NCBI GenBank assembly: GCA_029265615.1
Contig: JAJUIB010000022.1
Span: 1-38,549 of the forward strand
Direction of reading: 5' to 3'
From: Spirochaetota bacterium
GTDB lineage: Bacteria; Spirochaetota; Spirochaetia; Treponematales; Rectinemataceae
DNA length: 38,549 nucleotides
Shown: one piece after another, positions 1-38,549 of the stretch
Layout of the letters: every line of letters starts with the position of its first letter
How positions within the stretch are numbered: position 1 is the stretch's first letter
Notes under the pieces: model-generated
What the model was told of the DNA's origin: nothing
Database searches by the model: none
What the model saw: the letters and a program-made list of their open reading frames with translations, nothing else
Program-made: the position numbers and the translations under genes

Positions 1-169
1 CAATTTCTGTGGGGTAGCCCTGTGCATCGCGGATGCCCGGGCTTGCAAGTCCGCCAACCCTGCGACCCGCACGTGCAAGGCGGTTCGCCACGGAAATGAC
101 CGCACTGGTCTTGCCGATGCCGCGTTCGGCGGCAAGAATGAATACAGAGGGGCTGCGCGTGTTTGGCAT
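1..169 (-). CDS. P-loop NTPase, THEP1-like, 5' part only
   Basis: This is the N-terminal 56 codons of a gene that runs off the left edge. It starts at an ATG preceded by AGGA seven bases upstream. The protein begins MPNTRSPSVFILAAERGIGK and has a Walker A loop, GIGKTS, close to the N-terminus. After a basic helix comes VGGLASPGIRDAQGYPTEI, which resembles the 'GGFxTPEIR' segment of nucleoside-triphosphatase THEP1-type proteins. That family hydrolyses NTPs in vitro and its role in the cell is unclear. Only the first domain half is visible, so Walker B cannot be checked. The gene is divergent from the diguanylate cyclase gene at 267. Confidence 0.6.
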   Translation of the reverse strand, partial: MPNTRSPSVFILAAERGIGKTSAVISVANRLARAGRRVGGLASPGIRDAQGYPTEI

Positions 170-266
170 GGCATCATCCTACGCGCGGAAGGCTTTGTGA
201 CTCAAGAGGCCGCGGCGCAGCGTCGATGATGAGAGCGGGACAATTGGCTTTGCAAAGGAGAAATGC

Positions 267-1901
267 GTGGGCGGTGGTGAACTCCTTCAGTTCGATCTAT
301 TTGTCATGCTCGCGCCCTTTGCCGCGGGAGTTTCGGCACTCGCGATCATCGTCTCCTGGGTATCACGCCGCGCGCCCGGGTTTCGCGCGCTTATAGCCTA
401 CCAAGTAGCCTGCCTCGGCTTCATCATCGTCAACACGCTCGAACTGGTCGACCCGAGCCTCGAGGGCACGCTGTTCTGGGCCAAGCTGGGCTATCTCTTT
501 GTCGGACTTGTGCCGGTCGTCTGGTACGCATTTGCACGGGAGTACGCGGGCCGCGGCGGTCCCCTCTTGCGTCAGACGCTCGCCCTCCTCCTCGTCATCC
601 CCGCGTTTAGCCTGTTTCTCGTGTTCACGAACGAGGCGCACCTCCTTGTCTGGCGCGCCTACGACATGGTGCCTGTGGGGGCGTATCTTCACATGCGCGT
701 TCGCGACTATGGCCCCTGGTTTTGGGTGTTTTCCGCCTATGGTTACGCCCTTTTTATTGGCGGAACCTGGCTAATCGTCCGGGAATTCGCGCGGGTGAAA
801 TCAGTCTTCAGGCGCCAGGCGCTCATCGTTGTCACCGGCGCCCTCGTTCCGGCCTTTACGCACGCGGTCTATATGTTCAAGCTCATCCCCGGCTTCGTGA
901 AAAATTACTCGCCGATCGCCTATGCGGTTGCGGGCGTCTGCTTCACCGTCGGCGCCTTTCGCTACAGGCTCTTCGATCTTATGCCCGTGGCGCGCAGTCT
1001 CGCCGTGGAGCGTCTTGCGGACGGCATTATCCTCGCCGACGAACGCGGACGGCTTGTCGATGCGAATCCCGCGGCCTCCGCGCTCATCGGCCTTGATCTT
1101 GGTCAACACGTGGGCGCGTCGGTGCTTGAGTTTGCACCCTTTCTTGCGCCGTTTTATCCCGAAGCGGCGCAAGGCGGTGAAAGGCGGCTCTGTGCGCGCC
1201 GTCCTGCCCTGACGGAGCTTCCGGCGCCCTTCGAAGTTTCCTGGAGATGCGGCGACCTTGCGCTGTGGCTCGAAGTTGCCGCGGCGCGGGTCGAAGGGCG
1301 GGGCTGTCGTTCCCGCGGTCTTGTCATTTCGCTCCGCGACATAACGCGGCTTCGTGCGCTTGTCGCCGAAAATGCCGCGCTCGCCCGAACCGACGCCCTC
1401 ACAGGTCTTAAAAACCGCCGCGCCTTCGAGGAACTCGCTGAACGCGAAGCGCTCCGAGCGGAGCGGCATAACGCGCCGCTCGGACTCTTGGTGGTTGACC
1501 TCGACCGTTTTAAGGCGATCAACGACGAGCGCGGCCATCTCGCAGGCGACCATGTGCTTGCCTCATTCGCCGCGGCAATGTCCGCCTCGCTCCGTGAGGC
1601 GGATGTGGTTGCTCGGCTTGGCGGCGACGAATTTGTCGCACTCCTCCCAGAGGTCGACGAGGCGGGGCTTGTCCATGCCGCGACCCGCATCGTCGCGGCG
1701 GCGCGGGCACTCACGCTCAAGTTCGACGGAGCTCCGCTTCCCTGTACGGTGAGCGTCGGCGCGGCCCTTATGTCGTTTGATCGCGGCGGAAACGACACGC
1801 GCGCGCTCATCGAGGTATTGTTCGCGCGCGCCGACGCTGCGCTCTACGAGGCCAAGCGCTCAGGCGGCGACACGTACAGTATCGCTCCGCAACCTGCGTA
1901 A
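267..1901 (+). CDS. 7TM-PAS-GGDEF diguanylate cyclase
   Basis: This is a membrane-bound enzyme expected to make cyclic di-GMP from two GTP. Residues 1-240 form about seven hydrophobic helices resembling the 7TM sensor region found in front of some histidine kinases. Residues 245-365 look like a PAS domain (GIILADERGRLVDANPAA). Residues 375-540 are a GGDEF domain with an intact GGDEF at 452-456. An RxxD inhibitory site (READ, 443-446) lies exactly five residues before it, so the enzyme should be active and product-inhibited. The GTG start is chosen because AAAGGAG lies six bases upstream; the ATG four bases earlier is too close to that site. The gene ends ten bases from the convergent YihY-cNMP gene with no obvious terminator between. 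The ligand of the 7TM part is unknown. Confidence 0.9.
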   Translation: MGGGELLQFDLFVMLAPFAAGVSALAIIVSWVSRRAPGFRALIAYQVACLGFIIVNTLELVDPSLEGTLFWAKLGYLFVGLVPVVWYAFAREYAGRGGPLLRQTLALLLVIPAFSLFLVFTNEAHLLVWRAYDMVPVGAYLHMRVRDYGPWFWVFSAYGYALFIGGTWLIVREFARVKSVFRRQALIVVTGALVPAFTHAVYMFKLIPGFVKNYSPIAYAVAGVCFTVGAFRYRLFDLMPVARSLAVERLADGIILADERGRLVDANPAASALIGLDLGQHVGASVLEFAPFLAPFYPEAAQGGERRLCARRPALTELPAPFEVSWRCGDLALWLEVAAARVEGRGCRSRGLVISLRDITRLRALVAENAALARTDALTGLKNRRAFEELAEREALRAERHNAPLGLLVVDLDRFKAINDERGHLAGDHVLASFAAAMSASLREADVVARLGGDEFVALLPEVDEAGLVHAATRIVAAARALTLKFDGAPLPCTVSVGAALMSFDRGGNDTRALIEVLFARADAALYEAKRSGGDTYSIAPQPA

Positions 1902-1911
1902 CGCGACACGC

Positions 1912-3240
1912 TCAAGGCCCGTTCTTTTTCTGCCCGCCGAGCGCTGCGTTTGCGGCCTTGAGGCGCGCGGAGAGGCTGTCGATGAGCCGCCGCGCGGCCT
2001 CGGCGTCGGAACGGATAAAGAGGCCGAAGATCTCAGGCGGGAGGACGAGGAGGGTGGCCGCGCTCTCTGCGCGGACGGTGGCGGTGCGCGGTTCGTCAAG
2101 AAAGGCCGCCATTTCGCCAAAGAGTTCGCCTGCGCCGAGCAGGGCAAGCCGGCCGCTACCTTCTGCTTCCGCGGCGTAGACGCCGACTTCGCCTTCGTAG
2201 ACGAAGTAGACCTCGCGTCCGGTGCTTCCCGCGCTGAAGACGAGGTCGCCCGCCTCGTACTGCCGTGCATAGCTCGCGATAAGACGCTCGGGCGCCATGA
2301 ACAGTGCCCGCTCGAGCCTGCCCGTGCGTGCCGCTCGCGCTACCCGGTAGAAGCGGCCGAAGAGGAGCGCATCGAAGTGCTCGGCGACAAAACAGTACTC
2401 GGCGCCATAAAAGTAGAGCGTGAAAAAGGCGTATACCTTGACGAGGAGCACGATGAGACCGCCAAACACGCCATAGAGGAGTTCATAGCGTGCGCCGTTG
2501 GTGAAAAGGTCCATGAGGCTCGCTATGAGGGCGAAAAGCGCGATGACAAGGGCTGCCGTGGTCGCGGCAGTCTTTCGCCTGGGGCGTTCGGCGGGAATAA
2601 GGCGGTAGGTGAGGTAGACAAACAGGTAGAGCGCGAGGGCTGGCGCCGTGCCGACAAGCGTCCGCGTCCAGCCGAGTGACGCGGAGGCGGGGTCTGTCCC
2701 CGTCCTGTCAAGGATAAGGAGGCGGACGACCTGTCCCGTTGCAAGAACCGCGACGATAACGACAAGCGACGCAAGCTCGACGGCAAAAGTAAGGAGGTTT
2801 TCTTTGACCGCGGCGTTGCGCCCCGTGGCGGCGTGGATGAGCCTGAGCGCCCGTTGGATGGTGACGATGAAGAGCCGCGCCGCCCAGACGAGGGAGACCA
2901 CGCCGATCGTGAGTGCAAGTGCGCCAAGCCCGGCGGTAAAGAATCCCTCTCCGCTACGGGCGGAAGCAAGCGGGCCGAGAAAGCCCCGCGTCGCCGCTTC
3001 GATCTCGGCGACCGCGCGCGGTAGCCGCCGCAGGATTGCGCGCGCGAGGCCGAGAACGAGCATCACGGCTGGCGTCGCCGACAAGAGAAAGGCGTAGGCT
3101 CCCGCCGCGGCATGGTTCGCCATCTCGTGTTCGGCAAAACGCTCCGCGGTGAAGAGTAGGCGCTGAGCTCCCGCTTTGAAAAGCGGCGTGCGTTCCGCAT
3201 GCGTGTTCATGGAGCAAACAGTGCCGCGCATGAAGCGCAC
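1912..3240 (-). CDS. YihY/BrkB-family membrane protein fused to a cNMP-binding domain
   Basis: This 442-aa inner-membrane protein has two parts. Residues about 30-300 carry six hydrophobic segments of the YihY/BrkB family, whose function is not settled; it is not the RNase BN once proposed. Residues about 315-430 form a cyclic-nucleotide-binding fold with the phosphate-binding cassette well kept: FGEMAAFLDEPRTATV has the Gly-Glu pair and the Arg that usually hold the cyclic phosphate. This suggests a membrane activity gated by a cyclic nucleotide. No convincing ribosome site decides between the GTG at 3240 and the ATGs at 3231 and 3210. It lies 32 bp behind the 150-aa gene of the nqr cluster and may be co-transcribed. 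A GGGGACAGACCCC repeat (2689-2701) is read through as RTGTDP in a loop between membrane segments. Confidence 0.85.
   Translation of the reverse strand: MRFMRGTVCSMNTHAERTPLFKAGAQRLLFTAERFAEHEMANHAAAGAYAFLLSATPAVMLVLGLARAILRRLPRAVAEIEAATRGFLGPLASARSGEGFFTAGLGALALTIGVVSLVWAARLFIVTIQRALRLIHAATGRNAAVKENLLTFAVELASLVVIVAVLATGQVVRLLILDRTGTDPASASLGWTRTLVGTAPALALYLFVYLTYRLIPAERPRRKTAATTAALVIALFALIASLMDLFTNGARYELLYGVFGGLIVLLVKVYAFFTLYFYGAEYCFVAEHFDALLFGRFYRVARAARTGRLERALFMAPERLIASYARQYEAGDLVFSAGSTGREVYFVYEGEVGVYAAEAEGSGRLALLGAGELFGEMAAFLDEPRTATVRAESAATLLVLPPEIFGLFIRSDAEAARRLIDSLSARLKAANAALGGQKKNGP
2689..2701 (-). repeat. GGGGACAGACC-type dispersed repeat, intragenic
   Basis: GGGGTCTGTCCCC on the plus strand is a copy of the dispersed element described at the transposase gene (12956-13477). 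It lies inside the YihY-cNMP coding region and is translated as T-G-T-D-P. Confidence 0.7.
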
Positions 3241-3272
3241 GCGGCAAGTGGCCCCCTGCGCGGATCCTCCAT

Positions 3273-3725
3273 TTAAAGCCCGAGCACGCGCTTTATCGCA
3301 TGAGGCTCGAGGCGGAAGCCCGATCCCCTGCCTTGAAGGAAATGGTGTTCCTTAAGAAGGTGGATCGAGAGATCCGAGTAGACGAGCGCCTCGCCCGAAT
3401 CGACGCGACGCACCCAGATCGAGTTTTTGTGGTGAATGCCATCGCCATAGGGGCAGGGGAGTCGTCCGCGCGCATCCCCTGTCTGCACAAGCCACTTTCC
3501 ATCCACGGTGACGGGCTCGCCGAGCCCTCCTTCGCCTGCGTCGCGAAGGCGTTCGAGCTCTGCAGCGACGATCTCGAAGACAAGGCCAAGGCGGCGGAAC
3601 TCCCCCTCGTCGGCCTCGACGATCTCTGCGACAGGCCGCGGGTCGTCGCCGAGAAACCCTTGAGCGGTGATCGCTCCCGTCCTCATGCGCGCCTCTGCCT
3701 CTTTGTGCTGTATTGTGTCCTTCAT
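3273..3725 (-). CDS. Unknown 150-aa protein, last gene of the nqr cluster
   Basis: I do not recognise this protein. It is soluble, with no signal peptide or membrane segment. The middle is acidic (VEADEGEFRRLGLVFEIVAA). The C-terminal half has several aromatic and His residues (CPYGDGIHHKNSIWVRR, LLKEHHFLQG) that suggest a compact folded domain. The ATG start follows AAGGGG by eight bases, and that ribosome site overlaps the nqrF stop codon, so translation is probably coupled to nqrF. Its place in the operon suggests a role connected with the Na+ pump, such as assembly or regulation, but nothing in the sequence proves it. Confidence 0.7.
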   Translation of the reverse strand: MKDTIQHKEAEARMRTGAITAQGFLGDDPRPVAEIVEADEGEFRRLGLVFEIVAAELERLRDAGEGGLGEPVTVDGKWLVQTGDARGRLPCPYGDGIHHKNSIWVRRVDSGEALVYSDLSIHLLKEHHFLQGRGSGFRLEPHAIKRVLGL

Positions 3726-3737
3726 GTCAGGGCCCCC

Positions 3738-4856
3738 TTAGGCGAATTTGTCGTAATAAATATTATCTTCGCCAATGCCGTTCTTCTGCATCACCGCGAC
3801 GCAGGCGTTGATCATGCCCGGCGAGCCGCAGAGATAGCCTTCGAAGCCCCTGTGCGGATCGATCCGCTCCCGGATGTAGCGGTCGAGGACATCGGTGATG
3901 AGGCCGGTTTCGCCCTGCCAGCCTTCATCGGGGCGCGGCTCGGAGAGGGCCGGCACGAAATGGAAGCGCGGCCAGGATGCGGAAAGCTCACGCAGTTCCT
4001 CAAGATAAAACATGTCCTTCGTCGTCCGCGCGCCGAAAAAGTACCAGATTTCCTTTTCGGGGTAGGCTCCCGTTTCCTGCATGTGGTAGAGGATGCTCTT
4101 AAAGGGCGCCATCCCCGAGCCGCCCGCGACGCAGAGCATGGTGGCGGGGGTGTCGCGGACGCCGAAGTCGCCGAAGGGGCCGACGAGTTCGGCGGAGTCG
4201 CCCTCCTTGAGGTGCTTGTGGACGTAGGTGGTCGCGATGCCACCCGGAACGAGTCGTATGAGCAGTTCGACGTGGTGCGGGTCAGACGGCCGCGACGACA
4301 TGGAATAGGCGCGTTGCACGCTCTCAGGCACCTTGTCGTAGGGCGGCACGACGAGCTGGATGTACTGACCTGGATCGAACTCGATACCCTGTCCCTCGAG
4401 CGCAAACAGCACTTCCTTGATGTCGTAGGTGAGGTCGCGGATCCTCTCGACTCGTGCGGCGAATTTGCGCACGCGGAAGAGCTCTTCTGGAAGTTCGATG
4501 TCGAGATTCTTTTTGACCTTGACCTGGCAGGCGAGGCGCACGTTCCGCGCCATCTCCTCGGGGGAGAGGTACGGCGTCTCCGTGGGAAGGTGGGGGCCGA
4601 CGTCGCTGAGCACCTTACACTTGCAGGCCCCGCAGGAGCCGCGTCCGCCGCAGGCGGAGGGCACGAAGATGCCCTCCGCGGCAAGCGTGCTAAGGAGCGG
4701 CGAGCCGCCTTTCACGGAAAGCTCCATTTTCCCGCCGTTGATGCGGATTGTGAGGACGCCGTAGTTGTTGAGGACGCGATCGAGGCCGGCTATGACGAGG
4801 GCGAGGGCCGCCGCGATACCCGCAACGGCAAGCGGTCCGACGAGTATGGCGCTCAT
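3738..4856 (-). CDS. nqrF: Na+-translocating NADH:quinone reductase subunit F
   Basis: This 372-aa protein is the NADH-oxidising entry subunit of NQR. It passes electrons from NADH through FAD and a [2Fe-2S] cluster to the membrane subunits. Domains in order: one N-terminal membrane anchor (about residues 3-25); a ferredoxin domain with cluster ligands C69, C75, C78 and C110; an FAD domain with RAYS at 182-185; and an NAD-binding domain with GGSGMAP at 245-251 and a later CGSPGM. Length is slightly short of the usual ~407 aa but complete. The start at MSAILVG is preferred over an ATG eight codons upstream because GAGGGGG lies five bases before it and the nqrE stop is ten bases away. The presence of NqrF rather than RnfB/RnfC makes this an NQR-type complex. 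Confidence 0.95.
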   Translation of the reverse strand: MSAILVGPLAVAGIAAALALVIAGLDRVLNNYGVLTIRINGGKMELSVKGGSPLLSTLAAEGIFVPSACGGRGSCGACKCKVLSDVGPHLPTETPYLSPEEMARNVRLACQVKVKKNLDIELPEELFRVRKFAARVERIRDLTYDIKEVLFALEGQGIEFDPGQYIQLVVPPYDKVPESVQRAYSMSSRPSDPHHVELLIRLVPGGIATTYVHKHLKEGDSAELVGPFGDFGVRDTPATMLCVAGGSGMAPFKSILYHMQETGAYPEKEIWYFFGARTTKDMFYLEELRELSASWPRFHFVPALSEPRPDEGWQGETGLITDVLDRYIRERIDPHRGFEGYLCGSPGMINACVAVMQKNGIGEDNIYYDKFA

Positions 4857-4866
4857 CTTTGCCCCC

Positions 4867-5466
4867 TCACTGGACGGCAATCATGCCGCTGAAACCGATG
4901 AACGCCATGGCCATGAAGCCGATGGTGATGAGCGTGATGCCGGTGCCCTTGAGCCCCGCGGGAACCGGATTGTTCTCGATGCGCTTTCTGATCGCGGCGA
5001 GGAGCATTATGGCGAGCCACCATCCCGCTCCCGAACCGAAGCCGAACGCCACCGACTGAATGAGGCTGTACTTTCTGATCTGCATAAAGAGCACCGCGCC
5101 GAGCACGGCGCAGTTCACCGTGATGAGCGGCAGGAAGATGCCGAGCGACAGGTAGAGCGAGGGCGAAAAACGATCGATCACCATTTCGAGCACCTGCACC
5201 ACCGCGGCGATCACGATGATAAAAATGACGAAGGAGAGGTACTCGATGCGGAGCGGAATGATCACGAGATAGAGGACGGCCCACGAGATCGCCGCGCAGA
5301 GGCCGATGACGAGCGTCACCGCGAGCCCAAGACCGAATGAGCTTTTCCAGTCCTTGGAGATCGCGATGAAGGAGCAGGTGCCGAGGAAGTTCGAAAGGAG
5401 AATATTGCTCGTGAGGATCGATGCGAAGAAGAGGACGAGCGGGTTGATGAGCGGAGATTCGGGCAT
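4867..5466 (-). CDS. nqrE: NQR subunit E, integral membrane
   Basis: This 199-aa protein has six membrane segments. It pairs with NqrD in the membrane core of the Na+ pump. C31 (LGTCSF) and C119 (TVNCAV) are the conserved cysteines that, with the two in NqrD, hold the intramembrane iron centre in the family. AAGGAGG lies six to seven bases before the ATG. It sits between nqrD (16 bp upstream) and nqrF (10 bp downstream), consistent with one operon. The sequence fits NqrE better than RnfA given the neighbouring nqrF and nqrD, though the families are homologous. Confidence 0.93.
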   Translation of the reverse strand: MPESPLINPLVLFFASILTSNILLSNFLGTCSFIAISKDWKSSFGLGLAVTLVIGLCAAISWAVLYLVIIPLRIEYLSFVIFIIVIAAVVQVLEMVIDRFSPSLYLSLGIFLPLITVNCAVLGAVLFMQIRKYSLIQSVAFGFGSGAGWWLAIMLLAAIRKRIENNPVPAGLKGTGITLITIGFMAMAFIGFSGMIAVQ

Positions 5467-5482
5467 AGTGCTCCTCCTTAGA

Positions 5483-6118
5483 TTACCGCGAACGGACGGC
5501 GCCTGCCGCTTTGCGCCGTGCCTCGGCGCGCGCGGTGTACGATTTCGCTCCCCAGAGCGCGAGCGCGACGAGGAAGAAGGCGCTTGGCGCCATGATCATG
5601 ATCGTCCAAGGCGTGAACCACGCGCCCGCGATCCGCATGCCGAAAATGGAGCCGAATCCTAAAAACTCGCGGATGACCGCGATTGCTGTAAGGACAATTC
5701 CGTAGCCGAGGCCGTTCGCTACACCGTCGACGAGCGAGGCAATAGGCGGGTTTGCCGCGGCGAAGGCCTCTGCGCGCCCCATGAGGATACAGTTGGTGAT
5801 GATGAGGCCGACATAGGGCCCAAGTTGCTTCGACACCGCGGGGAGGTAGGCTCTGAGCACAATGTCGACGAGGATCACATAGAACGAGAGGACGAGCACC
5901 TGGATGATCATGCGAACTTTCCGGGGGATGAGATCCTTAATCGCGGAGAGCGTGAGGCTCCCGAGCCCCGTCGCGAACGTGACGCCGGCCGCCATGATGA
6001 GGGTGTTCTTCACGTTGTTCGTCACCGCAAGGGTGGAGCAGATGCCAAGCACCTGGACAAAAATCGGATTGTTTGACCAAATCCCGTCTTTGAGTATCTT
6101 TCCGTAGTTGCTTTTCAC
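5483..6118 (-). CDS. nqrD: NQR subunit D, integral membrane
   Basis: This 211-aa protein has six membrane segments and is the partner of NqrE. The conserved cysteines are C27 (LGICSTLAVTNN) and C110 (IITNCILMGRAEAF). The second segment is almost the NqrD family signature. The start is a GTG whose last two bases with the next A form the nqrC stop (GTGA overlap), with GGGAGG six bases upstream. A longer open frame extends upstream but runs through nqrC and is not real. The C-terminal tail is basic (ARAEARRKAAGAVRSR). It sits in the usual C-D-E-F order. Confidence 0.93.
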   Translation of the reverse strand: MKSNYGKILKDGIWSNNPIFVQVLGICSTLAVTNNVKNTLIMAAGVTFATGLGSLTLSAIKDLIPRKVRMIIQVLVLSFYVILVDIVLRAYLPAVSKQLGPYVGLIITNCILMGRAEAFAAANPPIASLVDGVANGLGYGIVLTAIAVIREFLGFGSIFGMRIAGAWFTPWTIMIMAPSAFFLVALALWGAKSYTARAEARRKAAGAVRSR

Positions 6119-6714
6119 CTGGCGCCTCCCGATCTTAAGTCGGCTATCGCGGCGTTTACGATCGCCTCGACAAAGTCGCTCGTGCGGCTTGCGCCGGTCA
6201 CCGCGTCGACCCGGCTGTTTTCGCGATCGGCGTCTCCCGAGCCGCTTCCCTCTTGGTTGATCGATATACCCGCGGGGCCGATGCGCTCGCCGCGGAACTG
6301 ATCCTTGAACCACGCCTCCTCGATGCGGCCACCGAGGCCCGGGGTCTCTTGCTGTTCGAGTATCTCGACGCCGCGGAGCCGCTCTGCGCCGTCGTCGGCG
6401 GCGACGATCAGGGTGATCGATCCCCACAGCCCCGCGCCGGTCTTGCGCAGTGCGCGGTAGGCGGCTCCATCGACCGTCGCCGACCAGCCGCCATCAGGCA
6501 GTTCACGCACGAGCGCGGCGTAGCGCCGCGCCGCATCTTCCGGGTTTTCATAGGCGATGCCGAAGGCGCGGAGCACGGCAGACTCTGCGGCAAAACGCCG
6601 GTTCGCGTCGACGCGGGGCCGCGTTGCTTCGTTCGCGAGGGCAAGTGGAAGGACAAAGAGTGCGCATGCTGCAAAGGTGAAGCACACGACGTATGCAATC
6701 GAGTCTTTCTTCAT
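6115..6714 (-). CDS. nqrC: NQR subunit C, FMN-carrying
   Basis: This 199-aa protein has one N-terminal membrane segment (residues 7-28) and an outward-facing FMN-binding domain. In this family FMN is joined covalently through a phosphoester to a hydroxyl residue in a Dxx[ST]GA[ST] motif. Here that motif is D170-A-V-T-G-A-S176, so the acceptor may be Ser rather than the usual Thr. The ETPGLGG segment (123-129) is also typical. The length is closer to RnfG than to long NqrC proteins (~255 aa). AAGGAGG lies six bases before the ATG. It overlaps nqrB by four bases (ATGA) and nqrD by four (GTGA). Confidence 0.9.
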   Translation of the reverse strand: MKKDSIAYVVCFTFAACALFVLPLALANEATRPRVDANRRFAAESAVLRAFGIAYENPEDAARRYAALVRELPDGGWSATVDGAAYRALRKTGAGLWGSITLIVAADDGAERLRGVEILEQQETPGLGGRIEEAWFKDQFRGERIGPAGISINQEGSGSGDADRENSRVDAVTGASRTSDFVEAIVNAAIADLRSGGAR

Positions 6715-7652
6715 CGCGTCCCTCCTTGCGCGGTGCCCACCGCGCTTCGGGCCTCGCGACGCTCCTTGGCTCGAGATGCCACCTCGTCGAAGAGGCTTGC
6801 GAAGCTGTTGCCGAGGAGCACCGCGAAACTCGTTCCCTCCGGGAAGGCCGAGAATGTTCTGATGGCAACCACCGCAAGGCCGATCAGGGCGCCATAGACG
6901 GTCTGAGCGCCCTTTTTCTTCGGGGCGGAAACCGGGTCAGTCGCCATAAAGACAGTCACGAAGAGGAACGAGCCCGCCAAAAGGCTTTGCATGGGGAGCG
7001 CACCGCGCACGCCGCCGAAATACAGCGCCGCGTTGAGCGATGCCGCCGCGACTGCCGAGGCGAGCATGATCCTCCAGCTTGCGCTCTTGGTGATGACGAG
7101 GTAGATCGCCGCGACGATGATGAGTAACGTCATGCCCTCGCCGACTGCGCCTGAGCGGTTCCCCACGAGGAGGTCGAGAAGCGGCACGGCGCTGCCTGCG
7201 CGCATCGTCGAAAGCGGAGTCGCGTGGACCACTGCATCGACGGCGTCAAGGCCGAACCCACCTGGCGCACGGTAGCTTCTATTGAGCACGGTCGCGAAGC
7301 TTAAGTAGACGAAGAGGCGTCCCGCGATTGCGGGATTGAAGACGTTGCGTCCAAAACCGCCGTACACGCCCTTGGCCATCATAACCGCGAACACAATGCC
7401 GATAGCCGCCATCCAGAGCGGTGTCGCGGGCGGCAGGGCAAGCGAAAACAACGCGCAGGTGACGAGTACCGCCTCGCTTGCCTTGCCTGAGCGTTTTCGC
7501 TCGATAACCCACTCGGCGAGGATGCCGAGCACGAAGCTGACTGCGCCGAGTGCGAGTGCGCGTGGCCCGTAAAGCCACGCCGAATGGAGGCCGATCGGCG
7601 CGAGCGCGACGAGCACTCGCCGCATGAGCGGCTGCTTTTGGAACTTGATCAC
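6711..7652 (-). CDS. nqrB: NQR subunit B / RnfD-family membrane protein
   Basis: This 313-aa polytopic membrane protein is the first gene of the nqr operon. It carries the family signature GGFGRNVFNPAIAGR (98-112) and a flavinylation site D139-A-V-V-H-A-T145, where T145 is the expected FMN acceptor. The usual Ser/Thr-Gly before Ala-Thr is replaced by Val-His. The GTG start is chosen because AAGGAG lies eight bases upstream; the open frame continues 37 codons further but through the promoter. The usual NqrB has about 100 more N-terminal residues, so size and the ATPL form of the site resemble RnfD. No nqrA gene lies upstream: the next gene is divergent. Confidence 0.9.
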   Translation of the reverse strand: MIKFQKQPLMRRVLVALAPIGLHSAWLYGPRALALGAVSFVLGILAEWVIERKRSGKASEAVLVTCALFSLALPPATPLWMAAIGIVFAVMMAKGVYGGFGRNVFNPAIAGRLFVYLSFATVLNRSYRAPGGFGLDAVDAVVHATPLSTMRAGSAVPLLDLLVGNRSGAVGEGMTLLIIVAAIYLVITKSASWRIMLASAVAAASLNAALYFGGVRGALPMQSLLAGSFLFVTVFMATDPVSAPKKKGAQTVYGALIGLAVVAIRTFSAFPEGTSFAVLLGNSFASLFDEVASRAKERREARSAVGTAQGGTR

Positions 7653-7715
7653 GGAACGACTCCTTGAGGTCGCTTTAATCCTGGCGCCGTTTGGCGCGGC
7701 GCCTGCCCGTTTTCG

Positions 7716-7743
7716 AGTATAGCCGTCCCAGAACTGCGCGCAA
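7716..7743 (-). promoter_or_regulatory. Sigma70-type promoter of the nqr operon
   Basis: On the minus strand TTGCGC (7743-7738) and TATACT (7721-7716) are separated by 16 bp. This would start transcription about 55-60 bases upstream of the nqrB GTG. The sequence around the -10, CGGCTATACTCG, recurs upstream of the gene at 9412. Confidence 0.55.
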
Positions 7744-7864
7744 GGCAAAATAACCTCATTCATTGCGCGCTAGCCACGGCACCTTGAGCATAATTCGCTT
7801 GCGTTCGCGCGTATGCGTTATACAATTGAAGGAAATACGTCGATTACGAAAGGGGGAGCGTGGG

Positions 7865-8794
7865 ATGGCCGGAATCAGCCCTCAGCAACTCGTCGACCTC
7901 AAGCTTGTCGAGATAGGCGCCATCGGTGACTCGCTCAAACAGGACTATGACCGGGTCCACGACCGCCTTGATAAGCTGCTCGAAAAGGCTCCACGTCCCC
8001 TTGCAGACGATGAGGCTGAAAAAGCCGCTACTACGCTGTGCGCCTGGCTCTCGGGACAGGCGGAGCGCAACGTCCCCCTCGAGCGGCTCACCTCGCTCTA
8101 CCGTTGCGGCCTCGGCCACATCGCGGTGGAGCTCTGTCGCGGCGCCGATGTCTCTTCAGAACTTGTTGCCACACGCGCCTTCGACGAGCTCCGTGCGCGC
8201 GGGTGGATCGACGCCGTCTTTGATCCTCAGATCGCGGCCGAGGCCGCGAAACGTCTTGCTCCTTCCGTGAAGAAGGCGCCGCTCTCCAAACGGTCGGCCG
8301 CGCCCACGCCGATAGCGCAGAAGACTAAGTCGGCCGGCGCCGCCGCCGTGCAGACGCGAAGGAAAAAGGAGGATCGTAGTATGAGCAGTATCGACGACGC
8401 CACGTTGGCAGTCGTTCCCCCTGGCTCTGAGGCGGAGAGCGCCCCCAGTGCTAAAAAGCCCGCTAGTGGAAAAAAGGTCTCGCAGTCCAAGGCGGGCGCA
8501 ACGAAAAAGTCGGCCGCCGAGAAAAAGACAGCCGCTGGCAGCGCAGCCAAAAAAACGGCCGCGCCTAATGCGCGAACGCCGAAGGCAGGCACGGCCACGG
8601 CGAGCGCGGCCAAGGTGGCCGCGGAGAAAAAGGCGCCGCAGGCAAAGGCGACTGAGTCTAAGGCGAGCGCTGTGAAAAAGTCGGCCGCCGAGAAAAAACC
8701 CGCTGTCGGCCCCGCAGCCAAAAAGCCGGCCGCCACGAAAAAGACGACTGTCGGCGCCACGGCCGTAGCGAAAAAAGCTGTGTCGAAAAAATAA
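7865..8794 (+). CDS. Unknown N-terminal domain with histone-H1-like Lys/Ala tail
   Basis: This 309-aa protein has two parts. Residues 1-135 form a mixed, probably helical soluble domain I do not recognise (starts MAGISPQQLVDLKLVEIGA). Residues about 140-309 are low-complexity Ala/Lys/Ser/Pro with repeated KKSAAEKK, KKTAA and AAKKPA segments, like bacterial H1-type nucleoid proteins (HctB or Bordetella BpH1 style). The tail should bind DNA or RNA non-specifically. The ATG follows GGGGGAG by six bases. Inside the gene, AAGGAGG stands eight bases before an in-frame ATG at 8381 (codon 173), which could give a separate 137-aa tail protein. The gene is divergent from nqrB and ends at a strong terminator. 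Confidence 0.75.
   Translation: MAGISPQQLVDLKLVEIGAIGDSLKQDYDRVHDRLDKLLEKAPRPLADDEAEKAATTLCAWLSGQAERNVPLERLTSLYRCGLGHIAVELCRGADVSSELVATRAFDELRARGWIDAVFDPQIAAEAAKRLAPSVKKAPLSKRSAAPTPIAQKTKSAGAAAVQTRRKKEDRSMSSIDDATLAVVPPGSEAESAPSAKKPASGKKVSQSKAGATKKSAAEKKTAAGSAAKKTAAPNARTPKAGTATASAAKVAAEKKAPQAKATESKASAVKKSAAEKKPAVGPAAKKPAATKKTTVGATAVAKKAVSKK
8381..8794 (+). CDS. Possible internal in-frame product: free H1-like tail (137 aa)
   Basis: An AAGGAGG sequence at 8367-8373 precedes this ATG by about eight bases. This is as good a ribosome site as any in the window, although it sits inside a longer open reading frame. The product MSSIDDATLAVVPPGSEAES followed by the Lys/Ala repeats would be a stand-alone H1-like protein. 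The residues around the start are not Lys-rich, so the site is not simply a by-product of AAG/AAA codons; the KKED codons do contribute A and G. Whether both forms are made cannot be told from sequence. Confidence 0.4.
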   Translation: MSSIDDATLAVVPPGSEAESAPSAKKPASGKKVSQSKAGATKKSAAEKKTAAGSAAKKTAAPNARTPKAGTATASAAKVAAEKKAPQAKATESKASAVKKSAAEKKPAVGPAAKKPAATKKTTVGATAVAKKAVSKK

Positions 8795-8830
8795 CCGGGC
8801 GCCCGACCTTGGGCGCCGTCTGAATTAGAG

Positions 8831-8872
8831 AAAGCGGGTCTGTCCCTGGCTGGGGGACAGACCCGCTTTTTT
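8831..8872. terminator. Strong intrinsic terminator made of two inverted repeat copies
   Basis: A perfect 16-bp stem (8831-8846 with 8854-8869) with a 7-base loop is followed by a run of six T. It ends the H1-like gene and can also slow transcription of the convergent gene ending at 8885. Each arm is a copy of the dispersed GGGACAGACC element (8837-8846 reversed, 8853-8864 forward). Confidence 0.9.
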
Positions 8873-8884
8873 CGGTGGTCGTGG

Positions 8885-9412
8885 CTACCCTCGCCGTTTG
8901 GTGAAGCCCATAATAAGCCCAAGGGCGACCGACCAAAGCGCCGCAAGCCCGATCTGATACGCCACCGGAAGTGCGAAGGTGACCGTATGCGCCGGTACCC
9001 AGAACCAGGCGAGTGTTTTTAAACTCTTGTCGATGCCCGCATAGCCTTTTGCGCCGGTGATGAGGTTGTCCGTCGTGCGGTGCAGGAACATGAGGAGCGG
9101 TCCGAACATCGAGTTCGTGAGCACCGAAAGCGAGAGCGCGCGGAGGATGGTGATCTCCTCGCAGGCGCGGGGGAGAAAGCCCTTGTCAACAAGGGCGAGC
9201 AAAAAGCCTTTGAAGCCCGTGAAGGAGTACTTCACGAGGATGCCGAGCAGCCCCCAGACGAGGGCTTTTGTAAGCCATTCGAGCGCCTTGTTCGCGGGCT
9301 TGCGCTTTGCGGCGATGATGCCAAGCACCTCGCCGAGCGTTCCGAGAATCGCGAACTGGACAAAGGCCGAGAGGAGAAGGTTGTTCGAAACCCAATCGAC
9401 ATACCAGGCCAT
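8885..9412 (-). CDS. Small integral membrane protein, unknown (weak Mpv17-like resemblance)
   Basis: This 175-aa protein has four or five hydrophobic segments. AGGGAGG six bases before the ATG supports the start. The C-terminal part, with W-F-W-V-P and later A-L-W-S-V-A-L, faintly recalls the Mpv17/PMP22 family pattern of a WxxxPxxxxF segment followed by a Trp-containing last helix. I would not assign that family without a profile search. It is a single-gene unit between a shared terminator and its own upstream region. TATACT at 9441-9436 on the minus strand is a likely -10 element, without a good -35. Confidence 0.7.
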   Translation of the reverse strand: MAWYVDWVSNNLLLSAFVQFAILGTLGEVLGIIAAKRKPANKALEWLTKALVWGLLGILVKYSFTGFKGFLLALVDKGFLPRACEEITILRALSLSVLTNSMFGPLLMFLHRTTDNLITGAKGYAGIDKSLKTLAWFWVPAHTVTFALPVAYQIGLAALWSVALGLIMGFTKRRG

Positions 9413-9555
9413 GGTTACCTCCCTTGCTTGAGCCGAGTATAGCCGCGTATCGTCCCGGACGTCGAGAGCAGACGGCGATCTTTGCTTCCCTGTCGGCGAA
9501 TGCCGTGCTACACTATTGATACGCCTATTTCGATTGTTGAACCAAGGAGGGCCGC

Positions 9556-10803
9556 GTGGCCGTTTCTCGCCGCATCAAGGACAATCTAGAGCGTTCCTCG
9601 TGGATTAGGCGCATGTTCGAGGAAGGTCTTAAACTCAAAAAAGAGTTCGGCGCCGACAATGTTTTTGACTTCAGCCTGGGCAATCCGGACGTTGAGCCGC
9701 CCGAGGCCTTCGCCCAGACGCTCGCGCGGCTTGCGGCGGACCGGACGCCGGGTACGCACGGCTACATGCCCAACGCAGGCTATCCGGCCGTGCGCGCGGC
9801 GGTGGCGCGTAAGGCGAGCCGCGACCAGGGCCTCGAGATTCCCGCGGACAACATCCTCATGACCGTGGGTGCTGCAGGCGGCCTCAATGTTGCCCTTGCG
9901 ACCATCCTCGATCCCGGCGACGAGGTCATTGTCTTTAGCCCCTATTTTGCCGAGTACTTTTTCTATGCACAAAATCACGGCGGAAAGTTCGTCGTCGTGC
10001 CGACGAAGGCGGGCTTCTCTCCCGACCCCGAGGCCCTCGCTCGTGCGCTCTCGCCGCGCACGGCCTGCGTCATTGTGAATTCACCGAACAACCCGACGGG
10101 GCGCATCTACAGCGAAGCGGAGCTCTATGCCGTCGCCGAAGCGCTTATGGCGCATGGACGGAAAACGGGGCGCTATCCCTACCTCATTGCGGACGAACCC
10201 TACCGAGAAATCGTCTATGGCGGCGCGCGCGTCCCCTCCGCGATGCTCGCCTATCCCGAGACCATCGTCGCGACGAGCTGGTCGAAGACCCTCTCCCTCC
10301 CCGGCGAGCGGATCGGCTATCTCGCCGTCTCCCCGCGCTGCGAGGACGCGAAGGCCCTCGTCGACGGCATGGCGATGTGCACCCGCATCCTCGGCTTCGT
10401 CAACGCGCCCGCCCTCATGCAGCGCGTCGTCGCCGAACTTCTCGACGCGCGCTGCGAGGTCGAAAGTTATGAGCGGCGCGGCCGCCTGCTTGCCGAGGGA
10501 CTCAAGGCCGCGGGCTATGAATTCCCCGAACCCGCAGGCGCGTTCTACCTTTTTGCCAAAGTCCCCGAGCGCGCCGCATGCGGGGACAGACCTCAGGGCG
10601 AGGTTCGTGACGGCGCCGCAACACGAGAGCCCGATGTCGAGTTCGTGATGCACTTAAAGAAGTATAACATCCTTGCGGTGCCCGGAGTCGGCTTTGGCGC
10701 CCCGGGCTGGTTCCGGCTTTCGTTCTGCGTCGCCGAATCGACTATTCGGGGCGCAATTCCGCGCTTCACCCGCGCGATTGAGGAATGGAAGACGGAGCGC
10801 TAG
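9556..10803 (+). CDS. PLP-dependent aminotransferase, class I/II
   Basis: This 415-aa enzyme is of the aspartate-aminotransferase fold. SPNNPTG, IADEPYREIVY and SWSK followed by GERIGYLA are the family landmarks. K244 is the lysine expected to hold pyridoxal phosphate, and RLSFC near the C-terminus provides the Arg for the substrate carboxylate. The substrate cannot be told from sequence. AAGGAGG stands five bases before the GTG start. Residues about 337-360 form an insertion absent from typical relatives. It contains a GGGGACAGACC repeat copy (10582-10592) read as G-D-R-P. The insertion falls in a surface loop before DVEFVMHLKK and keeps the frame. Confidence 0.9.
   Translation: MAVSRRIKDNLERSSWIRRMFEEGLKLKKEFGADNVFDFSLGNPDVEPPEAFAQTLARLAADRTPGTHGYMPNAGYPAVRAAVARKASRDQGLEIPADNILMTVGAAGGLNVALATILDPGDEVIVFSPYFAEYFFYAQNHGGKFVVVPTKAGFSPDPEALARALSPRTACVIVNSPNNPTGRIYSEAELYAVAEALMAHGRKTGRYPYLIADEPYREIVYGGARVPSAMLAYPETIVATSWSKTLSLPGERIGYLAVSPRCEDAKALVDGMAMCTRILGFVNAPALMQRVVAELLDARCEVESYERRGRLLAEGLKAAGYEFPEPAGAFYLFAKVPERAACGDRPQGEVRDGAATREPDVEFVMHLKKYNILAVPGVGFGAPGWFRLSFCVAESTIRGAIPRFTRAIEEWKTER
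10582..10592 (+). repeat. GGGGACAGACC dispersed repeat, intragenic
   Basis: An exact 11-base copy lies inside the aminotransferase gene, within an in-frame insertion of about 24 codons. Confidence 0.75.
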
Positions 10804-11015
10804 GGACTCACTCAACCGCGGCTTGACAGCGCGCCGTCATGGATTTATTGGCATTATTGCAAAATATGCAAAAAACCTAAAGCGATCTTAACACGGGGCG
10901 CGGGCCGAAAGGCCCGCGCGTGCACCTGGCTATGTCCTAGTACAAATAGGACTTGTGCGACGTTATCCGGCTGTATTCGCATACAACGTGTAGGTAAATC
11001 GGTTACAAAAAAAAC
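10804..11015. other. Intergenic region with GNRA-capped hairpin
   Basis: Between the aminotransferase and the promoter of the outer-membrane protein I see no gene. A 9-bp GC stem with a GAAA loop (10898-10906 with 10911-10919) lacks a T run. It may still end aminotransferase transcription or act as an RNA hairpin. A weaker 6-bp stem follows (10934-10939 with 10947-10952). Confidence 0.5.
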
Positions 11016-11044
11016 TTGACACCTAAAAATGCGCTGTCTATACT
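11016..11044 (+). promoter_or_regulatory. Near-perfect sigma70 promoter
   Basis: TTGACA (11016-11021), a 17-bp spacer and TATACT (11039-11044) form the best promoter in the window. It implies high expression of the outer-membrane protein at 11113, with a leader of about 60 bases. Confidence 0.85.
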
Positions 11045-11112
11045 GCCCTTGATTTTCGAAGGGGGAGCACTAAACCGTCGGTTTAACCCCTCAATTAGCT
11101 AAGGAGGACTTC

Positions 11113-12078
11113 ATGAAGAAGCTTCTCGCTCTTCTCCTCGCGCTCGTCGTCGTCGGCGGCTTTGTGTTCGCCGAGGATGCCAAGCCCGTCGCTGCGGTTA
11201 CCGGCTACTTCAATGCGGGCACCGTGCTCTATGATCAGGATGGCAAGCAGTCGCTCGGGCCGAGCTGGTTGAGCAGTGGTCACTACGCGAACCTTGGCGT
11301 GAGCTACAAGGCGGCGAAGTACGGCTTCTCCGCGACGATCGCGTATGAGAACGACGCGGTCAATACCGCATTCCGCGACTACACCCTCTGGGTGAAGCCC
11401 TACGACTTCATGAAGGTGTCCGCCGGTAAGCTCCGCAATGGCGACTACCGCCTCACCTCCTACATTGATGGCTCCGGCTTCAACATCCGCCTCGCCGATG
11501 CCGAGTACGGCCTCATGATGCAGTTCTACCCCATCAAAGACCTCAGCATCGGTGCCTTCCTCCCCGTGGCTGCAGCCGGCCAGAACGCCGCCGATGCGAA
11601 GCCCGGCTTCGGCGTCGCGTACACCCTCCCCAATATCGCTAAGTTCATCGTTGCCTACAAAACCGGCATTGATGAGCTCTTCATCGGCGCCGACATCAAG
11701 GCGATCGAGGGACTCACCGCGAAGCTCTGCTTCACGATGGACACCACCGCGGGCAGCGAGTTCCAGCGGATTTGGGCGACCGCTGGCTATGGTCTTATGG
11801 ACGGCGCCCTCGACCTCGGGCTCGATGCCTACTACAAGCTGACTACCGCCGCGAATACCCTCTGGGTCAAGGGCAAGGCCGGCTACACGGTCGACATCTT
11901 TACCCCGAGCGCCTATGTTTCCTTCAAGAACGTGTCCAGCCCCGCGGCCAACACCATTGGCTTCGGCGCCGAGCTCAAGGTTGCCGCCGGCGACGGCGCC
12001 CTCTACCTCGGTGTGGACGTCGAGTCCGCTTCCAGCGTCACCTGGAGCATCCCCCTCACGGTCGAGGTTTCCTTCTAA
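11113..12078 (+). CDS. Outer-membrane beta-barrel protein, probable abundant porin
   Basis: This 321-aa exported protein has a clear signal peptide (residues 1-20, cleavage after VFA). The mature part alternates polar and hydrophobic residues in short strands rich in Tyr, Gly and Ala, and ends in Phe (TVEVSF), the usual C-terminal signal of outer-membrane barrels. TAAGGAGG lies seven bases before the ATG. A near-consensus promoter and a strong terminator make it a monocistronic, probably highly expressed gene. Codons are strongly biased to GCC, CTC and GGC endings, as in abundant proteins. I do not recognise a named family. A pore function is inferred from architecture. Confidence 0.8.
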   Translation: MKKLLALLLALVVVGGFVFAEDAKPVAAVTGYFNAGTVLYDQDGKQSLGPSWLSSGHYANLGVSYKAAKYGFSATIAYENDAVNTAFRDYTLWVKPYDFMKVSAGKLRNGDYRLTSYIDGSGFNIRLADAEYGLMMQFYPIKDLSIGAFLPVAAAGQNAADAKPGFGVAYTLPNIAKFIVAYKTGIDELFIGADIKAIEGLTAKLCFTMDTTAGSEFQRIWATAGYGLMDGALDLGLDAYYKLTTAANTLWVKGKAGYTVDIFTPSAYVSFKNVSSPAANTIGFGAELKVAAGDGALYLGVDVESASSVTWSIPLTVEVSF

Positions 12079-12102
12079 CTTCGCCGCCTGAATGTGGTAA
12101 CT

Positions 12103-12130
12103 GGCCGGCCCTGCAGGGCCGGCCTTTTTT
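12103..12130 (+). terminator. Intrinsic terminator of the outer-membrane protein gene
   Basis: A 9-bp perfect GC stem (12103-12111 with 12116-12124) with loop TGCA is followed by six T. Confidence 0.95.
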
Positions 12131-12141
12131 GTGTGCATCGA

Positions 12142-12151
12142 GGTCTGTCCC
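12142..12151 (-). repeat. GGGACAGACC dispersed repeat
   Basis: GGTCTGTCCC on the plus strand is a copy of the dispersed element in reverse orientation. It stands just after the terminator. Confidence 0.7.
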
Positions 12152-12234
12152 TGGGAGCCTGGCTGCCCGGGTTTCGCGTATGCCGATAGTACGAAGAGGA
12201 AGCTGCGAGGTTTCCGCGCCAATGAGGAGCGATG

Positions 12235-12774
12235 ATGCGTGTGAAATTTTTTTGTGTTCTTGGAGCCGTGGTTATGTGTGCGTTTTTTTCGTGCGCGACC
12301 ACGCCGCCCATTCCCGGCGAGCCACGAGCTGTGATACGCTTTCTCGATGCGGCAGAGCTTGTTCGGAAATACGGTCGCGACTATAAAGTTAACCCCTACC
12401 TTGCCCCTTCGGGTATGCTGCGTGGAAAGCCATATGAATTCGTGGTCGCTGAGGTGTCGATATCGTCGCCGACGAGGGCGCTAGTTGCAATACAGGGTGT
12501 GCTCCGCGATGAAGCGGGCGAGCTTATCGCGCCGCTTGCCACGTTCGATGGTATGGAGCGCCTCTGGTCGGATTGGAGCGGATCCGAGGTGTATGATCCG
12601 CGCCGCCAAGACACACTTGAGCGCTATTATCCACGCACACTCGCATTTACTGTTCACCGAACGCGCAAAGTTCTTGTGGTTTTTGTCGCCAAAAACCCAA
12701 TACCCCGGCCAGCCGAAGCCGAGCTCTCTGTCGAGGTTGCAGGTTTCCTGTTTCAGCAACAGCTTGCGCTATAA
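12235..12774 (+). CDS. Lipoprotein of unknown function
   Basis: This 179-aa protein has a lipoprotein signal peptide. A basic-hydrophobic N-terminus ends in AFFSC, with C20 as the expected lipidated residue; the loose lipobox is of the spirochaete type. The mature part looks like one mostly beta domain (VVAEVSISSPTRALVAIQGV). GAGGAG places the ribosome on the second of two adjacent ATGs (12235, five bases away) rather than the first (12232). No family is recognised. It sits between repeat copies and next to the transposase gene. Confidence 0.75.
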   Translation: MRVKFFCVLGAVVMCAFFSCATTPPIPGEPRAVIRFLDAAELVRKYGRDYKVNPYLAPSGMLRGKPYEFVVAEVSISSPTRALVAIQGVLRDEAGELIAPLATFDGMERLWSDWSGSEVYDPRRQDTLERYYPRTLAFTVHRTRKVLVVFVAKNPIPRPAEAELSVEVAGFLFQQQLAL

Positions 12775-12815
12775 CGGGTACGCTAAACGAGTCGGTGAAC
12801 GCGACCACGGACCAC

Positions 12816-12826
12816 GGGGACAGACC
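12816..12826 (+). repeat. GGGGACAGACC dispersed repeat, upstream of the RAYT gene
   Basis: An exact copy lies 130 bp before the transposase gene. It is followed by a small CCAAG...CTTGG stem. Confidence 0.8.
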
Positions 12827-12883
12827 TCCAAGACCAAGACCTTGGGGGCGCAGCTCGTAGACCCTGTTAGACCGTAGGCCCCT

Positions 12884-12894
12884 GGGGACAGACC
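12884..12894 (+). repeat. GGGGACAGACC dispersed repeat, upstream of the RAYT gene
   Basis: A second exact direct copy starts 68 bp after the first, within the 62-72 bp before the transposase start. Confidence 0.8.
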
Positions 12895-12955
12895 CTAGAG
12901 GAGGTGCTGCAAATACTCTTCAATCGTAGCCGCGGCTCGGTGGCGATACGTTCAT

Positions 12956-13477
12956 ATGCGCAAACCGCGACAAATCATTCCTGGCGCCCGCTACCATGTC
13001 ACGGCTAGGACGAATCGGAAGGTTCCGGAGCTTGGATTCTGTCAAATCAAACTCATGCTCGAGGAAGTCATTTCTCGTGCGAAGCGAAAATACTCGTTTC
13101 GAGTCCTAAATTTCTGTATTATGGATAATCATGTGCATCTCATTATCGAACCTATTAAAGGGGAGTCTCTTTCCGCAATCATGAAATGGATACTCTGTGT
13201 ATTTGCTATGGCATATAACCGTCGCATGGGAGTATCCGGGCATTTCTGGGGTGACAGATTTTACTCCCGCCCGATCGAATCGCGCGAGGAACTTCGGAGG
13301 GTATTCGGATACATTGACGATAATCCTGTAAAGGCAAAATGCGTCAAATATGCATGTCATTGGCGATTTGGTGGGTTGTGGCATGATCGTCATGGATTTT
13401 GTCATATTCAGGATGAGATACCACGATGGCTACTCGCGTTTTTTCCTTTGCATATTTCGCCTCAAACGCACGCTTAA
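12956..13477 (+). mobile_element. REP-associated tyrosine transposase (RAYT, Y1/IS200-like)
   Basis: This 173-aa HUH-type single-strand nuclease belongs to the TnpA-REP group. H59-V-H61 in MDNHVHLII is the metal-binding HUH pair, and Y119 in FGYIDDNPVKA is the expected nucleophile. YHVTARTNRK near the N-terminus and HFWGDRFYS (96-104) are also typical of the group. Such enzymes cut and rejoin short palindromic REP sequences, which they are thought to have spread. Two GGGGACAGACC copies lie before the gene and two after it. The gene is visibly richer in A and T than its neighbours, suggesting acquisition. No convincing ribosome site precedes the ATG. All catalytic residues are present, so it may be active. 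Confidence 0.9.
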
Positions 13478-13726
13478 ACCAGCCGCAGCTTTCTCGAGAG
13501 TCTGGAATCAATAAAATAATTGTTTATCATAATTATACTAATACTAAGTTGCTGTAGCCGTCATAGCGAACTCCGGTGTTGTACCAACCCGATCTCTGGT
13601 CTAGCTAACCGACCATGAGTTCTCCGAGGTCGAAATGTTTATCAACACCTGCTTTTATTTTTAACTTTTCACCGATTTGAGCTTTCATTTTTCTATCCCG
13701 CGCATGGAAGGTTTTTCGCTGTCGCT

Positions 13727-13739
13727 GGGGACAGACCCC
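13727..13739 (+). repeat. GGGGACAGACCCC dispersed repeat
   Basis: An exact copy downstream of the transposase gene. It reads as a short imperfect palindrome (GGGG...CCCC). Confidence 0.8.
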
Positions 13740-13798
13740 GGATGGCTGGGGATAGCCCCCAGAGATTGACAGGCAACAGACCAACAACATGACAGCGT

Positions 13799-13811
13799 GG
13801 GGACAGACCCC
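13799..13811 (+). repeat. GGGGACAGACCCC dispersed repeat
   Basis: A second exact copy, 72 bases after the previous one and just before the histidine kinase stop codon. The two upstream copies are 68 bases apart, so spacing is similar on both sides of the transposase. Confidence 0.8.
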
Positions 13812-13819
13812 GGCGACCC

Positions 13820-15169
13820 CTATTGCCCGAGCGGCATCCTGATCACGAACTCGCTCCCGCTATCTGGGTGTGCTTGCACGGAGATTTCCCAGCCATGCGA
13901 GTCGATGACGCCTTTGACGATGGAGAGGCCGAGGCCAAACCCCGGCTCGCGTCGCGATGATGAGCCGCGATAGAAGGGTTCGAAGATGTGGGGCAGGTCG
14001 TCCGGCGCTATGCCGGGGCCATTGTCGGTGATGCGGAGTACCGCCGCGCCGTCTTCGACTGTGGCTGAAAGGAGGACTGTCCCTCCTTCCGCTGAATAGC
14101 GCAGTGCGTTGCCCACGAGATTTTCAAGCGCGCGCAAGAAGAGGCGCTCGTCCATCTTTACTGTAAGCTCTTTTGCTATGTCGAGCGAATAGCAAAAGCG
14201 CCTATTGAGGAACTCGGCATCGAGGGTGGCGCGTTTTCCGTAGTCTTCAAGGATGGGCAGAAGACGAAGCGGTTCGAGCTTCCACCGCCACTCCCCGGTG
14301 TCCATTTTGACGAAGTCCATGAGGTCGTCGATCATGCCTTCGAGCTGGTCGACCTTGGTCGCGATGATCCCAAGGCTGCGCTCCATGGACGCCGCGTCGT
14401 TCGCGATCCCGTCCCTGATGAGCTCGGTATAGCCCTTTATGAGCGCAAGGGGGGTCTTGAGGTCGTGGCTTACCCCCATCACAAAGCGCGCCTGGCGAAT
14501 GTTTTCATCCTTGAGCGCAAGCCGCATGCGGTTGAGCGAGGCGGCGAGCGAGGTGATCTCGTTGCTACCCTGCGCCTCGACGGCGGTGTCGAGTTCGCCC
14601 GCCGCGATGCGGCGCGTCGCCGTGTCGAGGGCGGTAACTGAACGGCTTATGGATTTCGCGATGATGACCGTCATCGCGGCGGAAAAGGCAAAAATAGCGC
14701 CGAGCACGAGGGCAAGGTAGGGAGCAAAACGTTCGAGCGGCGAGGGGGGCGGTTTGCTTTTTCTCGCAAGCCGCATGATAAGAAGGACGCCTTTGCGTTC
14801 AAGCGAAAGGGGTGCGTCGAAGTGGTAGACTGCCCGATCGCTCGTCGCTCGTATCACCGCAAGGAGGGTTTCCGGGCTCACCACAGGCTCTGGGAAGGCT
14901 TGAGGATCGGTCGAGTAAATGATGCGGCCGTCTTCGCGCAGGACGAAGAAGTCGGTGTCGCTCTTTCTGCGCTCCAAAAACACGGCCAGGCGCTCCCACT
15001 CGTCTCGGCGAATGGCGTCGCCCGCGGTTGCCGATATTTCTTCATAATTGGGTACTGAGTATAGGGGCTGATCCCTTGTCCGCTGGACCCAGAGAAGGCC
15101 GGCACTTACGAGGATCGGCAGGATAACGACGCCGAGGACCATAAGGCTGAGCTGGGTTTTGATTTTCAT
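13820..15169 (-). CDS. Sensor histidine kinase
   Basis: This 449-aa membrane kinase is the partner of the response regulator directly upstream. Domains in order: membrane segment 1 (7-28); an extracytoplasmic sensor part of about 120 residues; membrane segment 2 (150-173); HAMP linker (about 174-225); dimerisation domain with phospho-accepting H235 in SHDLKTP; and an ATP-binding domain with NLVGNALRYS, DNGPGIAPDD and GFGLGLSIVKG. The start at MKIKTQ lies two bases after the regulator stop, with GGAG eight bases upstream. The open frame extends 49 codons further, but that overlaps the regulator. The pair faces the efflux operon at 16069 and probably controls it. The signal is unknown. Confidence 0.93.
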   Translation of the reverse strand: MKIKTQLSLMVLGVVILPILVSAGLLWVQRTRDQPLYSVPNYEEISATAGDAIRRDEWERLAVFLERRKSDTDFFVLREDGRIIYSTDPQAFPEPVVSPETLLAVIRATSDRAVYHFDAPLSLERKGVLLIMRLARKSKPPPSPLERFAPYLALVLGAIFAFSAAMTVIIAKSISRSVTALDTATRRIAAGELDTAVEAQGSNEITSLAASLNRMRLALKDENIRQARFVMGVSHDLKTPLALIKGYTELIRDGIANDAASMERSLGIIATKVDQLEGMIDDLMDFVKMDTGEWRWKLEPLRLLPILEDYGKRATLDAEFLNRRFCYSLDIAKELTVKMDERLFLRALENLVGNALRYSAEGGTVLLSATVEDGAAVLRITDNGPGIAPDDLPHIFEPFYRGSSSRREPGFGLGLSIVKGVIDSHGWEISVQAHPDSGSEFVIRMPLGQ

Positions 15170-15171
15170 CC

Positions 15172-15870
15172 TTAAGGCTCCGCGACGTTGAGGCGATAGC
15201 CGAGGCCGTGTACGGTTTCGATGAGCCGTGGTTCGCGCGGGTTTGTTTCGAGCTTTCGGCGGAGCCGCTGAATGTAGACTGCAACTGCAGTGAGGTCGCC
15301 ATAGGCGTTTCCCCACACGGCGGCATAAATCGATTCAGGGGACTGTGGTCTTCCGAGATTTGCAGCGAGATGGCAAAGGACGCCGAATTCCTTTGCGGAG
15401 AGCGCAATCCGTTCCTCGCCGCGCCTTAAGATGCAGGCCTCCATGTCGAGACAGTAGGGGCCGAAGACGATTGTCCGGCCGACGCCTTCTCCGTTTGCGC
15501 CAAGATCGTAGGTGCGCCTGAGGAGCGCCCTCACCCGCGCAGTGAGCACACGCGGGGAAAAAGGCTTGGTTACGAATTCGTCCGCCCCGAATCCGAGGCC
15601 GGTGATGATGTCCTCGTCGGCGTCCCGGGACGAGACGATAATGACGGGCGAGTCATGCGTTCGCCTGAATCGGTGAAGGAACTCGAATCCGTCGATGCCT
15701 GGCAGATTGATGTCGAGGATGACGAGATCGGCGGACCAGCTTTCGAGGAGAGCGAGCGCATCTTCCGCCCTGTCGGTGGCTCTGACCTCAAGGCCCTCTT
15801 TGCGAAGATAGATCGCCACGAGATCGGCGAGCTCCTGTACGTCCTCGATGATGAGCACTTTGCCGTTCAT
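15172..15870 (-). CDS. OmpR-family response regulator
   Basis: This 232-aa regulator has a receiver domain (residues 1-118) with D53 in VILDINLPG as the phosphorylation site and TKPF as the conserved lysine segment. It is followed by an OmpR/PhoB winged-helix DNA-binding domain (about 135-228, ending in ETVHGLGYRLNV). It is the first gene of a two-gene operon with the kinase. The ribosome site is weak (GAGG almost touching the ATG). It is divergent from the TolC-like gene 198 bp away, so it likely binds in that shared space. Confidence 0.93.
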   Translation of the reverse strand: MNGKVLIIEDVQELADLVAIYLRKEGLEVRATDRAEDALALLESWSADLVILDINLPGIDGFEFLHRFRRTHDSPVIIVSSRDADEDIITGLGFGADEFVTKPFSPRVLTARVRALLRRTYDLGANGEGVGRTIVFGPYCLDMEACILRRGEERIALSAKEFGVLCHLAANLGRPQSPESIYAAVWGNAYGDLTAVAVYIQRLRRKLETNPREPRLIETVHGLGYRLNVAEP

Positions 15871-15888
15871 CCCTCAGCTCCGCGGCAG

Positions 15889-15918
15889 AGTATAATGACC
15901 CTCGCGGGGCATTCTCAA
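15889..15918 (-). promoter_or_regulatory. Probable promoter of the two-component operon
   Basis: On the minus strand TTGAGA (15918-15913) and TATACT (15894-15889) are separated by 18 bp. Transcription would start about ten bases before the ATG, giving a very short leader. Confidence 0.5.
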
Positions 15919-16068
15919 CGGCAGATGCCGTGCGATTTGGCCGATATAACAAAAATTATAATTTTTTAAACACCCGTTTATGGCTACGGCGAGGCGGATT
16001 GCCGTAGTTTCTGTGCGATTCGGTGTGAGACGTTCGCAGCGTGTCCGAAAAATCCGGAGGTATAGCCC

Positions 16069-17505
16069 GTGCGATATATGCAGCGCTGTGTTTGTGTTCT
16101 GTTCTGTGCCGCCGCGGCGGGGCTCGGCGCACAGAGTCTCGATGAGCTTTACGCGGCGGCGGGTGCCCGCAACCCCGCGCTCGCCCAGCGCCGTAGCGAG
16201 GCTTTGGCTGCACGCGAGGCATTGGCGGCAAAGCGCGACACGTCTTTCCTCTCGGTGAGTGTTGCAAGCGGTCAGACGAAGTTGCGCTTCTCCGCCTCAG
16301 GCGGTCTTGTTCTCTCCGCGGAGCCGACATTTGGCGTCGAGTTTGCCGAGCCGCTTGGCACAAGTGCATCACTCGGCGTTTCAACAAGCGTCGGCGTTGA
16401 CGGGATTTCGAGCTCCGAGTTAAAGCCGGTGGTGAGCCTTACCCAGCCTCTGTCGCGGTTCGTGTGGGGTAAGACGACCGACCTTGAAGAGGCGAAGCTT
16501 GTAAAGGCGCTTGCCGATGCCGAGGAAGCTGTGGCGGCCCGCGAAAGCGCGCTCAAGCTTGAGCTTTATGCCGCGCTTCGTGACTGTCTCCTCGCGGAAT
16601 ACAACCTCGCCTCGGCGGAACGGACCAAGGAGACGGCGGCGCTTGCGCTTTCGCAAGCGCGGCGGCTCGGCACCTATGCCACAGGCACAGCGGGCCTCGC
16701 CAAGCTCGAGCTTGAATTTGCGAGTGCTGAAGCGGCTGTGAGCAAAAAGCGCCGCGACCTCGATGCGGCGTTCGAGGCGCTTAAACGGATCACCGGGATC
16801 GAGCTCCCCGCAGTGGCGGCCTCCGGGACGCGCGTGCCCTTGCCCAAGGATCCCGGGAACATCGCGGTGCCGGGGAATGCGGCTGCCACGGCGTCAGTCA
16901 GCTATCGCGCCGCTTTGCGTGCCTTTGAGTACACGCGCTTGGCTTACGAGCTTGAGCACGTCACACCTGAGAGGAGCCTTTCGGCGATCCTCGGCGCGGG
17001 GAAGTCCTCGACAAGCTATACATCGGAGATTTGGGACTATGCGGCAAAGCTTTCGTTGACGTACGGGCAGTTCTCTGCAAGCGCGGGCGGCGGCATCGAG
17101 ACTAAGTCCGGGACGCGGACGCCTTATGTGAGTTTTTCCCTTTCCTGGCAGGGCGAGGACGAAAGAGCTTCTCGCCACGATGCCGCCGCTGCCGCCGCAA
17201 ATCTTGCAGCCGCGGCTGCAGCGATGGATGCGGCGCGTGAATCGGTGAGCAAGAGCCTCGCCTCGTATGCTGCGGAGGCCGCTTCGCTTGCCGAGGATGC
17301 CTCCCTTGCCGAACTGACCGCCCGCTATGCGACGCTGCTTGTCGCCGAACGCGAAAAGGCCCGTGCGGCGGGACTTATCGATGATGCAAGCCTTGCAGAG
17401 GCCCGCTGGGAGCGGGCGAAAATCGCCTACGAGAACGATCTTGCGCTGTGCGACCGGGCCATTCTGGCCGAGAAGGTCGCGGCGCTTTTTCCAAGGAGCC
17501 GGTGA
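16069..17505 (+). CDS. TolC-like outer-membrane efflux channel
   Basis: This 478-aa exported protein has a signal peptide (1-21, cleavage near GLGA) and two long helical stretches rich in Ala and Leu (about 130-245 and 370-460), as in the TolC family. The parts between them look beta-stranded (RFSASGGLVLSAEPTFGV). It should form the outer-membrane exit for the pump encoded by the next three genes. The GTG start has CGGAGG eight bases upstream; an ATG three codons later is possible. The stop is two bases before the adaptor start. The 198-bp space before it contains an AT-rich stretch with TATAAT (15957-15962) readable on both strands, a likely control region. Confidence 0.88.
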   Translation: MRYMQRCVCVLFCAAAAGLGAQSLDELYAAAGARNPALAQRRSEALAAREALAAKRDTSFLSVSVASGQTKLRFSASGGLVLSAEPTFGVEFAEPLGTSASLGVSTSVGVDGISSSELKPVVSLTQPLSRFVWGKTTDLEEAKLVKALADAEEAVAARESALKLELYAALRDCLLAEYNLASAERTKETAALALSQARRLGTYATGTAGLAKLELEFASAEAAVSKKRRDLDAAFEALKRITGIELPAVAASGTRVPLPKDPGNIAVPGNAAATASVSYRAALRAFEYTRLAYELEHVTPERSLSAILGAGKSSTSYTSEIWDYAAKLSLTYGQFSASAGGGIETKSGTRTPYVSFSLSWQGEDERASRHDAAAAAANLAAAAAAMDAARESVSKSLASYAAEAASLAEDASLAELTARYATLLVAEREKARAAGLIDDASLAEARWERAKIAYENDLALCDRAILAEKVAALFPRSR

Positions 17506-17507
17506 AC

Positions 17508-18707
17508 ATGAAACAGACCAACAAGGCCGTCGGTAAGGGACGCACAGTAGTGCTCATCATGTTTGTGGCGGCCGCGCTGACGGGCGGATGGTTTGCGCTC
17601 GGCGGCGCGCCAGGGATCGCGCGGCGGTTTGCGGAGCTCCGCGGCGGTGCTACAAGTTCTACGAGAAGCGTGGGCACGGCAAATGGATCCGGGGGACAGA
17701 CCCAGGAGAGTTCAGGGCTTTTTGCCGCAAAGGCGCTTTCTGAGACGCCGACTATCGAGACGACAGGTAATCTTGAACCCGCCCGCGCCGTGGATTTGTC
17801 GTTTTCTGTCGCCGGCACGGTGACCGAGGTGTTTGTCCGGGAAGGCAGCCGCGTCGCGGCAGGGCAGGCCTTAGTCGCCCTCGACGACCGATCGGCGCGC
17901 TATAAGGTCGCCGAGGCGGCGAAACGGCTTCTTTCCGCGCAGGTTTCCGGCAACGAAAGCGAAGCTGCACTTATCGCCCTCGAAAAGGAGCTTCGCGAAG
18001 CCGATCTCGAGGCGACGGTGCTTAAGGCCCCCTTCGCGGGGATCGTCACCGCCGTTGAGGTCGAGGCGGGTGAAACGATAAGCGCCCAGACCAAGGCGGC
18101 GCGTGTTCTCGACCGATCGAGCCTCAAGGCCGTGCTAGAAATCGACGAGATCGATCTGCCGCTCGTCAAGGCGGGCCAGCGTGTCGTATTCACCTTCGAC
18201 GCCTTGCCCGGCCGGGAATACGAGGGGCGCATAACGCTCATCCCCGAGGAGGGGACGGTCACCAGCCAGGGCCTTGCAGTCTTCGAGGTCGAAGCGACGA
18301 TCGCAAGCCCGCCTGCGGAGCTCAAGCCGGGGTACTCTTTTGTCGCGAAGGTCGCGGCCGCCAACCCGAAGACGGTTGTTCTTATCCCCTCCTCGTCGAT
18401 CATCACGCGGAATGGTGTGTCGACCGTGCTTGTCGCAAAAGGTCCGGGCGAACGTCCCGAGTCCCGCACAGTGGTCGCCGTAAAACGCGCCGACGGCATG
18501 GCAGAAGTATCCCAGGGGCTTTCGGCTGGGGAACTCGTCGTGGTGCGTGAGTCGAGCTCCTCCTCGGGGAATCGCGGAATGGGCGCCATGGGCTTTATGA
18601 TCCCCGGGATGGGCGGGCCGCCCCCCGGCGAGGGTGGCGCCCCATCTTCGGCTAGAGGTGGGCAGCAGGGATCGAGCCGCCAGGGGATAGGAGGCGGTTC
18701 GCGATGA
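17508..18707 (+). CDS. MacA-like periplasmic adaptor of an ABC efflux pump
   Basis: This 399-aa membrane-fusion protein has one N-terminal membrane anchor (about residues 9-30). A split lipoyl/hairpin region follows (SVAGTVTEVFVREGSRVAAG and later APFAGIVTAVEVEAGETI) around a short coiled coil. Beta-barrel and membrane-proximal domains come next, and then a Gly/Ser/Met-rich tail of about 45 residues. It should link the inner-membrane ABC pump to the TolC-like channel. The ATG with AAGGAG nine bases upstream is chosen; a GTG two codons earlier is too close to that site. A GGGGACAGACCC repeat copy (17692-17703) lies in the linker before the lipoyl part, read as G-G-Q-T-Q. Confidence 0.9.
   Translation: MKQTNKAVGKGRTVVLIMFVAAALTGGWFALGGAPGIARRFAELRGGATSSTRSVGTANGSGGQTQESSGLFAAKALSETPTIETTGNLEPARAVDLSFSVAGTVTEVFVREGSRVAAGQALVALDDRSARYKVAEAAKRLLSAQVSGNESEAALIALEKELREADLEATVLKAPFAGIVTAVEVEAGETISAQTKAARVLDRSSLKAVLEIDEIDLPLVKAGQRVVFTFDALPGREYEGRITLIPEEGTVTSQGLAVFEVEATIASPPAELKPGYSFVAKVAAANPKTVVLIPSSSIITRNGVSTVLVAKGPGERPESRTVVAVKRADGMAEVSQGLSAGELVVVRESSSSSGNRGMGAMGFMIPGMGGPPPGEGGAPSSARGGQQGSSRQGIGGGSR
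17692..17703 (+). repeat. GGGGACAGACCC dispersed repeat, intragenic
   Basis: An exact copy lies inside the MacA-like gene, in the low-complexity linker after the membrane anchor. It is in a different reading frame from the copies in the aminotransferase and YihY genes. Confidence 0.75.
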
Positions 18708-19492
18708 GCGGCTTTCCTTGGACTACGCCCCGCAGGCAGGGGATAGTCCGCCTGCGCGAGGATCCGTCCAGCTATGCAGGCCCCGTTGTCGTGGCCGAGC
18801 GCCTCGAACGCATCTACCGCGTGGGTGAGGAGGAGGTGCACGCGCTCCGCGGGGTGACGCTTTCGATCGAGCGCGGTGCGATGACCGCGATCATGGGGCC
18901 TTCGGGCTCGGGCAAATCGACGCTCATGCACCTCATCGGCTGCCTTGACAGCCCCACTTCCGGCCGCATCCTTATCGACGGAGTCGAGGCGCAGGGGATG
19001 TCGCAAGCCGAGCTTGCGCGCTTGCGGCGCGAGCGCATCGGCTTTGTGTTTCAGACCTTCAATCTGCTTCCTCGCCTGTCGATTCTCGAGAATGCAGCGC
19101 TTCCCTTGCGCTACGCGGGCGTCGCACCGCGGGAGCGGCTTGAGCGGGCCGCCGCCGCGCTCGAAGCGGTCGGTCTTGCGGATCGGCTCAAGCACCGCCC
19201 GACGCAGCTTTCAGGCGGTCAGCGCCAGCGAGCGGCGATAGCGCGTGCGCTCGTCAACGAGCCCGCCCTCATTCTCGCCGATGAACCGACGGGGGCGCTC
19301 GACCAGACGACCGGCCGCGCGATACTCGACCTCTTCCGCGAGATCAACGATCGTGGCACGACGATCATCATGGTCACGCACGACCCCGCGGTCGCCGCGA
19401 GTTGCCGTGACACGATACGGCTCCGCGACGGGCGTATCGAGGAAGCGGGACCGACGGCGCCTTTGGATTTCGGCGAGGAGGAAGCGGAATGA
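18704..19492 (+). CDS. ABC transporter ATPase, MacB/LolD type
   Basis: This 262-aa ATPase has Walker A GPSGSGKST, a Q-loop in FVFQTFNLLPRLS, the signature LSGGQRQR, Walker B ALILADEP and an H-loop in MVTHD. The FVFQTFNLLPRLS and ADEPTGALDQ segments are typical of the MacB/LolD branch that powers mechanotransmission pumps. An N-terminal extension of about 27 residues precedes the usual domain start. Its DNA includes a 7-bp stem (18731-18737 with 18750-18756) around GGGGATAGTCC. It overlaps the adaptor and the permease by four bases each (ATGA), so all three are translationally coupled. Confidence 0.93.
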   Translation: MSGFPWTTPRRQGIVRLREDPSSYAGPVVVAERLERIYRVGEEEVHALRGVTLSIERGAMTAIMGPSGSGKSTLMHLIGCLDSPTSGRILIDGVEAQGMSQAELARLRRERIGFVFQTFNLLPRLSILENAALPLRYAGVAPRERLERAAAALEAVGLADRLKHRPTQLSGGQRQRAAIARALVNEPALILADEPTGALDQTTGRAILDLFREINDRGTTIIMVTHDPAVAASCRDTIRLRDGRIEEAGPTAPLDFGEEEAE

Positions 19493-20676
19493 TTCCCGAA
19501 AATTTGCGCACATCGTTTCAAAGCCTGGCCGGGAACAAGCTACGTACGCTCCTTTCGATGATTGGCATCGTCATCGGCGTTGCGAGCGTGGTGGCGATCA
19601 CCTCGTACGGCTCGAGCGCCGCCGAAAACATAAAGGCGCAGATCGCGAAGGCGGGGCTCGAGACGATCACTGTCGCGCTTGGCCGCGATGCCGGCGCCGA
19701 GGCGCGGCGCCTCTTCAAAGATACGCTTGCGCCATCGCTTGCGGCCGTCGACGGTGTTCTTGATGCGATCCCTGTTAACCAGCGGAGCGTGACCATCCGC
19801 GCGGGCAAGGAGACCGCAACCGATACGCTTGTCACGGCGACGAGCGGATTTAAAGCGCTCTTTTCCCTCGAGGCGGCCGAAGGGCGGTTCATCTCGGACG
19901 AGGACGCCAAGGAACGGAGCCCCGTTGTGGTGCTTGGTGCCGAGCTTGCGACGACCCTTTTCCCCGCAGGCGGGGCGGTCGGCTCCTATGTCCGCGTTCT
20001 CGGTGAGAATCCCCAGCAGCTGCGCGTCATCGGGGTGCTTGCAGAGAAAAACGACACGATGGGCATGAGCTTCGACTCCTCGGCCTTTGTCCCACGGAGC
20101 ACCTACCTTTCGCGAATAGCCCGGCCTAGCCGTCCCGATCGCTTCGTCATCCGTGCCGATGCCGCACGAGATCCTGCGGCGACCGCAAAGCGCATCGAAA
20201 CCTTCTTTTTTGAACTCACTGGTAGTTCGAGCGCCGTTCGCGTCATGTCGCCCTCGACCATCGCGGAAACGATGAGCGGCGTTACTCAGACGCTTGCCGC
20301 CTTCCTAACCGGCATCGCGGCGATTTCGCTCGTCGTGGGCGGCATTGGCATCATGAACATCATGTTGGTGTCCGTTACCGAGCGGACGCGCGAGATCGGT
20401 ATACGTAAAGCGATCGGCGCGCAGCCCGGTGCGATTCTTGCGCAATTCCTTACCGAGGCGGTCGTGTTGACTGGCTCCGGCGGCCTCGCAGGCGTCGCGC
20501 TTGGAGCCCTTGCAAGCTATGTCGCCACCCGTGTCCTCAGCTATCCCTTTGTCCTTTCGGCGAGTGCCTGTGTGCTCGCCTGGGGCGTATCGGCGGCCAC
20601 CGGCATCTTTTTCGGCCTTTACCCCGCTGCTCGAGCGGCGCGACTTGATCCGGTTGCCGCCCTCAGTTACGAGTAA
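19489..20676 (+). CDS. MacB/FtsX-type ABC permease
   Basis: This 395-aa permease has the standard MacB layout: an N-terminal membrane helix (about 20-42, MIGIVIGVASVVAI), a large extracytoplasmic domain (about 45-265), then three C-terminal helices with GGIGIMNIMLVSVTERTREI, the FtsX-domain hallmark. It works with the separate ATPase just upstream. Together they replace the fused MacB of enterobacteria. The substrate may be a drug, peptide or lipid-like compound; it cannot be told from sequence. It is the last gene of the operon. A short AGCGC...GCGCT stem with a CU-rich tail starts at the stop codon. Confidence 0.92.
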   Translation: MIPENLRTSFQSLAGNKLRTLLSMIGIVIGVASVVAITSYGSSAAENIKAQIAKAGLETITVALGRDAGAEARRLFKDTLAPSLAAVDGVLDAIPVNQRSVTIRAGKETATDTLVTATSGFKALFSLEAAEGRFISDEDAKERSPVVVLGAELATTLFPAGGAVGSYVRVLGENPQQLRVIGVLAEKNDTMGMSFDSSAFVPRSTYLSRIARPSRPDRFVIRADAARDPAATAKRIETFFFELTGSSSAVRVMSPSTIAETMSGVTQTLAAFLTGIAAISLVVGGIGIMNIMLVSVTERTREIGIRKAIGAQPGAILAQFLTEAVVLTGSGGLAGVALGALASYVATRVLSYPFVLSASACVLAWGVSAATGIFFGLYPAARAARLDPVAALSYE

Positions 20677-20970
20677 GCGCGCGAAGGCGCTCTTTCTCTT
20701 GCGGCCGCCCGCGCGGCCGCAAGAAGCTTGGGGAAATTGTCAACAAACTCTGCGTGTGTGCGAAAGATGGGCAAGAAGTATGTGCGAGGCAACACTTTGA
20801 GTTCGAATCCGCCCCCTGGGCGTGTAGACGCTTGTCTCATGGACCGTGTAGACAACTGTCTACGGTAAATTCTCCTCGATTTGCTTGCAAACTTTTGCCG
20901 CGGGGGATAGTTTTTTCACCGTACCGCGGCAGGATGCTGGCCGTACACTGGTTCCCTCGTGGTACGCAAA
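20677..20970. other. Intergenic region with three inverted repeats
   Basis: No gene is supported here. It contains a 12-bp perfect stem (20697-20708 with 20713-20724) that probably ends the efflux operon although it lacks a T run. A 16-bp palindrome GTAGACA-AC-TGTCTAC (20848-20863) is preceded by a partial copy, TGTAGACG (20823-20830). An 8-bp inverted repeat TGCCGCGG/CCGCGGCA (20896-20903 with 20924-20931) encloses a T run. Confidence 0.6.
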
Positions 20971-21160
20971 AGGTAAAAATACCGCCCGAGGCGGGTAGGT
21001 AAAAAAGTTCCGGTCCGGCGACCGGGGTGTAAAAAAAGGCGAACGGGTCCTCGGGGCCCAGGTAAGAACAGGCCGGCCGATGAGGCCGGAAGGTAAAAAA
21101 GTTTTAGGCCTTGTGCCGGGGAGGTAAAAAAGGGCACAAAGGGGCGCTCCATGGGGAGCG
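20971..21160 (-). repeat. Array of six A-tract/hairpin units, about 31-bp period
   Basis: Six copies of AGGTAAAAAAG or near variants have their T at 20974, 21000, 21030, 21063, 21094 and 21125, that is 26, 30, 33, 31 and 31 bp apart. Most spacers are GC palindromes of different sequence: CCGCC/GGCGG, CCGGTC/GACCGG, an imperfect GGGTCC/GGGCCC, and CCGGCC/GGCCGG. After the last unit comes GGGGCGCTCC/GGAGCGCCCC (21141-21150 with 21151-21160 region). On the minus strand each palindrome is followed by CTTTTTTACCT, so the array reads as serial intrinsic terminators behind the ABC-2 operon that ends at 21218. The spacer between the last two units pairs poorly. The A-tracts are close to three helical turns apart, which would also bend the DNA. 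Confidence 0.75.
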
Positions 21161-21217
21161 CCCCTTGCGCATTTTAAAGTGCGCGACCTACAAGCCTGTC
21201 AGCGGCCTTCCGCTGTT

Positions 21218-22021
21218 TTACATGCGTGCGCCGATGCGGTTCCCTGACTCGTAGCGCCTAAGCCCCGCGCGGAAGAGGGCATAGGAGGCTCCAGCATATG
21301 CTGCGGCTGCAAAGACGATGAGGGGGACGAGCCTCAGGTCCAGGCTACGAAAGGCTGCAAGCGGCAGGAACGCGATGAAGCCCGAGGGGACAAGGGTGTA
21401 GAACACCCAGCGCATCCCGGGACCAAAAATCGTCTCGGGGTACAGTGAAAAGGACAGAATAAACTCCATCACGGCGCTTGAAATCGCGTCGGCATTGCCC
21501 AGAAAGAACGCAAGACATTCCGCTGCCGCGAATGTCGCTGCGAAGAGAATGCCTCCTGAGAGCGTGAAGAGCGCAAAAAGGGCAAAGCGCTCAAGATTCA
21601 TGCCCGGGAGGAGCGCAAGGACGATGAAACCGTAGGCAAGGTCCCCCCACGCGGAAATGACGCTTTTTGAGACAAGAATGTTCAAAAACGCATCTTTGGG
21701 TTGGAGCAAGTAGATATCGAGTTCGCCGTTGACGATGATGTTTCCGAGGTTGCGGACATTGCCAAACAGCACATGGGCAAGACCGAAGGCCGAGGAGACC
21801 ACCGCCCAGACAAACATCACGTCGGCGAATGTGTAGCCGCCGATTCCGCCTGTCCTATCGATGAGCACCTTCCAAAAAAGCGCAAAGGCTGCGTTGTTGA
21901 GCATCATGCCAAAGAACTGAATCAGGAAGTTCGCGCGGTACTCGAATGCGGCAAGAAGGTTTATCGCGAAGGCGGCGCGGAGAAAGCGGGCGTAGGCCCG
22001 GATGCGTTCGTGTATGCGCAT
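21218..22021 (-). CDS. ABC-2 family permease (second of a pair)
   Basis: This 267-aa inner-membrane protein has six hydrophobic segments, of the ABC-2-type permease group usually found as a pair with a dedicated ATPase (COG3694/COG4587/COG4586 type). The start at MRIHERIRAYARF is chosen because GGAGG lies five bases upstream and the first permease stops one base before it; the open frame extends 71 codons further inside that gene. NGELDIYLLQPKDAF is a typical cytoplasmic coupling segment. The substrate of this exporter group is not well established. It is the last gene of the operon, facing the hairpin array. Confidence 0.88.
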   Translation of the reverse strand: MRIHERIRAYARFLRAAFAINLLAAFEYRANFLIQFFGMMLNNAAFALFWKVLIDRTGGIGGYTFADVMFVWAVVSSAFGLAHVLFGNVRNLGNIIVNGELDIYLLQPKDAFLNILVSKSVISAWGDLAYGFIVLALLPGMNLERFALFALFTLSGGILFAATFAAAECLAFFLGNADAISSAVMEFILSFSLYPETIFGPGMRWVFYTLVPSGFIAFLPLAAFRSLDLRLVPLIVFAAAAYAGASYALFRAGLRRYESGNRIGARM

Positions 22022-22022
22022 G

Positions 22023-22862
22023 TCAGCCTCCATTGACGCTGAGGTTTTTCCTCGCCGCACGGAAGACGAGGAGGCACAGAGCGTAGGCAAGTACGCCCCA
22101 TGCTGCCTGGCTTTCGAGGAGCCGGAAAGTTTCGCCGGGGCTGGCGGCGACGGCGATCCGCGCCGGTGCGTATGCCACCGCCGGAAGCGGGGTTGCGGCA
22201 ACGATTGTCTGTGCGGTCTGCGGCAGGAATTCAAGCGGCAGGAGGGTCCCCGCCACGAGGTAGAGCTTTTGGTAAATCCAGAAAAAGGCCGAGTTTTCTT
22301 CCGTCCAGAATGCAGTCATCGCGATGAGAAACTGGAGGGAGAATTGCACGGCGCCTGCAAACACGAGGGCGAGGGCGAGGGCGGCGAGGCGCCAGGCTTC
22401 GAGCCCCGGCGGAGGCCCCACGAACGCAAGGCCAAGGGCCGAGCCTTCCACGAGAAAAACCGCCGCGTCGACGAGGGCGGGACCCAATGCCTCGGCGAAG
22501 TGGTAGCCGACAAAGCTGTACGGCCGTCCGACGAGATAGCTCACCTGTCCTGATTTTACATCCTCGGAAAGCCGCGAAAAGAATCCGCCAAAGGCGAAGA
22601 TCGATATCTCGGCGATGATGAAGTACCAGACCGTCATGGAAAGGCTGTAGCCCGCGATGCGGCCAGCGCTTCCGGCCGCACCGAGCCGCGCGGCGAAGGC
22701 GGCGTTCCATATGTGGCAGAACACAAAGACGAACAGGCCGTAGCTGAGCGCTCGTCCGCCATAATTCCCAAGATAGGCGAGGCGGCTCTTGAGGCCGGTC
22801 GTCCCGGCGAGAAGGTACTTGCGCAGTGCGGTGATCCGTTTTTTCGTGCGTGGATCGCTCAC
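22023..22862 (-). CDS. ABC-2 family permease (first of a pair)
   Basis: This 279-aa protein has six membrane segments and a basic cytoplasmic N-terminus. VKSGQVSYLVGRPYSF occupies the same place as the coupling segment in the second permease, so the two proteins are paralogous halves of one channel. The GTG start overlaps the ATPase stop by four bases (GTGA), with AAGGAAGG upstream. Translation of all three genes is coupled. Confidence 0.88.
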   Translation of the reverse strand: MSDPRTKKRITALRKYLLAGTTGLKSRLAYLGNYGGRALSYGLFVFVFCHIWNAAFAARLGAAGSAGRIAGYSLSMTVWYFIIAEISIFAFGGFFSRLSEDVKSGQVSYLVGRPYSFVGYHFAEALGPALVDAAVFLVEGSALGLAFVGPPPGLEAWRLAALALALVFAGAVQFSLQFLIAMTAFWTEENSAFFWIYQKLYLVAGTLLPLEFLPQTAQTIVAATPLPAVAYAPARIAVAASPGETFRLLESQAAWGVLAYALCLLVFRAARKNLSVNGG

Positions 22863-23980
22863 AGGCCACCTTCCTTTTTACGCTCGCTGCAACGTGCGCT
22901 ATCGGCGCACGTTGGGGCATCGCTACATGCTGTAGCGCCGTAGTGTCCCGCGGCGCCCGCCGCCTCCGCGCCCGTGCGCGCCGCAAACACCGCGGCGATG
23001 ATGTTTTCAAGCGGCTCGTCCTCGACGGTGAGGTCGAGCACCTCCCCCTGCGCCACAAGGGCGCGGATGAGTTCCGGTAGCCGGTGTTTGCGCGTATCCA
23101 CCTCGAATCGCGCCTGCGTGAAAGCGTCATCAGGAGCGAGGGCATCCGTGGCGAGCTTTGTCTTGACGGGCGAAAGGCCGGGAAGCGAAAAGCGCACCGG
23201 ATGTGCGTATTTCACGCCGATGAACTTGCGCCTAAGCGCCCGGTGCCGGAGCTCCTTCATGGGTTCGTCGACGACCACCTCGCCGTGGTGGATGATGATC
23301 GCGCGCTTACAGAGCTTTTCGATGTCGCCGATGTCGTGACTGGTGAGAAAGACCGTTGTTCCGTAATCGCGAGCCGCTTCCGCAAGAAGCGTCCTGACTT
23401 CCCGCTTCGCGACAACGTCGAGGCCGATCGTGGGTTCGTCAAGGAAAACCACGCGGGGATCATGGAGGAGGCTCGCGGCGAGTTCGCAGCGGATCCGCTC
23501 GCCGAGTGAGAGCTTGCGCACGGGGACGTCGAGGCAGGGGCCGAGGGCAAAGCGCTCGACAAGCTCGGCCTGTCGCCGCCGCTGCTCCTCGGGGGCGAGT
23601 TCATAGATCGCACCGAGAAGCTTGAAGGAGTCTGCAGGCGGCAGGTGGAACCAGAGCTGGCTTCGCTGTCCGAAGACCGCGCCGATGCTCCGCGCCAGGC
23701 GTATCCGGTCGCGCTGCGGATCAAGGCCGAGGACGCGCGCCGTGCCGGCGCTCGGGGCGAGAATGCCCGAGAGCATTTTGATAGTGGTGGACTTTCCGGC
23801 GCCGTTGGGACCAAGGAAGGCGAGCACCTCGCCTTCCTCGACCGAGAAGGAGACGCCTTTGACGGCATGGATCTCGCGGTAGTCCGGCTTTGTAAGGGCA
23901 CGAAGCCCGGCCCGGAAGCCTGCAGGCTTGACGCGCGTGCGAAAGGTCTTTTCAAGCCCCGCCGCTTCGATGATGCGCAT
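22859..23980 (-). CDS. ABC-2 exporter ATPase (COG4586 type)
   Basis: This 373-aa ATPase has Walker A G57-PNGAGKS-T65, an AVFGQRSQLWFHLPP segment typical of this subgroup, signature LSLGERIR, Walker B VVFLDEP and H-loop LTSHD. It is longer than a basic ABC domain, with a C-terminal extension of about 130 residues. The last 25 residues hold three cysteines (GATACSDAPTCADSARCSER), unusual for the family and perhaps metal-binding or just tail drift. GGAGG lies seven bases before the ATG. It is the first gene behind the ykkC-type leader, so the exporter's expression probably answers a small-molecule signal. Confidence 0.92.
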   Translation of the reverse strand: MRIIEAAGLEKTFRTRVKPAGFRAGLRALTKPDYREIHAVKGVSFSVEEGEVLAFLGPNGAGKSTTIKMLSGILAPSAGTARVLGLDPQRDRIRLARSIGAVFGQRSQLWFHLPPADSFKLLGAIYELAPEEQRRRQAELVERFALGPCLDVPVRKLSLGERIRCELAASLLHDPRVVFLDEPTIGLDVVAKREVRTLLAEAARDYGTTVFLTSHDIGDIEKLCKRAIIIHHGEVVVDEPMKELRHRALRRKFIGVKYAHPVRFSLPGLSPVKTKLATDALAPDDAFTQARFEVDTRKHRLPELIRALVAQGEVLDLTVEDEPLENIIAAVFAARTGAEAAGAAGHYGATACSDAPTCADSARCSERKKEGGL

Positions 23981-24023
23981 GTTCCGACCTCCGAAGGGAA
24001 GCTCCCCGCGGCGGAACGGACGC

Positions 24024-24053
24024 GGAAGGAGCCTCGCGGTCGAGACTCCTTCC
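24024..24053 (-). promoter_or_regulatory. Expression-platform hairpin behind the riboswitch aptamer
   Basis: GGAAGGAG (24024-24031) and CTCCTTCC (24046-24053) form an 8-bp stem with an inner CTCG/CGAG stem and a CGGT loop. The arm at 24046-24053 directly adjoins the aptamer core and could instead close the aptamer, so the two structures may exclude each other. No T run follows on the minus strand, so control may act on translation or by Rho rather than by intrinsic termination. Confidence 0.5.
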
Positions 24054-24160
24054 TCGGGCTTTTGTCCCGTGGGTGTTGCCGGCAGACTGTCGGCCGGCGC
24101 CGCTTGGACCGTACTCCTTACGCTCTGAAGGAAGGAACCCTAGGCGCCCTCTCGAAATGC
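24046..24160 (-). ncRNA. ykkC-family riboswitch (guanidine-I-like) in the ABC-2 leader
   Basis: Read on the minus strand, the leader holds the conserved ykkC blocks in order: CCTAGGGTTCC (24144-24134), GGTCCAAGCGG (about 24109-24099), then a variable GCCGGC...GCCGGC hairpin, then CACGGGACAAAAGCCCG (24071-24055). The pieces and spacing match my memory of the family consensus (CUAGGGuuCCG, GGUCCgAGAG, ACGGGACAAAAGCCCG). Members sense guanidine (subtype 1) or ppGpp, PRPP or other nucleotides (subtype 2). The subtype cannot be settled by eye. It would control the three-gene exporter that begins 66 bases beyond the aptamer. Confidence 0.8.
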
Positions 24161-24166
24161 AGGAAG

Positions 24167-24196
24167 AGCATAGAAGAAACGATCTACGCGTGTCAA
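24167..24196 (-). promoter_or_regulatory. Probable promoter of the riboswitch/ABC-2 operon
   Basis: On the minus strand TTGACA (24196-24191) and TATGCT (24172-24167) are 18 bp apart. Transcription would start near 24160, just before the first conserved aptamer block. This leaves little room for a long closing helix, so the exact start matters. Confidence 0.55.
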
Positions 24197-24252
24197 GAAT
24201 GCAAGTTGCTACTATGTATAGAAATATCGCTAGCACTTCCTCATGCCTAGCC

Positions 24253-25236
24253 TCAGAGTCTGTGTCGGGAGGCACGCGAAGGCATAGCGCGGTTCGGACG
24301 TTCCTCGGTACGTTCAAGTCCCGTCTTTTTCAGCACCCAGTAGGTGAGGAGGCCGATCGGCACAAGGCCCGCGAGGAAAAGGGGGTAGGAAATCCACCAG
24401 GGGACGCTGCCCGTCCATGCGGAGAACTCGGACATGCCGCCTATGCCCGCAAGGAGGTTCAGCGGCATGAAGATAACCGAGATCACGGTGAGGCGCTTCA
24501 TGAGCACGGAAAGGTTGTTGTTGACCACCGAACCGCGCGCGTCCATGAGGCCTGTGAGGATGTTCGAATAGATCTCCGCTTGTTTTGAACACTGGCGATT
24601 TTCAATGATGATCTCGTCGAGCGTACCTATCTGCCGAGCCGAAACGCCGAGTCGCTCCGCCGCATGGCGCATTTTTTCGAGCACCATTTGATTCGAGTCG
24701 ATGCCGTTCACAAAGTAGACGAGGCTCTTTTCGAGGGTGAACATGTCGAGGAGGTAGCGGTTCTCCATCGAGGTGTTGATGCGCTTTTCGAGCGATTCCG
24801 AGAGCATGTTGATCACCTTGAGGTGCCCGAGAAAGTGCGCGATCGTCCCGTACAGTATCTTGAGGAGCGCATCGCGCACGTCCTCGACCCGCTTGATGGC
24901 ACGGTCTTCGAACAGGCCGAGGCTGTCGTTCGCGACGACGACAAGGCGGCGGTCGGTGAGGAACAATCCAAGTGAGGTGACGGTGAAGAGGAGCTGATCC
25001 TCGCCGATAAAGTTCCGTGGCCGCTTGATGATGATCGCGATCGGCGTGCCCGATGCGTCAAGGCGGCCGAGTTCGTCGGGGTCGAGGGCGGAGGCCAGGT
25101 CGTGTGGATCGATTCCGTGAAGCTCGAGGAGTTCGCGGCGTTCCGCGTCGTCGGGCGACGAGTATACGAGTATGTCCGCCTCCGCGGCCTCGCCCGCATG
25201 AATTGCGCCATCCTTGATCGCATAGCTTTCCCGCAT
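24253..25236 (-). CDS. CorA-family divalent metal ion channel with GMS in place of GMN
   Basis: This 327-aa protein has the CorA layout: an N-terminal cytoplasmic alpha/beta domain, a long helix (about residues 150-260) and two C-terminal membrane helices (MPLNLLAGIGGMSEF region and YPLFLAGLVPIGLLTYWVL). The universal Gly-Met-Asn selectivity motif at the end of the first helix reads Gly-Met-Ser here. The family carries Mg2+, Co2+ or Zn2+; this substitution leaves the ion open. The start at MRESYAIKDG has GGGGAGG nine bases upstream. The open frame extends 46 codons further without support. It is divergent from the ZIP transporter. Confidence 0.85.
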   Translation of the reverse strand: MRESYAIKDGAIHAGEAAEADILVYSSPDDAERRELLELHGIDPHDLASALDPDELGRLDASGTPIAIIIKRPRNFIGEDQLLFTVTSLGLFLTDRRLVVVANDSLGLFEDRAIKRVEDVRDALLKILYGTIAHFLGHLKVINMLSESLEKRINTSMENRYLLDMFTLEKSLVYFVNGIDSNQMVLEKMRHAAERLGVSARQIGTLDEIIIENRQCSKQAEIYSNILTGLMDARGSVVNNNLSVLMKRLTVISVIFMPLNLLAGIGGMSEFSAWTGSVPWWISYPLFLAGLVPIGLLTYWVLKKTGLERTEERPNRAMPSRASRHRL

Positions 25237-25439
25237 CGCCCTCTGCCTCCCCGTTGCCTGAAGCCTAACGCATGGAACGGACTGACGCCAAGGGTTTGCG
25301 TGTGATGCGTTGGCAGCAAGCGTCGGGCCGAACGTGTGACGTCCCATGTTAGAGGCTTCTAATATCCCCTTCACAACGGCCCTTTTTGCGCGCTATGGTG
25401 CTGGAGGATCGCCGTCTGGCGGTCCGGAGGGTTCGTTTC

Positions 25440-26285
25440 ATGCCATCCCCCGCAGAACTTTTCGCGTTTGGATACACGGTGTTCGCCGGCCTTGCGACCG
25501 GCGTCGGCAGCCTTATCGCTCTCGTTGCAAAACGCAAGACATCACGCTTTCTCTCCGTGGCGCTCGGCTTCTCCGCGGGGGTAATGATCTATGTCTCCCT
25601 GGTTGAGCTTCTCAATGAGGCGAAGGCGGATCTCGTCGCATCGCTTGGTCCATGGATCGGAGCGTGGAGCGCGGTGGCGGGATTTCTCGCCGGGATCGGA
25701 CTTATCGCTCTCATCGACCGGCTCGTCCCGCCCGTCGTGAACCCGCATGAATCGCGCGCCGGCGAGGCGGCGGCGTACGAGGCCGCGGATGCGAGGGCCT
25801 GCCCCGCACCCGATCAAGCGACTGCTCGGCACGGGAGCCTTCTCCGGACGGGCCTTCTCACCGCCCTCGTCGTGGCACTACACAACTTCCCCGAGGGGAT
25901 CGCCACCTTCATATCGAGCGTGCGGGACGCGAGCGTCGGGACTGCGGTTGCGATCGCTGTCGCCATCCACAACATCCCCGAGGGCATTTCCATATCGGTG
26001 CCGGTCTACTATGCGACAGGGTCACGCCGCCGCGCGTTTTGGTATTCCTTTGCTTCGGGACTTGCCGAGCCCGCAGGCGCGGTCATCGGCTATATGTTTC
26101 TCCGTCCATTTTTAAGCGGCCCTCTTTTCGGTCTGGTCATCGCAGCGGTCGCGGGTATCATGATCTACATCTCTCTCGATGAGCTTCTGCCCGCCGCGCG
26201 CGAGCTCGGCGAACCACATTTCGCGATGGGCGGCCTTGTCGCGGGGATGGCGGTGATGGCGGCGAGCCTCGTCATGCTCGGCTGA
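25440..26285 (+). CDS. ZIP-family metal transporter (ZupT-like)
   Basis: This 281-aa protein has eight membrane segments. HNFPEGIA and HNIPEGIS on two neighbouring helices are the metal-coordinating ZIP motifs. A short polar loop rich in Ala and acidic residues (about 105-135) lies between the third and fourth helices. ZIP proteins bring Zn2+ or related metals into the cytoplasm. The start at MPSPAELF follows GGAGG by about ten bases; ATGs upstream (25386, 25395) lack a ribosome site. It sits back to back with the CorA-like gene, so the pair may share metal-dependent control. Confidence 0.9.
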   Translation: MPSPAELFAFGYTVFAGLATGVGSLIALVAKRKTSRFLSVALGFSAGVMIYVSLVELLNEAKADLVASLGPWIGAWSAVAGFLAGIGLIALIDRLVPPVVNPHESRAGEAAAYEAADARACPAPDQATARHGSLLRTGLLTALVVALHNFPEGIATFISSVRDASVGTAVAIAVAIHNIPEGISISVPVYYATGSRRRAFWYSFASGLAEPAGAVIGYMFLRPFLSGPLFGLVIAAVAGIMIYISLDELLPAARELGEPHFAMGGLVAGMAVMAASLVMLG

Positions 26286-26377
26286 AGGCTTGCGCCACGT
26301 GCGGCGTGTATTGTGCACGGAGGGGCGGCTATACTAATGTCGTTACGGGTACGCACTCAGGGAAAGGAACGAAAACC

Positions 26378-26821
26378 ATGGTCGACACAGCCGCATTACA
26401 GAAGTACTCGCTTTTCGGGGCGCTCCTTCCTGAGGAGATCGACCGCATCCGCCCCTTTATGGAATATGCGCTGTATGCCCCTGGTGAGGCAATCATCCGC
26501 GAAGGGGAGCCGAATGGGCGGCTGCACTTCGTTATCGAAGGGCGGGTCGAGGTGACCAAGCGTAACCGCGAGCTCCTCGAGCTCGGAGAAGGCGAGACCT
26601 TCGGTGAGGTTGAGGTGCTCGATCCGAAGCCCGCCGTCGCCTCGATCCTCGCCCTTGAGCCGACAAAGGTCGCCATCATTTCGAACGCGGCGCTCCACCG
26701 GATATGGCAGGCAGATCCGCGGATTTTTGCGATGCTCATCATGAACCTTGCCCGTGACATCGCGCGCAGACTAAGGCGGATGGACGAGCTCGCCTGCGAC
26801 GCGGCGGCCTCCTCCTCGTGA
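26378..26821 (+). CDS. Stand-alone cNMP-binding-fold protein
   Basis: This 147-aa protein consists almost entirely of one cyclic-nucleotide-binding beta-roll followed by a basic C-terminal helix. It has no DNA-binding domain. The cassette reads FGEVEVLDPKPAVASI: the Gly-Glu is present, but the Arg that normally binds the cyclic phosphate is missing, so it may not bind cyclic nucleotides. AAAGGAA lies eight bases before the ATG. TATACT at 26330-26335 is a likely -10 element without a good -35. The possible role is as a regulatory partner of another protein. The tail CDAAASSS is unstructured. Confidence 0.8.
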   Translation: MVDTAALQKYSLFGALLPEEIDRIRPFMEYALYAPGEAIIREGEPNGRLHFVIEGRVEVTKRNRELLELGEGETFGEVEVLDPKPAVASILALEPTKVAIISNAALHRIWQADPRIFAMLIMNLARDIARRLRRMDELACDAAASSS

Positions 26822-26874
26822 TGTGGGACCGGTGGGGACTGACGCGTGGCCGCGCCCTGGACTAGGATGCCGCC

Positions 26875-27447
26875 GTGAGCCGCCGCGTCGTGCTTCTCGA
26901 CAATTTCGATTCGTTCACCTACAACGTTGTTCACGGCCTTGCCGCGGCGGGGGCGGAGGTCGAGGTGTTTCGCGCGGACGCGATCGACCTTGCGGGGCTT
27001 GTCGCGCGCCGTCCCGATCTATTTGTCGTTTCGCCGGGGCCGGGACGCCCCGAGGATGCACTCCTCTCCCTTGAGGCGATCCGCCATTTCGGGGGGCGGG
27101 TGCCCGTTTTTGGCATCTGCCTTGGTTTGCAGTGCATCGCGCTCGCCTTTGGCGGCGAGGTTGTCCGCGCGGCGGCGCCTGTCCATGGCAAGGTATCGCG
27201 CGTGCTACACGATGGACAGGGGGTGTTTGCGGGGCTACCTTCGCCGCTTGAGGTAGGGCGCTATCATTCGCTCATGGTTACGCGCGTCCCCCCGGATCTC
27301 GAGGTGACGGCGCAGACCGAGGACGGGATCATTATGGGTCTCCGCCACCGCCGCTGGGCCCTCGCGGGGCTCCAGTTTCACCCCGATTCCTTCCTCACGC
27401 CGGAGGGAGCTACGATGTTCAGGAATGCGGTCGATGGTCGTCTTTGA
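26875..27447 (+). CDS. pabA: Aminodeoxychorismate synthase, glutaminase subunit
   Basis: This 190-aa class I glutamine amidotransferase of the PabA/TrpG family releases ammonia for the partner encoded next. It has DNFDSFTYN at the N-terminus, SPGPGRPED, nucleophile C82 in FGICLGLQ, and H169 in QFHPDS. The third catalytic residue, normally Glu in HPE, is Asp (D171). The GTG start has AGGA seven bases upstream. It overlaps pabB by 14 bases. Assignment to PabA rather than TrpG rests on the partner genes, since no other tryptophan gene is nearby. Confidence 0.88.
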   Translation: MSRRVVLLDNFDSFTYNVVHGLAAAGAEVEVFRADAIDLAGLVARRPDLFVVSPGPGRPEDALLSLEAIRHFGGRVPVFGICLGLQCIALAFGGEVVRAAAPVHGKVSRVLHDGQGVFAGLPSPLEVGRYHSLMVTRVPPDLEVTAQTEDGIIMGLRHRRWALAGLQFHPDSFLTPEGATMFRNAVDGRL

Positions 27448-28699
27448 GCATTGGTCCGTGCGGGAAGAAACGCTCTCCGTGCCCGAGCTCTTTGCGCGGG
27501 GGGGCGAGGAGCCCTGCGCCCTCCTCTACGGCGATGGGCCCCTAGGACGGTTTCTTGTTCGCGGCGACGAACCCCTCGCCCTCATCGCGGCACCGGAGGA
27601 GGCGATTAACCGCTTCGAACGCGAGGGGCCTCTCCCGGAAATCCTTCCCGATTACATTGGCCTCGTCGCCTACGAATGGGTCTACGGCCGCGAGCGCCTC
27701 CTCCCCGCGCCGCATCCGGCCGCCTTCGCCTTCCCGCATTTTCGCTTCGTGATCTACGGGCGGATACTCGTCCATGACCGGCTCCGAGGCCGTACATGGG
27801 AGGGACGGCGCTCGGTCGTCGGCGCTCCGCCCCTCGTGCGCAGGCCGATCAGCTTCAAGGAAGGCGTCTTCCGCGCGCGGAAGACCTGGGACAGCGACGA
27901 TGCGGCGTCCTATGCGGCAAAGGTTAGGGCTATCCGCGGGGAGATAGCGGCGGGCAACGTCTACCAGGTGAACCTCACCCGTCAGGAGGAGTGGACGTAC
28001 GAAGGCGACCTTCGCTATTTTGCCCGCGCGTTGTATGCGGAAAATCCCGCTCCGTTTTCTGCATTCATCGCGGAGCCGGAGTTCACGGTTATCTCATCCT
28101 CCCCCGAGCGATTTATCAGAATAGCGGAAGGCCGCCTGGAGGCTCGGCCAATCAAAGGGACGGCGCCCCGTGGTGCGAATGCGGCGGAGGACGAGGAGCT
28201 CGCGCGCAGACTCCTTGCTAGCGATAAAAATCGCGCGGAGCTTGCGATGATCGTCGACCTTCTCCGGAACGACCTCGCCCGTGTCTGCCGCGTACCGACG
28301 GTGCGGGTTGACGCCTATCCCGTACTCGAGCGCTATGCGAATGTCCACCACCTCGTCGCCATGGTTACGGGCGAGCCGCGGGCCGGACTTAAGCTCGCGG
28401 AACTCCTCGACGCGGTGTTTCCGGGCGGCTCGGTCACGGGCTGTCCGAAGCTCGCGGCAATGCAGGTGATTCGCCGTCTTGAATGCGCCGCCCGCGCGGT
28501 CTACACGGGTGCGATCGGCTGGTTCAGCCACGACCTTGCCGGTCTTGACTTCGCGATTCCAATACGAACGGCATGGGCGGACGCCTGCCATCTCCGCTTC
28601 GGTGTGGGCGGCGCGGTCGTCTGGGATTCGGACCCGCATGAGGAGTACGAGGAGACGCTACACAAGGGGAGGAGTCTTGTCCGGTGCTTGAGCTCATAA
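27434..28699 (+). CDS. pabB: Aminodeoxychorismate synthase component I
   Basis: This 421-aa chorismate-binding enzyme adds ammonia to chorismate in the folate branch. PIKGTAPRG carries the lysine typical of PabB where TrpE has a different residue. Other landmarks are NVYQVNLTR, ELAMIVDLLRNDLARVC, PGGSVTGCPK and GAIGWFSHDLAGLDFAI. The ATG at 27434, with AGGA nine bases upstream, is preferred over the ATG at 27425, which touches that site. It overlaps pabA and, by 16 bases, pabC. Confidence 0.93.
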   Translation: MVVFEHWSVREETLSVPELFARGGEEPCALLYGDGPLGRFLVRGDEPLALIAAPEEAINRFEREGPLPEILPDYIGLVAYEWVYGRERLLPAPHPAAFAFPHFRFVIYGRILVHDRLRGRTWEGRRSVVGAPPLVRRPISFKEGVFRARKTWDSDDAASYAAKVRAIRGEIAAGNVYQVNLTRQEEWTYEGDLRYFARALYAENPAPFSAFIAEPEFTVISSSPERFIRIAEGRLEARPIKGTAPRGANAAEDEELARRLLASDKNRAELAMIVDLLRNDLARVCRVPTVRVDAYPVLERYANVHHLVAMVTGEPRAGLKLAELLDAVFPGGSVTGCPKLAAMQVIRRLECAARAVYTGAIGWFSHDLAGLDFAIPIRTAWADACHLRFGVGGAVVWDSDPHEEYEETLHKGRSLVRCLSS

Positions 28700-29442
28700 C
28701 CGAGCCAGTGATTGAATTCACCCGTTCAGACGCGCGCTATGGCTATGGCCTGTTCGAGACTGCGCGCATCGAGGAATGGCGCGTCCCCCTTCTGTCCTAC
28801 CACCTCAAACGGCTTGCCGCGGGTGCCGTCTACCTCGGGATCGCGCCGCCGCCGCCCCCGGAGGCCGTCGAAGCCTTCTGTGCCGCGATGAGCAATTTTC
28901 CGCGGCGCGGCGCCCTCCGCCTCTACGCGTTCGACGGCCGCCTCGCCATTGTGCCTGCGCGTGGCCTTCCCGATGCGCCCGCGGCCGCGGCTGCGGCGCT
29001 GGCGCGCTCTCTGACCCGGCTTTCGTCGAGCCCCCTCTGCCGCTTCAAGACACTTTCGCGGCTTGAAAACGAGCTCCTTGCGCGCGAGGCCGCCGAGCGT
29101 GGTCTTTTCGAGGTTGTTGCGCTCAACGAGGCGGGTCGGCTTTCCGATGGTGCGCGGACGACTGTCTTCGTCGTCCGCGGCGGCCGCGTTCTGACGCCGC
29201 CGCTCGCAGACGGCGCATTGCCGGGCATCGCGCGTCAGCTTCTCCTCGAGGCTGGGATCGCGGAAGAGGCCCCGCTTCGCCCTGCGGATATTGCAGCCTG
29301 CGAGGCAGCCTTCCTTGCGAACGCACTCAGGCTTGTTGTTCCCCTCGCTACATGGGAGGGGCAGGTCTTGGCGCGTGCACATCCTGCGGTTCTGGCGGCC
29401 ACTGCCTTGCTTGCCTCGCGGCTTGGCACGGATTCGGTGTAA
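28684..29442 (+). CDS. pabC: Aminodeoxychorismate lyase, class IV PLP enzyme
   Basis: This 252-aa enzyme has the class IV aminotransferase fold. K122 in CRFKTLSRLENE is the expected PLP lysine, and E149 in ALNEAGRLSDG the partner Glu. It should cleave aminodeoxychorismate to p-aminobenzoate and pyruvate. Because branched-chain and D-amino-acid aminotransferases share the fold, the assignment leans on its overlap with pabB. The GTG start has GGAGGAG about nine bases upstream. The three genes form a complete chorismate-to-p-aminobenzoate operon. Confidence 0.82.
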   Translation: MLELITEPVIEFTRSDARYGYGLFETARIEEWRVPLLSYHLKRLAAGAVYLGIAPPPPPEAVEAFCAAMSNFPRRGALRLYAFDGRLAIVPARGLPDAPAAAAAALARSLTRLSSSPLCRFKTLSRLENELLAREAAERGLFEVVALNEAGRLSDGARTTVFVVRGGRVLTPPLADGALPGIARQLLLEAGIAEEAPLRPADIAACEAAFLANALRLVVPLATWEGQVLARAHPAVLAATALLASRLGTDSV

Positions 29443-29600
29443 GACGCCTTGCGCCGCGTGGACTCGATTGGGCAGTTCGCATTCGGCGACGCAGCCGCCG
29501 CACTATACAGCATAATGTGAAAACAGCCGCGAATAACTGATGGGCCCCTTCTTCGACGTTATACTCTCCACAGACCTTTCCCAATTGAGGAGGATTATTA

Positions 29601-30200
29601 ATGAAACGTTCGCTTCTCATCGCTTTCGCCGCCTTCGTCGCGGTTGGCGCCATATCAGCTGAGGCGAAAGATGGCGGTTTTGAGCCCCTCATGTCGCCTG
29701 GCGACCTCGCCGTCACCCCGGGCGTCGGCTACGGCTTTCTTTGGGGGGCCATAGATGTTTCGGGTGGCGTTGAATACATGCTTGGCCAGTTCAAGATCGC
29801 AGACACGTTACCACTCACCTATGGAGCCGCAGTAAAGGCCTCGTACTTCGGCTGGCACGAGGGGAGCTACGCCGGTTACGATTGGAAATACAGTTACCTC
29901 GGTGCGGGTGCCTTCGGAACCCTGCATTTCGGCCTTAAGAGCCTCTCCCTCCCGGGGAACATGGCCTGGCTCGCCAACGTGGACAGCTATATCGGCGTCG
30001 GCGCCGGTTTCTACAGTTATTCGTACCCGAGTTGGAATTCGGCGACATCGGCCTATGTCCAGGCGAACGAGTTCCGCATTGGCCTTCGTACGACGGCCGG
30101 CGTGAGCTACTTCTTCACACCCAATGTCGCCCTTGTGACCGAGGGAGGCTATTATGGAGGCTGGGGTGGAGGCCTCGTCGGCATCCTCATCAAGCTCTGA
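29601..30200 (+). CDS. Small outer-membrane beta-barrel protein
   Basis: This 199-aa exported protein has a signal peptide (about 1-20, cleavage near ISA/EA). The rest consists of alternating-residue strands rich in Gly, Tyr and Ser (YSYLGAGAFGTLHFG, YGGWGGGLVGILIKL), suggesting an eight-stranded barrel. GAGGAGG lies seven bases before the ATG. TATACT at 29560-29565 is a probable -10 element. It does not end in Phe, unlike the larger barrel at 11113. No named family is recognised. Confidence 0.75.
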   Translation: MKRSLLIAFAAFVAVGAISAEAKDGGFEPLMSPGDLAVTPGVGYGFLWGAIDVSGGVEYMLGQFKIADTLPLTYGAAVKASYFGWHEGSYAGYDWKYSYLGAGAFGTLHFGLKSLSLPGNMAWLANVDSYIGVGAGFYSYSYPSWNSATSAYVQANEFRIGLRTTAGVSYFFTPNVALVTEGGYYGGWGGGLVGILIKL

Positions 30201-30220
30201 GCCCGAATTTCTCAATGACG

Positions 30221-30267
30221 GAGCGGCCCCCCGGCTTTTGCTGGGGGGCCGCTCGCGCACCGTGCGC
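30221..30267. terminator. Two hairpins between convergent genes
   Basis: A 12-bp perfect GC stem (30221-30232 with 30243-30254) is followed by the palindrome GCGCAC-C-GTGCGC (30255-30267). No T run follows on either strand, so termination efficiency is uncertain. Position between the barrel gene and the 3' end of topA favours a shared terminator. Confidence 0.55.
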
Positions 30268-30273
30268 TACCGC

Positions 30274-33030
30274 TTACTTCGTACTCGTCTTTTTCGCGGC
30301 GGTTCCGCTGGCCTTTTGGGGGGCTGTCGCGGACTTCTTCTTCGGCGAGGCCGCTTTTTTCGGCGCCGCGGGCGGCGAAGTCTCCGCAGCCACTTCGGCA
30401 CGCCAGCTTGACCCATCGTAGAAGGCACGCCAGCCCGAGGGCTTCCCCTCGATTTCGGTTTGCACGTAATGTTCTTGCGTCTTTCGGTTGTAGCGGATCA
30501 CCGTGGGGCGTCCCTCGGAATCGTACTCCGGAGCGTCGAGGAGGTAGCGGTACTTCTCCGCGATTTCTTCGCGGTGTGGCTTGAGCTCACGGACAAGCGG
30601 AGCGCGCGTTTCGCGATGTTTCGGGAATTGGCTTGCCGCGAGGAAAAGCCCCGCTGCGCCGTCACGGAGAAGGTAGTAGTCATCGACCTTCGCACAGCGG
30701 ATTTCGGGTAGGTGAACGGGCTCGCTCTTAGGCGGCGCAGGCTGGCCATTTCGGAGGAGCTTGCGCGTGTTTTTGCAGGTCTCGTTGGTGCAGGCGAAAT
30801 ATTTGCCGAAACGCCCCGTTTTGAGCTGCATGGCCGATCCGCATTTGTCGCATTCGAGGGTTGGGCCTTCGTAGCCTTTGAGCCGGAATTCACCTTCTTC
30901 GATCTCGTAGCCCGGGCAGTCGGGGTTTTGGCCACAGACATGGAGTTTGCGGTGCTCGTCGATGAGGTAGGAGTCCATAGCGGTGCCGCACCGGGGACAG
31001 CGGCGCCGTTCGCGGAGAAGCCGCGCCTCAGCCTCGTCATCCGCGTCGTCGCTTGCGATCTCGTCGCTCGGAACGAGATTGATGGTCTTCGTGCACCGCT
31101 CCTTCGGCGGCAGCGCATAGCCCGAACAGCCGAGGAAGACCCCCGTGCTCGCGGTGCGGATCTGGAGCGGGCGCGAGCAGGCGGGGCAGGGGAGGTCTAT
31201 CTCGACGGGCAGATTCGGACGCATACCTCCCTCGTCAGACTCTGCGCGCTTGAGGCGTTCCTTGAAGCCCACGTAGAACTCATCCAGCACTTCTGTCCAC
31301 GAGCGCTTAGCCTCGGCGATTTCGTCGAGGGATTCCTCCATAGAGGCGGTAAAGCCGTAATCCATGAGGTCATCGAAGTTTTCAAGGAGGCGGTCGGTGA
31401 CGATACCGCCCATTTTCTCCGCATAGAGTCTGCGCCGATCGAGCCGGACGTAGCCGCGTTCCTGGATGGTGGAGATGATCGCCGCATAGGTCGAAGGACG
31501 GCCGATGCCGCGCTTTTCAAGCTCCTTGACAAGACTCGCCTCCGTATAGCGGGGCGGCGGATTGGTAAAATGGCGGCTTGGCTTCAAGGCCTTGAGCGTA
31601 AGGCGGTCGCCTATCTTGACTTCGGGGAGGATTCCCTCGTCCTCGCCTTCTTTGCCGGAGGCGGCAGGCGGAAGCGCGCGGGTCCAGCCGTCGAAAAGAA
31701 GGACGCGACCACGGGCGCGCAGGGTATAGTCGCCCGCGTGAACCTCGATCCGTGTGCTCGTGTAGCGAGCAGCCTCCATCTGGCAGGCGAGAAACTGCTG
31801 GCGGATCATCTGGTAGAGGCGCTCGGCGTCGCGCTCCATGCCGGAAAGTGATTCGGGCTCAACTTCGACGTCGGAGGGTCGGATTGCCTCGTGTGCCTCC
31901 TGCGCGCCCTCCTTGCTCGCGTAGATGCGCGGCGCTGGCGGGAGGTACTCGGGCCCGTATGCGCGGGCAATGTGCGCGCGCGCCGCCGCAACCGCCTCCT
32001 CGGAAAGGTGGGTGGAGTCGGTACGCATGTAGGTGATGTAGCCGGCTTCGTAGAGGCGCTGGGCCAGAACCATTGTCTTTTTCACGCTGAAGCCGAGCCG
32101 GGTACTTGCAGCCTGCTGGAGCGTCGAGGTTATGAACGGGGCGGCGGGTTCGCTCCGCGTCGGCCGATCTTCGCGTTGTGCGACCTCAAACGCTGCCTGC
32201 GCGAGCTCGGCAACCGCTGCATCCGATTCTGCCTGGCTACGCGGGCGAAAGATCTCTTCGCCGCGTTTTTTTACCTCGAGGGTGAGCTCCTTGCCGCGTG
32301 GCGTCTCCGTTTCGGCACGGAGCTCCCAGTATTCTTCGGGGACGAAGGCGTGAATCTCTCGCTCTCGTTCGACGACGAGGCGGACAGCGACAGATTGCAC
32401 GCGGCCCGCGGAAAGTCCCCGCGCCACCTTCTTCCAGAGGAGGGGCGAAATCATGAAGCCGACGACGCGGTCGAGGAAGCGGCGCGCCTGCTGGGCATTC
32501 ACGCGGTCCATGTCAATGGTGCCGGGGGATGCGAAGGCCTCCGCAATCGCCTTTTTGGTGATTTCGTTGAAGACAACGCGGCGGAATTTCTGAGGTTCGC
32601 CGCCGAGTACTTCCGCAAGATGCCATGCGATGGCCTCTCCCTCGCGGTCAAGATCGGTTGCGAGGTAGACGGCGTCCGCCGCCTTGGCGAGTTTGCGGAG
32701 TTCCTCGGCGACTTTCTCTTTGCCGGGGAGTATCTCGTAACGTGCCTTCCAGCCGTGCTCGGGATCGACGCCCATGCGTGCGACAAGGAGCTCCGCCGTG
32801 CGCTTTGCCTTGAGTCGTTCCTTTTGTTTGGGCGTAAGGCCTTTGAGCGACTCACGGACCTTGGCGGCCTTTTCCGCACGCGCGCGAGCGCTTTCGGCGC
32901 CGCCGCCCCCCCCCGCTGGGAGATCGCGGATGTGGCCGATTGAGGATTTTACGATAAAATCCTTGCCGAGGTACTTGTTTATGGTTTTGGCCTTGGCCGG
33001 AGACTCGACAATGACAAGGGACTTGCCCAT
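30274..33030 (-). CDS. topA: DNA topoisomerase I with basic C-terminal tail
   Basis: This 918-aa type IA topoisomerase relaxes negative supercoils. It begins with the Toprim segment [12 protein letters not shown]. The catalytic tyrosine is Y334 in YITYMRTDS. Three Cys4-type zinc-ribbon repeats follow in the C-terminal third ([24 protein letters not shown]). The last 30 residues are Lys/Ala/Ser-rich ([20 protein letters not shown]), like the H1-like protein at 7865. The start at MGKSLVIV has GGAGGAAGGA directly upstream. The open frame extends 14 codons further without support. Confidence 0.97.
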
Positions 33031-33097
33031 TCCTTCCTCCGCGCGCGACGCCGACCGGCAGCCGCGAAACATGCGCGATGCCGCGCGCTAATCGGGA

Positions 33098-33126
33098 AAG
33101 GTAGTGTCGCGCACGGGTAGTGTCAA
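33098..33126 (-). promoter_or_regulatory. Possible topA promoter with direct repeats
   Basis: On the minus strand TTGACA (33126-33121) is 17 bp from TACCTT (33103-33098). Two 9-bp direct copies of GGTAGTGTC on the plus strand (33100-33108 and 33116-33124) overlap both elements and could be an operator. Confidence 0.4.
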
Positions 33127-33244
33127 GCGAAGGCCGCAGGCGCCTAAGGGCTGCCCTCCTTGACAATGCGGCGCCGGGCGCGATGCTTAATCTCGAAGGG
33201 GCTGTGCGGCGGTGCCATGCCCCCGGCAGAGGAGGCTCCCCCGC

Positions 33245-33778
33245 ATGAACGCCGATTCCCTTGCGCGTATCGATCTGTTTCTTTCGTCCTCGACGACCGA
33301 ACTGTTCGCGTCTCACGGCCTGCGCATCAACGAGGCCGCATCCCGAGCTGAGGGCATCGAGGCGCCGTTTGCCGCGACGATCGGCTTTACCGCAAGCCGC
33401 ATGCTTGGCGTTCTCGTCCTTACGATGAGCCGCGCTCTCGCCCTGAGGAGCCTTCCTCCCAATCTGCAAAAAACTGCGATTGGCGACGAGATTGTCGCCG
33501 ATTGGGTGGGGGAACTGTCTAACCAACTGCTCGGGCGGCTCAAAAATCGCTTCTACGCCGCGGGGGTGGAAATCGCACTTTCGACGCCGACGGTCTTCGC
33601 CGGACGGGATCTTCGGCATTTCACCCAGCCCTCGCTCGTCTATCGGAGCCTGTTTTTTGAGGGAGAAGGCACGCTCCTTGTCGAATTCCAGGCCGATTGC
33701 GACGCCGCGTTCGAGCTGGGCGAGGGCGGGCAGGGGCCCGACGAGGGGCCGCCCGAGGGTGAGGTGCTGTTTTTTTGA
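33245..33778 (+). CDS. CheX-like phosphatase-fold protein
   Basis: This 177-aa protein has the CheC/CheX fold. E90-L-S-N93 in WVGELSNQLLGRLKN is the catalytic ExxN pair used by CheX to dephosphorylate CheY-P, followed by the typical VEIALSTPTVFAGRDL. An acidic Gly-rich tail (GEGGQGPDEGPPEGE) closes the protein. GAGGAGG lies nine bases before the ATG. No other chemotaxis gene is near, so it may act on a different response regulator. It is divergent from topA. Confidence 0.8.
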   Translation: MNADSLARIDLFLSSSTTELFASHGLRINEAASRAEGIEAPFAATIGFTASRMLGVLVLTMSRALALRSLPPNLQKTAIGDEIVADWVGELSNQLLGRLKNRFYAAGVEIALSTPTVFAGRDLRHFTQPSLVYRSLFFEGEGTLLVEFQADCDAAFELGEGGQGPDEGPPEGEVLFF

Positions 33779-33810
33779 GCCTAAAATCGTAGCGCGGAAG
33801 CGGGTAGGAA

Positions 33811-34089
33811 GTGCGCGGATGCTGCGCTATGCTCCGTGCATGTGCCCAATCCCGCAACGCCGTTTCGCGAGGGAGCTACGCTGCACCATGCGCCACCCTC
33901 TGTCTCCTCCTCGCCTCTTCCTGCGCTACTCCCAAGAGCGTCCAGGTCCTGCTTTCGGTTCCGGCGCCCGTTCCGAGCGCCGAGCCTGAGGCCGTCCCCC
34001 CCCTCAAGCGCCGCTCGTTGATCCGCGGTTCAGGGTTCTATCGATCGGCATACTCCGCCGCGCGAGGTCCTGGGCATACCAGCCCGTGA
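33811..34089 (+). pseudogene. Possible lipoprotein remnant
   Basis: An open frame contains LCLLLASSCATPKSVQVLLS, which looks like a lipoprotein signal with its lipidated Cys. It then runs through a Pro-rich stretch and, for its last 86 bases, overlaps the 3' end of the convergent oxidoreductase gene. No clear ribosome site or suitable start stands before the signal. It may be the stump of a lipoprotein gene truncated by rearrangement, or chance. Confidence 0.3.
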
Positions 34090-35674
34090 GGATCGCCGTG
34101 GGGATACCCGCCGGGCTGTAGACCCACTGCCCCGCCTGGAGTATCGATGGGAAGGGGCTTTTCACCGCCTCAGGCATCTTAAGAAGCGAGTGAACGACGG
34201 GCGAGGCGTGTTCGAAGCTCCAGCCCGTGATTCCCCCCTGCGAGCTCCCGAAAAGGGCTTCGATCGTCTTCGGCGATGCGGAGAAGCGGAGGCGTATCCG
34301 CTCCTTGAGCCCGGGGAAAAGGGTGTCGTCGAGGACTTCGATCATCGCGGTTTCGACAAGGGTTTTGAACTCTTCGTACCAACCCGCTTCGTCCGCCTTG
34401 TGCGCAAGATCGTACTCGAGGAGGAAGCTCGCGACGAGTCCTGTCCGTCCGGGGGGCGAGAGCTTAGGATCGCGGAGCGAGGGGATAGAGAGTTCGTAGG
34501 TGGTGAGGCGGGCATATTTTTCCACCCAGGCGGAAACGGCCCTGCGGAGTTCCAGGGCTTCGGCGCCGTTTCGTCCCCTCGTCCAGCGGGGGTCCGCGAG
34601 GAGGGCAGAAAGTTCGCCACGGTGTGTTTCCGCAAGCCCCTCCCGCGAGGGCGTGTAGAAGAGGTGGCCGTTCGTTTTTGCGGCGAAGTACTCAGGCGGT
34701 AGATCCACGCCGAGGTAAAGCGAAAACACCGAGTCCCCGCCGCGACTTGCATCGAGCCGCCGTTTCTGCGTCGCGATCTTCCGACGTGCCGCTCTGTCGA
34801 GGCCGTCCATTTCCGTCCGGGCGTAGAGAGAGGAAAGGTCGGCGCACCAGATGAGCGTGGTGTAGGAGCAGGCACCCCCCCCCTGTGTCGTGATGCGCCG
34901 CCGTGCGGGGCTGATGGCTTCCGCTTCGGTGCCAAACATGATTGTTCCGCCTGCTTCCTGGATTTTTTCCGCGAGTTTCTTCGCAAGCATCCCGGTCCCT
35001 CCCCGCGGATAGAGGTAGTCGAGATACACATGGAAATAGCCAAGTGCAAAGAAATACGGCGTGTTTTTAAAGAAGTGCTGTGCGATAAGGTCATTGAGCG
35101 GCCGGTAGCCGGAGAGCGCTGCAAGGCGCGATTCTATGGGCTGGGTCATGCGTCCCATGCGGAGGACTGCCGGCAGGAAGCGCCGCATCCAGGGCAGGAG
35201 CTCTTTGAACAGGTAGTCCCGGTCGTTCCGGAAGTCGCGGAAGACAGGGTTATCGAAGCCGTAGATTACGTTCATATCCCGCATGACGCGGTCGATCACG
35301 TGGAAAATCCGGGCTATCTCCTGCCCATGGCCTGTGTAGAGGCCTTCGAGAAGCCTGCGGTAGCGCACAAGCCCTTCGCGCGTTCCCATGTCGACGATCT
35401 GGTCTTCGATGCCGATGGAGACCGGACTCGGGAGGAGTTCGAGATCGATGCCGAGGTCTTTGAGCATCGGGCGAAGTGCGCCCGCGTTCTCGATCGCGCG
35501 CGCGCCTGCGTCGAATACGAATCCCTCCCGCTCGAAGGAGTTCACGAGGCCGCCCGGCGTTTCCGTTTTTTCAAGGAGCAGGGTCGAGTAACCTGCCCGC
35601 GCGAGGTAGGCCGCCGCGGTGAGACCGGCAAGCCCCGCGCCGACCACGACGACATCGTAGTGCCGCTCGTTCAT
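34004..35674 (-). CDS. FAD-dependent oxidoreductase, CrtI/carotenoid-isomerase-like
   Basis: This 556-aa flavoprotein has an N-terminal dinucleotide-binding fold (VVVVGAGLAGLTAAAYLARAG, with the Glu of LLLEK closing it) and a long substrate domain. The C-terminal FAD segment ends in QWVYSPAGIPTAILTGWYAQ. It resembles phytoene desaturase, CrtISO and retinol-saturase-type proteins. No carotenoid gene is in the window, so the substrate could be another unsaturated lipid. GGAGG lies six bases before the ATG. It overlaps the SDR gene by four bases (ATGA). Confidence 0.85.
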   Translation of the reverse strand: MNERHYDVVVVGAGLAGLTAAAYLARAGYSTLLLEKTETPGGLVNSFEREGFVFDAGARAIENAGALRPMLKDLGIDLELLPSPVSIGIEDQIVDMGTREGLVRYRRLLEGLYTGHGQEIARIFHVIDRVMRDMNVIYGFDNPVFRDFRNDRDYLFKELLPWMRRFLPAVLRMGRMTQPIESRLAALSGYRPLNDLIAQHFFKNTPYFFALGYFHVYLDYLYPRGGTGMLAKKLAEKIQEAGGTIMFGTEAEAISPARRRITTQGGGACSYTTLIWCADLSSLYARTEMDGLDRAARRKIATQKRRLDASRGGDSVFSLYLGVDLPPEYFAAKTNGHLFYTPSREGLAETHRGELSALLADPRWTRGRNGAEALELRRAVSAWVEKYARLTTYELSIPSLRDPKLSPPGRTGLVASFLLEYDLAHKADEAGWYEEFKTLVETAMIEVLDDTLFPGLKERIRLRFSASPKTIEALFGSSQGGITGWSFEHASPVVHSLLKMPEAVKSPFPSILQAGQWVYSPAGIPTAILTGWYAQDLARRSMPIDRTLNRGSTSGA

Positions 35675-36609
35675 CGTAGACCTCCAAGGCGGAGGCTCGT
35701 TTCCCAGAGTTTTGCCGCGCGCTCCCGGTCGAGCGCGTGGGGCGCGGGCTCTTCTTCCGTCGTCAGATTGAAGAACTTGCCGCTTGTCCTTTCGAGTTCC
35801 GGAGCGAGGGCAAGGTAGTGGAGCGCCGTGGCGGATATCGCAGGATCCCGCGCCGTGGGAATGATGAGTCTTTGTTTCATGAAGCGGTAGAGGCGGCCGT
35901 TGTTTTCTCCCATCGCGGACCGGACGTCGCCCGGGTGCATCGCGTTGATTGTGGCGCCGCTCCCCGCAAGGCGCGCATCGAATTCCGCCATGGCGAGGAG
36001 CTGAGCGGTCTTGGCGGCGCCGTAGCTCCGCAAACCCGTATAGTGGCGCTTCCTCCAGTCGAGGTCGTCGAGCCTGAGGCCTTCAATCGCGAAGCGGTGC
36101 CCCTCCGAATTGACGAATAGCACACGAGTTTTCCCTTCGCGGACAAGCCGCGATAGGAGGATGTGCGTGATGATAAAGGAGGCGAGGTAGTTCACCTGAA
36201 AGACTTCCTCAAGGCCGTCGGCGGTAATCCGCCTTTTTGTGTTGTAGACGCCCGCGTTGTGGATAAGGACATCAGGCGCGGTCGGTAGCTCGGCAAGTTG
36301 TGCGGCGGCGGCGTGTATGTCGGCGAGCCGGGAAAAATCCGCAACGATGCTCCGGTAGCTGACGCCAAAGTCTCGTTCAAGCTCCGTGCCGAGCCGGGCC
36401 GACTTTTCCGCGTTCCGATTCACGCAGACAAGATGGGCGCCGCGGGAGGCGAAAAGCCGCGCGGTCGCGTAGCCGATGCCGGAAGTGGCGCCACTTATGA
36501 CGACGAGTTTGCCTTCGCACTTCGCCGCTGAGGCTTGGGGATAGGCTCTGTTGTTTCTGAGCATGGCGCCGATGTTCGACCAGGTGTACTCTTTGAGGTA
36601 TTTGTTCAT
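35671..36609 (-). CDS. Short-chain dehydrogenase/reductase
   Basis: This 312-aa NAD(P)-dependent enzyme resembles the retinol-dehydrogenase-like SDR branch. The cofactor loop SGATSGIG starts at residue 39. NAG, a Ser in FVNSEGHR and YGAAK give the catalytic Asn-Ser-Tyr-Lys set. An N-terminal extension of about 30 residues precedes the Rossmann fold. It lies 11 bp behind the NTF2-like gene and overlaps the FAD oxidoreductase, so the three should be made together and act on one substrate. Confidence 0.88.
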   Translation of the reverse strand: MNKYLKEYTWSNIGAMLRNNRAYPQASAAKCEGKLVVISGATSGIGYATARLFASRGAHLVCVNRNAEKSARLGTELERDFGVSYRSIVADFSRLADIHAAAAQLAELPTAPDVLIHNAGVYNTKRRITADGLEEVFQVNYLASFIITHILLSRLVREGKTRVLFVNSEGHRFAIEGLRLDDLDWRKRHYTGLRSYGAAKTAQLLAMAEFDARLAGSGATINAMHPGDVRSAMGENNGRLYRFMKQRLIIPTARDPAISATALHYLALAPELERTSGKFFNLTTEEEPAPHALDRERAAKLWETSLRLGGLR

Positions 36610-36620
36610 CTGTCTTTCCC

Positions 36621-37061
36621 TTAGCCGAATTTTCGGCGCATGAACCTGCGGTACGCCGGTCCGAAGCGGGGTATGTTGTCGAAGATGTCGCCCCAGAGGT
36701 CGTAGTAGTCGCGCTGTTCCACAATTTTCCCCGCCTCATTCAAGGTGAGCCGACTCGCCCCATAGACTGAGGATTTCGGGTATTTTTTAAAGCTCAGGGT
36801 CATCACCCATTCGAGGAAGAGGATGTTCCCGTCGCGGGCTGTGTTCCGTACCTCCATCGCGAGGCTGCCGGCGCGCGCGACGAGGCGCTCGGTCATCGCC
36901 GCAAATTCCGCTTTCCCCCGGATCTCCTGAACCGCATCGCGAAAAACGATATGCTCATCGTAGTACGGAAGAATGTGCGACCAATCGGGCTTGCCCTCTG
37001 GATTGTAGATATCCGTCCAGAGAGTCACAAGCTGTTCGAGGCTGGTGATGCGGTAGTCCAT
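36621..37061 (-). CDS. NTF2/SnoaL-like protein
   Basis: This 146-aa protein has the cone-shaped NTF2-like fold pattern: an N-terminal helix, LPYYDEHIVFRDAVQEIRGK, a mixed middle and WVMTLSFKKY strands. It may be an enzyme or a binding partner. The start at MDYRITSL has AAGGAAGG about 11 bases upstream; the open frame continues 68 codons further without support. It is the first gene of an operon with the SDR and FAD enzymes, an arrangement resembling lipid-modification clusters next to cfa-type genes in other bacteria (from memory). Confidence 0.75.
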   Translation of the reverse strand: MDYRITSLEQLVTLWTDIYNPEGKPDWSHILPYYDEHIVFRDAVQEIRGKAEFAAMTERLVARAGSLAMEVRNTARDGNILFLEWVMTLSFKKYPKSSVYGASRLTLNEAGKIVEQRDYYDLWGDIFDNIPRFGPAYRRFMRRKFG

Positions 37062-37267
37062 GGCCGCGGCTGCCTTCCTTCGGGGTGCCTTAAGTTCCGC
37101 GTCCGCCGGACACTGCCGACGTTCGGTACATGCACGGAGTTGCATATACCATCGCCTCGATTCATCGGGAACGCAAGGGCGAAGTGAACTTTTTGACGTC
37201 CGGGGGGTGCATGGTGTGACATTCCCACCGGATATATGTTTTATGTATAGTTGAACTGGAGGCAATG

Positions 37268-38005
37268 ATGCGCAGAGTCATAGGCGTTCTCTTTTTGCTC
37301 TGTGCTTTGTCGAGGCTCGGGGCGGAGGGCAACAGAGTCGTCGTCGTCACCGACAGGTGGCCGCCATATCGCATCGAAGCCGCGGATGGAAGCTTTAGCG
37401 GCATCGACATCGATTTTTTGCGCCTCCTCGAGACAAAGCTCGGTGTATCCTTTGAAATTCGGGCAGCGCCCTGGGCACGGTGCCTTGAAATGATGAAAAA
37501 CGGCTCGGCAGACCTCATGACCGGCCTTGCGTGGACGGCGGAACGCGAGGTGTTTGTGCACTACGTCCGCCCTGCTTACGATGTCGTCCGCCCCGCGTTT
37601 TATGTGCACCGCGCCGCAGGCACGGTGATCGAGAAGTACGAGGACCTTAAAAACCTCAGCATCGGATATACGCGAGGTTCAGCGTATTTTCAGCCCTTCG
37701 ACAGCGATGCGGGACTCGCCAAGGTCGCGGTTGCCGATGAGTCCCAGCTCCTCCTTCTTCTGCAAAACAAACGGGTCGATGCCATTGTGGGGACGAATCC
37801 CCAGCTTGACTACGACATTAAAACCAAAAACCTCGGCGGCGAGATCGTGAAGGCTACCTACACGCCTCGTGCGACGACGCCGCTCTATGTGGCGATCTCG
37901 CGAAAATCCTCTTTCCTTGCCCGTCTTTCCGAGCTTGAGAAAGCCGTTGAGGGCTTGGTCGCCGATGGGTCGGTCAAACGTCTGGTTGCGAAGTATGTGA
38001 AATAG
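37268..38005 (+). CDS. Extracellular solute-binding protein, family 3
   Basis: This 245-aa exported protein has a signal peptide (about 1-20, cleavage near LGA). It has the two-lobed family 3 binding fold (VVTDRWPPYRIE, GIDIDFLRLLE, GSADLMTGLAWTAERE, NKRVDAIVGTNPQLDY). Such proteins bind amino acids or similar small molecules for ABC importers, but no permease or ATPase is adjacent, so it may be a sensor or an orphan. TGGAGG puts the ribosome on the second of two ATGs (37268). A strong terminator follows. Confidence 0.88.
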   Translation: MRRVIGVLFLLCALSRLGAEGNRVVVVTDRWPPYRIEAADGSFSGIDIDFLRLLETKLGVSFEIRAAPWARCLEMMKNGSADLMTGLAWTAEREVFVHYVRPAYDVVRPAFYVHRAAGTVIEKYEDLKNLSIGYTRGSAYFQPFDSDAGLAKVAVADESQLLLLLQNKRVDAIVGTNPQLDYDIKTKNLGGEIVKATYTPRATTPLYVAISRKSSFLARLSELEKAVEGLVADGSVKRLVAKYVK

Positions 38006-38054
38006 GCTGTAAAGCGGGTGATTCTGTTAATAATTGTTTACTATATCAGGGGTC

Positions 38055-38096
38055 AAAAAAGGGCCACCTTTGGGGGTGGCCCTTTCTTTTTTCTTT
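38055..38096. terminator. Bidirectional intrinsic terminator
   Basis: An 11-bp perfect stem (38058-38068 with 38075-38085) is followed by a T-rich run (to 38096) on the plus strand. On the minus strand it is followed by six T. It ends both the solute-binding gene and the convergent nifJ. Confidence 0.95.
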
Positions 38097-38100
38097 TTGC

Positions 38101-38153
38101 GCTTCTTCGGCTTAACCTGCCCACGCAGTGGGTCAGGTTTAAGCCGAAGAAGC
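38101..38153. repeat. Long near-perfect inverted repeat
   Basis: A 24-base arm (38101-38124) pairs with a 26-base arm (38128-38153) around a GCA loop with only two single-base bulges. It stands between the terminator and nifJ and is not followed by T on the plus strand. Confidence 0.8.
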
Positions 38154-38213
38154 AGCGGCGACAAGCTTGCTCGCGCTCACTCGTCGACTCGCCGCAATTT
38201 TTTGCTCGAGGCC

Positions 38214-38549
38214 TTAGAACGGCCTCTCGCTCAGGTATTTGTACTCCTTCCACCTGCGCTCGCAGAGCTCGCGCTCGCGCTTAAGGAGCTCGGCGGCGCG
38301 CTCGGGGTTGGCATCGCGGAGCGACTTGAAGCGCACCTCGGAGTACATGAACTGCTCGATCTTCGAGAAGTCCGGCTCCTTGGAGTCGAGCTGGAAGGGG
38401 TTCTTCCCCTCCGCCTTGAGCCGTGGATCGTAGCGGTAGAGCGGCCAGATGCCCGCCTCGGCGGAGAGCTTCTGCTGGTTCATGCCCTTCATCATGTCGA
38501 TGCCGTGGTTGATGCAGTGGCTGTAGGCGATGAGAAGGGAGGGGCCGTC
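38214..38549 (-). CDS. nifJ: Pyruvate:ferredoxin (flavodoxin) oxidoreductase, C-terminal part
   Basis: The last 111 residues of a PFOR gene enter from the right edge. The visible part reads DGPSLLIAYSHCINHGID, then GMNQQKLSAEAGIWPLYRYD, then NPFQLDSKEP and ELLKRERELCERRWKEY, which is the strongly conserved PFOR C-terminus including the TPP-domain end. The enzyme oxidises pyruvate and CoA to acetyl-CoA and CO2 and reduces ferredoxin in anaerobes. It faces the solute-binding gene across the shared terminator. Confidence 0.95.
   Translation of the reverse strand, partial: DGPSLLIAYSHCINHGIDMMKGMNQQKLSAEAGIWPLYRYDPRLKAEGKNPFQLDSKEPDFSKIEQFMYSEVRFKSLRDANPERAAELLKRERELCERRWKEYKYLSERPF

Follow-up and report, generated by a model that had tools for sequence, protein, structure and literature searches.

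What is the role of the array of six short A-rich units that lies between two convergent operons in the window, the 38,549-nt stretch of DNA from a spirochaete genome of 2.7 Mb (G000) that was analyzed here? The units are of the AGGTAAAAA type, span positions 20971-21132 with core spacings of 26, 30, 33, 31, and 31 bp, and are separated by GC palindromes; a recount agrees in these points with an earlier note made from the window. The gene setting given there also stands: a plus-strand MacAB efflux operon, which ends at 20676, faces a minus-strand ABC-2 operon, which ends at 21218. The nearest named relative of the ABC-2 protein comes from a Lake Pavin Spirochaetes MAG. The earlier note interpreted the array as serial minus-strand terminators, with a possible second role in DNA bending or protein binding. 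Comparison with related genomes points elsewhere, and most likely the array is the body of a previously undescribed gene for a small regulatory RNA (sRNA), located on the plus strand at about 20920-21175. Post-transcriptional control in spirochaetes lacking Hfq is poorly known, and an sRNA with a promoter, an operator, a likely regulator, and a repeated motif identified would give a concrete handle on it, with the motif as bait for an RNA-binding protein and the operator defining a regulon.

The Array and Its Sequence Statistics

The motif GTAARAR occurs six times in the window array compared to 0.64 times in dinucleotide shuffles (p = 0.001). A genome pattern search found the paired pattern at this locus only, so that the array is a single locus in G000; outside it, AGGTAAAAAAG matches exactly at four sites, all isolated single copies in apparent coding sequence. 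Four of the inter-unit spacers form stems (CCGCC/GGCGG, CCGGTC/GACCGG, GGGTCC/GGGCCC, and CCGGCC/GGCCGG), the fifth has a weak one, and the array is closed by an end hairpin of 12 bp (21139-21166). The self-complementarity described earlier thus holds for four spacers and the end hairpin in the window; in relatives, the hairpins between units are not conserved. Three window spacers have terminator-like scores on the minus strand, and both strands together have four such hits vs. 1.0 in shuffles. Additional features of the window, absent from the earlier note, are a palindrome upstream of the array, a predicted promoter, and predicted plus-strand termination (Table 1). Two further repeats were seen in the neighborhood: an 11-bp perfect GC hairpin, CTTGCGGCCGC-CCGC-GCGGCCGCAAG, without T-run directly 3' of the MacAB operon (20698-20723), and a perfect CGAGGG hexamer repeat of 3.3 copies inside the ABC-2 operon (22364-22383).

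Table 1. Predicted features of the sRNA locus in the window.
Feature	Position	Strand	Remark
Second operator copy GTAGACGCTTGTCTCA, degenerate	20824..20839	none	2 mismatches
Operator palindrome GTAGACAACTGTCTAC	20848..20863	none	Exact match; centre ~-65 from predicted transcription start
Promoter: TTGCAA 20885-20890, 17 nt, TAGTTT 20908-20913	20885..20913	+	Geometry kept in relatives
Predicted small RNA, ~256 nt	20920..21175	+	Promoter and terminator on same strand in 8 species
5' leader with GCCGT(AC)	20920..20970	+	GCCGT equally placed in 8/8 family members
Linker motif 1 AGGUAAAAAU; DNA AGGTAAAAAT	20971..20980	+	
Linker motif 2 AGGUAAAAAAG; DNA AGGTAAAAAAG	20997..21007	+	
Linker motif 3 GUGUAAAAAAAG; DNA GTGTAAAAAAAG	21027..21038	+	
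Linker motif 4 AGGUAAGAAC; DNA AGGTAAGAAC	21060..21069	+	
Linker motif 5 AGGUAAAAAAG; DNA AGGTAAAAAAG	21091..21101	+	
Last linker GGGGAGGUAAAAAAG, containing invariant GGAGGUAAAAA	21118..21132	+	DNA AGGTAAAAAAG at 21122-21132
Terminator hairpin, 12-bp stem, loop AUGG, tail GCGCAUUUU	21139..21175	+	Stem covariation
Back-up terminator-like hairpin CAGCGGCCTTCCGCTG-TTTT	21200..21219	+	Terminator scan

Distribution in Related Genomes

A gapped pattern search over 59 relatives yielded two arrays adjoining the same ABC-2 operon, one in a genome of the same genus (G001) and one in a genome of the same family (G003). In both, a convergent gene with a weak PAS-fold match parts the array from the operon. 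The G001 array has a divergent gene for a protein of ~173 aa, and a query with this protein added G002, G008, G015, and G017 as well as three members of a sister family, f4 (G040, G048, and G084); in G002, G008, and G017 the array was not found beside the ABC-2 gene, which is located on other contigs. A covariance model built from the terminator together with the last linker, trained on seven genomes and run on 244, recovered all seven training genomes at 52-73 bits with one place each, and added G018, absent from the training set, at 49.5 bits, with which inspection of the locus agreed. The remaining matches scored at most 38 bits, and the few inspected looked like ordinary terminators or chance matches. 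The element is hence present as a single copy in eight species of the window's family, the window and seven others. The taxonomic spread of the relatives, several of which are fragmented drafts, is given as families within one order.

Across the family the element has two to six A-rich linkers with spacers that are often hairpins; three members have two linkers only, and multivalency is modest there. GTAARAR is enriched over shuffles in six of the eight species (p 0.001-0.003), and G017 and G002 have one match each without enrichment over shuffles. Spacings in relatives are 28 bp, or 55, 29, and 26 bp in G001, and 39, 18, 35, and 19 bp in G018, which has five GTAARAR cores (AGGTAAAAA, AGGTAAGAA, AGGTAAGAA, AGGTAAAAG, and AGGTAAAAA). 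The search of relatives proposed in the earlier note accordingly does find arrays, but not at the ~31-bp period expected. At some units of G018 and G001 the hairpins are weak or missing and the motifs are kept. Because the motif stays as its copy number varies, and because G018 retains its copies with weak inter-unit pairing, the motif is regarded as the conserved unit. Conservation therefore extends to the promoter, the terminator, and the motif in its unpaired state, and not to the inter-unit hairpins or the 31-bp phase. As a separate observation, the RNA gene of G003 carries an inverted-repeat element of ~110 bp inserted in one spacer hairpin, with a similar second copy ~600 bp away (L056 ~1540-1650 and 2240-2340).

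Operator, Promoter, and the LuxR Operon

The window operator GTAGACAACTGTCTAC is an exact palindrome and the sole GTAGACANNTGTCTAC site in G000. Such sites occur in only nine of the 59 genomes, where several precede similar elements. In relatives, the palindrome GTAGACAnnTGTCTAC lies upstream of the RNA in perfect or degenerate form, and a second site is present toward the divergent operon. Among 12 genomes of two families, the TTG of the -35 box starts 37 nt from the palindrome start in 11 and 38 nt in one, and TAnnnT follows at 16-17 nt in 11, the exception being G008. A generic consensus promoter scan did not call the window promoter.

The RNA of G001, G002, G008, G015, and G017 has beside it a divergently oriented operon that encodes a protein of ~175 aa and a LuxR-HTH protein (PF00196) with an N-terminal hydrophobic region that is probably a membrane region; in G000 this operon is unlinked to the RNA and found on contig C26 (L111 2814-4057). 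The palindrome is also kept in three genomes where no such RNA was seen beside the operon: in G037 and G032 it precedes the operon, and in G009 it is located upstream of the LuxR gene. These cases are consistent with the palindrome being the site of the operon's LuxR regulator, and we infer that the membrane LuxR-HTH protein binds it. The palindrome centre, at about -65, is placed where an activator acting from upstream of the -35 box could bind. The palindrome is also present before a PAS gene in G001 and before a response-regulator-like gene and another LuxR-like gene in G017, and since it precedes further genes in other genomes it likely defines a regulon.

Some side observations concern the same sites and genes. 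The palindrome was also seen near glycosyltransferase-like genes; these sites and those before the PAS, response-regulator-like, and LuxR-like genes are at loci L065/L074, L076, L079, and L068. The two-gene operon, with homologs at L080-L109, is conserved in several families of the order, and its ~175-aa protein has invariant W, C, H, R, Y, and N positions. Pfam, NCBIfam, and PADLOC gave no match to this protein, and a PDB profile search gave chance-level matches only.

Termination, Structure, and Non-coding Character

In the last linker, GGAGGUAAAAA is identical in all seven aligned species and is also present in G018. The stem of the end hairpin that follows has changed on both sides at 10 of 12 pairs, and 95% of cells are paired compared to 41-55% when the partner strand is slid; its covariation score was reached by none of 500 shuffles. 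The covariation that the earlier note had suggested looking for is therefore strong in the end stem, and the inter-unit hairpins are not conserved. Most relatives have a plus-strand T-run after the end hairpin, such as GGGCGCCTGATTC-TTTTT in G003 and GGCGCTTCG-TTTTTTT in G015; that of the window is poor or degenerate (GCGCATTTT). The GC stem, the U-run, and the conserved pairing of a single plus-strand intrinsic terminator were all found.

The predicted window RNA of 256 nt has an MFE z-score of -2.9, and the minus strand of the window also folds well (z -4.3). In all eight species the linkers are predicted to be unpaired with a probability of 0.61-0.84, vs. 0.28-0.43 elsewhere, and in every species adenines are less paired in the linkers than outside, so that linker unpairedness is not merely an effect of base composition. 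No Rfam family matched the window at gathering score, the window and its relatives giving only sub-threshold chance matches, and BLASTN against plasmid and phage collections gave no match.

A translated small ORF was considered and rejected, as no reading frame is common to the members and the motif carries UAA in varying frames. Within one genus only, g8 (G008 and G017; L083 and L086), there is an open frame with the similar sequence MPY..RP..TV..KK..GGGKN, which probably reflects nucleotide conservation, although it may encode a small peptide there.

Comparison shows that the element is conserved, on which strand it lies, that its promoter geometry is kept, that its terminator covaries, that its motif is repeated, and that it is non-coding in character.

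Proposed Function and Alternative Explanations

We infer from these features that the element is transcribed, regulated by a LuxR-type protein, and active in protein titration. Its identity as a LuxR-controlled plus-strand sRNA is very probable; the full explanation, in which the repeated motifs of this RNA titrate an RNA-binding protein, is put forward with moderate confidence. A LuxR-type regulator, probably the membrane LuxR-HTH protein whose gene is divergent from the RNA in relatives, would bind GTAGACAACTGTCTAC at ~65 bp before the start. Binding would activate the RNA or, with lower probability, repress it. In the RNA, weakly conserved hairpins would keep apart several unpaired A-rich motifs of consensus ANGUAARAA, the last copy always being GGAGGUAAAAA, and an intrinsic terminator would close the molecule. 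The repeated motif would be the working part, several copies per RNA binding and titrating the protein, since decoy RNAs are built in this way, as regulated RNAs that carry one unpaired motif several times. If titration is true, this would be a further multi-site decoy RNA, built on a new motif. CsrA, encoded once in each RNA-bearing genome including G000, and proteins with an RRM domain (RRM_1) are candidate partners; the latter are not diagnostic, because nearly all relatives have them, RNA present or not.

More tentatively, with the odds somewhat against it, the locus could belong to a Gac/Rsm-like circuit of Spirochaetota with an independent origin, in which the membrane LuxR regulator, paired with the ~175-aa protein, would switch on the sRNA and the sRNA would titrate a global RNA-binding protein. 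The repeated binding sites would then be AGGUAARAA (AAACCAU in the sister family), and the titrated protein neither CsrA via GGA nor Hfq.

Given a regulated sRNA, titration of an RNA-binding protein by the motifs falls a little short of an even chance, action by base pairing is rather unlikely, and some other role slightly less likely again. Base pairing would make the RNA a multi-seed antisense sRNA whose AGGUAAAAA motifs are seeds for mRNAs with UUUUUACCU-like or UUUUUACC sites, and a short, unpaired motif that recurs almost unchanged would suit such seeds. This reading, which we rate as unlikely, is opposed by the motif complements, which are not enriched in 351 translation-initiation regions, defined by rough gene calls in 439 kb sampled from the genome (7-mers 5 vs. 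4.2 shuffled; 8-mers 2 vs. 0.9), and by Hfq, the usual partner, which was not found. The missing enrichment makes a large set of targets less likely but not a small one, and a few specific targets may lie outside the 439-kb sample. Tandem ~31-nt units with an A-rich site plus a terminator also recall the RNA array of a type III toxin-antitoxin system of the ToxI kind. For this explanation, to which we give hardly any weight, the plus strand lacks a conserved following gene: no ToxN-like gene is present downstream on the same strand, where the window has the convergent ABC-2 gene and G001 and G003 the convergent PAS gene, and no downstream gene common to other members was seen. Moreover, the unit sequences outside the linker are not repeated, and the divergent ~175-aa protein matches nothing in the databases mentioned above.

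The readings of the earlier note concern DNA and the other strand. Serial terminators on the minus strand, insulating the two convergent operons (ABC-2 and MacAB) from each other, would account for the three spacers that score on the minus strand and for the place of the window array 3' of the ABC-2 gene, and tandem intrinsic terminators likewise have successive GC hairpins beside T-runs on one strand. Here, however, the hairpins are not conserved and the promoter and end terminator are oppositely directed: relatives have the T-run of the end hairpin and a promoter of fixed geometry on the plus strand, and an intervening gene or an ABC-2 operon on another contig; plus-strand promoter elements are conserved, and G018 lacks strong stems. 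This makes the reading very improbable, and window hairpins may cause incidental bidirectional or minus-strand termination. A curved-DNA or protein-DNA element with A-tracts in helical phase is still more improbable: spacings of 30-33 bp in the window are near three helical turns, but the spacing is different in every relative, as in G001 and G018, and the motif, its unpaired state, the promoter, and the terminator are kept. The main support for serial terminators and for bending by three-turn phasing is gone, because neither the inter-unit hairpins nor the 31-bp phase is conserved. Of the earlier proposals, a binding role for the repeated motif is likely.

Comparison With Known Regulatory RNAs

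Rsm/Csr RNAs use GGA motifs and are driven by the LuxR-HTH regulator GacA via the upstream activating sequence (UAS) TGTAAG-N6-CTTACA (PMC4950607). Like RsmX/Y/Z and CsrB of the GacS/GacA system, the element described here appears as a stand-alone sRNA with a palindromic upstream site and a putative LuxR-HTH regulator, in which hairpins present many copies of one short unpaired motif. It differs in the motif (AGGUAARAA), in the operator (GTAGACAnnTGTCTAC), and in the putative regulator, which is a membrane LuxR-HTH protein and not a receiver-domain response regulator. A Csr/Rsm sponge was rejected, as GGA occurs three times in the window RNA compared to 4.2 expected and is enriched in no member. 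In the Pseudomonadaceae, CrcZ and CrcY titrate Hfq/Crc with several unpaired A-rich motifs, AANAANAA (PMC5429807). Multiple unpaired A-rich motifs on one sRNA are found here too, but with another motif, a promoter that is sigma-70-like and not RpoN-dependent, and unrelated sequences. An Hfq decoy of the CrcZ type was likewise rejected, since Hfq (PF17209) was found in none of the 59 genomes with positive controls. The window RNA thus resembles Csr/Rsm RNAs and CrcZ in design and by these tests belongs to neither group. The Bacteroides sRNAs FopS and GibS, which are bound by the RRM-1 protein RbpB, combine a conserved region that stays unpaired with an intrinsic terminator (PMC11697453). These two features and RRM_1 proteins are present here as well, but FopS forms a multicopy family that has a single seed, whereas the window RNA is single copy with repeated motifs.

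The Element in a Sister Family

In the f4 genomes G048, G040, and G084 the element agrees with that of the window's family in its operator, its promoter geometry, and its divergent position beside the LuxR operon, and G043 has the same operator and promoter with the element apart from the LuxR operon. The RNA core in f4 has AAACCAU repeats instead of AGGUAAAAA (loci L087, L088, L085, and L072), with two copies each in G048 and G040 vs. 0.01-0.02 expected, and one each in G084 and G043. In G090, AUGUAAAAACCAGG combines features of both motifs.
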